Below are positions 1-52,501 of a stretch of DNA of 52,501 nucleotides, piece by piece. The stretch spans positions 1-52,501 of the forward strand of contig CAIUPH010000110.1 of assembly GCA_903901015.1 (NCBI GenBank), in the 5' to 3' direction. Source of the stretch: Candidatus Bathyarchaeota archaeon. GTDB taxonomy: Archaea > Thermoproteota > Bathyarchaeia > Bathyarchaeales > Bathycorpusculaceae. The notes under the pieces are model-generated. The model searched no databases and was not told the origin of the DNA. It saw only the letters and a program-made list of their open reading frames with translations. The position numbers were made by a program, and so were the translations under genes. The first letter of the stretch is position 1. Each line of letters opens with the position of its first letter.

Positions 1-78
1 CAACCTGCAACATCTCCTTAAGCCGATTTTCATCCTCAACGCTCGACAACTCCTCAGGCAAAACAAGCTCAGAAGAAG
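1..78 (-). pseudogene. Partial gene at window edge, ELPSVE-type fragment
   Basis: Reading leftwards, this stretch encodes a peptide with the core LPEELSSVEDENRLKEMLQV and runs off the window edge, so only one end is visible. The start is unclear because a stop lies just upstream of the serine run and no good ATG is seen. The same core (serine run, LP-EL-SVE, then LK) recurs twice in the next 650 bases, so it belongs to a small repeated family. I do not recognise the family. It could be the start of an intact gene beyond the edge. Confidence 0.35.
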
Positions 79-216
79 AAAAAAAACACGATTATTTTTA
101 TTATCAGCTATTTTTTTCTTCTACCCACTAATTTTTTGACACCTGCAAAAAACAAAACTGCTCTCTAAACAAGATACCCTAACACAACTAAAATGAAAAC
201 AAACCACTACAAAACA

Positions 217-420
217 TCAATTTCCAAGCCACCCAACCTCCCAGAAAACAAATCCAAGACGACGAATCTTCGCACGCACCGACTCCTCAGAAACACCCAA
301 CTTTTTAGCAACAACAGAATAGCGGAGTTTTCGCTTCAACAAGACCCTTAAGCGCCTCTTCAACGCTTGGCAACTCCTTGGGCACAACGATAGAAGTAGT
401 ACTGGTATAGCCCTTAGCAC
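217..420 (-). pseudogene. Frameshifted remnant of an ELPSVE/helix-turn-helix protein
   Basis: One frame gives a 67-residue reading whose C-terminal half looks like a helix-turn-helix (VVAKKLGVSEESVRAKIRRL). The neighbouring frame over the first half reads TSIVVPKELPSVEEALKGLV, matching the other fragments nearby. The sensible protein therefore changes frame near position 340. It probably began as a small DNA-binding protein with an N-terminal ELPSVE segment and a C-terminal helix-turn-helix. Function is not recognisable beyond that. A sequencing error is possible, but the neighbouring fragments are also incomplete, which favours decay. Confidence 0.4.
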
Positions 421-448
421 TACTACATCTAACTTGAGATATTTACTC

Positions 449-480
449 GTTGAAATCGCACTAAGGAGAATTGAAAACTA
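449..480 (+). repeat. 32-nt direct repeat, copy 1
   Basis: The sequence GTTGAAATCGCACTAAGG followed by AGAATTGAAAACT recurs at 660-691 with one substitution and one indel. The ending ATTGAAAAC resembles the 3' end of many archaeal CRISPR repeats. However, the two copies are about 210 bases apart and the second is in frame with a protein-like reading, so this is not a CRISPR array. Confidence 0.5.
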
Positions 481-686
481 ATCTTAGGGTTCTATCCCTC
501 AGTTTTGAGGGTAAATGTAGCGAGAACGCAATTTACCAGAAACTTTTGGGTTTGAAGTCAAAAGAAGAAGATAGAAAAAAACACTCTTCTTCTACTACCT
601 TAAAGTTGCCTAATGAACTTCCAAGTGTTGAGAATACGCTTAAGACGTTGAGTGCAACGGTTGAAATCACACTAAGGCAGAATTGA
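471..686 (+). pseudogene. ELPSVE-family fragment on the plus strand
   Basis: A 71-codon reading opens with TTG inside repeat copy 1 and ends inside repeat copy 2. Its C-terminal part (SSSTTLKLPNELPSVENTLK) clearly matches the minus-strand fragments at 1-78 and 217-420. No convincing ribosome binding site or promoter precedes it. The protein ends where its relatives continue, so it is most likely a truncated copy of the same family in opposite orientation. A functional small protein cannot be excluded. Confidence 0.3.
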
Positions 687-691
687 AAACT
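660..691 (+). repeat. 32-nt direct repeat, copy 2
   Basis: Second copy of the 449-480 repeat: GTTGAAATCACACTAAGG followed by CAGAATTGAAAACT. The 10-mer ACTAAGGCAG occurs a third time at about 710-720, within a degenerate third copy. Confidence 0.5.
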
Positions 692-729
692 GATGGCTGT
701 GGAAAACAAAACTAAGGCAGTCTAATTCT

Positions 730-1812
730 TCATTGGGCACAGTGCTGCACTTTGAGGACTTGTTCGTAGTAGCGCGGGCAATAAGTCAACGTGACCTGCC
801 AGAAACTTCCCGCGGGCGACTCAACCTCTTCCAGGTTGCCTTCAACGATTACGGTTTCGTCTTTTTGGGCTTGCTGGCGGAACTCTTCCATGTAGCTGAA
901 AACCCGCGTGGCTTTTAGGGCTTCTTTGGGTCCGCCCAGAACTTCCAAGGGTTCGATGCCGTAAATCGATGGAATGAAAGGCGCTTCATCGTCTGATGTG
1001 ACGCGGGCTTTTAATTTTACCCAGCCCTTCTGCTTAATCTTTGTCTTGGGGTCGTATTCAGATTTGATTTCGCCCCATGCCTTTACGGGTTCGAATTCGG
1101 CTTTGATGACTCTGCCGCTTTGGCTTCTGTCGTCGTATAAGCCGTAGATCATTTTGCGGCGCTGGTGCCAAACAAAGTCTTTTACGTCGAAGTTTTTGAA
1201 ACGCCAATCTTTCCCCCTCATGACGTCTTCGGATTCAAACTCGTTCCTCAAGCCAGAACTGGAATCGGAATATAATTCTGCCATTGTTTGGCGGACCTTG
1301 GCGTTTTCTGCTTTGCCATAGATCGTCAAGTCAATGTCGGAGTATTTTGGGTGATGGAAACCATGAAGCATCGAGCCGAAGACTCCGAAATCTCCACTTT
1401 TTAACCCCGTGTTTGTCAATGCGATTCCGAGGACGCGTTCCATCGCCGCCAGCAGATGGTCGACTGGTCCCGCATTGAGTAGTTCCTGAAGGCGCGGCTG
1501 AGGCTGCCTTGCTTCAGCAATGAGGTTTTTTGGCACCCCGACAATTTTTAGTCCAAGCATCTCATGGTTAATTAGGTACTGGGGATACTTTTTGGCGACG
1601 AGTTTCATGCCTTCGTCGTTATAGAACTTGTAGAAAACCTCGCTTCTGCCCGTTCTTGGCGCACGGGGGTCTTTCGATTGGAAAATCAGCGACGAAGCAT
1701 ACTCCGCGTCGCATATGTAGCTGTATTTGGGGTGGCTGTAACCGAAGACTCGGAAAATCAAGCCTTCCGAAGTTTGAATCCCGTCGCGGTCCCGAAGCGC
1801 TAAAGCGGCCAT
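730..1812 (-). CDS. COG1665-type predicted nucleotidyltransferase (paralog 2)
   Basis: A 360-residue archaeal protein of the predicted-nucleotidyltransferase type (COG1665). The central polymerase-beta-like signature is visible at about residues 145-170: a glycine-serine helix ([11 protein letters not shown]) followed by the metal-binding pair SDIDLTIYG. The N-terminal half carries a conserved [10 protein letters not shown] segment shared with its neighbour, and the C-terminal third is likely a beta-rich domain. Substrate is unknown; the family is assigned from fold only. The start overlaps the end of the upstream paralog by 13 bases, so the two are translated together and may act as a pair. 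No toxin-antitoxin partner is seen. Confidence 0.75.
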
Positions 1813-2855
1813 ATGTACTCTTCTTCCGAAGTAGCTGTTCCAACCACAACCTGATAGCTAACGCTGCTGTCCAGTGTTGACTCCACTTTTTCCAATGTTC
1901 CAGCAACCTTAACTTGCTGCCCTGCTCTTGCAACGTTTCGGTAGCAGCCGATGTTTGAGACGACCTGCGTGGGGATTTTGTCGAGGTCAAGCTCCGACTG
2001 GTCATCCATGGGCTGGTAACCGCTGATTTTGTAGATTGCTGGGCGGTACATGGTTTCTGTGTCGTCGCAGACAGTTGCCGCGAAACGCAGCGTTGCAAGC
2101 GGTGTATAGGTGTAATCGCCGAAGCGAGTTTTGATTTCCTCAGGTTTTTTGGTGGCGTTGTACATCCAGATTTTACCCTGGTACTTGCCCACGAATTTCC
2201 GTGCCGCTTCAATTCGGTTGCCAGCGATGTATGTGAGTTTGTTTTCGTTCACAAGTCTTTGTATGGCGTCTTCTACGACGCGGAAGTTGTTTGTGCCGTA
2301 CACGACAAAGTCGATGTCTGATTCGGGAGCATGCATGTTAAGAGCGATGGAACCGTGAATCCCTAAATCTTCACAAGCAACGCCCGATTCTTTGGAGATG
2401 AGGTCGACTAGGTTGATTGCCATTTTCTGGAGTCCGTCAGGTTTAGGTAAGTTCTGGAGCCAAACCAATCGGTCTTTGGGAACAAAAACCTGCTCAATCA
2501 CATCCAACGGAGCAGTGATTAGTTCTTTGCCGCGTGTGTTGTCAAAGTAGAGGTAGTTTGGGAAGGTTTTGCGGAAGGCTTCAATGAAGGTCTGGTAGTT
2601 TTTGGCGGTGTAGAGTTTTTCTGCGCGGAAAAGCTGCTGAGTAAGTTCGTCCGTGCCAAATTTCCACGTGCGGGTAAGCATTTCCACGTTGAAGAGCGGC
2701 TTATACTGCGCGGGAATGTACTTGAGAAATGCGAAAACGCGGTCTTCGGGATGTTCGTACCCGAAAGTGTTCATGATGAAGCCGTCTTTAGTGACGAATG
2801 TGTCTCCATCCATAGGAGTCCAAACTTGTGGGTCTTCCGTAATTGTGCACCGCAA
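1800..2855 (-). CDS. COG1665-type predicted nucleotidyltransferase (paralog 1)
   Basis: A 351-residue protein with the same layout as the gene just downstream. The N-terminal motif is [14 protein letters not shown], matching [14 protein letters not shown] of the paralog. At about residues 168-190 lies the nucleotidyltransferase signature [20 protein letters not shown], with the GS turn and the DxD metal pair. A C-terminal domain of about 120 residues follows. The two proteins are diverged, so the duplication is old. The gene is first in a two-gene unit. No RNA or protein partner is visible nearby, so the nucleotidyl acceptor remains unknown. Confidence 0.75.
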
Positions 2856-2925
2856 AATAAGGGTGAAGCGTATATTAAAAAAGCTATTGCATCCAAGTGC
2901 AACCTGTGTTAATGACGTTTGAAAC

Positions 2926-2980
2926 CGCCAATACTGACCTACCCCTCTATGGTTTCAACATAGAACCACCATTAAGCTGC
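2926..2980. repeat. Dispersed intergenic repeat, copy A
   Basis: The segment CGCCAATACTGACCTACCCC followed by TCTATGGTTTCAACATAGAACCAC is shared with 35746-35816, which has a 27-base insertion in the middle, and partly with 21459-21492 on the other strand. The part CTATGGTTTCAACATAG is a short hairpin (CTATG/CATAG). The copy lies upstream of the nucleotidyltransferase pair, outside any gene. Confidence 0.55.
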
Positions 2981-3057
2981 AAATATCAAGAGTTATCACT
3001 GCGTTTTATTCTAAAACAAAACCCCATTTACCCTGCAATGGCACTCTGGCAAAAGAA

Positions 3058-3183
3058 TTAAGCCCATGCTTTAGATCGCACGCGACCGCATTGAGAACAA
3101 CAGTTAAGGATTTCGCCGTTTTCGCTGATTTTAACCTCAACATGTTCTCCACTACATTTAGGGCAGACATCAAATTTCATCAT
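3058..3183 (-). CDS. Very small zinc-ribbon protein (41 aa)
   Basis: A 41-residue protein starting MMKFDVCPKCSGEHVEVKIS and ending VRSKAWA. Two cysteine pairs, CPKC at residues 7-10 and CSQC at 29-32 (with an extra Cys28), would bind one zinc in a rubredoxin-like ribbon. A GGAG-like site lies about 10 bases upstream of the ATG, supporting translation. The gene stands alone between the nucleotidyltransferase pair and a broken gene. Such mini zinc ribbons are common in archaea and usually bind nucleic acid or proteins; the target is unknown. Confidence 0.65.
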   Translation of the reverse strand: MMKFDVCPKCSGEHVEVKISENGEILNCCSQCGRVRSKAWA

Positions 3184-3507
3184 TTATTTTTTCACTCCGA
3201 TTATGTTTTGTGAACAGTCAAAAGCAGCCAAAACCTACTGGGCTCTGGAGCGGTAGTCTTTAATCAAAAAGAGTATTGACCTATTCCAAGCATTCTAGTA
3301 GTCGCTGTCTTTTATTGATGTTTCGGTTTTTCAAGCAAAAATACAGGTTTTTGTTAGTAGTTGTAACCGAAGACGTCCTTAGCTACAACAACAACCAACG
3401 GGAAGCCATGCTCAATGTGTTTTGCCTTCTGGGGCTGTTTTTGGTTGCTTTCTGGTTGTACTGGCAACCACAAGCAGTGATTACGAAAAGAAATGCCGCA
3501 ATTAAGC
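3184..3507. other. Intergenic stretch without a supported gene
   Basis: This 324-base stretch separates the zinc ribbon from the frameshifted gene. One plus-strand frame stays open for 81 codons with a hydrophobic stretch, but it has no ribosome binding site and overlaps the end of the gene at 3508. The 17-mer GGTTGCTTTCTGGTTGT near 3443 recurs near 22257. Nothing else is seen. Confidence 0.4.
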
Positions 3508-4174
3508 TCACAAGCATTTAAGATAATTGAGCATCTGCTGAAGTTCCCCAGTTTTCTTCATCTGCTCTTTTTCTAGCATCTCTGCAATACTGGATTTGAT
3601 GTAGAGTCCGCCAGCGGGATAAAGTTGACGAGCAACCAAGGTGAAGACTTTACAGTTTTCTTTCCTTATCGCTTCTTGTTTAAATCGCCATCTGTAAGGA
3701 GTTCTGGGTGAAAGCAGCGTTTCAGATAGAACGATAACAGCAAAATTCCTTACATTGATAGTTGCTTCAAGCTCATTGAATTTAACGCGCAAAACCTTGT
3801 TTGGGTCTTCCCGCTTTCCATTTTCCAAAGGTTTGCCGCCGGCACCGCTGTTCCTAATCGCAATCACACATCTTCACCTGGTCAGACTGGAAGGTTTTTT
3901 GGTTTGGGTCTACACCGCTTTTTAAAAGAAGCAGATCATTTTTTATTTTAGATTCTTGAATTGTAACGTCTGGCATCGTCGAAAGGTTAAGGTTTTGCCT
4001 CCTCAGGTGGTTGCGCATGATTATTTCTGCTGGATTTCCAGATGTCTCGCGGGCTGTTTTGTCGATTTTTTGTTTCTCAAATTCTTCACAGACCTCGATT
4101 AACATCAGGTATTCTTCATCGCAGGCAGTTAAGAAGGGTTTACTGGAATAATTGGGCATTAACAGAAATATCAC
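3508..4174 (-). pseudogene. Frameshifted protein, possibly PD-(D/E)XK nuclease-like
   Basis: Two overlapping readings (4174-3854, 106 aa, and 3867-3508, 119 aa) join into one protein of about 220 residues if a single extra base near 3862 is removed. The joined centre reads SDQVKM-VIAIRNSGAGGK. The second half (PNKVLRVKFNELEATINVRN, then FAVIVLSETLL) looks like one continuous alpha/beta domain. In PD-(D/E)XK nucleases the strand at this point carries D..ExK; here those places appear as K, A and R, which would be inactive. The nuclease idea is inference from pattern. The frameshift is seen directly and could be real decay or a sequencing error. Confidence 0.5.
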
Positions 4175-4438
4175 GCTTTAACATAAAAAAAGTTTTGTAA
4201 TTAGTCATTATGCTGCGACTACCTAAAAATTCGCATACAATTTTATCGCCGTTAAAGAGGCAAACTGCCATTTATAGCTGCAATCGGCGATATCCTGAGC
4301 AGAGAACCCGCCATAAGCCTGCACACCCATGATACAGAGCAGTAAGCCCTTTGCTCTTTTTTGGTGGCTATTTTCCACTGAAGCTTTTTCAAAGTGTTTT
4401 TATGTGAGACTGCCCTAAGTTACGAGTGGTGTTCTTAA

Positions 4439-4720
4439 ATGGTTGAAGATTTTGAACAAGACGATTTCGACATGATTGACCCAACAGCCAAAAAAGTTCT
4501 CGTAACCCTTTCCCAATTTGAGAAAGGCCTCTTAGTGACGGTGGACCTCTTACACAAAAAAACAGGTTTAATGCCTGAAGCCCTAAACGACGCAGTGCGG
4601 CACCTCTCAAAATCCAAGCTCATCGACATACCCGACCCGACAAAAAAACATGGCCCCTACGATTTCAGCACCGTCGAAATATCCGACTTGGGAAGAGAAG
4701 TGCTAGCGAAATTCGGATAA
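4439..4720 (+). CDS. Small winged-helix-like protein
   Basis: A 93-residue acidic protein. After a short acidic N-terminus (MVEDFEQDDFDMIDPTAKKV), residues 25-65 read as a helix-turn-helix: LVTVDLLHKKTGLMPEALND, then AVRHLSKSKLIDIPDP. The segment STVEISDLGREVLAKFG at the end fits the wing and last helix of archaeal winged-helix regulators. It stands alone, with a different unit on each side. DNA binding is inferred from the fold pattern; the target is unknown. Confidence 0.6.
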   Translation: MVEDFEQDDFDMIDPTAKKVLVTLSQFEKGLLVTVDLLHKKTGLMPEALNDAVRHLSKSKLIDIPDPTKKHGPYDFSTVEISDLGREVLAKFG

Positions 4721-4822
4721 AACATTACAACTCAGCCCTCACCTTAACTCAAAGATACTTTTTCTTTTTTTAGAATTAAACTGCCTGGTTATTTGATGAG
4801 AGCCTCTGACCACAGCATAACC

Positions 4823-4848
4823 TAATGCTTATATAGTTAAATGCTTAT
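4823..4848 (+). promoter_or_regulatory. TATA box and paired operator repeat of the ArsR unit
   Basis: A TATA-like box (TTATATAG, 4829-4836) is embedded in a direct repeat AATGCTTAT at 4824-4832 and 4840-4848, one and a half helical turns apart. Transcription should begin near 4857, which rules out the in-frame ATG at 4841 and supports ATG 4868. The doubled motif overlapping the promoter is a natural autoregulatory site for the ArsR protein encoded next. Confidence 0.5.
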
Positions 4849-4867
4849 GCACTCACAGGCATTCCAA

Positions 4868-5230
4868 ATGATTGAAGAAAAGAAATGCAAACAACTAATC
4901 GAAACCGCTGACGTTTTTAAAGCCCTTGGTGACATCAACCGTCTGGCAATAATCAGCATCCTTGCCTCAGAAACAGATAAAACCTGCGTTGGTGACCTTG
5001 CAAAAAAGCTGGAAATCACCCAGCCTGCAACCAGCCAACATCTAAGGACCCTAAAAAGCGTTAAGTTTATCGAATCTAAAAAAGAAGGCAACTTTACCTT
5101 CTACAGGTTCAACCTCGAAGCCGTCATCAAATGCAAAAGAAACGTAGACGAACTCTTCAACCAGGCTCTAAACAAATGCAAAAACACAAACAAAGCCTCA
5201 CCCAACAAGGGAAGTGTAGAAAATGAATGA
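4868..5230 (+). CDS. ArsR-family winged-helix repressor
   Basis: About 120 residues with the ArsR fold: VFKALGDINRLAIISILA near the start, then a recognition helix in LEITQPATSQHLRTLKSVKF and a wing, KKEGNFTFYRF. Cysteines (Cys near the N-terminus, Cys in the CVGDLA segment and CKRNVD) could bind metal or sense redox, but no classical CxC site is present. The chosen ATG fits the upstream TATA box; an ATG 27 bases earlier lies too close to it. The gene overlaps the following nitroreductase by 8 bases, so the regulator and flavoprotein form an operon. Confidence 0.8.
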   Translation: MIEEKKCKQLIETADVFKALGDINRLAIISILASETDKTCVGDLAKKLEITQPATSQHLRTLKSVKFIESKKEGNFTFYRFNLEAVIKCKRNVDELFNQALNKCKNTNKASPNKGSVENE

Positions 5231-5987
5231 AACTGCCCTATATGATGCAATTTTTAAGAGAAAATCAATAAGAGATTACGATCAAACGCCAATTGACTCA
5301 AATCGCCTTGAAGAGATCTCAAGGAACTTGCAGTCATTAAAACCTCTGTTAGCAGACATTAAAACAGAGTTCAAGATTATCTCCCCAAATCAGGTAACCA
5401 GAAAAATCAATAACAATGCACCGCACTATATTGCCGCATTCTCAGAAGCCAAAGACGCCTACAAAATCAACATGGGTTTTATGCTTCAGCAAATGGACCT
5501 TTATTTTTCAACGACTGGATTAGGCAGTTGCTGGTTGGGCATTCCTCAACCAACCAAAGAAGTTAAAGAGTCTTCAAATCTTGAATTCATAGCTTTAATG
5601 TCGTTTGGGAATCCCAAGGAAACACTACACCGGACGAGCGCTTCAGAGTTTCATAGAAAACCGCTTTCAGACATAACCAATATTGAGGGCGCCAACGACT
5701 TATTAGAAGCAGCGCGTCTTGCTCCATCAGCAGTGAACTTGCAAAACTGGTATTTTACTGGTAACAAGAATACAATTCATGCGTATTCCTCCAAAGCTGG
5801 CTTCCTTAGGTCAATGGTAGGCGGCGGTCACTTTCCTGTCAACATGGGTATTGCACTTTACCATTTGAAGCTTGCAACAGAACACTTCGGCATGAAAAAC
5901 AAATTCATTTTTGACCCATCGAAAGATAAAAGTCCACCCAAGAATCTTGAATACGTTGCTACTTTAGAGATTGAACAGACAAGTTAA
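5223..5987 (+). CDS. Nitroreductase-family flavoprotein
   Basis: A 254-residue protein of the putative TM nitroreductase type. The N-terminus has the FMN phosphate-binding motif FKRKSIRDYDQTPID, and the middle (MLQQMDLYFSTTGLGSCWLG) fits the dimer and flavin-contact region. The C-terminal half has EAARLAPSAVNLQNWYF, another flavin-contact motif; the two motifs lie in two halves of one chain, which is typical for the single-chain nitroreductases. It should bind FMN and reduce an unknown substrate with a nicotinamide or F420-type donor. Operon context with an ArsR repressor suggests induction by a metal, oxidant or electrophile. Confidence 0.8.
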   Translation: MNETALYDAIFKRKSIRDYDQTPIDSNRLEEISRNLQSLKPLLADIKTEFKIISPNQVTRKINNNAPHYIAAFSEAKDAYKINMGFMLQQMDLYFSTTGLGSCWLGIPQPTKEVKESSNLEFIALMSFGNPKETLHRTSASEFHRKPLSDITNIEGANDLLEAARLAPSAVNLQNWYFTGNKNTIHAYSSKAGFLRSMVGGGHFPVNMGIALYHLKLATEHFGMKNKFIFDPSKDKSPPKNLEYVATLEIEQTS

Positions 5988-6333
5988 GGATAGAACCACC
6001 TCTTGTCGCGCTCCCATTTGGCGTTGGATCAGGTTACCCAGCTTTCGTGAATGAGCATGCCTACTGGAAAAAAACGTGACAAATAATAGCGCAAATTTTG
6101 GCTAAAAAAAAGACTTGAGACGCCGTCTTTGCATGGGGCGGCGTTTGTTGAAGTTTACTTGATCCATTTGAGGATGTTGGTGTTCTTTCTTTTACTCTCT
6201 GCAGGCTTACGAGCATGACCACAACTTGCGTCCCACTTTAGACTTGATGCTCAAAAAGAGTATAGAGCACTAAAAAGGATGATTTCGTGAGGTGACTACA
6301 TTTCCATTTTTTGTAGTCACCCTAAAGTTTGAA
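5988..6333. other. Intergenic stretch with one strong hairpin
   Basis: No supported gene. At 6118-6146 an 8-bp stem (AGACGCCG / CGGCGTTT, one G-T pair) closes a 13-base loop, about 130 bases after the nitroreductase stop; it may be a terminator or an RNA element. A minus-strand frame of about 30 codons over 6160-6255 is open but has no start codon. Confidence 0.4.
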
Positions 6334-6420
6334 TGGCGCGGGATGTGGGAATTGAACCCACGCGGCCTTTCGACCACGGACTTAGCAGGCCCGCCCCATA
6401 CCAGGCTTGGGGAATCCCGC
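6334..6420 (-). tRNA. tRNA-Ser (anticodon GCU), CCA encoded
   Basis: On the minus strand the acceptor arm GCGGGAT pairs with ATCCCGC. The anticodon loop reads CTGCTAA, giving GCU, which decodes AGC and AGU serine codons. A long variable arm (about 15 bases) after the anticodon stem marks a class II tRNA, as expected for serine. The T loop is GTGGGTTCAATTCCCAC. The discriminator is G, and CCA is genomically encoded. No intron is visible. Confidence 0.95.
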
Positions 6421-6783
6421 ACACGCCTAAAATTTTTTTTGCGCCTGTTTTGCCTGTATTCTGTAGATTGTAAGTGCTCGGCTATTTTTTGTTTTCTATA
6501 TGTGGCTGAGCCAAGTTACCGTGTCGGGGTCCAACCGAGTTTTTTGTCGGGGCGTTTGCAAGGGAATGTACCCTAAGACCTTTATCTGTAAGCGACATGG
6601 AAAATATGCAAGGAACATCCAAGGAAAAGTTTCTTGTTAGTGAAACCGCCTAAGCGAACCAAAATAATTTCAGTCAAGTTTTTTGCAGAAAGGCGAAAAG
6701 GAGAATTTGGGGCAAAGAATTTAACCGAGTGTTAATCATGAAAAACGAAGAATATTTGAAGTGTACCCGAAGGAAGATTTAAG
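6421..6783. other. Intergenic leader region before the secreted protein
   Basis: The 363 bases between the tRNA 5' end and the secreted-protein start contain no supported gene. The tRNA promoter should lie at 6440-6470 on the minus strand, but I see no clear TATA box. A purine-rich AAGGAAG at 6771-6777 is the likely ribosome binding site for the GTG start at 6784. Confidence 0.35.
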
Positions 6784-8292
6784 GTGAAAAAAAGGTTAGC
6801 TATCGGCTTAGCAGCAATCATAATCATTGTCGTTTCCATTTCAGCGTTTGCAACCATAGAAATGTACGATCCCGCCGTGGCAACTAAGAAACCGTTCTAT
6901 GTCGGCGTCACCTACTGTGGAAGTTCAACCGCGGAAGCAAAACAATTAATCGACAAAGTGGCGAATTATACTAACCTGTTTGTTTTAGACTCTGGAACAC
7001 TGCAGGATAATGTTCAAGCCACAGAGGAAATCGGCGACTACGCCATCAACTCGGGATTAAATGTAATGTTGTGTCATAACCTTAGCGGCAACAAGAGCGG
7101 AATAGCGCCGTTGTTGACTTTGGTTCAAGGTCGTTGGGGAAACCAGTTTTTGGGGTTGTACTTTGGCGATGAACCAGGCGGCATAATGCTTGACACTATA
7201 GATCATTTTTCCAATAGCACTACTGACGCAAGAATAACTAAGCAAACTGGAACGATTCAAATCACAACTGGTTCGGATGATAACAGGATAGACACGTATT
7301 TTGAATCCTCGGGAATTATCATGATTAACACTTGGGCTACTGGCGAAGTTACAATCATTCAACCCGCTAATGGAACAGAGCAAGCTTGGCCGATCCATTC
7401 TCAAGTACAAAGTAGCTTTGTAAAAAATACCACTACTTACTTCCCAAACGGCACCATAACTTATGTTACGAGCAGCGACACAGGGTACAATCCCCTAACG
7501 TACTTACCAAACGGCACAGTTCTGGATAAGAACGGCACACAAGTAACTGACCAAGGCAACATTTCCCAGTTTGAACCCTACCATCAACTTTGGGATTCAA
7601 GCCCACTTGGATCCTACGCCAACGCCGCGGATATGTTTGTTAACTATGAACAATCCAACTTGAATTCGATTGGGAACCAATCAGCCGTAAAACTCTTCAC
7701 CGCAGACTATGGCCTTGACTGGTTTGATTATAAAGCAGGCTACGACGTCGTATTGGGCGAGTTGGGCTGGAACCAATCAACCCTGCAAAACCTCGCGTTG
7801 GTACGCGGCGCCGCAGACATGCAGGGCAAGGACTGGGGCACAATGATAACTTGGATGACTGCGGCTTATCCTTCTTTGCCAAGCGGCGACAAAATGTACG
7901 AGGACTTAAAGTTGTCGTATGAAGAGGGCGCCAAATACTCAGTTGTGTTCAACTATGCGCCAGGCGACAATGGCACGGGGCTTCTGCAGGATGAGCATTT
8001 TGCGGCGTTGCAGAAATTCTGGACGAATGTAGTTGTGAACCCGAAGGAAACCAACAACGTGAAGGCGCAGGACGCGTTGGTTCTGCCGAAGGATTACGGT
8101 TGGGGCATGCGAAACCCAACCGACACCATCTGGGGACTTTGGCAATCCGACGCTAAATCGCCACAGGTATGGAGCACCATGCAGGGTTCTCTTTCAAAGT
8201 ACGGCTCCAAACTTGACATAGTCTACGACGACCCTGCTTTTCCAGTTGCAGGCAGATACGTGCTTGTTTACTATTGGAACCAGACGGGCTAA
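6784..8292 (+). CDS. Secreted, probably glycosylated protein with TIM-barrel-like features
   Basis: A 502-residue exported protein. Residues 1-30 are a signal sequence or membrane anchor: KKR, then a long hydrophobic run, IGLAAIIIIVVSISAFA. More than ten N-x-S/T sequons (NYT, NLS, NKS, NST, NTT, NGT) suggest S-layer-type N-glycosylation. The segments FLGLYFGDEPGG (about residue 122) and YDVVLGELGWNQS (about 320) resemble strand ends of a TIM barrel bearing acidic residues, so a glycoside-hydrolase-like role is possible. No specific family is recognised. The start is GTG with AAGGAAG upstream. It lies alone between the tRNA and a flavin-binding protein. Confidence 0.7.
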   Translation: MKKRLAIGLAAIIIIVVSISAFATIEMYDPAVATKKPFYVGVTYCGSSTAEAKQLIDKVANYTNLFVLDSGTLQDNVQATEEIGDYAINSGLNVMLCHNLSGNKSGIAPLLTLVQGRWGNQFLGLYFGDEPGGIMLDTIDHFSNSTTDARITKQTGTIQITTGSDDNRIDTYFESSGIIMINTWATGEVTIIQPANGTEQAWPIHSQVQSSFVKNTTTYFPNGTITYVTSSDTGYNPLTYLPNGTVLDKNGTQVTDQGNISQFEPYHQLWDSSPLGSYANAADMFVNYEQSNLNSIGNQSAVKLFTADYGLDWFDYKAGYDVVLGELGWNQSTLQNLALVRGAADMQGKDWGTMITWMTAAYPSLPSGDKMYEDLKLSYEEGAKYSVVFNYAPGDNGTGLLQDEHFAALQKFWTNVVVNPKETNNVKAQDALVLPKDYGWGMRNPTDTIWGLWQSDAKSPQVWSTMQGSLSKYGSKLDIVYDDPAFPVAGRYVLVYYWNQTG

Positions 8293-8395
8293 GAAAGGGG
8301 TTTTACGGCTGATTGCGCCGATATAGTTTAAATGGGTGAGCTTGTTAAGTATTCTCTCGCAGATTTTCTGCACTTACGAAGTCATTGGTGGTTAC

Positions 8396-8827
8396 ATGGG
8401 AATTAAACTTTCAAAGTCCGATATAGCGTTCATTAAACAGTTGCCAGTTTGCCGCCTTGCAACAGCAACAGAAGAATGCGAGCCAGTTGTGAGGCCCATT
8501 TGGGCTGTTTTCGACGGCGCCAACATCTATTTTGCATCTGACCCTGACACCCCCAAACTGGAGCATATCGAAGCAAACCCGCAGGTGTCCTTGGTCTTCG
8601 ACGACTACGACGAGAAGAACTGGTCCACTATCAGGGGTATCCGTGTGCAGGGCGAAGCAGAGATTATGTTGAATGGCAAAGAATACCGTTATGCGCATGA
8701 TTTGCTTAAAGAAAAGTATCCTGAGTACAATTCGGCGGATGGCAGCTGGAAAGAGGGAGATGTGCCGATTATCAAGGTTACGCCGACAAATTTCACTAAG
8801 TGGGCTTCAGGCAAATGGCCAAAATAA
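8396..8827 (+). CDS. Pyridoxamine 5'-phosphate oxidase-like split-barrel protein
   Basis: About 143 residues with the PNPOx-like FMN-binding split barrel. The hallmark start is LPVCRLATATEECEPVVRPI, followed by WAVFDGANIYFASDPDTPKL and NPQVSLVFDDYDE. These proteins bind FMN, F420 or heme and often act on unknown substrates; real pyridoxine phosphate oxidase activity is not implied. The reading frame is open 60 bases further upstream, but the ATG at 8396 is preferred because the family begins near there and GGTGG precedes it. A terminator-like hairpin follows at once. Confidence 0.75.
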   Translation: MGIKLSKSDIAFIKQLPVCRLATATEECEPVVRPIWAVFDGANIYFASDPDTPKLEHIEANPQVSLVFDDYDEKNWSTIRGIRVQGEAEIMLNGKEYRYAHDLLKEKYPEYNSADGSWKEGDVPIIKVTPTNFTKWASGKWPK

Positions 8828-8839
8828 ACGTAGCCCAAA

Positions 8840-8864
8840 AAAGATTTTTTATTTTTAAATCTTT
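8840..8864 (+). terminator. AT-rich hairpin after the split-barrel gene
   Basis: AAAGATTT (8840-8847) pairs perfectly with AAATCTTT (8857-8864) around a T-rich loop, 13 bases after the stop codon. The T-rich loop and stem fit an archaeal intrinsic terminator, although archaeal termination depends mainly on the T run. Confidence 0.4.
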
Positions 8865-8991
8865 GAGAAAAGTTTCTTCAATTGGTTTTTTTCCGCTTTA
8901 AATTAAGTCCGTCCTGTTAACCAATGAGGACGGTTCTTTACAGAAAAGCTTATCTCCAAACTGCGACACATAGGCAGTGAAGGCTTATTGC

Positions 8992-9768
8992 ATGTCACTT
9001 GAATCGGGCAAAAAACTGGGTGCAACAGCCAGCTTAATCAACATACTCCTGCCAGTAGTGGCTATAATTGCAGTCGTAGGTTTCGTCGTATCCATAATTG
9101 CGTCAGCGGTAAGCGGAGCCGCATCGGGAACCGTGGCACCCACCATCCTTGGCATTTCCGCCGTTTTCTTTTTGCTTATAGCTGCCGTTGTCTTGGTGGC
9201 GTTGGCTGGATACATCATGTTCATGATTGCGATGCACCGCTTATCCAGGTACTACAATGAACTAGGCATCTTCAACAATGTCCTCTATGCATTCTTACTT
9301 AGTGTAATTTCATCCATCGTCGCCTTCAGCTTAGAGTTCGTCTCCCTAATTTCTACGATTTCTCGAATTTCACAATCAACCACACCAGCGTTTAGTCCCG
9401 TCTTCCCTGGTTTCTTCATCGCTTTAATCGTTTTGGGCGTTGTCTTTGGATTAGTTAACGGTTGGCTTTACATGCGCGCCTTCAACAAACTCAAGGAAAA
9501 ATCCGGAGTGGACAATTTTGGGACCGCTGGAATACTGTATTTGGTAGGCACTATTGTGCCCGTGGTCGGGTGGATAGCTTGGATTCTTGCTTATCAGGGA
9601 TTCCGCAAACTTCAACCAACCTCAAATGCCATACCGACGGTTTCCTACCCTGCGCAGCCGCCAACTAACTTTGGCGCAACACAGGCTAAACGCTTTTGCC
9701 CGAATTGTGGAGCAGAAAACCGCATAGATGCGCTCTACTGCACCCACTGCGGCAAATCGCTGCAATAA
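8992..9768 (+). CDS. DUF996-type membrane protein with C-terminal zinc ribbon
   Basis: A 258-residue membrane protein of the DUF996 type. After SLESGKKLGATASLINILLP come about five hydrophobic segments at residues 15-40, 55-80, 100-120, 140-165 and 185-205. The tail is a proline-rich linker and a double-CxxC zinc ribbon (CPNCGAENRIDALYCTHCGK). Function is unknown; the ribbon would lie in the cytoplasm. A GTG start 15 bases earlier is possible, but ATG 8992 is preferred because GTGAAGG precedes it as a ribosome binding site and the family begins this way. It is a single-gene unit. Confidence 0.75.
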   Translation: MSLESGKKLGATASLINILLPVVAIIAVVGFVVSIIASAVSGAASGTVAPTILGISAVFFLLIAAVVLVALAGYIMFMIAMHRLSRYYNELGIFNNVLYAFLLSVISSIVAFSLEFVSLISTISRISQSTTPAFSPVFPGFFIALIVLGVVFGLVNGWLYMRAFNKLKEKSGVDNFGTAGILYLVGTIVPVVGWIAWILAYQGFRKLQPTSNAIPTVSYPAQPPTNFGATQAKRFCPNCGAENRIDALYCTHCGKSLQ

Positions 9769-9832
9769 AAACCGCAGACAATCAATCAAGTAAACGTTTT
9801 TTTCGCTTCCAGACGAGTATTTCACAAAAAAT

Positions 9833-9840
9833 CTTATATC
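9833..9840 (+). promoter_or_regulatory. TATA box of the ferritin-like gene
   Basis: CTTATATC lies about 30 bases before the expected start of transcription near 9864, giving a leader of roughly 15 bases before ATG 9880. Position and sequence fit an archaeal TATA box. Confidence 0.4.
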
Positions 9841-9879
9841 TCGGTACAGTCTCCTTTTAAACAGTAAGTTGTGATTATA

Positions 9880-10860
9880 ATGGCAGTCAAAATTTCACCA
9901 GACTATATTGACCTTCTAAACAAGGCAGTCGAACGCGAAATCCAAGTTTCTCTACAATACATTTTGCAACACGCAAAAATGGAGAAACTCGTAAGAAGAA
10001 CCCTCCCCGAAAACATACTTCTCGACAAAACCACCTACGACGCAGTTGGGAAGATTCTACGGGAAATCTCCATCCAAGAAATGAAGCATGCCGCCGCAAT
10101 AATCGAGCGCATCTACTACCTTGGCGGAAAAGCCTCGACTAAATCCAGCAAAATCACCATCGGCGACAGCATAAGCGAATTCGCTAAACTCGGCGTAAAA
10201 GCAGAGGAAGAAGCCGTGACGCTCTACCGCGAAATCATCGACACCTCGGGAAAAATGGGCGATTGGGAAACCCGCGAGCTCTTCGAGAAAATCTACGGCG
10301 AAGAAGAACAGCACCTCTTCAAGTTCCAGGAATACACAAAGTTCCAGGACGAAAAAGAAGAAACAAGCAAAGTGCCTCTTCCTGAATGGCGCAAAATCTA
10401 CACCGAAGACTACTTTACACTCCTAAACAAAGCCATATCCGCTGAAATCGCAGGCATCATCCAGTACACTAACCAACATGAAAAAATGGCGCTTCTTGAA
10501 CTTCGCATGAAGAGCACGGCGCTTGAAACAATCGCGGAAACCAACAAAGCCGCAGTCGTGAGCAAAATCCTCAAAGAAACCTTCATGCAGGAAATGGATC
10601 ACCTCGAAAAAATCAGCGAACGCATCTACCTCCTCGAAGGCGAAGCCACATGGAAACCAGACCCACTGCCAGTCGTCGGCAACACCGCACAGGAATTCCT
10701 CGTCTTAGATCACGCACTCGAATCCAGCGCAATAACGCTCTACCGCCAAATCATCGCTGAAGCACTAAAACGCGGCGACACACTGACAAGACGCATGTTC
10801 GAAGACATCGTTATCCAAGAAGAAAACCACTTCTGGACATTCGACGACTTCGTAAGATAA
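9880..10860 (+). CDS. Tandem bacterioferritin/ferritin-like protein
   Basis: A 326-residue protein made of two ferritin-like four-helix bundles in one chain. Domain 1 (about residues 5-155) has the diiron pattern: E in NKAVEREIQVSLQYILQH, ExxH in EISIQEMKHAAA, then EEEAVTLYREI, and ExxH in GEEEQHLFKF. Domain 2 (about 170-326) repeats it: AISAEIAGIIQYTNQHE, ETFMQEMDHLEK, DHALESSAITLYRQ and IQEENHFWTF. Both sites appear complete. Most ferritins are single bundles of about 160 residues, so this is an internal duplication. Iron storage, or peroxide detoxification as in rubrerythrins, is likely; there is no rubredoxin domain. It has its own promoter and terminator. Confidence 0.8.
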   Translation: MAVKISPDYIDLLNKAVEREIQVSLQYILQHAKMEKLVRRTLPENILLDKTTYDAVGKILREISIQEMKHAAAIIERIYYLGGKASTKSSKITIGDSISEFAKLGVKAEEEAVTLYREIIDTSGKMGDWETRELFEKIYGEEEQHLFKFQEYTKFQDEKEETSKVPLPEWRKIYTEDYFTLLNKAISAEIAGIIQYTNQHEKMALLELRMKSTALETIAETNKAAVVSKILKETFMQEMDHLEKISERIYLLEGEATWKPDPLPVVGNTAQEFLVLDHALESSAITLYRQIIAEALKRGDTLTRRMFEDIVIQEENHFWTFDDFVR

Positions 10861-10871
10861 AAAAAACTTTC

Positions 10872-10907
10872 TTTCCCATTTTTGGGAAATATCCTTTTTC
10901 GTTTTTT
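10872..10907 (+). terminator. Hairpin plus T-run after the ferritin-like gene
   Basis: TTTCCCA (10872-10878) pairs perfectly with TGGGAAA (10883-10889) around a TTTT loop, then T-rich sequence follows (TCCTTTTTCGTTTTTTATC). It lies 12 bases after the stop codon and is a good candidate terminator. Confidence 0.55.
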
Positions 10908-11094
10908 ATCTTCATGAACTATTGGAAATGGAATTTAAGCCTATTTTTGCCGTTTTCTGGCTCCCTGCGCATTCAGAAAAGACGTTTCCGAAACCTTAAA
11001 TTCTCTTGAACTCAAAGAGTAAACATAGAAAGAGGCAAAAGAAGAAAACAGCCTCAACTGGCAATTTATCAAAAATTTTCAAACGTGAACACCA

Positions 11095-13023
11095 ATGACA
11101 GTTGAAAGCATTAATTGGATGGCGGGCGGTCCGCAGGGAAGCGGCGTTGATAGCGCAGCCAACATTTTCGGGCGTGCCTGCGGCTACGGCGGCTTGTATG
11201 TTTATGGCCGAAGAGAATACCACTCAAACATCAGAACCATGCACAGCTACTTTCTCCAGCGCATATCCAAACAACCCACGCTCGCGAACATTAGCGATGT
11301 GAATTTGCTTGCGGCTTTTGACGCGGAAACCGTGGTGCGCCACGTCGGCGAAGTCGTGAGCGGCGGCGGAGTAATCGTGGATTCACGGGACCTCGGCGTC
11401 AACGTATTGAAGGATATTTCGACTTTTAGCGAAGACTACAAAACTCAGGTTCGCGAGTTCATGACGCAAAACGACGTCGGCGAAACCATAAACGACTTCT
11501 TAACATTTGCCAAACAGAAGAACATCCAAATCTTCGCCATTCCATACATGGATTTGCTAAAGCAAATCGGCGAAAAACTCAACGTAGAAAAAGTGAGCAC
11601 GCTTGAAAAAATGATTAACGTCCTCACCATCGGCGTGTCTTTTGCGCTGTTAAAGTACGACCGAGCGTTAGTGGAGAAAGCTATCAGGGCGACTTTCCAC
11701 GAGAAAATCGCCGACATGAACGTGGTGGCTGTGGATACAACTTATGATTATGCTGAACAAAACTTCAACGTTAACAGCTTCAAGCACAAACTCGAAAAAA
11801 TGGACATAACCGAGCCGCGGATTTTCCTCACTGGAAACCAGGCGGTCGCCATGGGCAAAGTCTTGGGCGGATGCAGAGTCCAAACCTACTACCCAATCAC
11901 CCCCGCCGCGGATGAGAGCGAGTACTTGGAAGCCCATGAAATCCTCAAAACCAAAAAAGGTGGCGAAGAAGCCATAATCGTGTTGCAAACCGAAGACGAG
12001 ATTGCTGCTGTTAATTCGGCTTCGGGGGCATGTTTGGCGGGTGCGCGGGCGGCGACGAGTACGTCGGGTCCTGGCTTCTCTTTGATGGCTGAAGGGGTGG
12101 GTTGGGCAGGTAACAACGAAGTCCCACTTGTGATAACATACTATCAGCGCGGCGGACCAGCAACCGGGCAGCCCACTCGCCACTGTCAGCAGGATTTACG
12201 TTTCGCGATGCATGCGGCTCACGGGGAATTCGCGAGAATAATCCTCGCGTCAGGCGACATCGAGGAATGCTTCTTTGACGCCGCCGAAGTCCTCAATTTA
12301 GCCGAGAAATACCAGATGCCAGTCATTCACCTGCTCGACAAGGGCATGGCGAATTCATCCCAGACATACCCAGTTTTCAACTATGGCAAAGTCAAGATTG
12401 ACCGCGGCTTAATCGTGGGCGAAAAAGAGCTGGAGGGCAAAGTGTACAAGCGGTTCCAATTCACCGAGTCAGGGGTTTCGCCCCGTGCGTTTTTGGGCAC
12501 AAAGAACGGGGTGCAGTGGTGCAGCGGCGATGAACACAACGAAATGGGCAACATCAACGATGAACCCATCATCAGACGGAAAATGATGGAGAAACGCCTC
12601 AAAAAACTCGAGTTAGTCGACAGGGAAGTGCCTCTTGAGATGAAAGCGAAGTTTTTTGGCGACCAAAACGCAGAGAACATCGTGGTCAGCTGGGGCTCGC
12701 CTAAAGGCGCCATAATCGAAGCATTAAACCAGCTCAAAGAGGAAGGCTTCAGCTTAGGGTTCATTCAGGTGCGTATGATTCTTCCATTCCCCGCGGCTTA
12801 CCTCAAGGCGATGCTGGCGGGCAAGAAGCGTATAATCGACGTGGAAGATAACGCGACTGCACAGCTTGGCGGCGTAATAACTGAGCATACAGAAATCAAA
12901 CCTACCCACTACGTTCTAAAATACACGGGGCGACCCATGATGACAACAGAAGTCTACGAAGCGTTAAAAGCGGTTTTAACAGGTAAAGCCGCTGAGAAAC
13001 AGGTGCTTATGCTCGGAGCATAA
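11095..13023 (+). CDS. korA: 2-oxoacid:ferredoxin oxidoreductase, fused gamma-alpha subunit
   Basis: A 642-residue subunit joining the gamma domain (residues 1-200; GGPQGSGVDSAANIFGRACG) to the alpha domain (from about 240). The alpha domain has the YPITP motif (VQTYYPITPAAD), a known signature of this enzyme family. A C-terminal domain reads NIVVSWGSPKGAIIEALNQL and DNATAQLGG. The enzyme decarboxylates a 2-oxoacid to its acyl-CoA, passing electrons to ferredoxin; the substrate (2-oxoglutarate, pyruvate or branched) is not fixed by sequence. Gamma-alpha fusions of about 630 residues are typical of crenarchaeal enzymes. The beta subunit lies 0.95 kb downstream on the same strand, behind an opposite-strand pyrophosphatase, so it needs its own promoter. 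Confidence 0.9.
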   Translation: MTVESINWMAGGPQGSGVDSAANIFGRACGYGGLYVYGRREYHSNIRTMHSYFLQRISKQPTLANISDVNLLAAFDAETVVRHVGEVVSGGGVIVDSRDLGVNVLKDISTFSEDYKTQVREFMTQNDVGETINDFLTFAKQKNIQIFAIPYMDLLKQIGEKLNVEKVSTLEKMINVLTIGVSFALLKYDRALVEKAIRATFHEKIADMNVVAVDTTYDYAEQNFNVNSFKHKLEKMDITEPRIFLTGNQAVAMGKVLGGCRVQTYYPITPAADESEYLEAHEILKTKKGGEEAIIVLQTEDEIAAVNSASGACLAGARAATSTSGPGFSLMAEGVGWAGNNEVPLVITYYQRGGPATGQPTRHCQQDLRFAMHAAHGEFARIILASGDIEECFFDAAEVLNLAEKYQMPVIHLLDKGMANSSQTYPVFNYGKVKIDRGLIVGEKELEGKVYKRFQFTESGVSPRAFLGTKNGVQWCSGDEHNEMGNINDEPIIRRKMMEKRLKKLELVDREVPLEMKAKFFGDQNAENIVVSWGSPKGAIIEALNQLKEEGFSLGFIQVRMILPFPAAYLKAMLAGKKRIIDVEDNATAQLGGVITEHTEIKPTHYVLKYTGRPMMTTEVYEALKAVLTGKAAEKQVLMLGA

Positions 13024-13033
13024 CGCAAAGAAC

Positions 13034-13570
13034 TTAGGGCTTTTCCTTTAGCTCCCGATACTTTTCCATGGAGTACTCCACGATTTTCATTGCGTCCTGC
13101 GCGTTTTTCCAATCCCTAATTTTCACCCATTTATGCGGTTCAAGCCGCTTGTAGGTTTCAAAGAACTCTTGAATCTCAATCAAACGGTGTTTATGGACAT
13201 CTTTTATATCGTGGTACCCTTCGAAGCGGGCATCGTTGACAAGAACAGAAAGAATCTTTGCGTCCAATCCTCCTTCATCCTCGATTATTAATGCGCCAAT
13301 CACGCGGACTTTAACTATGAAACCTGCCTTCAAAGGGGCATAGCTTAGAACCATTATGTCTAAGGGGTCTTCATCGTCAAACCATGTCTGCGGAACAAAC
13401 CCGTACTCAACTGGGAACACCACTGATGAAGGAATAACCCTGTCCAGTATGAAAGCTTCCCATTTTATGTCGTACTCATACTTGTCCCGTGAACCGCTTG
13501 CAACTTCGATGACCATGTTCAAAAGTTCAGGTGGATTATCTCCAGTCGGGATGCCGCTCCAAAAATTCAT
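13034..13570 (-). CDS. ppa: Family I inorganic pyrophosphatase
   Basis: A 178-residue soluble enzyme that hydrolyses pyrophosphate and so pulls biosynthetic reactions forward. Family hallmarks are visible: VEVASGSRDKYEYD at about residue 25, EYGFVPQTWFDDEDPLDIMV at about 58-78 (metal-binding acidic residues of the DxDPxD signature), GLDAKILSV with the metal-binding Asp, and HKWVKIRDWKN near the end. Length matches the prokaryotic family. It is on the minus strand between the two oxidoreductase genes, ending 10 bases from the korA stop, which makes a convergent pair and splits korA from korB. Confidence 0.9.
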   Translation of the reverse strand: MNFWSGIPTGDNPPELLNMVIEVASGSRDKYEYDIKWEAFILDRVIPSSVVFPVEYGFVPQTWFDDEDPLDIMVLSYAPLKAGFIVKVRVIGALIIEDEGGLDAKILSVLVNDARFEGYHDIKDVHKHRLIEIQEFFETYKRLEPHKWVKIRDWKNAQDAMKIVEYSMEKYRELKEKP

Positions 13571-13868
13571 ATGTTATCAACCTTTTTTAAAACAGGGGCT
13601 GTGGGCGATTTAAGTTTTCTCAGATTCCTCTGTAACTTTCAGGGAGAGAGCAACTAGAAAAGTGTACTCTCCACACGATCAATCATTTATGGAGGCTTTT
13701 TGCAGAAATGCTTGGCGCTCATATCGCCTTTAGCTGTGACGCTCCTGCTCTCGACCGAGGTTTTCATGGTTACAGCTACCCAATTTTAATCGAGTTAGCG
13801 GCCACGTGTGTGCCAGATTCATTGTTTTAGCAATAAGTCGGTTTCTTTTGTTAACGCGTTGCGGCATG
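13571..13868. other. Divergent intergenic region between ppa and korB
   Basis: About 300 bases without a supported gene. It must carry the ppa promoter (minus strand, close to 13571-13620) and lead into the korB promoter. A short T-run follows the ppa start region; no clear operator is seen in this part. Confidence 0.3.
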
Positions 13869-13893
13869 CATAAATACTGAAAAATTATCAGTA
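13869..13893 (+). promoter_or_regulatory. korB promoter with inverted-repeat operator
   Basis: A TATA-like CATAAATA (13868-13875) is followed directly by the inverted repeat TACTGA (13875-13880) / TCAGTA (13888-13893), with 7 bases between. A site just downstream of the TATA box would block RNA polymerase, as in many archaeal repressors. It may let korB be regulated apart from korA. A leader of about 70 bases would precede the TTG start. Confidence 0.4.
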
Positions 13894-13953
13894 ATTAATC
13901 AGAAAACTACTTCTTCACGAGGAACAGACAGTGCAAATTACAACTAATTCTAA

Positions 13954-14930
<977 letters not shown>

Positions 14931-14931
<1 letters not shown>

Positions 14932-14970
14932 CGTTTCCCTTTTGAGAAACGTAAGGAGCTTCTCCTTTCT
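14931..14970 (+). terminator. Double-hairpin terminator after korB
   Basis: Two perfect stems in a row: ACGTTTC (14931-14937) / GAAACGT (14946-14952) and AAGGAG (14953-14958) / CTCCTT (14962-14967), with a short T stretch after. It begins at the korB stop codon and so fits a terminator, either for korB or shared with the convergent cupin gene. Confidence 0.5.
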
Positions 14971-15033
14971 CCTCAAAATACAATTAGTCAGTTCAGGTTA
15001 TAAAGCGGTATTTCCGCAGTCGACATATATCGC

Positions 15034-15495
15034 TCAGGGCACTTCTGGTTCATCGTCAAAATAGCATTCCTGGGTGAATCTTGGCGTGCAGACACAATAG
15101 AACACAAGGTCGGTTTTGCCCGTGTTGGTTATTTTCTGCGATGCCCCAACTGGAATCACGATGACATCGCCAGCGCTAACAATAGTGGGTTTTGAACCGC
15201 CAAAAGCCACCATGCCCTCACCCGAGGTTATAATGTAGATTTCCTGGATTTTCTTGAGATGATGCGCCTTGGTTGTGACGCCTGGTTTCACGGTGGCGCG
15301 GGCTACTGAAACGTCTTTGTCGCTGAAGTTCTCGGCGATGTAGCAGTGTTCGGGGGTTAAGTACTCGTTTGGACTGTTGGCTTTCACGATTTTTGGCTGC
15401 AAAGTTTCACCGATTATTGGTTGGTTTAGTAAGATAAAAGGTAACTGTTGAGTATAGTGGTTTTTAATTATAGTGTTTTCGCAAGCCTTAACCAA
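15034..15495 (-). CDS. Cupin-domain protein
   Basis: A 153-residue single-domain cupin. Motif 1 is visible as VKPGVTTKAHHLKKIQEIYIITSGEGMV (about residues 69-96), with the HH and E that would hold a metal. Motif 2 is AGDVIVIPVGASQKITNTGKT, where the usual histidine is replaced by Gln, so the metal site may be incomplete. The first 35 residues may be a wrong extension because the start is not fixed by a ribosome site. The substrate is unknown. It is a single gene convergent with korB and divergent from nrdR. Confidence 0.7.
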   Translation of the reverse strand: MVKACENTIIKNHYTQQLPFILLNQPIIGETLQPKIVKANSPNEYLTPEHCYIAENFSDKDVSVARATVKPGVTTKAHHLKKIQEIYIITSGEGMVAFGGSKPTIVSAGDVIVIPVGASQKITNTGKTDLVFYCVCTPRFTQECYFDDEPEVP

Positions 15496-15630
15496 AGATG
15501 TATCTGCTTGAAAACGGGTTTTTTGGCGGATTGGGGCTTGTTCGTGTTTTTTTTATTTGTGGTTTTCTGTTTATTGTTCATGGAGTTTTGTGTGGGTTTG
15601 TTGGTTGTTTTGCATGTTTGATGTTGAATC

Positions 15631-15690
15631 AGCTTATATATGCGCTAAATGTAGTGTGTACAATAGCTCTCAAACACTATACAATTAACA
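15631..15690 (+). promoter_or_regulatory. nrdRDG promoter with candidate NrdR box
   Basis: A TATA box TTATATAT (15634-15641) places transcription start near 15665. Just downstream, TAGTGT (15652-15657) and ACACTA (15674-15679) form a perfect inverted repeat; extended halves TGTAGTGT and ACACTATA match at 7 of 8 places. The ACACTA half recalls the bacterial NrdR-box core. The location would allow repression of the nrd operon by its own product. Confidence 0.5.
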
Positions 15691-15708
15691 AAGCAAGAGA
15701 ATGTAAAA

Positions 15709-16158
15709 ATGAGATGTCCCTACTGCAACTCCGAAAATTCAAAAACCCTCGAAACACGCGACTCCCCAGAAAATACCACACGCAGACGCAGGGAATGCAT
15801 CAACTGCGGCAAACGCTACACCACCTACGAATACCTCGAAATCGTCGAGCTCATGGTTAGAAAAAAAGACGGCCAACTCCAACGCTTCGACGTCAACAAA
15901 ATAATCCGCGGATTACAGAAAGCATGCGAAAAACGACCCGTAGACATGATCCAAATCAACGAGTTAGCAGAGAAAGTACGTCAAGACCTCATGCTTAAAG
16001 GCACCGAGGAAGTTGCATCAGGAGAAATCGGCGACTTAATCATGAAGTACCTAAAGAACGTGGACCGCATCGCATACATTCGGTTTGCTTCAGTTTACAA
16101 ACAGTTTGAAGAACCTGAAGATTTCAGGCGATTACTCATAGAAGTGAAGAAACAATGA
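15709..16158 (+). CDS. nrdR: NrdR-type regulator of ribonucleotide reductase
   Basis: A 149-residue protein with the full NrdR layout. An N-terminal zinc ribbon (MRCPYCNSENSKTLETRDS with a second pair CINCGKRYTT) is followed by the RRR-containing bridge and an ATP cone (about residues 45-135: VRKKDGQLQRFDVNKIIRGL). NrdR senses ATP/dATP and represses ribonucleotide reductase genes. Length matches the bacterial family. It overlaps nrdD by four bases (ATGA), so both are made together. NrdR is widespread in bacteria and less usual in archaea, which makes transfer plausible. Confidence 0.9.
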   Translation: MRCPYCNSENSKTLETRDSPENTTRRRRECINCGKRYTTYEYLEIVELMVRKKDGQLQRFDVNKIIRGLQKACEKRPVDMIQINELAEKVRQDLMLKGTEEVASGEIGDLIMKYLKNVDRIAYIRFASVYKQFEEPEDFRRLLIEVKKQ

Positions 16159-18281
16159 AGTTTGTCCTAAAACGTGATAGTAAATTAGAACCCTTCGATC
16201 AAGAACGTATTACAACTGCCATCTGGAAAGCTGCTAAAGCAGTAGGTGGAAAAGACAAGGAACAGGCTAAACGCGTCAGCGACGAAGTCGTAGCATTACT
16301 CAACAAGCAATACGGCGAAGACGGCGTGCCCACAGTTGAGGAAGTCCAGGACCTTGTTGAAAAACGCTTAATCGAAAACGGCCACGCCTCCACCGCAAAA
16401 GCCTACATTCTCTACCGCAAACAACACACCGACATGCGTGAGTTAGCGGCGCTTTTGAGTTCTTCAGATATGGTTGACCAGTACCTTGAGGTTGAGGATT
16501 GGCGAGTAAAAGAAAACAGCAACATGAGCTATTCACTCCAGGGACTCAACAATTACCTCTCATCCACAGTCATAGCCAAGTACTGGATAGCCCGCATCTA
16601 CCCAGAAAAAATTGCGGAAGCCCACTTCTCAGGCGACCTGCACATTCACGACCTTGGTGTTCTGGGGCCTTACTGTGTCGGTTGGGACGTAAGTGACCTG
16701 TTGCTCTCAGGCTTTGGCGGAGTATCGGGTAAAATCGAGAGTAAACCAGCAAAGCACTTCCGAACTGCACTTGGGCAAGTCGTTAACTTCTTCTACACCT
16801 TGCAGGGTGAAGCAGCAGGTGCACAAGCGTTTAGCAACTTTGACACATACCTTGCCCCCTTCATACGCTACGACCACTTAAACCAGAAAGACGTAGAGCA
16901 GGCGCTGCAGGAATTCTTCTTCAACATGAACGTGCCAACCCGCGTGGGTTTCCAAACACCGTTCACCAACTTAACCTTGGATTTGACTGTTCCAGACTTC
17001 ATGAAGAACGAAGCCGTGCTCTACAACGGCAAAGTTACCCAAGACACCTATGGCGATATGACTAAGGAAATGGAGATGTTCAACTTAGCCTTCGCCGAGG
17101 GCATGCGTCAGGGCGATTCAAAGGGCAGAGTCTTCACTTTCCCAATTCCAACCTACAACATCACCAAAGACTTCGATTGGGACTCACCAGTTTCGCAGGC
17201 AATCTTTGAAGTAACCGCAAAATATGGTGTGCCATACTTCTCGAACTTCGTTAACAGCGACATGAAACCTGAAGACGTACGCAGCATGTGCTGCCGCCTA
17301 CGCATAGACAACCGTGAACTGCGCAAGCGAGGAGGAGGATTCTTCGGCGCCAACCCATTAACAGGAAGCATCGGCGTAGTCACCCTCAACATTCCAAGAA
17401 TCGGCTACCTATCCAAAGACGAAGACGAATTCTTCGAGCGACTCGAAGGCTTAATGGAAACAGCCAAACAAAGCCTCGAAATCAAACGTAAAGTGCTCGA
17501 ATCCTTCACGGACAACGGATTGTACCCGTATTCAAAGCGTTATCTGCGCCACGTTAAAGAAGGCTACGGCAAATTCTGGAAAAACCACTTCTCAACAATC
17601 GGCATAGTCGGCGTGAACGAGGCAATCATAAACCTGCTGGGACAAAACATTGCATCTAAAGATGGGCAAGCGTTCGCCATAAAAATGCTCACGTTCATGC
17701 GCAAACGCCTAGCAGACTACCAAGAGGAAAACGACTGCATATACAATCTTGAAGCCACACCCGCAGAAGGCACCTCGTATCGTCTTGCACGCATAGACAA
17801 ACGCCGCTACAAAGACATAATCTTCGCCAACCAGAAACAAATCGTTGAAAACCACGCTGAACCATTCTACACCAACTCCTCACAGCTGCCAGTAGACTTC
17901 TCAGGTGACCTCTTCGATGCACTCGAACACCAAGAAACCCTTCAGTCACTCTACACTGGAGGCACCGTGTTCCACATATTCCTTGGTGAACGTGTGAACT
18001 CGTGGAAATCAGCCGCTGAACTAATCAAGAAAGTCGCGTGGAACTCAAAGCTTCCTTACTTCACATTGACACCCACGTTTAGCATCTGCCCAACCCACGG
18101 CTACACAAACGGAGAACACAAACAATGCCCAGTCTGCGAATCAAACTGCGAAGTCTACTCGCGAGTCGTCGGCTACCTGCGCCCAGTTGACCAATGGAAC
18201 GATGGCAAACAAGCAGAGTTCGCCATGCGCAAAACCTTCGACCGCTCAACCATCGTTTCTTCGGCACCGACAACGGTTTAG
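16155..18281 (+). CDS. nrdD: Anaerobic (class III) ribonucleoside-triphosphate reductase
   Basis: A 708-residue glycyl-radical enzyme making deoxyribonucleotides without oxygen. Residues 1-95 are an ATP cone (MKFVLKRDSKLEPFDQERI), the allosteric site. The barrel core includes HIHDLGVLGPYCVGWD and NVPTRVGFQTPFTNL. Substrate-site cysteines are likely in VRSMCCRLRIDN. The C-terminus has the zinc site CPTH, CPVCESNC and the glycyl-radical segment SRVVGYLRPVDQWNDGKQAE, where the Gly carries the radical. Only the N-terminal cone and core are needed for catalysis with the NrdG activase. The middle gene of nrdR-nrdD-nrdG; intact by eye. Confidence 0.93.
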   Translation: MKFVLKRDSKLEPFDQERITTAIWKAAKAVGGKDKEQAKRVSDEVVALLNKQYGEDGVPTVEEVQDLVEKRLIENGHASTAKAYILYRKQHTDMRELAALLSSSDMVDQYLEVEDWRVKENSNMSYSLQGLNNYLSSTVIAKYWIARIYPEKIAEAHFSGDLHIHDLGVLGPYCVGWDVSDLLLSGFGGVSGKIESKPAKHFRTALGQVVNFFYTLQGEAAGAQAFSNFDTYLAPFIRYDHLNQKDVEQALQEFFFNMNVPTRVGFQTPFTNLTLDLTVPDFMKNEAVLYNGKVTQDTYGDMTKEMEMFNLAFAEGMRQGDSKGRVFTFPIPTYNITKDFDWDSPVSQAIFEVTAKYGVPYFSNFVNSDMKPEDVRSMCCRLRIDNRELRKRGGGFFGANPLTGSIGVVTLNIPRIGYLSKDEDEFFERLEGLMETAKQSLEIKRKVLESFTDNGLYPYSKRYLRHVKEGYGKFWKNHFSTIGIVGVNEAIINLLGQNIASKDGQAFAIKMLTFMRKRLADYQEENDCIYNLEATPAEGTSYRLARIDKRRYKDIIFANQKQIVENHAEPFYTNSSQLPVDFSGDLFDALEHQETLQSLYTGGTVFHIFLGERVNSWKSAAELIKKVAWNSKLPYFTLTPTFSICPTHGYTNGEHKQCPVCESNCEVYSRVVGYLRPVDQWNDGKQAEFAMRKTFDRSTIVSSAPTTV

Positions 18282-18296
18282 GAGAAAACGCCAGAA

Positions 18297-18974
18297 GTGA
18301 AGTTTAGCGGATTACAGAAAGTCAGCCTCGTGGATTACCCCGATAAGATAGCTTCGGTGCTGTTTACGCCAGGATGCAACCTGCGTTGTCCTTTCTGCCA
18401 CAACTGGCGCATCGCCGTTGACCCGCAGCCGCCGTTTCTGCAGGAAGGCTTGGCGCTGGAGCTTTTGGAGAACCGCAAAAAATACGTCGACGCCGTGGTT
18501 GTGACTGGCGGTGAACCATGCATGCACAAGGAACTGCCAAAGTTCCTCGCTAAACTCAAGGAGCGCGGTTTCCTGGTAAAGCTGGATACAAACGGGTTTT
18601 TCCCAGACACACTTGAGGAATGCTTGGGCAGCGTGGATTATGTAGCTATGGATGTGAAGACCTGCACGGAAAAATACAAGCTGCTGGGCGCTAAAGATAC
18701 CTCTGGTTTAATGCGCACTATGGAAATCCTCAAAACAGGCAAAGTACCCTACGAATTCCGCACAACCGTCGTCCCAGAACTCGTCACCGCCAAAGACGCC
18801 AACTGTATAGGCGAAATGGTGAAAGGCTCAAAAACCTATGCGCTCCAACAATTCATCCCAGAAGACACATTGGATAAACGGTTTGCAACACTCAAGCCCT
18901 ACGCTCCAGAAACAATCAGAGAATTCGCAAAGATAATAGAGCCGTTCACTGAAAAAGTCGTTTTGCGAATCTAA
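18297..18974 (+). CDS. nrdG: Anaerobic ribonucleotide reductase activating enzyme
   Basis: A 225-residue radical-SAM activase that places the glycyl radical on NrdD. The 4Fe-4S/SAM motif is CNLRCPFC at residues about 28-35, preceded by VDYPDKIASVLFTPG, which is typical of the family. SAM-contact motifs VVTGGEP (about residue 65) and the KLDTNGFFP strand follow. The starting GTG is 15 bases after the nrdD stop and has GGAGAAAA upstream. It completes a three-gene operon. Confidence 0.92.
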   Translation: MKFSGLQKVSLVDYPDKIASVLFTPGCNLRCPFCHNWRIAVDPQPPFLQEGLALELLENRKKYVDAVVVTGGEPCMHKELPKFLAKLKERGFLVKLDTNGFFPDTLEECLGSVDYVAMDVKTCTEKYKLLGAKDTSGLMRTMEILKTGKVPYEFRTTVVPELVTAKDANCIGEMVKGSKTYALQQFIPEDTLDKRFATLKPYAPETIREFAKIIEPFTEKVVLRI

Positions 18975-19145
18975 TTTAACATTTTTCTTCATTTTTATTG
19001 ATAGCTAAATTTTCCAAGGCAGGTTTACCTCTTAATTTCTTCAATTTGTTAACCCCTGTGTTTCCCATAGAAGAGATTGTTGTAGGCACATTACAGTTAC
19101 AACTTCTAAAAACCACAACCAAACTTGATTATTTGAGGCAAAGTC

Positions 19146-19238
19146 ATGAAAAATGCAATAATTGGGAAAGGCAACGTTGGCACCGCACTCGGCAATGGCA
19201 TGGGAACAGGCATCGGGTACAAGCTGGCGAAAGCCTAA
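19146..19238 (+). pseudogene. Truncated F420-type NADP oxidoreductase N-terminus
   Basis: A 30-residue reading starts MKNAIIGKGNVGTALGNGMG, which is the first strand-turn-helix of a Rossmann fold (GxGxxG) as in F420H2:NADP oxidoreductases and related NAD-binding proteins. It ends after GYKLAKA at a stop. Full relatives are about 200 residues long, so only the nucleotide-binding tip remains. The remnant lies against the end of the GH5-like pseudogene, so the 19.0-20.6 kb region is a decay zone. The family link is inferred from a short segment. Confidence 0.4.
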
Positions 19239-20594
19239 GAGGCATCTATGAAGATTTTTCCCGCTTCGGTAGGTGTTGGCGAAGTTGCGTTAATTGCCCA
19301 AGTGTTAGAGATTAGGGCTTCTCCGTCGAACCATACACCCGTCTGCATCCAATGGTAAGCGCACACGCCAACCCCCATGTCCTTGGCGTTTTGAAGTATC
19401 GCAGTCCAGAATGAGAGCTCTTTATCCATTTTTTGGTCGGTTGTTAAACAGGTTTCAGGCTGCTGGGCTGCTCCGTAGTAATCGTTCTTGTAAACTGCCG
19501 AATCATTCATGACGCCCATCTCGTTGAAGACCAAGGGAACGTTGATGCCGTTTGAACGTGTTGCAGGTACCATGTTGGGCAGGTTGAGCTGGGCCTTTAT
19601 GCCAGTGTAGGTTGTTGCCCATTCAAGGTTTGGGTAGGGCGCTCGCCGATAAGGATGCGCAGTGAAAACGATGTTGCTGGGGGCGGCGCCGACTGAAGCT
19701 TGAAGTTGATTGTAAAGTTGTGGAACCCAATCGAGCTCCATCTTTCCTGGAATTAGGCTTGCGTGACACTGCATAAAAATCAGGTTCATGCTGCCGTCTG
19801 CGCGGATGGTTTGGTACATTTGCACCGTTTAATTGAAGTAAGCAATCGCTGTGGGTGATGACGCGGTGTTTGTGCCTTCGTCGGGTTCATTCCACATTTC
19901 AAAGATAACGTTTGAGTATTTTCCCAAACGGTTAACCATGCTTGTCCACCACATCTGCCATGCCTGCATTTCGTCAGCGTTGATGGAGTGCATTTATGCT
20001 AAGTTTGATGTTCCTAAGCTTCCAGGGATTCCGTCCCAGCTGTCGCCGCTGAGATAATAGTTGCCGACTTCGTAAGGGCACAGGTTAACGTATATTCCGC
20101 ATTTGGCTGCTTCCTGCACGACTTGTTCGATGTAGCTTCGGTAACTCATCGTTTGGTCTGGACCCTGACTGTACTGCTGAGGGGTTAACGTTGTCGAGCC
20201 ACCACCAATCAACAGGTATCAGCAGTCTTATCATGTTGACATGCCAGATGTCTCGGTAGCAAGCGAATGTTTCATCCATCTTCGCCGTCAAAACCGCAGA
20301 GTCAGTTTGCCATTTTTCTGAGTAGTCGAAAACGTTGTCGCCGATTCCACCCCACGTTCCAGACAGTGAATCCAAATCGCCTGCCCTGCCGATTCCCCTA
20401 AGATAAATCACGCTGTTGCTTGAATCTAAAATCATGTGCCCCGAAGTATGCAAAGGCTTCATAGTTGAATCTTGAAATGCGGGTGGCTGGGATATGCCGA
20501 AAATCAGCAGCCAAGGCATGAACAGAGCGGTAACTAAGATGGTTAAGCCTACTGCAACTAGCAGAATGGGTGTTTTCGTTAGTTGTGTCCTCAA
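19235..20594 (-). pseudogene. GH5-like cellulase/glycosidase, broken
   Basis: The minus strand encodes a secreted glycosidase of about 450 residues broken in three places. The first part (20594 to about 20200) has a signal/TM segment, then YLRGIGRAGDLDSLSGTWG and a barrel strand, RLLIPVDWWWLDN. A frameshift near 20200 moves the reading to LTPQQYSQGPDQTMSYRSYI. Two in-frame stops follow, at 19994-19996 and just upstream of 19825. The acid/base motif (VIFEMWNEPDEG, near 19915) and nucleophile motif (PLVFNEMGVMN, near 19510) of the GH5 clan remain readable. Preservation of both glutamates suggests recent loss. It has no intact neighbours. Confidence 0.75.
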
Positions 20595-20787
20595 AAATTA
20601 TGCCGTGAAGAACTATTGTTCACGTCTAACGACGCATTATGCTTATTGAAGTGATTTTGGGTTTTAATCTCTTTTGGTAACGGCTCTATTACTAAACTGC
20701 ACTTGAGCGCTGGACAGCGTAAAAACCGAGTTGGCAAAGGAAAAACACGTGTTTAACAGCGTAAAAAACACAGTTGCATACATTTTT

Positions 20788-20802
20788 TGGTTTATTAAAC
20801 CA
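20788..20802 (+). promoter_or_regulatory. Palindromic TATA region of the Rpb5-like gene
   Basis: TGGTTTA-T-TAAACCA is a perfect 15-bp palindrome about 70 bases before the preferred start codon. Its centre TTTATTAAA can serve as the TATA box, giving a start of transcription near 20820. A regulator binding the palindrome would directly block TBP; no candidate regulator is adjacent. Confidence 0.35.
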
Positions 20803-20863
20803 TAAAGTTTAAGGGTAAATGTTTGTTTTAGGTTGCAAGTATTCTACCTTTGAGGTTTGTGGT

Positions 20864-21415
20864 TTGAGCACTAAAGTTGAAACAATCGAAGAAAGGAAAG
20901 CGGAAGTTCTAATCAAACTAAGAAAATACAAGCTTGTCGAAAAAGAAAAGTTTGAAGGCGCATACGCCTACATCATCGACATTCCACAGGATAAAGAACG
21001 AGCGATTGTCTGGTGCATCCTTGGCGAAGCCACAGTCGGCATCGCAGCCATGAACACTCTATACAAAGTGATGAAGGAAAAAGACCTCGACCGCGCCATA
21101 GTAGTTACGGAGGGACGCTACACCCACGCCGTTAAATTGGGCGCAAAGAAGAAAAAAGTCGAGCTTTTGCCCAAATCGTTCCCAGTGTTCGATATCTTCG
21201 AGCACGCACTTGTCCCATTCCACGAAATTCTAACAGAAAAAGAAAGAGCCGCACTACTGGTGCAGTACAAAGTTAAGCCCTACCAGATGCCTCAGGTCAA
21301 ATCAGGCGACCCCGCCGTTAAAGCCATAGGCGCAAAGCCAAGCGACATACTGAAAATCACACGTAAAAGCACCACTGCAGGCGAACACATCAGCTACAGG
21401 TATGTTGTAGAGTAA
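20864..21415 (+). CDS. rpo5: RNA polymerase subunit Rpo5/Rpb5 with N-terminal extension
   Basis: A 183-residue protein whose last 75 residues are the conserved Rpo5 (RpoH) C-terminal domain: FDIFEHALVPFHEILTEKER, then KPYQMPQV, VKAIGAKPSDILKITRKS and TAGEHISYRYV. Archaeal Rpo5 normally consists of just this domain (about 80 residues). Here 100 extra residues precede it, and they align by eye to the N-terminal jaw domain of eukaryotic Rpb5: VGIAAMNTLYKVMKEKDLDR, then AIVVTEGR, parallels [20 protein letters not shown], then ALIVVQQG, recalled for human Rpb5. TTG 20864 is preferred because GAGGT lies 7 bases upstream; ATG 20819 would sit at the predicted transcription start. It stands alone, not next to rpoB. 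Confidence 0.8.
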   Translation: MSTKVETIEERKAEVLIKLRKYKLVEKEKFEGAYAYIIDIPQDKERAIVWCILGEATVGIAAMNTLYKVMKEKDLDRAIVVTEGRYTHAVKLGAKKKKVELLPKSFPVFDIFEHALVPFHEILTEKERAALLVQYKVKPYQMPQVKSGDPAVKAIGAKPSDILKITRKSTTAGEHISYRYVVE

Positions 21416-21458
21416 GCAGTTTTTTTAACCGTCTTTTTATTTATTTTTTAGAGCCTAA

Positions 21459-21492
21459 TGACCCCTTAAGGGGGTAGGTTTGTACTGGCTTT
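21459..21492 (+). repeat. Dispersed intergenic repeat, copy B (partial)
   Basis: CCTTAAGGGGGTAGGTTTGTACTGGC matches the reverse complement of the repeat at 35746-35816 (CCCTAAGGGGGTAGGTCGGTATTGAC). The centre CCCCTTAAGGGG is a perfect 12-bp palindrome that could fold. It lies between the Rpb5-like gene and the ModE-like gene, convergent to both, and may also act as a terminator. Confidence 0.45.
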
Positions 21493-21552
21493 TTCGGCGC
21501 CAATAGTATGTTGAAAATCAATGTTTAAAGAAAAGAAAGAAATTGCGCCCGA

Positions 21553-22110
21553 TTATTTTGCAATTATGATTTCTGTCGATTTCACGATTGCGGTAACTTC
21601 GTCGCCAACTTTAATGTCTAATTCGTCGACTGCCTCTTTGGTTATGACTGCAGTGACGGTTACGGGCATTTTAACTTCAACTTTAACTTTCGCGGTTATG
21701 ACGCCTTTTTCAACCGCTAAAACTTTTCCTTTAAACTGATTTCTTGCACTTAACTTCAAACCTTTCACCTCCAAACATCCCGGGTTAGACAACACTTTAT
21801 CTAAGTAAACTTCAACCTGCCTGTACTCACCAAGCAGACTCTTGCCCAAATCAGTCAGTTTTGCGCCGCCTCCGCCTGATTTGCCGCCTTTATAGGTTTC
21901 AACGATTTGTTCCTCCATGGCAATTTGGATTTCCTGTATGTAGTTCCAAACGTATCGGTAGGACATTCCCAGTGACTCTGCAGCTTTAGAAAGCGAGTTT
22001 TCTTTGTCTATGGCTTCCAATATTTCTGCGCCGCCCTTGCCGATTAAGGGTTTGCCTTTGTATTCAAGCCAGGCTTTGCATGAGAGCGTATGTTTTTTGT
22101 TGGTGAGCAT
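21553..22110 (-). CDS. ModE-like molybdate/tungstate regulator
   Basis: A 185-residue protein with two parts. Residues 1-105 are the ModE DNA-binding domain: GKGGAEILEAIDKENSLSKA, then AESLGMSYRYVWNYIQEI and the SGGGGAKLTDLGKSLL segment, all typical. Residues 118-185 are one Mop/TOBE domain (LSARNQFKGKVLAVEKGVIT and VGDEVTAIVKSTEIII), which binds the oxyanion. Bacterial ModE has two Mop domains, so this is the short archaeal form and would assemble oxyanion sites by oligomerisation. It lies just upstream of the tup transporter on the same strand and likely represses it when tungstate or molybdate is plentiful. Confidence 0.85.
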   Translation of the reverse strand: MLTNKKHTLSCKAWLEYKGKPLIGKGGAEILEAIDKENSLSKAAESLGMSYRYVWNYIQEIQIAMEEQIVETYKGGKSGGGGAKLTDLGKSLLGEYRQVEVYLDKVLSNPGCLEVKGLKLSARNQFKGKVLAVEKGVITAKVKVEVKMPVTVTAVITKEAVDELDIKVGDEVTAIVKSTEIIIAK

Positions 22111-22118
22111 TCTAAATA

Positions 22119-22145
22119 GGCTTATGTGGTAAAAGCCATATAAAG
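22119..22145 (-). promoter_or_regulatory. Promoter of the ModE-like gene with inverted repeat
   Basis: The TATA box, CTTTATATG on the minus strand (22137-22145), sets transcription near 22113, so the mRNA is nearly leaderless. GGCTT (22119-22123) / AAGCC (22133-22137) is a perfect inverted repeat between TATA box and start codon, a position that would allow autoregulation. Confidence 0.4.
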
Positions 22146-22303
22146 CTACTTAACACACTTTTTTTGTTTAGCAGATGATAATGGAAGACCCCCTTTACGC
22201 ATCATCTACCAGCAGGCTGGGCTACAAATTGTGTTTTGGTTTCAGGGACAGGTTTAGGTTGCTTTCTGGTTGTGCAAGCTACCTTAAATAGCACAGGGAA
22301 ATT

Positions 22304-23020
22304 TTAGAAATCTAGTTCACCGTTGATGAATTTGCGGGTTACCTCGCTTTTGGGGTTCTCAAAGAAATCTTCAGGCGCCGATGCCTCGACGATTTCGCCG
22401 TTGTGAATGTGCACTATTTCATCCGCCATCCGCCGTGCCTGATTGAGGTTGTGAGTCGCCATTATTATGATGCGGCTGCTGCTTTTTTTGGCAAGTATCG
22501 CCTTCTCGATAATGGCTGCGCTGTTGGGATCCAAATTCGCCGTGGGCTCATCCAACAAAAGAACGTTTGAGTTAAGCAGAAACGCCCGTGCCAACGCGAC
22601 CCTCTGCTGCTCGCCGCCCGACAGCTTTTTTGCGCGTCTCTTCTCAAACCCTGAAAGCCTAACCGCCTCCAAAGCTTCAGCGATTCTTTTTGAAATCTCA
22701 CCTTCAGGCACCCCCCTGATTTTAAGCCCATACGCCAAGTTACCGTACACACTTAAGCTGAACATAACGGATTTCTGGAAAACCAACGTGGAAACTCGAC
22801 GTATGGATTTGGCGTCTGTGGTTTGGTTGTTGAATTGGATTGTTCCGCTGTCAGGGTCTTCTAACCCCGCCAGGATTCGCATGAGGGTGCTTTTGCCTGC
22901 TCCATTCGCGCCTAAGAGCACGATTATTTTTCCGCCCATCATATCCAGCGATACAGAGTTCAATGCGGTGACGGCGCGGTAGGTTTTTTTAATATCGGTC
23001 AGTTGCAGGCGAACGCTCAT
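22304..23020 (-). CDS. tupC: Tungstate/molybdate ABC transporter ATP-binding protein
   Basis: A 238-residue ABC ATPase. Walker A is LLGANGAGKSTLMRILAG (about residue 35-50), the Q-loop is STLVFQKSVMF, the signature motif LSGGEQQRVALARAF, Walker B VLLLDEPTANLD and the switch histidine IIMATHNLNQA. The set is complete. It follows the permease by 2 bases, so tupA-tupB-tupC form one operon. The absence of a C-terminal TOBE/Mop domain is typical of Tup-type rather than Mod-type ATPases. The gene provides energy for oxyanion import. Confidence 0.88.
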   Translation of the reverse strand: MSVRLQLTDIKKTYRAVTALNSVSLDMMGGKIIVLLGANGAGKSTLMRILAGLEDPDSGTIQFNNQTTDAKSIRRVSTLVFQKSVMFSLSVYGNLAYGLKIRGVPEGEISKRIAEALEAVRLSGFEKRRAKKLSGGEQQRVALARAFLLNSNVLLLDEPTANLDPNSAAIIEKAILAKKSSSRIIIMATHNLNQARRMADEIVHIHNGEIVEASAPEDFFENPKSEVTRKFINGELDF

Positions 23021-23022
23021 TC

Positions 23023-23769
23023 TTATCTTCCTCCCAACCCACCCCAGAAAATCAACCTATTCAAACCCATATCCTCGTTTCTCAACCGCTCTATGAGGCT
23101 GACGATTAATGCTAGAACCACAACTATTGCCATCAAGATTATCCCATAAGCCATAGCTAAACTGAAATCACCAAAATTTGTCCAAATGGCTATAGAAGTT
23201 GTCAACACTCTTGTCTCGCCTAAGATGCTTCCTCCTACAAGTGATGCGATGCCTAGTTCTCCGAAACACCGGTTGAAGGAAGCTGTTAAAGAAAGCACAA
23301 TGGACCAGATTGTTTCGCGTATAAGAGTCAGGTTCGTCCTAAATCCTGATGCTCCAAGGGTTCTAGCTAAATCTCTAAGTTGAGAGTCGGCTGAACCCAG
23401 CGCGTTTGCGGTGAAACTCACTATTATCGGCGTTACGAGTATGGCTTCGCCGATTGCTATACCGTTGAGCGTGAAGAGAAGGTTCATGAAACCCAGTTCG
23501 CCCTGCCTGGAAAAAAGTAGAAACAAAAGTAAGCCTAAAGCAACGGTTGGTATACCCATTAATGCGTTAAAGATTCCTTTGATAACCCATTTTCCCCTAA
23601 AATTGTAAAGACCTAAAAATACAGCTATAGGAATACTCCACAAGCATGCAAGCAAAGTGCCTAACCCCGCAACGTAGATTGTTCTGTAAACGGTTGCGTA
23701 GACTTCGGGGTCTCCGCTCGTGATTAAGTTAATAGCTTGCTGAAGCGCTGGAACGATTATATCCGCCAT
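23023..23769 (-). CDS. tupB: Tungstate/molybdate ABC transporter permease
   Basis: About 249 residues with six predicted membrane segments and the binding-protein-dependent permease pattern. The EAA-type loop that contacts the ATPase is DLARTLGASGFRTNLTLIRET at about residues 150-175. A glycine-rich segment, CFGELGIASLVGGSILGETR, follows and is typical of Tup permeases. Start ATG 23769 is preferred over an ATG 9 bases earlier because it gives a normal N-terminus (MADIIVPALQQA). It overlaps neither neighbour but sits 2 bases from tupC. Confidence 0.85.
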   Translation of the reverse strand: MADIIVPALQQAINLITSGDPEVYATVYRTIYVAGLGTLLACLWSIPIAVFLGLYNFRGKWVIKGIFNALMGIPTVALGLLLFLLFSRQGELGFMNLLFTLNGIAIGEAILVTPIIVSFTANALGSADSQLRDLARTLGASGFRTNLTLIRETIWSIVLSLTASFNRCFGELGIASLVGGSILGETRVLTTSIAIWTNFGDFSLAMAYGIILMAIVVVLALIVSLIERLRNEDMGLNRLIFWGGLGGR

Positions 23770-23816
23770 GCATATCACAAAGAAAATGAGGGAAATTTAA
23801 TTTTAGCTTTTCCCAA

Positions 23817-25214
23817 CTATGCGCTGTAGATTTTGCTGCTGCTTGGAGTTGGCGTCGCTTGAGCAAGGTTGAGTTTTGGTTTGTTTGTTACGATGTAGTT
23901 TGGCGTGCTAATTGAGGTGTTAACGTTAAAGTTGGCTACCACTGTGTCGTATGAAGCTGAGTATAGGTTGCCTGCGTTGTATCGGAATGCTGCTGGACAT
24001 TCTGTTCCGCCAGCGTTGATTTGGTTAGTCGAATTAATGAAAGCGTAGCCTTTGACCCATCCGAGCATGGTGTCGTTGGTAACTGAGCCGTTCAATAAGG
24101 GTACAAGCGGCGTGAAAAGCGATTGACCGTAAGCTAATTTACCGTAGTTACCTATTACACTTTGGCCTTCGTCGGAAACCAAGTAGTTAACGAATAGTAG
24201 TGAAGCGTTGAAGTTTGTGCTGGCTAAAGCCGTGTTTTGTGGGTTGTCGATTATTGCGCTGTAAACGTTGAGGAGGCTTTGTTGGGCTTGAACTTGTATC
24301 TTAAGTTGAATGTCGCCTTTGTTGTAGTAGGCTAAGTACGTTCCCATGTCGGAAATTGTGTATCCGCCTATGCTGCCATAATAGTTTGCTGATAGAAGGG
24401 TTGGTCCCATTCCTGCGCCTGTAACTTTGAACCATGAAGTCTGAGTGATTAGTTGACTGTAGGTGAAGCCTGCAGAGGTCCAGAGTGAAATTTCCTTCGT
24501 TGCTGTTCCAGATGCATCGTTTCTTGAGAACCATAGAACGCTAGAGTTGTACTGTGGATTGCTGGGTTGCGTAGAGTTATAGATTTTTTGCAAAGCTAAG
24601 CTTACATTGCTCATACCGTTTATCCCTGCGGGGTCACTTGCTGGACCGACGATAACGAAGAAGTTGTACGCAACGGTTTTGCGGTCGACACCGTATCCAC
24701 CTGTTAGGAAGGGCAGTTCCTGCGAGGGTGAATGAACCAGTATCATGTCTGCGTCGCCTCTTTGAGCTGCTGCAATGGCGGGTCCCGTTCCATAGTAGAG
24801 GAAGCTCACTGTTATCCAGGGGTATTTAGCTTGGAACATATCTTTGAGGTCATTTTTCGCTTGGGTGCCGTTGGAGTAAGCTTCAGACACGTCTTCGAGT
24901 CCTGTGTCTTTGAGGCTTGTGGTTGATGCCACTTTTAGTGTTGTGGGGCTTGGCATCGGGGTTGGGGATGGCGAAGGAGAGGCTGTTGGACTGGGCGATG
25001 CAGTTGCAGTTGGACTGGGCGATGCAGTTGCAGTTGGACTGGGCGATGCAGTTGCAGTTGGACTGGGCGATGCCGATGGCGCTGGAGTTGGCGTGGGAGA
25101 TGCTGAAGGCTGATTTTGGGTGCTTTGCAAGTAAGCATAAGAGCCTATTGCGCCGACGATTACAACTATTAATACTAATGCTGCTATTGATGCCGCTGTT
25201 TTCATTTTTTTCAC
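23817..25214 (-). CDS. tupA: Tungstate/molybdate-binding protein with Pro/Ser/Thr linker
   Basis: About 465 residues: a membrane anchor (AASIAALVLIVVIVGAIGSY), then an unusual linker of about 65 residues made of repeated PSPTATAS units, then the TupA fold. TupA signatures are present: KVASTTSLKDTGLEDV, RGDADMILVHSPSQELPFL and WFSRNDASGTATKEI, which hold the oxyanion. The repeated linker lifts the binding domain off the membrane and is probably glycosylated. GTG 25214 and ATG 25205 are both possible starts; the GTG adds a lysine-rich tip and matches the expected transcription start, implying a leaderless message. The reading frame is open further upstream, but that part lies within the promoter. 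Confidence 0.85.
   Translation of the reverse strand: MKKMKTAASIAALVLIVVIVGAIGSYAYLQSTQNQPSASPTPTPAPSASPSPTATASPSPTATASPSPTATASPSPTASPSPSPTPMPSPTTLKVASTTSLKDTGLEDVSEAYSNGTQAKNDLKDMFQAKYPWITVSFLYYGTGPAIAAAQRGDADMILVHSPSQELPFLTGGYGVDRKTVAYNFFVIVGPASDPAGINGMSNVSLALQKIYNSTQPSNPQYNSSVLWFSRNDASGTATKEISLWTSAGFTYSQLITQTSWFKVTGAGMGPTLLSANYYGSIGGYTISDMGTYLAYYNKGDIQLKIQVQAQQSLLNVYSAIIDNPQNTALASTNFNASLLFVNYLVSDEGQSVIGNYGKLAYGQSLFTPLVPLLNGSVTNDTMLGWVKGYAFINSTNQINAGGTECPAAFRYNAGNLYSASYDTVVANFNVNTSISTPNYIVTNKPKLNLAQATPTPSSSKIYSA
24985..25072 (-). repeat. 24-nt tandem repeats in the tupA linker
   Basis: Three perfect, adjacent copies of GATGCAGTTGCAGTTGGACTGGGC (plus strand) at 24997-25020, 25021-25044 and 25045-25068, with partial copies on both sides. 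In frame they encode an eight-residue Ser/Pro/Thr/Ala unit. Their identity at DNA level points to recent expansion or contraction by slippage. Confidence 0.85.
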
Positions 25215-25228
25215 TGGTTTGCATTGAA

Positions 25229-25254
25229 TCGTTATGCAAATATAAACATATCGA
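25229..25254 (-). promoter_or_regulatory. Candidate ModE box enclosing the tupA TATA box
   Basis: TCGTTATG (25229-25236) and CATATCGA (25247-25254) are inverted half-sites matching at 7 of 8 places with 10 bases between; on the minus strand the gap reads TTTATATTTG, the TATA box. The halves recall the bacterial ModE consensus, which has CG-T/A-TATATA arms. Binding would directly block TBP, giving tight repression of tupABC by the nearby ModE-like protein. Confidence 0.55.
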
Positions 25255-25297
25255 CTAGGTAGCTTTCGGGAATGTATGCAACGAGAAAATCCCGGAA

Positions 25298-25513
25298 TCA
25301 CTTTCTTTCTTGCGATAACTCACTCAAAATAACCAATGCTTCACCAAGCGGCATCCCCAAACGCTCTGAAAGTTCTGTTGCCGAAACATCTGCTTTCTGA
25401 GGCAAAACAGTGTCGCGGGTGTAGGCCTTATGAGTTGGATACATCACAGAAGCGTGAACTGCTTCAACGAGCAGTTGCCAGAGTTTCTCTTTGGGGTATT
25501 CATCCAAATTCAT
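25298..25513 (-). CDS. Small helix-turn-helix-like protein upstream of tupA
   Basis: A 71-residue protein with the start MNLDEYPKEKLWQLLVEAVH and a C-terminal segment, ADVSATELSERLGMPLGEAL, that resembles a winged-helix half. I do not recognise the family. It is on the same strand as tupABC, ending 84 bases before tupA, but tupA has its own promoter. It could be a small regulator. Its start is preceded by no strong site. Confidence 0.5.
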   Translation of the reverse strand: MNLDEYPKEKLWQLLVEAVHASVMYPTHKAYTRDTVLPQKADVSATELSERLGMPLGEALVILSELSQERK

Positions 25514-25631
25514 GGGGCATCAACCCATTGATATGTCGTTGAGGTTATTAGTCTACCGCAATGCGTTGTAGGAGGGCACAACAAACTTGATACCCAGCCG
25601 ACACCGATTCAATATTAGAGGTCGATTCTTT

Positions 25632-26324
25632 TTGAAAGCTGCTGTTTACCGTGGAGCCCACAAAATCAAAATCGAAAAAGTCCCCGAACCCGAAGTTAAA
25701 GGCAGAAGGGTGCTGGCGAAGTTTCGTGGGGGCAGCATCTGCGGAACCGACATGCACTTCTATAGGGGTGAATGGGCACTGAAGAAAGGCAGAATCCTTG
25801 GGCACGACGCCTGCGGAGTAAGAGAAGACACTGTCGTACGAGCCGTGATGGTTCCAATCACGAATTGCGGTCACTGCTACTTCTGCCTTCGAGGCATACC
25901 ATCCCAGTGTACTAAAGCCAAGCATTACGGGTTAACAAGTGACGGATTCTTCGCTGAATCCAAAGCAATGCTTCCCCGAAGCCTCATCCACCTCCCCGAC
26001 AACGTAGCCGATAAGGAAGCCGCGATTGTGGAGGAACAGTAAAGACGGTGGAGCAGACGCCGTTTTTAGTGCGTAAAGCAGGCAAAGCTGCGTTAGTTGG
26101 GGAGTCGGAGGGTTACTTGAATTTGGGTGAAGCTGATGAAGCCCAGTTTTCACGAGTTACCTCTCGCCCATCGAGTACCCAGCGGCGGTTGAGTTGATTG
26201 CGCGAAAATCGTCGATTTGAAAGGGCTGATAACGCACAGGTTTAAGCTTGAAGAATTCGAAAAGGCATTGCAAACAATAGAGGAACCAGCGGAGAAAGCC
26301 CTGAAAGTAATAGTTACTAATTGA
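25632..26324 (+). pseudogene. Zinc alcohol dehydrogenase-like gene with internal deletion
   Basis: The N-terminal catalytic half of a medium-chain dehydrogenase is readable from TTG 25632: LKAAVYRGAHKIKIEKVPEP, then SICGTDMHFYRGE, GHDACG and the zinc-lobe cysteines CGHCYFCLRG...C. It stops at 26042. Downstream frames still hold pieces of the C-terminal half: GGADAVFSA, then LPSIEYPAAVELIARKSS and finally LITHRFKLEEFEKALQTIEE to a stop at 26324. Most of the coenzyme-binding Rossmann domain is gone. The total is about 230 codons against 340-350 normally, so this is a pseudogene with a deletion and at least two frame changes. Confidence 0.75.
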
Positions 26325-26392
26325 GCGCTACGCAACTGTATATCATAGCGTATATCGAACTGTATAAACAAGAGACCTACCTGCCCTCACCC

Positions 26393-26406
26393 TTGCGGTA
26401 CCGCAA
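26393..26406 (+). promoter_or_regulatory. Perfect 14-bp palindrome before the HAD gene
   Basis: TTGCGGTACCGCAA is a perfect palindrome between the dehydrogenase pseudogene and the HAD hydrolase, about 60 bases before the start. Just upstream, AACTGTATA occurs twice (near 26334 and 26358). Either could serve as an operator for the HAD gene, or the palindrome may be a small hairpin. No protein is linked to it. Confidence 0.3.
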
Positions 26407-26467
26407 TGTATATTTCCGTTAGACCAGTGTTAACTCCAAACTCAACTGACAGACGGAGCCGACAGTT

Positions 26468-27151
26468 TTGGCTATAGAAGCAGTAATATTCGATTTAGAC
26501 GGAACCCTCGCCAACTTTAACCTTGACTACAAAGCCATGCGTTCCGAAGTCAGGACTTACTTGATGAGCATACATGTTCCAGTGTCCGTTCTCGACGTCA
26601 ACGAAAGCATCTTTGAAATGCTAAAGAAAGCTGAAATTTTCGTTAAGAACAGCAGCAAATCCGCTGAGGCTTTCGAGCAAGTTCGCGCCCATGCATTGTC
26701 CATTGCTGAACGGTATGAAATGGAAGCTGCCACAACCACCAGTTTAGTCACAGGAGCGGTTGAAACCCTCAAGGAACTGCAGAAAAAGAAGCTGAAAATT
26801 GGTTTATGCACCACCAGCAGCGAAAAAGCCGCAAACTACATTCTACAGCGTTTCAAAATCGATGGATTCTTCAAAGTTGTTGTTTCACGCAACAAAGTCA
26901 AGTATGTTAAGCCGCATACAGAACAGTTTGAGTTAGCCCTCAAAACCTTGGGTGTTCACGCTAAATCCGCCTTGATGGTCGGGGACAGCGTCGTTGACAT
27001 GCAGAGCGCGAAGGAACTTAAAATCATCGCAGTCGGGTTTCCCTCGGGCTTGTACACGAAAGAGCAGTTGATGAGCAACGGCGCAAACTACATAGTCACC
27101 GCGCTCAGTGATTTGCCTGTTCTAATAAAAGAAATAAACAAGGAAGATTAA
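26468..27151 (+). CDS. HAD-superfamily hydrolase, phosphoglycolate phosphatase-like
   Basis: A 227-residue phosphatase. Motif I is IFDLDGTL at residues 7-14 (nucleophile first Asp), motif II is LCTTSSE (Thr/Ser near residue 117), motif III uses Lys in VKPHTEQF, and motif IV is MVGDSVVDMQSA. A helical cap of about 60 residues lies between motifs I and II. The substrate is unclear; phosphoglycolate or another small phosphate is likely. The TTG start is supported by GGAG 9 bases upstream. It ends tail to tail with the helicase gene, sharing four bases (TTAA). Confidence 0.85.
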   Translation: MAIEAVIFDLDGTLANFNLDYKAMRSEVRTYLMSIHVPVSVLDVNESIFEMLKKAEIFVKNSSKSAEAFEQVRAHALSIAERYEMEAATTTSLVTGAVETLKELQKKKLKIGLCTTSSEKAANYILQRFKIDGFFKVVVSRNKVKYVKPHTEQFELALKTLGVHAKSALMVGDSVVDMQSAKELKIIAVGFPSGLYTKEQLMSNGANYIVTALSDLPVLIKEINKED

Positions 27152-30100
27152 GCGGCGGTTACTACGCCGTCTTCTCTGCGGACGAGTTTTCGCTCCCGCA
27201 CCAACCGCTTGAGCACTTCAAAAAACACCGCTTTTGCTTCTTCGCCGGAATGGTTTAATCCGAAGACTTTGGCGGTTTCAGCAATCAACGAATCCTCACT
27301 TATCCCCAAAGCATACTGCGCCACCAAGGTCATGGCGGCTTCGACTTCTTCGGGCGCGATGTATTCGGCTTTGCGTTTGGATTCTGGGATACCCTGCATT
27401 GGAACGCGGATGGGTGTTTCTTTGAGCCCCATTGGCCACAGGAAACTGCCCTTGATTGTGACTTTCTGTTCGCGGATAAGGTTGTTGAGTCCATCTTTCG
27501 CTGCGTGCTGAATTTTCGGGTTCACCTGTTTTATGCCCCATGAAGCCGCCAACCGTTCACAGGCATAGTCAAAGTGGACTGGACCTTCGTTCTGGATGAG
27601 TTCGGCGAGAAGTTTGGTTTGGTTTTCACGGTTTTCTGGGAAGTGAAACTCGTTTTTCACTTTGGAGTCAACGGTGGTTCTGGCAGTGACAGCTTTGATG
27701 TAGGGGTTATAGGTGGCTTTTAATGGATAGACTTTGTAGGGGACTCCGATTTTTTCGATGCCCGCATAAGTGTTTTTCTGGACACCGGTTGCTGGCGCTG
27801 CGTCTTCTTTTTGATCAATTATTGGTTTCTGGACGTCCTTGTCAATCTGGACTTTCTGCGCTTGTTCAAGCGTTTCTTTTAGGCGCCTGATTTCGCTGTC
27901 GCGCCTCGCAACCCAAGCGGGTGACCAGACACGGTGGATACGCCAGCCCAGTTGCCGCAGAACCTGCTCGCGCAATCTGTCGCGGTCGCGTGCGCTGCTG
28001 CTTGACTTGTAGGTTGCTCCGTCGCATTCGACGCCAAGCAAGAAGCTTCCCTCGTTGACGGGGTCAAGTACGCCTATGTCGATTCGGTAGCCGCTGCAGC
28101 CAACTTCGGGAACAACCTCGTAGCCCAGTTTCTTGATTTCGTTCGCTACGTCTTCGTCGAGCGCTGAATCATACGTGCCAGTCTTTTTTGAGAGTGCTTC
28201 GGGTCCATGCTCGGCGTAATCAAGGTAGGTGCGAAGTGTTTGCACTCCCAGAGCTTTGGCGTCTTTGTCGATGTCAGTTGCTTTAATCGACGTAATCAAC
28301 AAAACTTTCTCCCTTGCACGGGTAACAGCCACGTTTAAGCGGCGTTCGCCGCCGGGCTTGTTTAAGGGTCCAAAGTTCATGGTTATCTGTCCTTGCTGGT
28401 CGAAGCCGTAGCCGACGCTGAAGAAGATGACGTCGCGTTCGTCTCCCTGAACGTTCTCAAGGTTCTTCACAAAGAAACCTTCTAAACGGTCCTCTTTGAA
28501 GAACGGCTCGAAGTCGGGCTGTTCTTTGAGGCGGTTGTCGATGGCTTCTTCCACCGCGTCCATCTGGGCGATGCTAAAGGTTACGACTCCGAGGGTTTTG
28601 TGGGGGTAGGTTTTGAAGTGCTCGAACACGAGGTCTGCGATTTTCTGGGCTTCTTTGGGGTTGTCTCGTTTGTCGCCGCGGTCGTAGACGCCGTCTGGCA
28701 CGTGGACTAGTTTTACGCCTAAACTGTCGGTTTGGTTCTTTGCGGCGGGGAACGTTATCATCGTGTCGTCGTAGAAACGGTGGTTTGAAAAAGCGATTAG
28801 CGCTTCGTGTTTGCTGCGGTAGTGCCACCTAAGCGTCTTAACCGGCAACCCGATGCCCAAGCATTCGTCTAGGATGCTATCGAAGACTTCCACGTCGTCA
28901 TCGCTGAGTTCATCCCAGTCAACGTTGTCGATTAGGTTTTTCTGGAAGAACGAAGTGGGCGGCAACTGTTTGTTGTCGCCTGCAACCACGAGGGTTTTTC
29001 CACGGTAGATTGCGCCGATGGCGTCTTCGGGAACCAGTTGCGAGGCTTCGTCGAAAAGCACTAGGTCGAATTTCATGTCGGGTGGAAGGAACTGGCTCAC
29101 AGAGATGGGGCTCATCAGCAGGCACGGTTTGAGTTTAACGAGTAGATTGGGAATTTTCTGCATCAAGGTGCGGATGGGCATGAGACGCCGTTTCTTCGCG
29201 GCTTCTTTTAGCAGGATGTTGGCTTCGGAGTCAGCGGCTTGGATAAGGATGTCTTGGGGTTTTCTGCTGTTCGCCGCCTCAATAACCATGCTCGACGTCA
29301 AATGGATGAGTTCTTGGTCGAGTTTTCTGAAATCCGCGATTAACTGCTCATGGTTCTCCCAGCGGAACCTACCCAACTTCTGGTCTTCATCGTAGAGGTT
29401 GTTAATCCACTCTTGGTAAACACTCTTGCGGAAAACATCGCCCAAATCCGCTGCGGAAATGCGTTGTTCAACCAAGCGGCTAAAAAACTGGTCTAAGTTG
29501 CGGAGTGTGAAACGGTTTTTGGCGTCTTTGAAGTCAATCCAAACTTGAACGTCGTCCACACGGTCACGCAATGCTTGAATGCGTTCGCTTATGACTTTGA
29601 TTTCTAAAGTTTTCAACGGCTGGTTCAAGTACTTCATTTCTGTTTCGAAGCGTTTTTCGAAATCTGTCAGAACCTTAAGTGAAGCGTCTCTTTGCTGGGT
29701 TAACTCCGTGTTGGATGGCGCGGCGGTTGGTCCTTTGGCGGCGATGTCTGCAAAAACCTGCGGCACGGGGATGTCGATGAATGCTACTTGAACTTTTTTG
29801 CTCCATTCAAGCGTGACCACGATGTCCTGCCAGTCGGTTTCCAATTCCCTGAAGCGGCTGCCGTATTTTTCTTGAAGCTGAACTTTTTCACCTACGATTT
29901 GGGCTTCTTTCTTTCGTATGTCTTCGGCGTTCTTGACGTCTTCGAATAGTTGCTTGTAGGCTGGGGGTTCCTGCTTGCAAACCGCCAGCGTCTGATTAGT
30001 TAGTGCGAGCAGCGGGATTAGCAGTTTTTCTGTTTCGCTCGCCCATTCCGTAAGCAACGTTAGCGACGTGAGCATTATTGAGGCATCGGACTTCGGCATT

Positions 30101-32805
30101 TTTGAGGGTATAAGTGATTCCACGTCTTTGGTTTGCACTTCCCATTTGTCGACTGAATCCTGCAGCTCCAAACCCAAATTCTTAATCATGGGCGATGGAT
30201 TCGAACCGTTAGTGACTGTTTTCAGGAGCGCATCTGGAATTTGTGCTGCCCACACCAGCTTTTTAATTTCGTTCGTTAACGCTATGGCTTTTTCTGCACC
30301 CTGGAAGTCTGTTCGGGTCTTACGGTAATAGTGCCCAAGCAATGAGTGGACGGTTTCGGCGGATTCCTCAATCTTTGCATGGAGTTTCTTGACTTTACGC
30401 GAGTCGATTAGGTCCTGCTGCACAGTTTTGGGGACTTTACCGTCGTTTGTTAATCGGGCAATCTGTTTCTGGTCGTTGCGGTAGGTTGAATTGAAGATTT
30501 TCAATCCGCCCTGATAGTCTTGGCTGTATCTTTCGATGAGCCCATCCAGGTCTAACTCGTATATGCCGTCCGTATAGGTTTCATCCAGCCTGCTTTTCAA
30601 CAGGTTGTGTTCTTGGTAAAGCTGCTTTGCCTTGGCAACTGTTTCTTGAACTTGCTCAAGGTATTTAGCGTCAAACCACACAGGTTCTGGCTTGTCGTCG
30701 GCAAAACACAGTGCTGCAATTCGCGAGAGCTGTTTCAAATGCGTAACCGTTAAGTCGCCGCCGTCTAAACCGAAGAGTTGGGCGAGTGACTGGGAGGTCT
30801 CGCGCATTTTATGGGAAGCCAACTCTGTGCTTCTAACGTAAGCCAAAAGCTTCTCGCGCTTTGCAAGTAAATCGCCCTCTTCCAAGTTTACCGTTGGAAG
30901 CATCCTACTCAGAGATGAAACTGCGTGTTGCAATTCGGCTGAGCGAGTTAAAGCCAGTTCGAATAGGGATGGCTGGTAGCGTTCCATGAGGTTTGCGCGG
31001 GTGTTTTTGATCCAGATGCTGGTTTCAAGGTAGGCTTTGGCTTCGCCAAGGAGTTTGTCGAGGGCGGGGTTTGTTAGCCAGTAAGCTTCTGGTTTGGGGC
31101 TTTCAAAGAGGAGTTTGCTCACGTCAAGGAGCCACTGTATACGTGCGAAGGTCTCTGGCGGAAACACGCCCAATTTAGAGGAGAAGTCTTCGTTTTCCAG
31201 TTCTAGCCCGCTCAGGGTTTCGTTTATACCTTCGAGGGTTGTGAGGAGTTCGCTTCGGAGCTCAAGGTTGTATTTGTCCGCTCGGTAACCAACCCATGGA
31301 AAATCTGGTTCCTCGACTACCTGCCAAACCTTGCTGAGCTGCGAAACGAGTTCTTCGAGTTCACGCATCTTCTGCGGAGTCAACGTGTCCAATTCGGTTA
31401 AGCCCACGGGCACGAAGGGAACCCGCTCGAGGCTAGAGATTATGCTTAGAACTTCGTAGACGCTTCTCTGCAGGTATGGACGCTTCTCATGCAATACGGT
31501 TACGTAACCGTTTAAGGCTTCGCGGTACTCTGCCATCCGTTCAAACTCGTGCGCCGACGGCAGCTTGCACGGGATGAGGTTTTCATCTAAGCTGCGTTTA
31601 AGCTCCGCCACGACCTGCTGCTTGTTGGCTTTGCTGCTGTGCATTTCAAGACAGAAATGCGCCAAACCTACCTCGCTTAACCGTTTGTAGACGACTTCGA
31701 GGGCAGCCATCTTGTCGCTTACGAAGAGTACGCTTTTGCCGTTGGCGATGCATTCGGCAATCATGTTTGCAATGGTTTGGCTTTTGCCCGTTCCAGGAGG
31801 ACCCTTCATGACGAAGCTTTGTCCGCGCAGGGCGTATTCAATGGAGACGCGTTGGCTACTGTCGGCGTCGAGGACCTGGTAGGTTTTTGCTGGCGATTCA
31901 ATCTTGTCGACATCTTTTTCGTCGGGTAAACCACTCAGTATTAGGTTGTCTTCTTTGATGCCTGCTATTGCCCTTATGATTGGGTGTTGGGTTACGAGTG
32001 CGGCGTTGGATTCCAAATCCTTGTAAATGACCAGTTTCTGGAACGAAAACAATCCTAAATCAACCGACGACTCAGTTTTCCAACCCAATTCAGCGACCAC
32101 TGTATCGACCTGTTTGAAGTAGTCAACCAGTTTCTGTTCGTCCCACTCTTCGGGAAGCGGCGGCAACTCGATTTTGAATTCATTTTTCAGTTTAGCCTGA
32201 AATGCAGGGTTTAAGACAGCTTCATCTTCAACAGGCGGCACTGTTATGCCATAGGGCTGACGGATAGTGTCTCTCGTTAACTCTAACGGTACAAGAATTA
32301 ATGGGGATTGAACGTTTTCTTTTGTCTCTGCATCCACCCAGTTCAACATGCCGAAAGCCGCGTAGAGTATGCGTACACCGCGTTCCATATAATCGAGCAT
32401 CGAGCGGCTCTGGAGGCTTTTGAGGTTGCGTTCAAGCTCCATGCGGCTCATGTTACCGCTGACCAATTGAGTTGCTGTAGGACGTTTGGGTTCATCAGTT
32501 ACAGAGGCTTTGACTTCGGGTTTAGCCAATTTAGCTTCAACTTTGCCCGTTTTAGCCTTCCATTTACCCTTTGCTTTTGGCGCCTGAGCCATGTTGGCTT
32601 CTTCCTGGGGCTGCCAAAATTCCAATCGGTTCTTCTTTAGAACCAGTGAATCGAAGATTTTCTGTGGATCAGGCTGCGTGATGGACAGGTTTCCACGTTT
32701 TGACTTGTGGAAATAGAGCAGATTATTCTTTCTTGAAAGGTCAATTAACCTTGATTTCCAATCTTCAACACGCTTCATGGGAGAGGAAGGAACGGTTTCA
32801 GTCAT
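27148..32805 (-). CDS. DUF4011/superfamily 1 helicase/Vsr-like endonuclease protein
   Basis: An 1885-residue protein, by far the longest here. The N-terminus (about residues 8-320) is DUF4011-like: RVEDWKSRLIDLSRKNNLLY. Walker A is GPPGTGKSQTIANM (about 335). After roughly 900 helical residues come Walker B LVLFDEASQLVPE (about 1250), GDNKQLPP (about 1277), WHYRSKHEALIAFSN (about 1330), VENVQ-type GDERDVIFFS (about 1455) and AVTRAREKVLLI (about 1497): the superfamily 1 helicase set. A nuclease domain follows (about 1560-1640) with RIDIGVLDP and GVECDGATY, as in Vsr/MTES_1575 nucleases, then a DUF3320-like C-terminus. This layout is known from predicted single-gene antiviral proteins. Intact by eye, with no partner gene visible. 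Confidence 0.85.
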   Translation of the reverse strand: MTETVPSSPMKRVEDWKSRLIDLSRKNNLLYFHKSKRGNLSITQPDPQKIFDSLVLKKNRLEFWQPQEEANMAQAPKAKGKWKAKTGKVEAKLAKPEVKASVTDEPKRPTATQLVSGNMSRMELERNLKSLQSRSMLDYMERGVRILYAAFGMLNWVDAETKENVQSPLILVPLELTRDTIRQPYGITVPPVEDEAVLNPAFQAKLKNEFKIELPPLPEEWDEQKLVDYFKQVDTVVAELGWKTESSVDLGLFSFQKLVIYKDLESNAALVTQHPIIRAIAGIKEDNLILSGLPDEKDVDKIESPAKTYQVLDADSSQRVSIEYALRGQSFVMKGPPGTGKSQTIANMIAECIANGKSVLFVSDKMAALEVVYKRLSEVGLAHFCLEMHSSKANKQQVVAELKRSLDENLIPCKLPSAHEFERMAEYREALNGYVTVLHEKRPYLQRSVYEVLSIISSLERVPFVPVGLTELDTLTPQKMRELEELVSQLSKVWQVVEEPDFPWVGYRADKYNLELRSELLTTLEGINETLSGLELENEDFSSKLGVFPPETFARIQWLLDVSKLLFESPKPEAYWLTNPALDKLLGEAKAYLETSIWIKNTRANLMERYQPSLFELALTRSAELQHAVSSLSRMLPTVNLEEGDLLAKREKLLAYVRSTELASHKMRETSQSLAQLFGLDGGDLTVTHLKQLSRIAALCFADDKPEPVWFDAKYLEQVQETVAKAKQLYQEHNLLKSRLDETYTDGIYELDLDGLIERYSQDYQGGLKIFNSTYRNDQKQIARLTNDGKVPKTVQQDLIDSRKVKKLHAKIEESAETVHSLLGHYYRKTRTDFQGAEKAIALTNEIKKLVWAAQIPDALLKTVTNGSNPSPMIKNLGLELQDSVDKWEVQTKDVESLIPSKMPKSDASIMLTSLTLLTEWASETEKLLIPLLALTNQTLAVCKQEPPAYKQLFEDVKNAEDIRKKEAQIVGEKVQLQEKYGSRFRELETDWQDIVVTLEWSKKVQVAFIDIPVPQVFADIAAKGPTAAPSNTELTQQRDASLKVLTDFEKRFETEMKYLNQPLKTLEIKVISERIQALRDRVDDVQVWIDFKDAKNRFTLRNLDQFFSRLVEQRISAADLGDVFRKSVYQEWINNLYDEDQKLGRFRWENHEQLIADFRKLDQELIHLTSSMVIEAANSRKPQDILIQAADSEANILLKEAAKKRRLMPIRTLMQKIPNLLVKLKPCLLMSPISVSQFLPPDMKFDLVLFDEASQLVPEDAIGAIYRGKTLVVAGDNKQLPPTSFFQKNLIDNVDWDELSDDDVEVFDSILDECLGIGLPVKTLRWHYRSKHEALIAFSNHRFYDDTMITFPAAKNQTDSLGVKLVHVPDGVYDRGDKRDNPKEAQKIADLVFEHFKTYPHKTLGVVTFSIAQMDAVEEAIDNRLKEQPDFEPFFKEDRLEGFFVKNLENVQGDERDVIFFSVGYGFDQQGQITMNFGPLNKPGGERRLNVAVTRAREKVLLITSIKATDIDKDAKALGVQTLRTYLDYAEHGPEALSKKTGTYDSALDEDVANEIKKLGYEVVPEVGCSGYRIDIGVLDPVNEGSFLLGVECDGATYKSSSSARDRDRLREQVLRQLGWRIHRVWSPAWVARRDSEIRRLKETLEQAQKVQIDKDVQKPIIDQKEDAAPATGVQKNTYAGIEKIGVPYKVYPLKATYNPYIKAVTARTTVDSKVKNEFHFPENRENQTKLLAELIQNEGPVHFDYACERLAASWGIKQVNPKIQHAAKDGLNNLIREQKVTIKGSFLWPMGLKETPIRVPMQGIPESKRKAEYIAPEEVEAAMTLVAQYALGISEDSLIAETAKVFGLNHSGEEAKAVFFEVLKRLVRERKLVRREDGVVTAA

Positions 32806-32923
32806 TTACGGCACATCCACACAGCTACAAGTTAGCACTATTGTATGGTTGGTTCTTTAATACTTACGGTAGACCCGCGGGCACCCCTGCAATTAGTCAC
32901 TCAAGTTTTCCACGTAAAAAGAG

Positions 32924-33550
32924 TCATGTAATTCCGTTTGCACGGTTTATTGCATCCAAAATTACCCGTTTCACGTTCTCTAAGCCTATTTTTCGGGTTT
33001 CAAGAACCTTAAGCCCGATACCTGAGTCTTCGAGGTCTTTTCTGCATTTTTCCGCATCCCCACACGTATCCAAGATTACCATGCCTTTTATGCCGCTGAA
33101 CATGTTCGCAAACGTTTCCTCGTCCGCACCTTCTTTTAGCATCTGCGTCTTTGCATGACGGAAGAAACCTATCATGCCTGGACCCATAAACATGAGGTTG
33201 TGTTCGGGGTCAGCTTCGTTGAATTTTCCTTTGCCGCCCAATTGGCAATCCACACAGTTTAAAGCGTCAATCTTGACGACGCCGTATTCCTTGGCTAACT
33301 TTTTCATTTCGTAATCCTGCCCCAAACAGAGGTCGCCGTAGACCAGCACGATTTTGCCCTTGAATCTTTTCTTTGTGTGTTCTATAACTTTACGCAGATT
33401 GTTCTCTACCGCGGCGTAGTCTATGTGGAAGAATTTGCTGACATAAACCACTTCAACACCAAGGCTGCCCTCTTTGATTAACTGCTGGATTTCTTGTTTT
33501 AAGACACTGCAGGAAACCAGACAAACCTTCGGTTTTTCAGTCACAGCCAT
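32924..33550 (-). CDS. DUF1638-family protein
   Basis: A 208-residue protein of the DUF1638 type. Conserved cysteines lie in VCLVSCSVLKQEI, VYGDLCLGQDYE, ALNCVDCQLGGKGKF and DTCGDAEKC; several could hold a metal or cluster. A GPGMIGFFRH segment sits in the middle. Members occur in methanogens and other anaerobes near corrinoid or methyl-transfer genes, but their job is not established, and here no methyltransferase is next to it. A TATA-like run at about 33632-33650 could serve as its promoter. Confidence 0.75.
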   Translation of the reverse strand: MAVTEKPKVCLVSCSVLKQEIQQLIKEGSLGVEVVYVSKFFHIDYAAVENNLRKVIEHTKKRFKGKIVLVYGDLCLGQDYEMKKLAKEYGVVKIDALNCVDCQLGGKGKFNEADPEHNLMFMGPGMIGFFRHAKTQMLKEGADEETFANMFSGIKGMVILDTCGDAEKCRKDLEDSGIGLKVLETRKIGLENVKRVILDAINRANGIT

Positions 33551-33639
33551 TCAGCTTCACAGCAAACCTAACTCGCAATTTGCCAATAAGCCTTTCTCCG
33601 CGTCGCAATATGGGAAACAGCGATTTAAAATCTATAAAA

Positions 33640-33800
33640 TTTATATTAAGCAAGCAAGCCCTAACATGCTTAGGTGAGGACACCTGCAAGATGGTTGGAT
33701 CGTGTTCCCTCTCTTCCTGAAAAATTGAGGTTTTCCAATCGTCGAGTAAGGAAACTCACCTATTCTTACGTTTTGAGCAAAAATAATCTGGAGATTTTTA
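33640..33800 (+). ncRNA. Candidate structured RNA behind a strong TATA box
   Basis: A TATA box (CTATAAAATTTATAT, about 33632-33646) would start a plus-strand transcript near 33668. There, TAGGTGAG (33671-33678) pairs perfectly with CTCACCTA (33755-33762). Inside, GGTTGG (33694-33699) pairs with CCAATC (33735-33740), including one G-T pair, and CCTC pairs with GAGG. Alternative small hairpins compete with these. No protein is encoded. T-rich sequence (GATTTTTAG) follows at about 33793. It matches no RNA family I know. Confidence 0.35.
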
Positions 33801-33810
33801 GATTAAAAAG

Positions 33811-34209
33811 TTAGGGTTTAAAGCAGTACCGTTGCCACTGGGGCCACTGCTGCGTCGTGTTACATGCGCCGAAATCAAGAGTTAACTCCATTCCAATTTT
33901 AAGTTGGTCATGCGGAACTCCATTTATCATGCCGGGGATTTTCAACCCATTCTCCAACTCGACAATTCCTACTGCGTAAGGCGTGAGTGCTTGAAACTGT
34001 TGGGGTGCAACATGGATAACTGTGTAAGTGAGCAGTTTACCCTTGCCGGTAACTTGCATCCACTCGAACTGTTTAGAGAAGCAGTTGTCGCACAGTGGAC
34101 GCGGTGGAAGATGGATTTTGCCGCATTTGAGGCATTTCCCAGCCATCAACTTGCCCTGAGCTATGAACTTGTAGAATTGCTCAATCGTGAAAGGCTTAAC
34201 CGTACTCAT
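33811..34209 (-). CDS. DUF35 OB-fold protein, thiolase partner
   Basis: A 132-residue protein with an N-terminal zinc ribbon (CLKCGKIHLPPRPLCDNC, residues 22-39) and a C-terminal OB fold (VTGKGKLLTYTVIHVAPQ, then YAVGIVELENGLKIPGMI). DUF35 proteins bind CoA and bridge thiolase to HMG-CoA synthase in archaea, holding intermediates within a complex. Here it directly follows a thiolase with touching ends, which matches that arrangement, but HMG-CoA synthase is not in the window. Confidence 0.85.
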   Translation of the reverse strand: MSTVKPFTIEQFYKFIAQGKLMAGKCLKCGKIHLPPRPLCDNCFSKQFEWMQVTGKGKLLTYTVIHVAPQQFQALTPYAVGIVELENGLKIPGMINGVPHDQLKIGMELTLDFGACNTTQQWPQWQRYCFKP

Positions 34210-35390
34210 CAGTGGTCTCTCCTGTAGATGTGGATTGCCGCAGTCGCACCTGACCCGCCAATGTTATGTGTTAACCCGATTTGGGCATCTTTCACTTGGC
34301 GTCTGTCAGCTTGGTCGGTGAGTTGCAGGTACATTTCGTATGCCTGCGCGGTTCCTGTTGCGCCAACTGGGTGACCCTTCGCTTTTAAGCCGCCGCTGGT
34401 GTTAACGGGTTTAGCGCCGCCAAGACGCGTTGCGCCGCTCTCGATGAATTTGCCGCTTCCACCCACCTTACAGAAACCAAGGTCCTCGTACGCCATGAGT
34501 TCAGCGAAGGTAAAGCAATCGTGGACTTCAGCAAAATCGATTTGTTCAGGCTTGATTTGCGCCATCTCGTAAGCTGATTTCGCCGCTAACTTCGTGGATT
34601 GAAGCGAGGTGAGGCTTTTGCGTTCGTAGAGTCCGATGGTGTCGCTGGCTTGTCCGCTGCCGACGATGTGGACAGGTTGGTCAGTGTATTTTTTGGCGAG
34701 TTCAGGTTTGGTCAATATGATGCAGCTTGCGCCGTCGGTTATTAGTGAGCAATCGTAGAGTTTGAGCGGCCAAGCAACATACTTTGAAGCCATGACCGTT
34801 TGAAGCGAAACTTCTTTTTGCATGTGAGCTTTGGGATTGAGGCTTCCGTGGTAGTGGTTTTTGACTGCTGCCAACGCCATCTGCTCCTCGGTGGTGCAGT
34901 ACGCGTGCATGTGAGCCGTCGCCATCAACGCGAAAAGTCCTGGAAAAGTGATGCCGTGGTACTGCTCAAACGGGTAGTCTGAAGCCATAGCCAAGTACTC
35001 GGTGACTTCGGAGGTGGTGCGGTGAGTCATCTTTTCTACTCCGCCAACCACAACAACATCCGCTAAACCAGATAAAACAGCGTAGATTCCCGACCGCAAC
35101 GCCGCGCCAGAAGAAGCACATGCCGCCTCGCACCGCGTAGCTGGGATGCCTGTTAATCCTGCCCAATCCGCTATGGCGCTGCCCGTGTGCCCCTGATGCT
35201 CGTAGGCTTCACCCATGTGTCCGATGAACATTGCTTTTATGTCGCCTTTCGGATTCAGTTTGGGGCAGCGGCTAAAAGCTTCGTAAGCGGCGTCAGCGAA
35301 GATTTCTCTTGCAAGTAACCCTTCATGTTTGCCGAATTTTGACATGCCAGCAGTGATTATGCTGACGAGTGGTTTCCCATTCAAACCCAA
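34209..35390 (-). CDS. Archaeal thiolase (acetyl-CoA acetyltransferase-like)
   Basis: A 393-residue thiolase-like enzyme. The nucleophile Cys91 lies in CEAACASSGAALRSG, and the GHPVGATGTAQA motif (about residue 346) carries the catalytic His. NIGGSGATAAIHIY near the end is the third conserved block; the second Cys of classic thiolases seems to be replaced, as is usual in archaeal thiolase/SCP2-like enzymes. It makes acetoacetyl-CoA or degrades acyl-CoA; with DUF35 it more likely supports mevalonate synthesis for ether lipids. First gene of a two-gene unit. Confidence 0.85.
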   Translation of the reverse strand: MGLNGKPLVSIITAGMSKFGKHEGLLAREIFADAAYEAFSRCPKLNPKGDIKAMFIGHMGEAYEHQGHTGSAIADWAGLTGIPATRCEAACASSGAALRSGIYAVLSGLADVVVVGGVEKMTHRTTSEVTEYLAMASDYPFEQYHGITFPGLFALMATAHMHAYCTTEEQMALAAVKNHYHGSLNPKAHMQKEVSLQTVMASKYVAWPLKLYDCSLITDGASCIILTKPELAKKYTDQPVHIVGSGQASDTIGLYERKSLTSLQSTKLAAKSAYEMAQIKPEQIDFAEVHDCFTFAELMAYEDLGFCKVGGSGKFIESGATRLGGAKPVNTSGGLKAKGHPVGATGTAQAYEMYLQLTDQADRRQVKDAQIGLTHNIGGSGATAAIHIYRRDH

Positions 35391-35745
35391 TGTGCCTCTC
35401 AGTACCTACATTGATGCCGAGCCACAATAAAAACCATACAACTACAAAGTGGACAAGATGGATTGTAAAGTTGAAGTATTTTTACTGCGTATGTTGCATA
35501 AACACTACAACATCATCTTGTCTAAAAAGACCAAAAGAATGCTTTACTCTCTTGCAATAGGGCAGTTTACCCTTTAGCTGCGTGGTGCAGTTTGCATTCA
35601 TCATGATTAACCGTGTTTTTCATATTTCTTTTTGGGCAGGGCAATCTTCCCGAATTATACCGCCAAGTTAGGGTTTAATTAGTTATGGTTTTTTTGGCAA
35701 TCAACGTCAAAACTCCCTTTTTAACATTCTATTGGCTTGGAAAAT
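35391..35745. other. Intergenic stretch between thiolase and the cobalamin genes
   Basis: About 355 bases with no supported gene. The thiolase promoter should lie near 35400-35450 on the minus strand. Several short open frames exist, but none has a start with a ribosome site. The part near 35640-35700 is T-rich. Confidence 0.35.
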
Positions 35746-35816
35746 CGTCAATACCGACCTACCCCCTTAGGGAAACCAGCCGTATCGACCCCTCTATCGT
35801 TTCAACATAGAACCAC
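35746..35816. repeat. Dispersed intergenic repeat, copy C
   Basis: CGTCAATACCGACCTACCCC, then CTTAGGGAAACCAGCCGTATCGACCCC, then TCTATCGTTTCAACATAGAACCAC. The outer parts match copy A at 2926-2980 almost base for base; the middle 27 bases are absent there. The reverse complement of CCGACCTACCCCCTTAGGG matches copy B at 21459. It sits just beyond the end of the cobalamin gene. Confidence 0.55.
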
Positions 35817-35848
35817 TAATAGAATTCATAGGTTGGTGAAGCTCAGGG

Positions 35849-36826
35849 TTAGAGTCCGAAGATGTAAATCCTCAATGCCAAAACTGGAACAACTACTATT
35901 AACCCAAACAGAACCGCAGTAACGGTCATCATCCGCAAAGCCCTGGGAATGTGCTCAGCCCCAATTCCGTGGTCGTCGCCAAGGGTGTAGTGTCCTTGTT
36001 TTTCAAGCTGGATGTTTAATGCTCCAGCCATGGCGGAGATGGTGTAGCCTGCGTTGGGGCTTGCAGTCTTGTGTTTGTCGCGTTGCAGGATACGGTACGA
36101 TTCGCGCCAGTCCTCGCGTAGCATAAAGGAAGCGGCAACCATCAGGTAAGCCGTCACGCGTGAGGGAATGTAGTTGGCGATGGTGTCGAGTTTCGCCGAG
36201 AACCACCCGATGTTCCTGTATTCAGCGTTCTTGTAGCCAACCATCGAATCCAGCGTGTTGACCACGCGGTAAGCAAATGCGCCTGGAACTCCGAACAAGG
36301 CAAACAAGAAGAAGGGGGCGGTTATGCCGTCAGTGGTGCTTTCAGCGATGGATTCGACGGCTGCAGAAATAATCTGGCGCTCGCCAAGCGTGTTTGGGTC
36401 GCGCCTAACGATGTAGGGCAGCCATTTCCGTGCTCCATCCAAATCCTTCTGTTTTAACGCGGCAGCAATAGGTTTGGTATATTGCCCCATGCCGCTAATC
36501 GCGAAAGTGGCTTTGAACAGTACTGCACCCACGATGATGTAAAGTATTTCGCCATAGGGATATGCCAGTTGCCTAAGCCAAAATAGCAGCAGAAACACTG
36601 GAAGCGCAACCACTAGCATGATGACAAGCGCCATCAAAACGCCGTTTGCCTTCTCCACCCGCGGATTCGGATGCTTCGACTTACGCTTTAGGTAAGTTAT
36701 CATTTTGCCTATGCCGATGGTTGGGTGCATCCTATCAGGGTACTCGCCGAAAACCAGGTCGATTAAGAATGCTAACGTTAAAATCAGGATAGAATCGAGA
36801 AACAGTGACAGGTCAAGTGTAAACAT
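35849..36826 (-). CDS. cbiB: Adenosylcobinamide-phosphate synthase (CbiB/CobD type)
   Basis: A 325-residue integral membrane protein with about five to six hydrophobic segments. The CbiB signature DLVFGEYPDRMHPTIGIGKM is at residues about 20-40. Further conserved blocks are SAVESIAESTTDGITAPFFL and VVNTLDSMVGYKN, with DHGIGAEHIPRAL near the end. It attaches aminopropanol phosphate to adenosylcobyric acid in B12 synthesis. ATG 36826 is preferred over an in-frame GTG 9 bases earlier. It is 10 bases after the aminotransferase-like gene, so both form one operon. Confidence 0.88.
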   Translation of the reverse strand: MFTLDLSLFLDSILILTLAFLIDLVFGEYPDRMHPTIGIGKMITYLKRKSKHPNPRVEKANGVLMALVIMLVVALPVFLLLFWLRQLAYPYGEILYIIVGAVLFKATFAISGMGQYTKPIAAALKQKDLDGARKWLPYIVRRDPNTLGERQIISAAVESIAESTTDGITAPFFLFALFGVPGAFAYRVVNTLDSMVGYKNAEYRNIGWFSAKLDTIANYIPSRVTAYLMVAASFMLREDWRESYRILQRDKHKTASPNAGYTISAMAGALNIQLEKQGHYTLGDDHGIGAEHIPRALRMMTVTAVLFGLIVVVPVLALRIYIFGL

Positions 36827-36835
36827 GGGGCACAC

Positions 36836-37969
36836 TCAAACTACCTTGACTGTCCGCCTAAGAGCATCTATCAACCGCTCATTCTCCACATGGGTCTTAA
36901 CTGCTATTCGAACGTAAAACTCATCTATTCCCTTAAATGAAGTGCAGTCGCGAATCAGGATACCCTGCTTTAACAGTTTATTCTTCAGTTCTGCCGCTGT
37001 TAAGCCTGATTTTTGGATGTTGATGAAGAAAAAGTTGGCGTCTGGCTCCGAAAACTTGAACGACCCAAACTTCGAAAGTTCACCTTGTAACCATGCTTTT
37101 TCCTTTTTGATTAGCGCATGCGTGACCTGCAGGTGTTCCTCATCCTTGAGCGCCGCAACCGCAGCCGCCTGCGCCAAGCAGTTAACGTTCCAAGGAATCT
37201 TCGCACACGAGAGCACATCGATTATTTCGGGGTTTGCGATTCCGTAGCCAACCCGAAGCCCAGTTAAACCAAAAATCTTAGTGAAAGACCGCAAAATGAA
37301 CAGGTTAGGGTACTTTTTGATGTTGCCAATCATTGTAAGGTCTTTTTCCTCTTCCACGAACTCAAGGAAGTCTTCGTCGAGAAAAACAAGCGTATCCTGT
37401 GATAGCGCCTTCTCGATGATGTCTGTTAGGGTTTCCTGTGGGATAAGTTTGCTTGTGGGGTTGTTTGGGTTGCATAGGAAAACAAGTTTTGCGCCAGCCA
37501 TTTCACGCTCGAAAGTGGCTGTTTCAACCTGGAAATCCTTGTTCAGCTTGGCAAATCTGGGTATTTCCCCAGTTTTGCACACGGCACTCTCATATTCGCC
37601 AAACGTTGGCGCTGGAATGAGGGCTTTGTCACCTTTTTTCATGAACACTTCAGCGAACAGGTACATGAGTTCGGTTGAGCCGTTTCCAACGATAATGTTG
37701 CGTTTGGTGATTTTGCCAAAGTGGCTTGCAATGACCTGCCGAAGCTCATTAGAGTTTGAATCAGGATAAGCCGCAATCACGCTGAAGGCTTTTTTTGCCG
37801 CTTCAAGCGACTTCTTTGAGGGACCCAGCGGGTTCACACTTGAACTAAAATCCAAAATAGCCTCGGGCTTAAACCCGCTTTCTTCTGCGGCACCTAAAAC
37901 TTCTGCGCCGTGGACGCATGGCTTGAGGTTTTTAACGTTATCCCTGACTAGAGTCTCGATGGGCTTCAT
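36836..37969 (-). CDS. PLP-dependent threonine-phosphate decarboxylase-like protein
   Basis: About 377 residues of the aminotransferase class I/II fold. The region ILDFSSSVNPLGPSKKS is typical of both CobD and histidinol-phosphate aminotransferase. The PLP lysine is in LRSFTKIFGLTGLRVGYG (about residue 230), with NPNNPTS upstream and EDFLEF in the binding region. The next gene is cbiB, which uses aminopropanol phosphate, so decarboxylation of threonine phosphate is the favoured role; histidinol-phosphate aminotransferase is the alternative. Start ATG 37969 has GGAAAAGAAG upstream; earlier ATG codons are less likely. Confidence 0.8.
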   Translation of the reverse strand: MKPIETLVRDNVKNLKPCVHGAEVLGAAEESGFKPEAILDFSSSVNPLGPSKKSLEAAKKAFSVIAAYPDSNSNELRQVIASHFGKITKRNIIVGNGSTELMYLFAEVFMKKGDKALIPAPTFGEYESAVCKTGEIPRFAKLNKDFQVETATFEREMAGAKLVFLCNPNNPTSKLIPQETLTDIIEKALSQDTLVFLDEDFLEFVEEEKDLTMIGNIKKYPNLFILRSFTKIFGLTGLRVGYGIANPEIIDVLSCAKIPWNVNCLAQAAAVAALKDEEHLQVTHALIKKEKAWLQGELSKFGSFKFSEPDANFFFINIQKSGLTAAELKNKLLKQGILIRDCTSFKGIDEFYVRIAVKTHVENERLIDALRRTVKVV

Positions 37970-38135
37970 TGTTTCTTCTTTTCCTTCAGCTCTGCCTCTA
38001 AATTCCAAGGTTTCTCTTCAACGTAAATCATATAAATGTTTGGTTGGATGTTCCATCCAAAACAGCATGGTAACAAAAGGGTTTTTGAGAAAGCAAAACA
38101 ATCTTTCTATAAGAGTAAACGCAAGGATGATTTTA

Positions 38136-38333
38136 ATGAGCAATAAAACAGACAAGCACATGATCGAAGAATTGAATGAAGCAATCAAAAACAAAGACCC
38201 AAAGGAACCAATCGAGAAAACCCTCGTGACTTTCTGCGCAAAAACTGGGATATCCATGGATTCCTGCAAAGTCTTCTACAAGCAGCTGGAGAAAAAAGGC
38301 AAAGTCAACGAGAAGAATAGCTTAAAGCTATAA
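38136..38333 (+). CDS. Small helical protein upstream of dphB
   Basis: A 65-residue charged protein: MSNKTDKHMIEELNEAIKNK, then KTLVTFCAKTGISMDSCKVF and KKGKVNEKNSLKL. The middle resembles a helix-turn-helix (FCAKTGISMDSCKVFYKQLE), perhaps a small DNA-binding regulator. ATG 38136 is preceded by AGGATGA 5 bases upstream, which supports this start over longer versions. It ends 28 bases before dphB and could share its transcript. I do not recognise the family. Confidence 0.55.
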   Translation: MSNKTDKHMIEELNEAIKNKDPKEPIEKTLVTFCAKTGISMDSCKVFYKQLEKKGKVNEKNSLKL

Positions 38334-38361
38334 ACCCCAATTAATCTGCAAGGGCTCAGAA

Positions 38362-39159
38362 TTGAATGAACTTGTCTTCGTAGGCTTAGGATTAAACGAC
38401 GAAAAAGGCATATCTGTCAGGGGTTTAGAGGAAACCCAAACGGCAGACCAAGTTTTCATGGAACAATACACCAACTTGATGGTGGACTTCAGCTTAGCGC
38501 GGTTTGAAGCATTGTGCGGCAAAAAGGTCCAGGTGGTTTCAAGGCGGAATCTTGAAGAGGAAAACGGCAAAGTCATCCTCGAAGCCGCCAAAGCGGGCAA
38601 AACCGTGTTTCTTGTTCCAGGCGACCCCTTCATCGCTACAACCCACGTTACCCTGCGCATTGACGCGGAGAAACAGGGAATAAAAACCCGCATAGTTCAC
38701 GGCACATCTATCATGTCCGCAATAGTCAGCTTATCAGGCATGCATAATTATAAATTCGGCAAAACCGTCACCGTGCCCTTCCCCGAGAACTTTTCAGAAA
38801 CACCCTACAACGTCATCGCTCAAAACAAGAAGAACGGCTTGCACACGCTTTGCCTGTTAGATTTAAACGCAGCCGAAGAACGTTTCCTCTCTATTAACCA
38901 AGCCATCAAGATGCTGCTTGAAGTCGAAGAGAAAAAGAAACTCGGCGCTGTTGCATCGGATACGGTTGCGGTTGGAATCGCAAGGGCAGGCGGCAACAAA
39001 CCCACTTTAAAAGCTGACTTCGTAAAGGATTTGGCAAACTTTGATTTCGGTCAGGCGCCCTTCAGCCTGATTTTCCCCGGTGAACTCCATTTCATGGAGG
39101 TTGATTCGCTGATTGCTTTCGCGGGTGCGCCAGCGGAGTTTAGGAGGCTCTCAAAATGA
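38362..39159 (+). CDS. dphB: Diphthine synthase
   Basis: A 265-residue SAM-dependent methyltransferase of the Dph5 family that builds diphthine on the histidine of elongation factor 2. The start ELVFVGLGLNDEKGISVRGL is typical. SAM and active-site blocks are VPGDPFIATTHVTLRIDA, HGTSIMSAIVSLSGMHNYKFG and RAGGNKPTLKAD. The length matches archaeal DphB. The TTG start is supported by the family's N-terminus. Its last four bases (ATGA) overlap the DUF357 gene, which suggests coupled translation. Confidence 0.92.
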   Translation: MNELVFVGLGLNDEKGISVRGLEETQTADQVFMEQYTNLMVDFSLARFEALCGKKVQVVSRRNLEEENGKVILEAAKAGKTVFLVPGDPFIATTHVTLRIDAEKQGIKTRIVHGTSIMSAIVSLSGMHNYKFGKTVTVPFPENFSETPYNVIAQNKKNGLHTLCLLDLNAAEERFLSINQAIKMLLEVEEKKKLGAVASDTVAVGIARAGGNKPTLKADFVKDLANFDFGQAPFSLIFPGELHFMEVDSLIAFAGAPAEFRRLSK

Positions 39160-39443
39160 GCTTGGAAGCATTAACGGCGAAGTACATTTCTTACGCCGAA
39201 GTGGTTTTCAAGGAACTCAAGCGAACACAGGCGCCAATCAGCCTGACTGAGGAGATGGTGAGTTCGGTTTTGAGTTATGCAAACGATTACCTTGAGGATG
39301 CAAAGTATTATAAGGCTCAGGGCAACCTTGAAACCAGTTTAACTTCGGTAGCCTACTGTGAAGGGCTGCTGGATGCTTTAAGATTAATCGGCGCTGTGAA
39401 CTTTGAATGGCCAACAAAACCAGAACCCAAAAAGTTGTCTTAG
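39156..39443 (+). CDS. DUF357-family small protein
   Basis: A 95-residue helical protein of the archaeal DUF357 family. The segment SYANDYLEDAKYYKAQGNLE and the end AYCEGLLDALRLIGAVNFEW are typical. Its function is not established; it regularly sits in front of ribL in archaea, as here. It overlaps dphB by 4 bases and ribL by 37 bases, so all three genes are translated from one message. Confidence 0.88.
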   Translation: MSLEALTAKYISYAEVVFKELKRTQAPISLTEEMVSSVLSYANDYLEDAKYYKAQGNLETSLTSVAYCEGLLDALRLIGAVNFEWPTKPEPKKLS

Positions 39444-39868
39444 CCTCGGGCGTTTTTGACCTGCTGCATCTGGGGCATGTGCGGTTTCTGGAGGAAGCCA
39501 AGCGGGCAGGCGGAGAAAACGCGAAACTCATTGTTGTAATCGCCACCGACAGCACCGTGGAGAAGATGAAGGGCAAAAAACCGATAATGTCGGAAGACCA
39601 GCGGCGTGCACTCGTGGAGTCTTTGAAGGTAGTTGACCAAGCCGTCTTGGGTTATGAAGACTTGGACATCGGTGAAGTCATCGGGAAAATCAAGCCAGAC
39701 GTCATCGCGTTGGGCTACGACCAAGCAGATATGGAGAAGGAAGTTAAAGAGTACGTCGCCAAGCACAAACTGCCCGTTCAAATCGTTAAGACAGGCAAAT
39801 ACGCGGAGAATGCTTTAGATAGTTCCTCCAAGATTAAACAGAAAATAATCGATAAACTAGCCAAATAA
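39407..39868 (+). CDS. ribL: Archaeal FAD synthetase
   Basis: A 153-residue cytidylyltransferase-fold enzyme converting FMN and ATP to FAD. The nucleotidyl-transfer motif is in ASGVFDLLHLGHVRFLEEAK (residues about 12-32, HLGH type) and the second conserved stretch is DALDSSS-type ENALDSSSKIKQKI near the end. A KMKGKKPIMSEDQRRALVES segment follows the fold. It overlaps DUF357 by 37 bases, which would normally be too long unless the start is downstream, but no better in-frame ATG is present. Together with RibK at 40486-41181 it completes riboflavin to FAD. Confidence 0.92.
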   Translation: MANKTRTQKVVLASGVFDLLHLGHVRFLEEAKRAGGENAKLIVVIATDSTVEKMKGKKPIMSEDQRRALVESLKVVDQAVLGYEDLDIGEVIGKIKPDVIALGYDQADMEKEVKEYVAKHKLPVQIVKTGKYAENALDSSSKIKQKIIDKLAK

Positions 39869-39880
39869 CTGGTTTTGCCA

Positions 39881-40489
39881 ATGGGTTGCGAGAAATATAA
39901 GCCAACGTACATTCTAATCGCGTTAAACGTCGCCATATACGTTGCAGGCGCTGTAATCGGAGGAAACGCCTTCACCACCAGCGAGGGCGTTGTTGCTCAG
40001 TGGGGGCAGGTGAACCAGTTTGTTTTCCAAGGCGCATACTACCAGCTCATAACGGCGATGTTCATCCACGCCTCGATAGTTCACTTAGTCGGCAACATGC
40101 TGTTCCTACTCATTTTCGGGTTGCGAGGAGAAGAAATGTTTTCGTTGCCCGAGTATCTGGGAATCTACCTTGTCGGCGGCTTAGTCGGCAACGTTCTCTC
40201 TTTAGCGTTCGGACCATTGTTCGTTTCGGTGGGTGCATCGGGCGCAATCTTTGCGTTGTTCGGCGCATGCGTGATTTATAGTAGACGTTCGGTCCGGCAG
40301 TCAATTCTTGGAGCGTTAGTTTACGCGTTTTTCTTGTTTTTCATAAACACTGGTGAGGGAGTCAACATTTTGGCGCATTTAGGCGGTTTAGGCTTCGGAC
40401 TGATAGTTGGCTACATAATCGCAACGAGACGCAAACCAGACCACCAAGAAAAACCCAGAAACCCCTATTCGGTTGCTATGCCGTTTTAG
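39881..40489 (+). CDS. Rhomboid-family intramembrane protease
   Basis: About 202 residues with six membrane segments. The catalytic serine is in VGASGAIFALFG (about residue 130), and the histidine in LAHLGGLGFGLIVGY (about 173). The upstream loop HASIVHLVGNMLFLLIFG fits the conserved H..N region. It cleaves other membrane proteins within the bilayer; no substrate is known. ATG 39881 is preferred to an upstream TTG 6 bases before. The gene ends tail to tail with ribK over four shared bases (TTAG). Confidence 0.9.
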   Translation: MGCEKYKPTYILIALNVAIYVAGAVIGGNAFTTSEGVVAQWGQVNQFVFQGAYYQLITAMFIHASIVHLVGNMLFLLIFGLRGEEMFSLPEYLGIYLVGGLVGNVLSLAFGPLFVSVGASGAIFALFGACVIYSRRSVRQSILGALVYAFFLFFINTGEGVNILAHLGGLGFGLIVGYIIATRRKPDHQEKPRNPYSVAMPF

Positions 40490-41181
40490 CTGGTTTGAGT
40501 GTAGACTTCGACTTTTACTTTGTGGCCGTCTTTTAGGCACAGAGCTTTCCGCAGGCACACGGGCGCAATAATTTCAAGAACCGACGCGTCGTAGTGGCTT
40601 CTAAGAGCCGTAACCAAAGCGCCCTTAACGTCGTTGCCGCCGATGGTTACGGGGTAACATTTTACCAGGCCAAATGAGCGGTCTTCGTTCTGGAAGCCCT
40701 TAACTTCAATTGCGGGGTAAGCGTCGAGTTCCATGCGGGTTTTAATGTCATAATCCGCTGACAACTTCAGATTGAGTGTGCCTGGGTAGGGTTCGAAACC
40801 TAGTTTTTCAACAATCTGCCTGCGGTAAGATTCTTTGCCGACGTAGTAAGCGCCTTCGCCCAAGCCAGTGAAAACAGTGCCTTCCAAAGTGACCGAGGGC
40901 GGGTAGGATTTCTCCATCAAAACCTTCAAGCCCGAATACAATTTCTGCAGTTCCCGCGTGCCCTGCTCCTCGATTTTGATTAAGCTGCCGTCTGGAGTAA
41001 TGTTGCGTTGAATCCAGCCTTTGCGTTCGAGCTCGATGAGGTAGCGCGACGCGGTCTGCTGGGAAATGCCCAGTTTTTTGGCTAAGTAGTCAGTTGAGAT
41101 TTTGGCAACTCGCCTGTAAGCGCCCATTTCAGCGAGTTTTAGGAGCATATAGAGGTGCTGCCAGTCGTGCTTCTCAGTCAA
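40486..41181 (-). CDS. ribK: CTP-dependent riboflavin kinase with helix-turn-helix domain
   Basis: A 231-residue archaeal RibK. Residues 1-75 form a winged helix: TDYLAKKLGISQQTASRYLI followed by ELERKGWIQRN. The kinase domain (about 95-231) has LEGTVFTGLGEGAYYVGKES, LGFEPYPGTLNLKLS and PVTIGGNDVKGALV, with CTP rather than ATP as donor. It converts riboflavin to FMN, upstream of RibL. The attached regulator domain suggests that it also represses its own or other flavin genes. It is convergent with the rhomboid gene. Confidence 0.92.
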   Translation of the reverse strand: MTEKHDWQHLYMLLKLAEMGAYRRVAKISTDYLAKKLGISQQTASRYLIELERKGWIQRNITPDGSLIKIEEQGTRELQKLYSGLKVLMEKSYPPSVTLEGTVFTGLGEGAYYVGKESYRRQIVEKLGFEPYPGTLNLKLSADYDIKTRMELDAYPAIEVKGFQNEDRSFGLVKCYPVTIGGNDVKGALVTALRSHYDASVLEIIAPVCLRKALCLKDGHKVKVEVYTQTS

Positions 41182-41292
41182 AGGGGGTTCTCCAGTAACT
41201 TAGAAAATAAGAGGTTGTGTATTTAAGCGGCTCGAAACCAAACCGCTAAATTTCGGCAACCACAATATAATTTTGGTTGCGGCGAGGCGAAC

Positions 41293-42021
41293 TTGACGGC
41301 GAACGTTTTTGATGAAATGGGCGTTTACTGGGCGGAGATAGCCAACGAAAACCATACGGAAGCGCAGCTAAAATTCCTAAAAACCCAGCTTAAACCCGAC
41401 GGATACATTTTGGACCTTGCCTGCGGCACAGGACGGCACACGATTCCGCTGAGCCAGCAGGGATTTGGCATGGTTGGATTGGATGTTTCTGCGAAACTTT
41501 TGAAAATCGCTAAGCAACGCTCCAGCAACATTCAACTGGTCAGGGGCGACATGCGGTTTTTGCCCTTTAAGGACGACGCGTTCAGCGCAATCATAAGTAT
41601 GGATACCAGTTTTGGGTACCTGCCAACGGAACAAGAGGACAAAGTTGCCTTAGCTGAAGCCAAAAGAGTGCTAAAGCAAAGGGGCGTTTTTGTCATCGAC
41701 GTTTTTAACCGCCAACGTTTAACTCTTAAATACAAAGACCAGCAGCCACCCAAACAAAAAGAATATCCAAGTTTTTCTTTAAACCAAAAGCGGACAATAA
41801 GTCCTGATAGGGATTGGCTTTGCGATTTTTGGACCGTAAGTGATATGGGAACTGGGCGGTTAGTGGTTTTTGAGCATTCTGTCCGTTTGTATGAATACGG
41901 TAAGCTGCGGGGCATGTTGGAGAAGGCTGGGTTTGCAGTTAAGGATATTTACGGCAGCTATGAAGGGGAAAAATTTAGCCCTGAATCGTCCAGACTCATC
42001 ATTGTGGAACAGACAAAGTGA
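41293..42021 (+). CDS. Class I SAM-dependent methyltransferase
   Basis: A 242-residue methyltransferase. The SAM-binding motif I is YILDLACGTGRHTIPLSQQG (about residues 35-54), with the acidic VGLDVSAKLLK and VRGDMRFLPFKDDAFSAIIS forming motifs II-IV. The substrate is unknown; the family covers small molecules and quinones. TTG 41293 is used as the start because the protein begins typically for the family there. Transcription runs rightwards, away from ribK. Confidence 0.8.
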   Translation: MTANVFDEMGVYWAEIANENHTEAQLKFLKTQLKPDGYILDLACGTGRHTIPLSQQGFGMVGLDVSAKLLKIAKQRSSNIQLVRGDMRFLPFKDDAFSAIISMDTSFGYLPTEQEDKVALAEAKRVLKQRGVFVIDVFNRQRLTLKYKDQQPPKQKEYPSFSLNQKRTISPDRDWLCDFWTVSDMGTGRLVVFEHSVRLYEYGKLRGMLEKAGFAVKDIYGSYEGEKFSPESSRLIIVEQTK

Positions 42022-42064
42022 TGTTTCTGCTGGGTTTTTCCAAGGATAATTGCCCTGGGTATTC

Positions 42065-42080
42065 GCATAAAAGTTATAAG
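42065..42080 (+). promoter_or_regulatory. TATA box of the HtpX gene
   Basis: AAGTTATAAG at 42071-42080 lies about 45 bases before ATG 42121. The start of transcription would be near 42102, leaving a leader of about 20 bases. No operator is seen. Confidence 0.4.
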
Positions 42081-42120
42081 CGCCCATGGGAAAGTGTGAA
42101 GAACACAGATAGTGACAATA

Positions 42121-43116
42121 ATGAACACTTGGAAACTTCGTTTTTCGATGGTTGCCACGTTAGCCGCCATCTTTGGTTTAACCACGCTCGTTTTCACAGT
42201 TGTGTTAATGTGGGCTGGAATAGGCTTAAGTCTGATAACCATCGGGCTCCTTGTGGTAGGTCTAAACGTTGCCCAGTGGCTGCTCTCACCCTACCTTGTC
42301 GGGTGGATATACAAGGTCAAGGAAATGCCGGCAACCGAAAACCCCAAAGTTCACCAGATGGTCAGCGACCTCAGCAAAAAAAGCGGAATATCCACACCAA
42401 AACTTATGCTATCCCAAATCCCATTGCCAAACGCATTCGCGTATGGTTCACCGTTAACAGGCAGCCGAGTTGCAGTAACTCAGGGACTTTTAACCCACCT
42501 TGACGACGGAGAAGTCGAAGCCGTAATCGGGCATGAACTCGGTCACTTAAAACACCGCGACGTCCAAGTTATGATGGTTGTTTCGTTCCTTCCCGCACTG
42601 TTCTACTACATCGGTTACTCAATGATGCTTTCAGGCATGTTCGGCGGAGGAGGAGACAGCAAGAAAGGAGGCGGCGGAAACAACGCATTATTCGGCATTG
42701 CCTTCATGGCGTTCTCGTGGGTGCTCACTTTGTTCACGCTTTACCTTAGCCGCCTACGCGAGTACTACGCTGACAGACACAGCGCTTTAATCGTTGAAAA
42801 CGGCGCAGAAAAACTTTCCACAGGCTTAGTTACAATCGTTGAAGAAAGCAAACGCACAAACAAACCCGACAAAAACCAGAAGAAAAGCAACAGCTCCTAC
42901 AAAGCACTCTTCATCTCAGACCCAGACCGCGCAAACCTCGACTCCGCAGAACTGCACGCAAACAACGCGGCAAACAAAGAAGACCTGTTGCGGGAAACAC
43001 TTGCGAAAAAACCAACATCAGTCGACAAATTCGCTGAAATCTTCTCAACCCACCCCAACATAATCAAACGACTAAAAGCACTACAAGAACTCAGCCAGAA
43101 CCCATCCACCTACTAA
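42121..43116 (+). CDS. htpX: HtpX-type membrane zinc metalloprotease
   Basis: A 331-residue M48 protease. Two hydrophobic segments open the protein (LAAIFGLTTLVFTVVLMW and the following LITIGLLVVGLNVAQW), and two more lie around residues 155-180 and 195-215. The zinc motif is HELGHLKHRD at about residue 140, with the third ligand Glu in YLSRLREYYADRHSA. It degrades misfolded membrane proteins. A GGGGDSKKGGGG loop sits between the later segments. ATG 42121 is preferred to the GTG 9 bases upstream. It ends tail to tail with the MBL gene. Confidence 0.9.
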   Translation: MNTWKLRFSMVATLAAIFGLTTLVFTVVLMWAGIGLSLITIGLLVVGLNVAQWLLSPYLVGWIYKVKEMPATENPKVHQMVSDLSKKSGISTPKLMLSQIPLPNAFAYGSPLTGSRVAVTQGLLTHLDDGEVEAVIGHELGHLKHRDVQVMMVVSFLPALFYYIGYSMMLSGMFGGGGDSKKGGGGNNALFGIAFMAFSWVLTLFTLYLSRLREYYADRHSALIVENGAEKLSTGLVTIVEESKRTNKPDKNQKKSNSSYKALFISDPDRANLDSAELHANNAANKEDLLRETLAKKPTSVDKFAEIFSTHPNIIKRLKALQELSQNPSTY

Positions 43117-43736
43117 AAGAATACAGAGTCATTTCTGCTGTTCAGAAAGGGGTTCGACCTTTTTTCTTCCACAATAATCGAAGACTCGCCGTGCCCAGGA
43201 TAAACCAACAGGCTATGGGGGAACGTCATAATTTTTTTCAGGGAAGCCCTCATGTTAGTCATGGAGCCGCCTTCAAAGTCGGTTCTGCCGATTCCGCCCG
43301 CGAACAACGTGTCGCCCGTGAAAACGATTTTTTCTCCGACGAGGCATATGCTGCCGCGGCTATGTCCAGGTGTATGCAATACCTTGAGGGTTTCGCCGCC
43401 AAACGTGACTAAGCCACCGTCTTCCAGCATCACATTAGGTGGGAACTTGGGGTTTTCTAATGCTTTGATGTAGTGTGCATCGAGCGGGTGGATGCAGATG
43501 GGAACATCGAATTTCTCTTGGAAAAGCGCGTTTCCTTTGATGTGGTCGTCGTGTCCATGGGTGTTCACGATAAACTTGACCTTTAACTTACCTTCAGCTA
43601 TAAAATCGAAGATTGGTTTAGCTTCAGAAGAAAAATCCAGCCCAGGGTCGATTACGATTGCTTCTTTAGTCTCTGGGGAACTTGCCACGTAGCAGTTGGT
43701 CGATAACATGCCGACGCTGAAGGTTTCGATGTGCAT
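43113..43736 (-). CDS. Metallo-beta-lactamase-fold hydrolase, glyoxalase II-like
   Basis: A 207-residue enzyme with the MBL metal motifs: NTHGHDDHIKGN (about residues 55-66, HxHxDH), then HTPGHSRGSICLV, FTGDTLFAGGIGRTD and YPGHG at the end. All metal ligands are present. The family includes hydroxyacylglutathione hydrolase, but archaeal members act on other thioesters or unknown substrates. ATG 43736 is preferred because it starts with a typical MHIETFSVG. It shares four bases (CTAA) with the HtpX stop. Confidence 0.85.
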   Translation of the reverse strand: MHIETFSVGMLSTNCYVASSPETKEAIVIDPGLDFSSEAKPIFDFIAEGKLKVKFIVNTHGHDDHIKGNALFQEKFDVPICIHPLDAHYIKALENPKFPPNVMLEDGGLVTFGGETLKVLHTPGHSRGSICLVGEKIVFTGDTLFAGGIGRTDFEGGSMTNMRASLKKIMTFPHSLLVYPGHGESSIIVEEKRSNPFLNSRNDSVFF

Positions 43737-43846
43737 ACAAATCAACATGCAGATAGGCTTTAACTAAAATAAAGTATTTGCCTGCTCAGCAGTGACGTCT
43801 AAGCGGTTTACAAATAAAAAAATATAGTTAAAATTTAAAGTGGAGA

Positions 43847-44095
43847 TTAAGCGTCAGAACTCTGTTGGAAACCAGTGACTTTTATGGTGCTTCGGCATTT
43901 GCCGCAGCTGATAACTAACTCGGCTAATTCGTCGTTGACGACTTTGGTATCTAAGATAGTATAGTTCTCTTCAGATTCGTCGTCTGGCGATATGTTCAAG
44001 TTGCATTTTGGACACTGGAACGATCCGTCGCCCTCTACGCTAGATAGGTCTATCTTGTACGTCGAAGTTTTTTTGTCCAGCTTTTTCATCATCAT
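43847..44095 (-). CDS. Small zinc-ribbon protein (82 aa)
   Basis: An 82-residue protein with CPKCNLNISP at about residue 28-37 and CGKCRSTIKV near residue 63-72, forming one zinc ribbon. The N-terminus is basic (MMMKKLDKKTSTYKID) and the linker acidic. Three successive ATG codons make the exact start uncertain by two residues. It stands alone between the MBL and PEP carboxykinase genes. Function is unknown. Confidence 0.6.
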   Translation of the reverse strand: MMMKKLDKKTSTYKIDLSSVEGDGSFQCPKCNLNISPDDESEENYTILDTKVVNDELAELVISCGKCRSTIKVTGFQQSSDA

Positions 44096-44236
44096 GTTAC
44101 GTCACTTTTTTTCTTGCTTTTTCATTTACCGTTTTTATTAATTAACTATTATGAATTTCTAATCCAGTATGTGGATTCCCTTTAAAAGCTTGACGGAAAC
44201 AAAAGGTGGAATTGTTGTTTTGTTCGACATCGATGC

Positions 44237-46159
44237 CTATGCCTCTGCTTCTTTCTCAAAGTTTTCTGGTGAAATGTAGTCGCCGTACTTCTCTTTCGCT
44301 GCCATCAAACGTTCTCTTTGCAAGTATAGTACTCCAAACATTTCCAGCGGTGTGTCGGTGACGTTTTCCTGGTAGAAACGCTGTACACGTTCAATCTTTG
44401 CCAAGTTTTCTGGGACGCGTATGGTGAATTGTTTATTGTAGTCTTCTTTAGTGTAGTTTTTGTTCAGCACTTGCTTGAAGAGTTTTTTCAGGTCTTCGTA
44501 TTTGGGTATGTACCCTGTGGGTGTCTTTAGTGCGCCGACTTCTTTGTGTACGCGTAGCTCCATCCATTTTATCCAAACGTGCTTGTCCTGGGGGCTGTTG
44601 ACGTATTTGCCGTTGGCGACTTCTTTCAGGAAGTAGTTGACGCCGAAAACTACGGGTTGCTTTTTGAGTTTGCGCCCGAAATCCAAGTTATTCTGAACGT
44701 TTTTACCCATAGGAATCGAGATGAAATCCTGGATGCTCATCATGTTGATTTCTGGAACACCCTCTTTGCCGATTGTTGCAAAAGTGGTTTCCGTTTCAAG
44801 CGATGCACCGTAAGCTATGATACCGTGGTCCCAACTGAAACTCTGCTGAACGGGAACGTAAGCCTTAGTGTCGCGTCCACCATACAATATTCCGCCAAGT
44901 TCAACGCCGTGGGGGTTGTCGAGTTCAGGGTCAACGTTCTCCATCGCTTTGAGTGCTACTGCGTAACGGGCGTTCTTGTTGGCAGCGGGGATTTCGGCGC
45001 CGGTTTCGTCTTTTTTGCCTTCGTACCATGTGCCAGTGTAGTTGCAACCGTCTTTGGGAACTTCCTGTCCCATGCCCAGCCAGTATGGTTTGCCGTCTTT
45101 AACCAGAATGTTGGAGAACACGATTTCGCCTGGGTTAGTTAGTGATTTCCAGATTAGAGAGTCGTCTTTGGGGTTAACGTCCTGTATGATTCCAAATATA
45201 CCTGATTCCACGTTTACGGCGCGGGCAGCTGAGTCAATGTCGCGGATGTACGCTATGTCATCGCCAAGGATGGATTCTCCTGGAAGCATGGCGGTTGAGG
45301 TTTTTCCGCATGCACTCGGGAAAGCTCCTGCAAAGTAGGTTTTTCTTCCGCTTGGGCCAAAAACGCCCATGAGCAACATGTGTTCGGCTAACCAGCCTTC
45401 GCTGCTTGCTTTGCGGATTGCTAATCGGAAGGCTAGTTTCTTGAATCCTACGGAGTTGCCTGCATACTGTGTGTTGACGCTGTAGATGGTGTTGTCCATT
45501 TGGTCGATGTAAATGCATTTCTTGTTGAAATCCACGCTTACCATGTCGCCGTTTAGTTTTCCACCCGAGTGCAAGACACGTAGAAAATCGCTTTTCGGTC
45601 CTGCCTTCACAAACTGGTCGTATCCAGAGCGGTATAGCAGGTTTTCTGAGTGAGCAACATACCAGGAATCAGTGCATTGTAAACCCAGAATGGTGAAAAC
45701 CGAGTCACGTGGACCCAACGACACGAAACGGACAATCATCGTTTTGCCCTGCATGGAATCCCGAAGTACCCCCCTAACCTCGGCTAAACCTTCTTGGCGG
45801 TCCATCTGGTTGAGGGCTTTGCTAAATGTGATTCCTTTGGGCACCAGATACTTGGTTGCTTGGCGGTCTCGGCCTTGGTCGTGTTCACCGTCGAAATGGA
45901 CAGTGTGTCCCGGGATGGTTAAGATTGCCTGTTCTTCACCTACCGCTACTGCTTGTTTTCGGACATGTGCTATGTCTTCGGCGGAGTCGCTGCAGATGAA
46001 GATGTCTTTAGGTTGGCAGAGGTCGCTTTCTTTAGCGATGAATTCATGGACGTTGGGGTTGTCGATGGCGGCTAGTTTTTTGAAGTCTGCGGGGCTTAGT
46101 TTGGGTTGTAATGCTTCAAGGTATGGATTCATAGTATTCATCAGTTCTCTATAGCTCAT
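44237..46159 (-). CDS. pckG: GTP-dependent phosphoenolpyruvate carboxykinase
   Basis: A 640-residue enzyme converting oxaloacetate and GTP to phosphoenolpyruvate. The P-loop is GAFPSACGKTSTAMLPG (about residue 280), followed by LGDDIAYIRD for metal binding. The segment GRDTKAYVPVQQSFSW and VNYFLKEVANGKY complete the family pattern. In anaerobes it links the TCA intermediates to gluconeogenesis, or runs in reverse to form oxaloacetate. Its start overlaps the end of the asparagine synthetase gene by 11 bases, so the two are cotranscribed. Confidence 0.93.
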   Translation of the reverse strand: MSYRELMNTMNPYLEALQPKLSPADFKKLAAIDNPNVHEFIAKESDLCQPKDIFICSDSAEDIAHVRKQAVAVGEEQAILTIPGHTVHFDGEHDQGRDRQATKYLVPKGITFSKALNQMDRQEGLAEVRGVLRDSMQGKTMIVRFVSLGPRDSVFTILGLQCTDSWYVAHSENLLYRSGYDQFVKAGPKSDFLRVLHSGGKLNGDMVSVDFNKKCIYIDQMDNTIYSVNTQYAGNSVGFKKLAFRLAIRKASSEGWLAEHMLLMGVFGPSGRKTYFAGAFPSACGKTSTAMLPGESILGDDIAYIRDIDSAARAVNVESGIFGIIQDVNPKDDSLIWKSLTNPGEIVFSNILVKDGKPYWLGMGQEVPKDGCNYTGTWYEGKKDETGAEIPAANKNARYAVALKAMENVDPELDNPHGVELGGILYGGRDTKAYVPVQQSFSWDHGIIAYGASLETETTFATIGKEGVPEINMMSIQDFISIPMGKNVQNNLDFGRKLKKQPVVFGVNYFLKEVANGKYVNSPQDKHVWIKWMELRVHKEVGALKTPTGYIPKYEDLKKLFKQVLNKNYTKEDYNKQFTIRVPENLAKIERVQRFYQENVTDTPLEMFGVLYLQRERLMAAKEKYGDYISPENFEKEAEA

Positions 46160-47114
46160 TTACTTGACCTGGTACACGGGGGAATGGTTGACATTCAGCG
46201 ATGTGTTTGACGCCTACTATCCAGCCGACTAAACGTTCCATGCCTATGCCTCCGCCAGCGGTCGGTTTAAGTCTGCCTTCCTTAGCCATCTTCAGCACTA
46301 ATGCATAGTTTTCTTTTTTGACTTGGTCGCGCTCGATTTTCTTTAGGATTTTAGCGTATTCATATTCACGTTTGGCGCCTGAGAGGACTTCGCCGAACTG
46401 TGGCAGAAACAAATCATAGTTGTCCCATTTGCCGGTTTTGAAGTCTTCGAAATCGTAGAATTCCCGTGGAATGTTGGTTACCCAGACTGGCTCGGATATT
46501 TCCTCTGATATGCCTGCTTCCCAGTCTGCGCCGTATTTGGCTTCAAGGTCTACGCGGTCGTAGATTTTGAATGGTGCTTTGGGCATTTTGAGGGTGTCGC
46601 AGCGGCACAACATTGTTAATTCGCCTTTCATGTCTTTCTTTAGGTCTTTGACTAATGTGCAGATTGCTTCTTCAACTAAGGCAAAGACATCTTTTGATGT
46701 GGCATCTCGGGCTTCAAAGTCCAATTGAGTGAACTCGTAGATGTGCTTGCCGGTTTTTGCGCGCTCCGCTTTTTCTATTCTGATGTTGGGTGAGAGTATG
46801 AAAAGTTTGGGGTAGGCGGTTGATGCGGCGACGAGTTTGTGGATGATCATGCTGGCTGTGGTGCGGACTGGTTTGCCGTAGATGTCTACTTCGATTCTTT
46901 TCTCTATGGATGCTCCTGGGTCGGGCCAGAGCGGATCGGTGCTTTGGCTCAGTGCCACGGGCAGTAGCCACTGGAAGCCTTTATTCACGAAAGTTGTTGA
47001 GAGACTCCTAAGCGTGTAAGTCATAACTTTGCCTATGCAGGCTTTTCTTTCTATTTCCGCTTCCGTTAGTTGGTCTAACGGTTTGGGGATTTCGATAGTT
47101 TGTTGTTTTGTCAT
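46149..47114 (-). CDS. Archaeal asparagine synthetase, AsnRS-like
   Basis: A 321-residue protein with a class II aminoacyl-tRNA synthetase catalytic core and no anticodon-binding domain. Motif 2 lies in YEFTQLDFEARDATSKD and motif 3 in GGGIGMERLVGWIVG. Archaeal relatives make asparagine from aspartate, ammonia and ATP, although a tRNA-charging role cannot be excluded from sequence alone. ATG 47114 is chosen because upstream in-frame sequence lies inside the promoter. It begins the unit that continues with pckG, tying asparagine/aspartate and oxaloacetate together. Confidence 0.85.
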   Translation of the reverse strand: MTKQQTIEIPKPLDQLTEAEIERKACIGKVMTYTLRSLSTTFVNKGFQWLLPVALSQSTDPLWPDPGASIEKRIEVDIYGKPVRTTASMIIHKLVAASTAYPKLFILSPNIRIEKAERAKTGKHIYEFTQLDFEARDATSKDVFALVEEAICTLVKDLKKDMKGELTMLCRCDTLKMPKAPFKIYDRVDLEAKYGADWEAGISEEISEPVWVTNIPREFYDFEDFKTGKWDNYDLFLPQFGEVLSGAKREYEYAKILKKIERDQVKKENYALVLKMAKEGRLKPTAGGGIGMERLVGWIVGVKHIAECQPFPRVPGQVNEL

Positions 47115-47160
47115 TTTGGTCACTGTGAACTTTTGGTTTGGTGTACACTGTGCAGGGCAG

Positions 47161-47221
47161 GTAATAAATTTTATACAACAAAACATGATTAATTTACAAT
47201 TTAATCAAGTTTTTATACCAC
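47161..47221. promoter_or_regulatory. Divergent promoters and Lrp-like operator
   Basis: A minus-strand TATA box (TATAAAA, 47169-47175) starts the asparagine synthetase unit near 47147. A plus-strand TATA box (TTTTATACC, 47211-47219) places the lrp transcription start at about 47241, so lrp appears leaderless. Between the two lies GATTAATTTACAATTTAATC (47187-47206), a near-palindrome, where one bound protein could control both directions. Confidence 0.5.
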
Positions 47222-47240
47222 AAACATGTAATATTTACAC

Positions 47241-47750
47241 ATGAGCATCAAACTCGACGAAAAAGACCTCGCCATCCTCACCCTCATCCAGGAAAACAGC
47301 AAACTAACCGCCAACCAAATAGCCAAAAAAATAGGCGCCCCAATCACCACCGTCTTCGCCAAAACCAAACGCATGGAAGAAATGGGCGTAATCAAAGAGT
47401 ACCGCGCCATCCTCTCCCCCGAAAAACTCAACCTCGGCACCGCCGCCTTCATCTTAGCCGCCGTATCCTATAGGGCGAAAAACGAGGATGAAACACCCAT
47501 CTCTCAGCGGCAAGTAGCAGAGGAAATCGCAAGGTTCCCCGAAGTCCAAGAAGTCCACATAATCACGGGCGACTGGGATTTGCTCGTGAAGCTGCGAGCC
47601 GAAAACGTTGATGCAGTCGGCAAGTTTGTGGTGGATAAGCTGCGTTTGATTAAGGGGTTGGATAAGTCTCTTACGTGTATGGTGTTTGAAACCGTGAAAG
47701 AATCCACGAGTTTGCCGCAGACTTTCAGGAAAACCCAGTTGAAGCCTTAG
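47241..47750 (+). CDS. Lrp/AsnC-family regulator
   Basis: A 169-residue regulator. The DNA-binding domain spans residues 1-50 (LDEKDLAILTLIQENSKLTA, then NQIAKKIGAPITTVFAKTKR), and the ligand-binding RAM domain follows (VQEVHIITGDWDLLVKLRAE). It lies divergently from the asparagine synthetase gene and probably senses an amino acid such as asparagine or aspartate. It is leaderless according to its TATA box and ends tail to tail with the next regulator. Confidence 0.88.
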   Translation: MSIKLDEKDLAILTLIQENSKLTANQIAKKIGAPITTVFAKTKRMEEMGVIKEYRAILSPEKLNLGTAAFILAAVSYRAKNEDETPISQRQVAEEIARFPEVQEVHIITGDWDLLVKLRAENVDAVGKFVVDKLRLIKGLDKSLTCMVFETVKESTSLPQTFRKTQLKP

Positions 47751-48175
47751 GCTGAACTGGAATAGTACAGAAGCGGCAGCGCCAGCAATACAGTGTTCTT
47801 TCCCTTAGCAGTCAAGGCGTACTCTACCCGCAGGGGCGGACCTGCAGTGACTTTTCTTGTTATGTAACTGTGTTTCTGGAGCATTTTTAGTTTGTCTGAG
47901 AGCGTTCTTGAGTTGACGGATAAGATTTTTTTGATTTCACCAAAGCCGATGACGTCTTTGAGCATTAGGGTGTAGAGGATTTCGAGGCTCCATTTCTGGA
48001 AGAGGAAGTTGAAGCTTTCTTGTAGGCTTTCGAGTTCGTCTTTGAGTTCGGTAGGTGTTATTTTCTGTTTTTCTATGATTTCGTTGAAGGTTAATTCTAC
48101 GCCTTTGAGGACTTTGTCCATTTGTGCTTCTACGAGTTTGCGGAATTCTGCGCTTAACGTTAAGGGGGCGCTCAT
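47747..48175 (-). CDS. HxlR/MarR-like winged-helix regulator
   Basis: About 142 residues. The N-terminal half is a helical region (LSAEFRKLVEAQMDKVLKGV), and the C-terminal half is a winged helix: KWSLEILYTLMLKDVIGFGE, then IKKILSVNSRTLSDKLKMLQ and a wing with RVEYALTAKGK. The pattern is HxlR-like, as such proteins begin with a helix-turn-helix after a leading KW. ATG 48175 is used; a GTG 30 bases upstream is also possible. It is divergent from geranylgeranyl reductase. Confidence 0.75.
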   Translation of the reverse strand: MSAPLTLSAEFRKLVEAQMDKVLKGVELTFNEIIEKQKITPTELKDELESLQESFNFLFQKWSLEILYTLMLKDVIGFGEIKKILSVNSRTLSDKLKMLQKHSYITRKVTAGPPLRVEYALTAKGKNTVLLALPLLYYSSSA

Positions 48176-48204
48176 GTGGGTTACACTCGGTGTGGTTTTG
48201 CTCA

Positions 48205-48240
48205 CTTAATGATTTATTAAGCTTTACATATACAACAAGG
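48205..48240. promoter_or_regulatory. Divergent promoter of the HxlR-like and reductase genes
   Basis: CTTAAT (48205-48210) / ATTAAG (48216-48221) is a perfect inverted repeat 5 bases apart, and TACATATAC follows at about 48226-48234 as a TATA-like box for the reductase. A GGAGG ribosome site (48262-48266) precedes ATG 48277. The inverted repeat between the two genes is a likely site for the HxlR-like protein. Confidence 0.4.
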
Positions 48241-48276
48241 TATACAAAGTAAAGTTAACTTGGAGGAAAAACGAGA

Positions 48277-49641
48277 ATGGACAAATACGACGCCATAGTC
48301 GTTGGCGCAGGAACAGCAGGCTGCTTAGCAGCAAAAACCATCGCTGAAAAAGGCTTAAAAGTCTGCATCGTCGAGAAGAAAAAACGCGAAGAAATCGGCG
48401 AAAAAATCTGCGGCGACGCACTAGGAGAACACCACCTCAAAACATTGGGCTTAGAGAAGCCAACGGGCGGCGAGTTGGAAGCAAAGATTGATGGCATAAA
48501 AATTTATTCCCCAGACGAAAACACCATATTCACCATCGCCGACAAAGACTTCGTCGGTTACCTGCTCAACAGACGCTTATTCGGGCAGTGGCTCCTCAAC
48601 AAAGCCACCGACAAAGGCGCAGTCCTGCTGGACAACATGAATTTCCGCAGTCCAATCATCGAGAAAGGCGCAGTCGTCGGCTTAACCGCTAAAAACATGA
48701 AGACAGGCAAAGTCGCTGAGATGCGCAGCAAAGTTGTGGTTGACGCAAGCGGCTACTTCGGCATGGTACGCAAACAGCTGCCCGCGTCAATGGGCATCGA
48801 CCGCGACATAGCCAACGAAGACGTAGAAGCCTGCTACCGAGAAATCCGCCAGCTTAAACAAGAAACCGAAAACACCCGTTTCTGCGAAATCTACCTAAAC
48901 CAAAAAGCATCCCCAGGCGGCTACGTATGGATTTTCCCCAAAGGCGGCGCACGCGTAAACGTTGGCATAGGCACCTGCATGCGCAAAACAGGTTATCCTA
49001 ACCCCAAAGAACAGCTCTATGCAACGGCTATTAAGAAGCCAATCTTTGAAGGCTCACTGGTTCTAACTGGCGGCGCATGGTTTGACCCCGTCCGCAGACC
49101 AATAGACAACATGGTTTCAAACGGAGTCATGCTAGTAGGCGACGCAGCATCACTGGTTAACCCTATCCACGGAGGCGGCATCGGACCCTCAATGCTAAGC
49201 GGCTACCTTGCAGGACAACAAATCGTCGAAGCACTCAACAAGGGCGAACCCACCAAAGAAGCGCTGTGGGGCTACAACAAACGCTACATCGACACATACG
49301 GCAAAAAACAGGGCACACTTGACATATTCAAGATGTTCCTGCTCAGCTGCAGCGACGACGACCTCAACTACGGCATGAACGAAAAACTCATGACTGAAGA
49401 CGACGTACTCAAAGCAGGCATGGGCGACGACTTCCACCTAAACATCACCGAAACCGCAAAACGCGTCTTCCGGGGCATACGCAGAGTCGGCTTCCTAACC
49501 AAACTACGTTCAACAGTCGTCATGATGAGAGGCCTTAGCGCACACTACAACACCTACCCAACCACACCCGAAGGGTTTGAGCCATGGCGCTTACAAACAG
49601 TAAAACTGATTGAAGACACCCGCAAAAAACTCGTAGATTAA
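48277..49641 (+). CDS. Geranylgeranyl reductase-family flavoprotein
   Basis: A 454-residue FAD-dependent reductase. The dinucleotide fold starts at DAIVVGAGTAGCLAAKTIAE, followed by EKICGDALG, which holds the conserved redox Cys. The second FAD segment is LVGDAASLVNPIHGGGIGPS (about residue 290), and the substrate motif GYVWIFPKGGARVNVGIG (about 216) is typical. Archaeal members saturate the geranylgeranyl chains of ether lipids, giving archaeol. The gene has a strong ribosome site and its own promoter. Confidence 0.92.
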   Translation: MDKYDAIVVGAGTAGCLAAKTIAEKGLKVCIVEKKKREEIGEKICGDALGEHHLKTLGLEKPTGGELEAKIDGIKIYSPDENTIFTIADKDFVGYLLNRRLFGQWLLNKATDKGAVLLDNMNFRSPIIEKGAVVGLTAKNMKTGKVAEMRSKVVVDASGYFGMVRKQLPASMGIDRDIANEDVEACYREIRQLKQETENTRFCEIYLNQKASPGGYVWIFPKGGARVNVGIGTCMRKTGYPNPKEQLYATAIKKPIFEGSLVLTGGAWFDPVRRPIDNMVSNGVMLVGDAASLVNPIHGGGIGPSMLSGYLAGQQIVEALNKGEPTKEALWGYNKRYIDTYGKKQGTLDIFKMFLLSCSDDDLNYGMNEKLMTEDDVLKAGMGDDFHLNITETAKRVFRGIRRVGFLTKLRSTVVMMRGLSAHYNTYPTTPEGFEPWRLQTVKLIEDTRKKLVD

Positions 49642-49694
49642 ACATCCAACCAATCTTTTCTTTTTTTCATCTTTTTAAATGGACTAATGCGATT

Positions 49695-50099
49695 TCACGC
49701 TGGAATTTTTTCCGTTTTAGGCTTAATAGACCGTGCAGCAAAAATCAAGAGCATACCAACGAACGCTACAAGCAAAAACCACAGTGCCGTAGTTCCAGCA
49801 TGCAAATAATTTGCAAAGACTGCGCCACCAGCTAAGCCGCTAAAAAGAACAACCGCGCCTATTGCTGTAATAATAAAGTAACCAGAATTGAGATATGCAT
49901 CTCGTTCGTCACCTGTTAATGGCTTTCTGTTCATTCTTTTTTTATACTTGAGACCTGAACTTAAAAGGACTACCCCCGAAAGTGTAACTAATGAAGTAAG
50001 GGTAAAATCAATACGTAAAGAATAAAAATAAATACCTAATGCCATTAGGAATAAACCGACAATAATAATACAAATTTGGGTTTTTACGCGTCTATCCAT
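49695..50099 (-). CDS. Small membrane protein with four hydrophobic segments
   Basis: A 134-residue protein with hydrophobic spans at about residues 9-29, 33-51, 74-96 and 102-125. A charged loop, KYKKRMNRKPLTGDERDAYL, lies in the middle. The N-terminus has the basic MDRRVKTQ. I do not recognise a family. AGGATT lies upstream of the ATG. It is on its own, between the reductase and the final secreted protein gene. Confidence 0.65.
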   Translation of the reverse strand: MDRRVKTQICIIIVGLFLMALGIYFYSLRIDFTLTSLVTLSGVVLLSSGLKYKKRMNRKPLTGDERDAYLNSGYFIITAIGAVVLFSGLAGGAVFANYLHAGTTALWFLLVAFVGMLLIFAARSIKPKTEKIPA

Positions 50100-50396
50100 G
50101 GTTACTTTAATCCTTTCAAGATATTAATATAATTTGGCATTCCTGTGTCAATCTTTATTTTGAGTCATTAAGTAATAAATAAAAAATGAATAGTAAACAA
50201 CGAGAATCATAGTGCTTAAAATGATTTTTGCCAATTTAATGCTATAAATTTCTGGCTATTGCAGTTCATGAAAGGTTTTACGTGTCCTATTTGAGTATTT
50301 TCCGTAGCTTAAGCTGTGGGCTTTTGGCGGGCATTTGTGGTCTTAAGTATGCGGTCTCAAAATTTGTTTTTTTTAGAAAAAAAGGAAAATGGAAGC

Positions 50397-52238
50397 TTAG
50401 ACCGCATAGACCACGTAGAGCGTTATATCATGGTTAAAGTTGACATTTGTAGTAGTTGTTTGGTAATCGGTGCTAAATGTGTAGTATTGAGCGTCGTCAT
50501 CGACGATGTATTGGATGGTTCCCAATTCCCACCTGTTAGGGTCATACACCATGTAATCAAAGCCTACGGACCAGGAACCATCTGATACGTGTACTGTTAA
50601 CGGTGAAGTTCCGACACCCCCACCATCGACTTTAACATTTGTACTGATATCATCGTAATACTCGTAGCCGTCGATGTAAGCGAAGTAAGAGTACACTGTC
50701 AGCGTTGGATTATCTATCAGTTGAACACAGTCCACTTCCAGCGATACGGGGCTGCCTGAATCCCATCCAAGAACCATAACGTAATTAATGGTGTCTGAAT
50801 AAACTTGATCGACTGAACCACAATCGTAGTACTGTGCCGTTTGAGAGTTAATATATTGATCTCCATACGGCAATAGGTACCAATTATAGTTATTGGGGGA
50901 GACGTAAACTCGCATGTGGCTATTGTATCCTGAATCGGAATATGCGTTTACAAAGACTTCACCGGCTCCAGGTGCATTTGTCTGTGTGACAATGTATGCC
51001 ATGTCACTATAGCTTCCTGCGTAAATCAGGGCACAAAGGTTGTTAGGGTAGTCAGGTGATTGGCCTAATAAACCGCTCTCAACCACTGTTGCTGCTGTAT
51101 TTTGGTGCCAATGGTAGGTACTTGTTATTGAGTTGTCATAGTATTGGGGGGCAACAGGGTCGTAAATGCCAAGATTGTTTGCAAAGGTAATTGAGCCTAT
51201 TCGAAGATACGCGGATGACCAAAAGCCGTTTAGTATATCGGAGATGTAACCAGACCAATTGAGCGGGTTCAACCAGTCAAGTGAAGAAGTTTGTTCCAAA
51301 TAGGATGCCAAGAAATCAGTGAACCCTGTACCCAGCCAGAACCAAAGATTTTGATTCTCATCAATTACAGAGTCTTTAGCCACAGTCCAAATAATCTCAC
51401 TAATTACTGTTCCTAAAATCACTGTCACGATCTCAGCGACATCAGCGAGCCAGCCTATTACGGGAATAAATAGTTCAACAATCATTTCAGCAATAATTTC
51501 GCCCAGTGTAAATTCTAGCAAGTAAGAAGGCAGGTTACTTGAGTCATATTGATCTAACATAAAATCATAAATACCATTTTGTAATTGATGCCAATTCGAA
51601 TCAACAGGTATGTTGTAGTATACTTTGTCATCATGTGGAAAACTACCAGCGACAAAATTTTTACCATACCAAGAAAAAGCGACATGGTTAGGATCATAAT
51701 TATCCATCGTGACCAGGGAGGCCATATTGGTAATTTGACTTGATTGGGCTATAATGTTGTTTCCAGATGTTTTTGTTGGCAAAGACCCATTAGCAATCGG
51801 TAATGAGCCATTATTTAATGAAGATTGTCTTAATTCGCTAATTATTTCGTCTACTGTTTGCCCACGAGATTGAGTAATGGTTGACGCATTTATTGCCGAT
51901 GGAATTTTGGCAGATTTTATTGCTGGAGTGTCTACTTCGGTTTTTATTCCGTTAACGATTATTTCGGTTGATTTGTCGGTTTTGTTTATCGTTATTTCTG
52001 TAATTGTTCCATTTGGGGCTGTCACTATTGTATTTTGGCAAGTCTTAGAAACATTCTCGAACTGTAGCTTCCAATCGCCTATTTGCATTTCTTTTTGGTC
52101 ATCAGATATTGTAACTTTAAACGGTGATATTTGCTTAGTAGAAAGTGCTGTTGCTGTTTTTATAGGGGTTAGGACTAAAAGGGATGAAATCAAGAAAACT
52201 AAAATTATTGAAGAAATTATAATCTGGTTTTTTTTCAT
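50397..52238 (-). CDS. Large secreted protein, unknown, with beta-rich C-terminus
   Basis: A 613-residue exported protein. Residues 1-30 form a signal peptide (IIISSIILVFLISSLLVLTP). About residues 40-110 carry many N-x-S/T sequons and a beta pattern, and 245-310 are hydrophobic (LPSYLLEFTLGEIIAEMIVE, then LFIPVIGWLADVAEIVTVIL), a possible membrane association. The last 250 residues are rich in Tyr, Asp and Gly (VFVNAYSDSGYNSHMRVYVS) and end with a PEGA-like module (DGGGVGTSPLTVHVSDGSW). No catalytic motif is seen. GAGGT precedes the start. It is AT-rich compared with its neighbours, so it may be recently acquired. Cell-surface role is likely. Confidence 0.7.
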   Translation of the reverse strand: MKKNQIIISSIILVFLISSLLVLTPIKTATALSTKQISPFKVTISDDQKEMQIGDWKLQFENVSKTCQNTIVTAPNGTITEITINKTDKSTEIIVNGIKTEVDTPAIKSAKIPSAINASTITQSRGQTVDEIISELRQSSLNNGSLPIANGSLPTKTSGNNIIAQSSQITNMASLVTMDNYDPNHVAFSWYGKNFVAGSFPHDDKVYYNIPVDSNWHQLQNGIYDFMLDQYDSSNLPSYLLEFTLGEIIAEMIVELFIPVIGWLADVAEIVTVILGTVISEIIWTVAKDSVIDENQNLWFWLGTGFTDFLASYLEQTSSLDWLNPLNWSGYISDILNGFWSSAYLRIGSITFANNLGIYDPVAPQYYDNSITSTYHWHQNTAATVVESGLLGQSPDYPNNLCALIYAGSYSDMAYIVTQTNAPGAGEVFVNAYSDSGYNSHMRVYVSPNNYNWYLLPYGDQYINSQTAQYYDCGSVDQVYSDTINYVMVLGWDSGSPVSLEVDCVQLIDNPTLTVYSYFAYIDGYEYYDDISTNVKVDGGGVGTSPLTVHVSDGSWSVGFDYMVYDPNRWELGTIQYIVDDDAQYYTFSTDYQTTTTNVNFNHDITLYVVYAV

Positions 52239-52501
52239 ATCATAACCTCTATGCCTATATCAAAAGAATTAAGTTAAAAGACTTGCGAAAATGTTTTATA
52301 GGCATTCACATTCGGAAAAAACTGATTTGAAGGTTAAGATATTTTTTATCTAATATTGATTTGTAACTTAGTCGAAGCTCAGACGTAGGGCAGTATAGTA
52401 GGCTACGTTTAAGATTTTGTTGTGTTTGGATTCTCAAGCAATTAATGATATGTTTCGGTCTGTTTTGTGTTGTAGTTTTAGGTTATCCATTTGGTTTTTA
52501 C

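Follow-up and report, generated by a model that had tools for sequence, protein, structure and literature searches.

A predicted ModE operator of a tupABC–modE operon in a Bathyarchaeota genome, with a TATA box between its half-sites

E. coli ModE acts in two directions, as a repressor of the importer and as an activator of genes for cofactor and enzymes. In archaea, repressors occur with operators that overlap the BRE or the TATA box, and there the blocking of TBP or TFB binding is the step of repression. The consensus of the E. coli ModE operator is given as ATCGNTATATA-N6-TATATANCGAT in the excerpted text of PMC545781, together with a Geobacter ModE site. In Methanosarcinales, ModE controls modABC (excerpt of PMC9765008), and a 2003 paper cited there has a title that describes the element as conserved in Archaea. 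In short, archaeal ModE elements are already known. The TATA box embedded in the element and the occurrence of the element upstream of aldehyde:ferredoxin oxidoreductase (AOR) genes, both described below, look new; among the literature matches listed, no title deals with ModE operators in Bathyarchaeota, with a TATA box inside a ModE element, or with ModE sites or ModE control at archaeal AOR genes.

The DNA analyzed here (the window, 52,501 nt) belongs to a Candidatus Bathyarchaeota genome of 2.05 Mb in 117 contigs (97% complete). At positions 25229–25254, with no strand assigned, the inverted half-sites TCGTTATG and CATATCGA are separated by a 10-bp spacer; the repeat reported in a preliminary description is present there letter for letter. 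Read on the minus strand, the site is TCGATATG-TTTATATTTG-CATAACGA (with TTTATATTTG as the spacer), and its positions 25230–25253 (CGTTATGCAAATATAAACATATCG) fit the palindrome CGNTAT-N12-ATANCG, 24 bp from CG to CG. The site precedes tupA, tupB, tupC, and modE, which follow each other in that order and in one orientation on the minus strand. The tupA-like gene (23817–25205) codes for an oxyanion-binding protein of an ABC importer (PF12849, 76.9 bits; NF041772 TupA, 126.6 bits for an equivalog cut-off of 400), the tupB-like gene (23023–23778) for a permease (NF038017, 167.1 bits, above the cut-off of 100; NF041773 TupB, 151.2 bits, below the cut-off of 320), and the tupC-like gene (22304–23020) for an ATPase (PF00005, 124.3 bits). 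In NCBIfam, TupA is the only name returned for the first protein and TupB the second name for the permease, both below their equivalog cut-offs. The modE gene (21553–22110), our proposed regulator of the operator, starts 3.1 kb away on the same strand, in agreement with the distance of about 3 kb noted earlier.

A TATA box of tupA, TTTATAT (25246–25240, minus strand), lies wholly within the operator spacer, 35–41 bp upstream of the tupA ATG (25205) and 26–32 bp upstream of an in-frame GTG (25214). The GTGA at 25211–25214 (minus strand) could be a Shine-Dalgarno element or contain the GTG start of tupA. The longest mechanical ORF of tupA has its start codon, a GTG, at 25301; this is upstream of the repeat, which would then be inside the gene. 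We take the start to be 25205 or 25214, since the conserved start region is downstream of the operator in the five tupABC–modE promoters of the genus that could be aligned. In all five, a GTGA comes first, then several A in a row and ATGAA, and TTTAWAT or CTTAWAT occupies the TATA position (5/5); the operator is kept in the five promoters while the sequence upstream diverges.

The predicted ModE (185 amino acids) has a winged-helix DNA-binding domain (TIGR00637, E 1.8e-21, 76.1 bits, under the curated cut-off of 98.5) and, at residues 118–184, one Mop domain (TIGR00638, 71.6 bits, over the cut-off of 55). Its profile matches E. coli ModE in the PDB with E 1.4e-19. The best Foldseek matches of its structure model (mean pLDDT 77, low in the linker) are 1b9m and 1o7l, with an rmsd of 10–15 over the whole chain that reflects a poor fit of both domains at once. 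Its relatives are in Candidatus Bathyarchaeota genomes; of the named ones, isolates palsa_989 (92% identity) and fen_992 (91%) are closest. The SARN motif of Mop domains has a role in oxyanion binding, and its columns are nearly invariant across 20 ModE sequences. SYRYVW, in the region that reads DNA, and the wing, GGGG, resemble the SYKSAW and GGGGA segments of E. coli ModE, a likeness that fits the shared half-site. The two tandem Mop domains of E. coli ModE are replaced here by a single one; we treat one versus two as a feature of the sub-type and not as a requirement of the family. Single-domain forms of ModE are described as well (excerpt of PMC545781).

The two systems compare as follows. 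Common to both are the winged-helix and Mop family of the regulator and an importer operon as the target, a predicted one in the archaeon, and the operators share the 24-bp span from CG to CG and the CGNTAT outer half-site (for E. coli, from the excerpt of PMC545781). The archaeal operator differs by a G-C at positions 7 and 18 and by a TATA box inside the site instead of sigma-70 elements; the importer is Tup-like and the predicted enzyme targets are AOR. With the ModE of Methanosarcinales, the locus has in common an archaeal ModE element and, as predicted here, the control of an oxyanion ABC importer, although the phylum is different and the targets there are modABC and nitrogenase (excerpt of PMC9765008). 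The assignment of the repeat to the ModE type, made at first on its likeness to the bacterial consensus, holds on three counts: the geometry of the E. coli consensus, the presence of modE in the gene row itself, and the recurrence at the tup and modE promoters of relatives. Together they support the repeat as the predicted ModE operator of the tupABC–modE operon.

A palindrome may arise by chance in an A+T-rich promoter, and in the genome of the window the pattern is indeed not enriched when three mismatches are allowed (128 places vs. 140 in the control); because of this, only sites with zero or one mismatch, or matrix scores, are used here. The scoring matrix is built from 23 tup, modE, and wtp sites, all outside that genome. 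In the window, the operator scores 27.1 and the next best place 5.8. With the site-derived pattern at up to three mismatches, 0.45 places are expected per window, and one is found, with zero mismatches. In the whole genome, CGWTATG-N10-CATAWCG occurs exactly once, at the operator, and at four places with at most one mismatch (none in the backwards-read control). A random spread of the repeat had been named as the observation that would speak against an operator; the spread is random at three mismatches but not at zero or one. Among relatives, 80 named loci (737,300 bases) contain 81 sites with a score of at least 12, compared with one in the reversed-sequence control, and 77 of the 81 precede modE or a tupA-like gene. 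As 22 of the 80 loci are, to judge by their length, contigs used for training or first inspection, and loci are also related to each other, these counts are a survey and not a test independent of the matrix scan. With this score gap, the conservation at orthologous promoters, and the survey, a chance palindrome has practically no probability left, and we regard a chance origin as ruled out by the comparative data.

The operator recurs at tup and modE promoters of Bathyarchaeota and Methanomethylicota (with two sites each at modE in four loci of the latter). In Archaeoglobales, two of six loci have one site each, neither at modE, and 14 of the 80 loci have no site at a score of at least 12. Elsewhere, modE and tupABC point away from each other with the operator in between, sometimes as two sites about 25–29 bp apart. 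Across 61 genomes, the summed counts at up to one mismatch are 73 against 39 in the control. Fourteen exact sites occur in 13 genomes: eight are next to tupA or modE, one is before WtpA, one before a gene for a Peripla_BP_2 protein, three before a gene for an ABC_cobalt-type permease (one of the three was scanned), and one is near an Oxidored_molyb gene. Another form of the repeat, CGTTATGTAAAWTTTTACATAGCG, is also recurrent across the genome scan.

Two of these neighborhoods deserve a description. In G003 (C96:80000-92000, locus L114), the exact operator at 5727–5750 is at the start of the Peripla_BP_2 binding-protein gene, and permease- and ATPase-like ORFs adjoin it by eye; the cluster is possibly a MolABC-like oxyanion importer. 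Before the ABC_cobalt-family membrane gene, exact operators are at 4535–4558 (L113, the scanned locus), 4435–4458 (L112), and 728–751 (L111), and molybdopterin-domain-like ORFs follow that gene by eye. The ORF opposite the operator in L112 and L113 is one which we take to be HypF-like.

The position of the TATA box relative to the operator depends on the distance to the gene. For modE operators that begin between −50 and −20 from the start codon, the spacer contains a TATA-like element of the coding strand in 16 of 17 cases. For those that begin between −110 and −51, it is in the spacer in none of 50, and a TATA-like element is at most 20 bp downstream in 47 of 50 (Fisher p 1.5e-14 for 16/17 vs. 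0/50, with relatedness ignored). The one exception among the 17 is the second site of L229, a locus labelled single-site in the tree, where no TATA box is recognized. For tupA operators on the same strand, the TATA box is inside in seven of eight, the site of the window included; the exception is in Archaeoglobus (L253). The tally covers sites other than the two of L226, the L241 site at −177 (where the tupA-like gene is on the other strand), and four unclassed ones (L228, L260, L270, and L274). The embedded TATA is not merely a product of the A+T content of the operator, since it occurs in 16 of 17 near sites and in 0 of 50 further upstream. The suggestion that the TATA box is between the half-sites has in this way gained statistical support, and at some promoters the element, to judge from its sequence, combines an operator with a core promoter. 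On a tree built from the DNA-binding domains of ModE (L246, L269, L270, and L274 left out), the TATA-in-operator state changes at least six times, with 36 of the 73 inner branches unresolved; several origins of this state are suggested. In the archaeal repressors with operators over BRE or TATA, the overlap is the common element; here a single dimer site has the TATA box between its halves, and the arrangement is repeated at several promoters of the predicted regulon.

From these observations, we infer the following control, which we consider probable. The operator would be bound by the archaeal ModE whose gene closes the row that begins with tupA. With tungstate (or molybdate) in ample supply, the oxyanion would sit on the Mop domain and a ModE dimer on both half-sites. 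Bound ModE would cover the TATA box between them, TBP would be excluded, and tupABC–modE would be off, which would put both uptake and ModE itself under negative feedback. In the genus, the loaded dimer would also sit at a fixed distance upstream of the TATA boxes of two AOR genes and turn them on, so that import would go down and enzyme synthesis up together under ample tungstate, the same logic as for E. coli ModE.

ModE could instead repress tup after TBP has bound, by blocking TFB or RNA polymerase, or act without metal as apo-ModE. At divergent one-site loci, the operator lies directly next to the modE TATA box and extends over the presumed start of tupA (a reading by eye), so exclusion of TBP is no general rule; besides, TBP reads the minor groove and a winged helix mainly the major groove. 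Direct competition is nevertheless the best fit to the modE operators at core-promoter distance, with a TATA box in the spacer in 16 of 17, and a later block or an apo-repressor seems clearly unlikely. The mechanism cannot be general, because those one-site divergent operators miss the TATA box and because 12 Mop-less ModE proteins keep the operator. These orthologs (L255, L256, L258, L259, L261, L262, L264, L266, L268, and L271–L273) are 110–120 amino acids long, without the Mop sensor and with the operator upstream of modE; assembly errors are possible.

AOR enzymes are a family of tungsten enzymes. A scan of the genome for sites at tungsto- or molybdoenzyme genes, proposed at the outset as a check, leads to two AOR genes and to a molybdate-importer cluster. 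At up to two mismatches, the genome has 11 places, and four of them are taken as promoter sites: the operator of the window (27.1), the site of AOR2 (23.4), that of a cluster with a ModE-like and a ModA gene on contig C96 (17.5), and that of AOR1 (16.8). The AOR2 site (C92, 19575–19598) has one mismatch and the AOR1 site (C92, 15774–15797) two, each upstream of its gene. The 24-mer of C96 is repeated at the end of contig C4 (L006). Rejected as promoter sites are L002, L004, L005, L008, and L011, all inside ORFs, and L007, which has a score of 2.6 and extends over the start of a permease-like ORF. Since L008 scores 15.9 inside an ORF, scores near 16 are by themselves no proof of a site. Both AOR products contain AFOR_N and AFOR_C domains (far over the Pfam cut-offs), with neither reaching the NCBIfam equivalog cut-offs, and a 4Fe-4S gene follows AOR1 and a similar ORF AOR2.

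In the genomes of the genus with full-length ModE, the AOR1 promoter has a site at −113 to −121 in 8/8. AOR2 promoters have one at −128 to −132 in 5/9, the ninth genome being G003, where modE is cut by a contig end. Altogether, with G003 included, AOR operators occur in 9/9 ModE genomes of the genus and at 13/17 AORs. In the genus without full-length ModE, none of 24 AORs in 14 genomes carries a site, nor does any of 13 further AORs that add eight more such genomes; 22 of the 23 ModE-less genomes of the sample are thus covered (G022 is the one outside), incomplete ones among them (G030, 60%; G008, 80%). Outside the genus, no AOR site is present in any of 14 ModE genomes, with two AORs examined in G032 and one in each of the others; seven distant AOR paralogs in ModE genomes have none either. 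As background, 3 of 1024 reversed-sequence stretches of 700 bp reach a score of 10; the right half-site of AOR1 operators is degenerate, with scores as low as 10.9 in G013 and 10.2 in G023. Loci of the same gene were merged by hand (L130, L133, L138, L166, L168, and L171), L143 (N-terminus missing) and L152 (short upstream region) were dropped, L190 and L192 are outside the scan, and related loci are not independent.

The AOR operators sit clear of the conserved CCATTAACTTAATATA-like core. From operator center to TATA center, the distance is 53–54 bp in 8/8 AOR1 promoters and 69–70 bp in the five AOR2 promoters with a site. An upstream placement of this kind is typical of activators, and the fixed distances suggest activation. 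The preliminary description had not anticipated sites placed in this way at the AOR genes. Between the two spacings there is a gap of about 1.5 helical turns, not expected if both promoters were activated in one and the same geometry.

The main binder could also be a second ModE-like protein, HTH-only, instead of the full-length ModE of the gene row. It is encoded on C96 of the same genome (14259–14588, locus L076), followed by a ModA-type molybdate-binding protein (13157–14143) and ABC importer ORFs, and such a gene is present in most genomes of the genus. The paralog does have the ModE DNA-binding domain (TIGR00637, 58.8 bits), with a two-mismatch site about 107 bp upstream. However, the genomes of the genus with this paralog and without full-length ModE have no AOR sites, and in several of them another repeat, CGATATNAYTNWWWNRTNATATCG, is close to modA-like genes or to genes with a molybdopterin domain. 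That the paralog is the main binder is, on this evidence, quite improbable, and we keep the full-length ModE as the proposed regulator.

The distinct repeat CGATATNAYTNWWWNRTNATATCG occurs with at most one mismatch in 16 of 61 genomes (2 of 61 in the backwards-read control); in the genome of the window, we did not observe it at that threshold. Of the 18 loci examined (L087, L097, L104, L106, and L275–L288, mostly in genomes with the HTH-only paralog), nine have a modA-like gene, six an Oxidored_molyb-like gene, and three neither, the gene being mostly directly beside the site. These neighbors suggest that there is a molybdate branch and that it has a separate operator. There is a parallel with the HTH-only ModE of Desulfovibrio, which is also a Mop-less DNA-binding domain linked to molybdate import (excerpt of PMC545781); the Desulfovibrio repeat given in that excerpt, CGGTCACG-N14-CGTGACCG, is unlike either repeat here.

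As for the co-effector, Mop domains bind both oxyanions, and both TupA and TupB score under the curated tungstate cut-offs; the switch on the Tup-type importer could then respond to molybdate, or to either oxyanion equally. Against this, the predicted targets are the Tup and Wtp importers and the AOR family of tungsten enzymes, and the ModA cluster of the genome has a separate ModE-like gene. We hold a molybdate switch to be unlikely, if less so than the other alternatives, and prefer tungstate-loaded ModE. A broader reading, possible rather than probable, joins the parts: a composite operator-promoter with the TATA box in its center would recur at tupA and modE in Bathyarchaeota and Methanomethylicota and serve as an on/off switch in which ModE competes directly with TBP; operators gained upstream of AOR in the genus would make ModE an activator of tungstoenzymes; and the HTH-only paralog would control a molybdate regulon by way of a repeat that is related yet distinct, so that W and Mo would be read through two sister regulators and two sister operators.

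The prediction is concrete in its sites, its spacings, and its sign at given promoters. The locus would be a clear example of a repressor of bacterial type adapted to an archaeal TBP promoter through a TATA box in mid-palindrome, and the tup and AOR promoters a natural comparison of repressing and activating placements of one operator. The AOR enzymes of uncultured Bathyarchaeota would depend on the use of tungsten, and how these archaea control it may not have been described before.

Two Mop-only frames of 82–83 amino acids, 74%–79% identical to the Mop domain of ModE, occur in genomes without full-length ModE and without an AOR site (G007:C2:209986-210207 and G025:C21:191834-192052; L044 and L045). 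The one in G007 adjoins rpoH, in the place that modE has in relatives. In the window, rpoH (20819–21415, plus strand) codes for a 198-residue fusion in which a restriction-endonuclease fold (NA-iREase1/Mrr_cat) forms the N-terminal part and is joined to RNA polymerase subunit H (Rpb5 C-terminal domain). Relatives of this fusion, mostly near full length, are found in 36 of the 41 genomes searched, several beside modE. Eukaryotic Rpb5 has a nuclease-like N-terminal domain, and the fusion may bear on the origin of Rpb5. Also in the window, a 151-residue frame with a lone ADH_N domain (25587–26042, plus strand) is probably a decayed zinc alcohol dehydrogenase gene.
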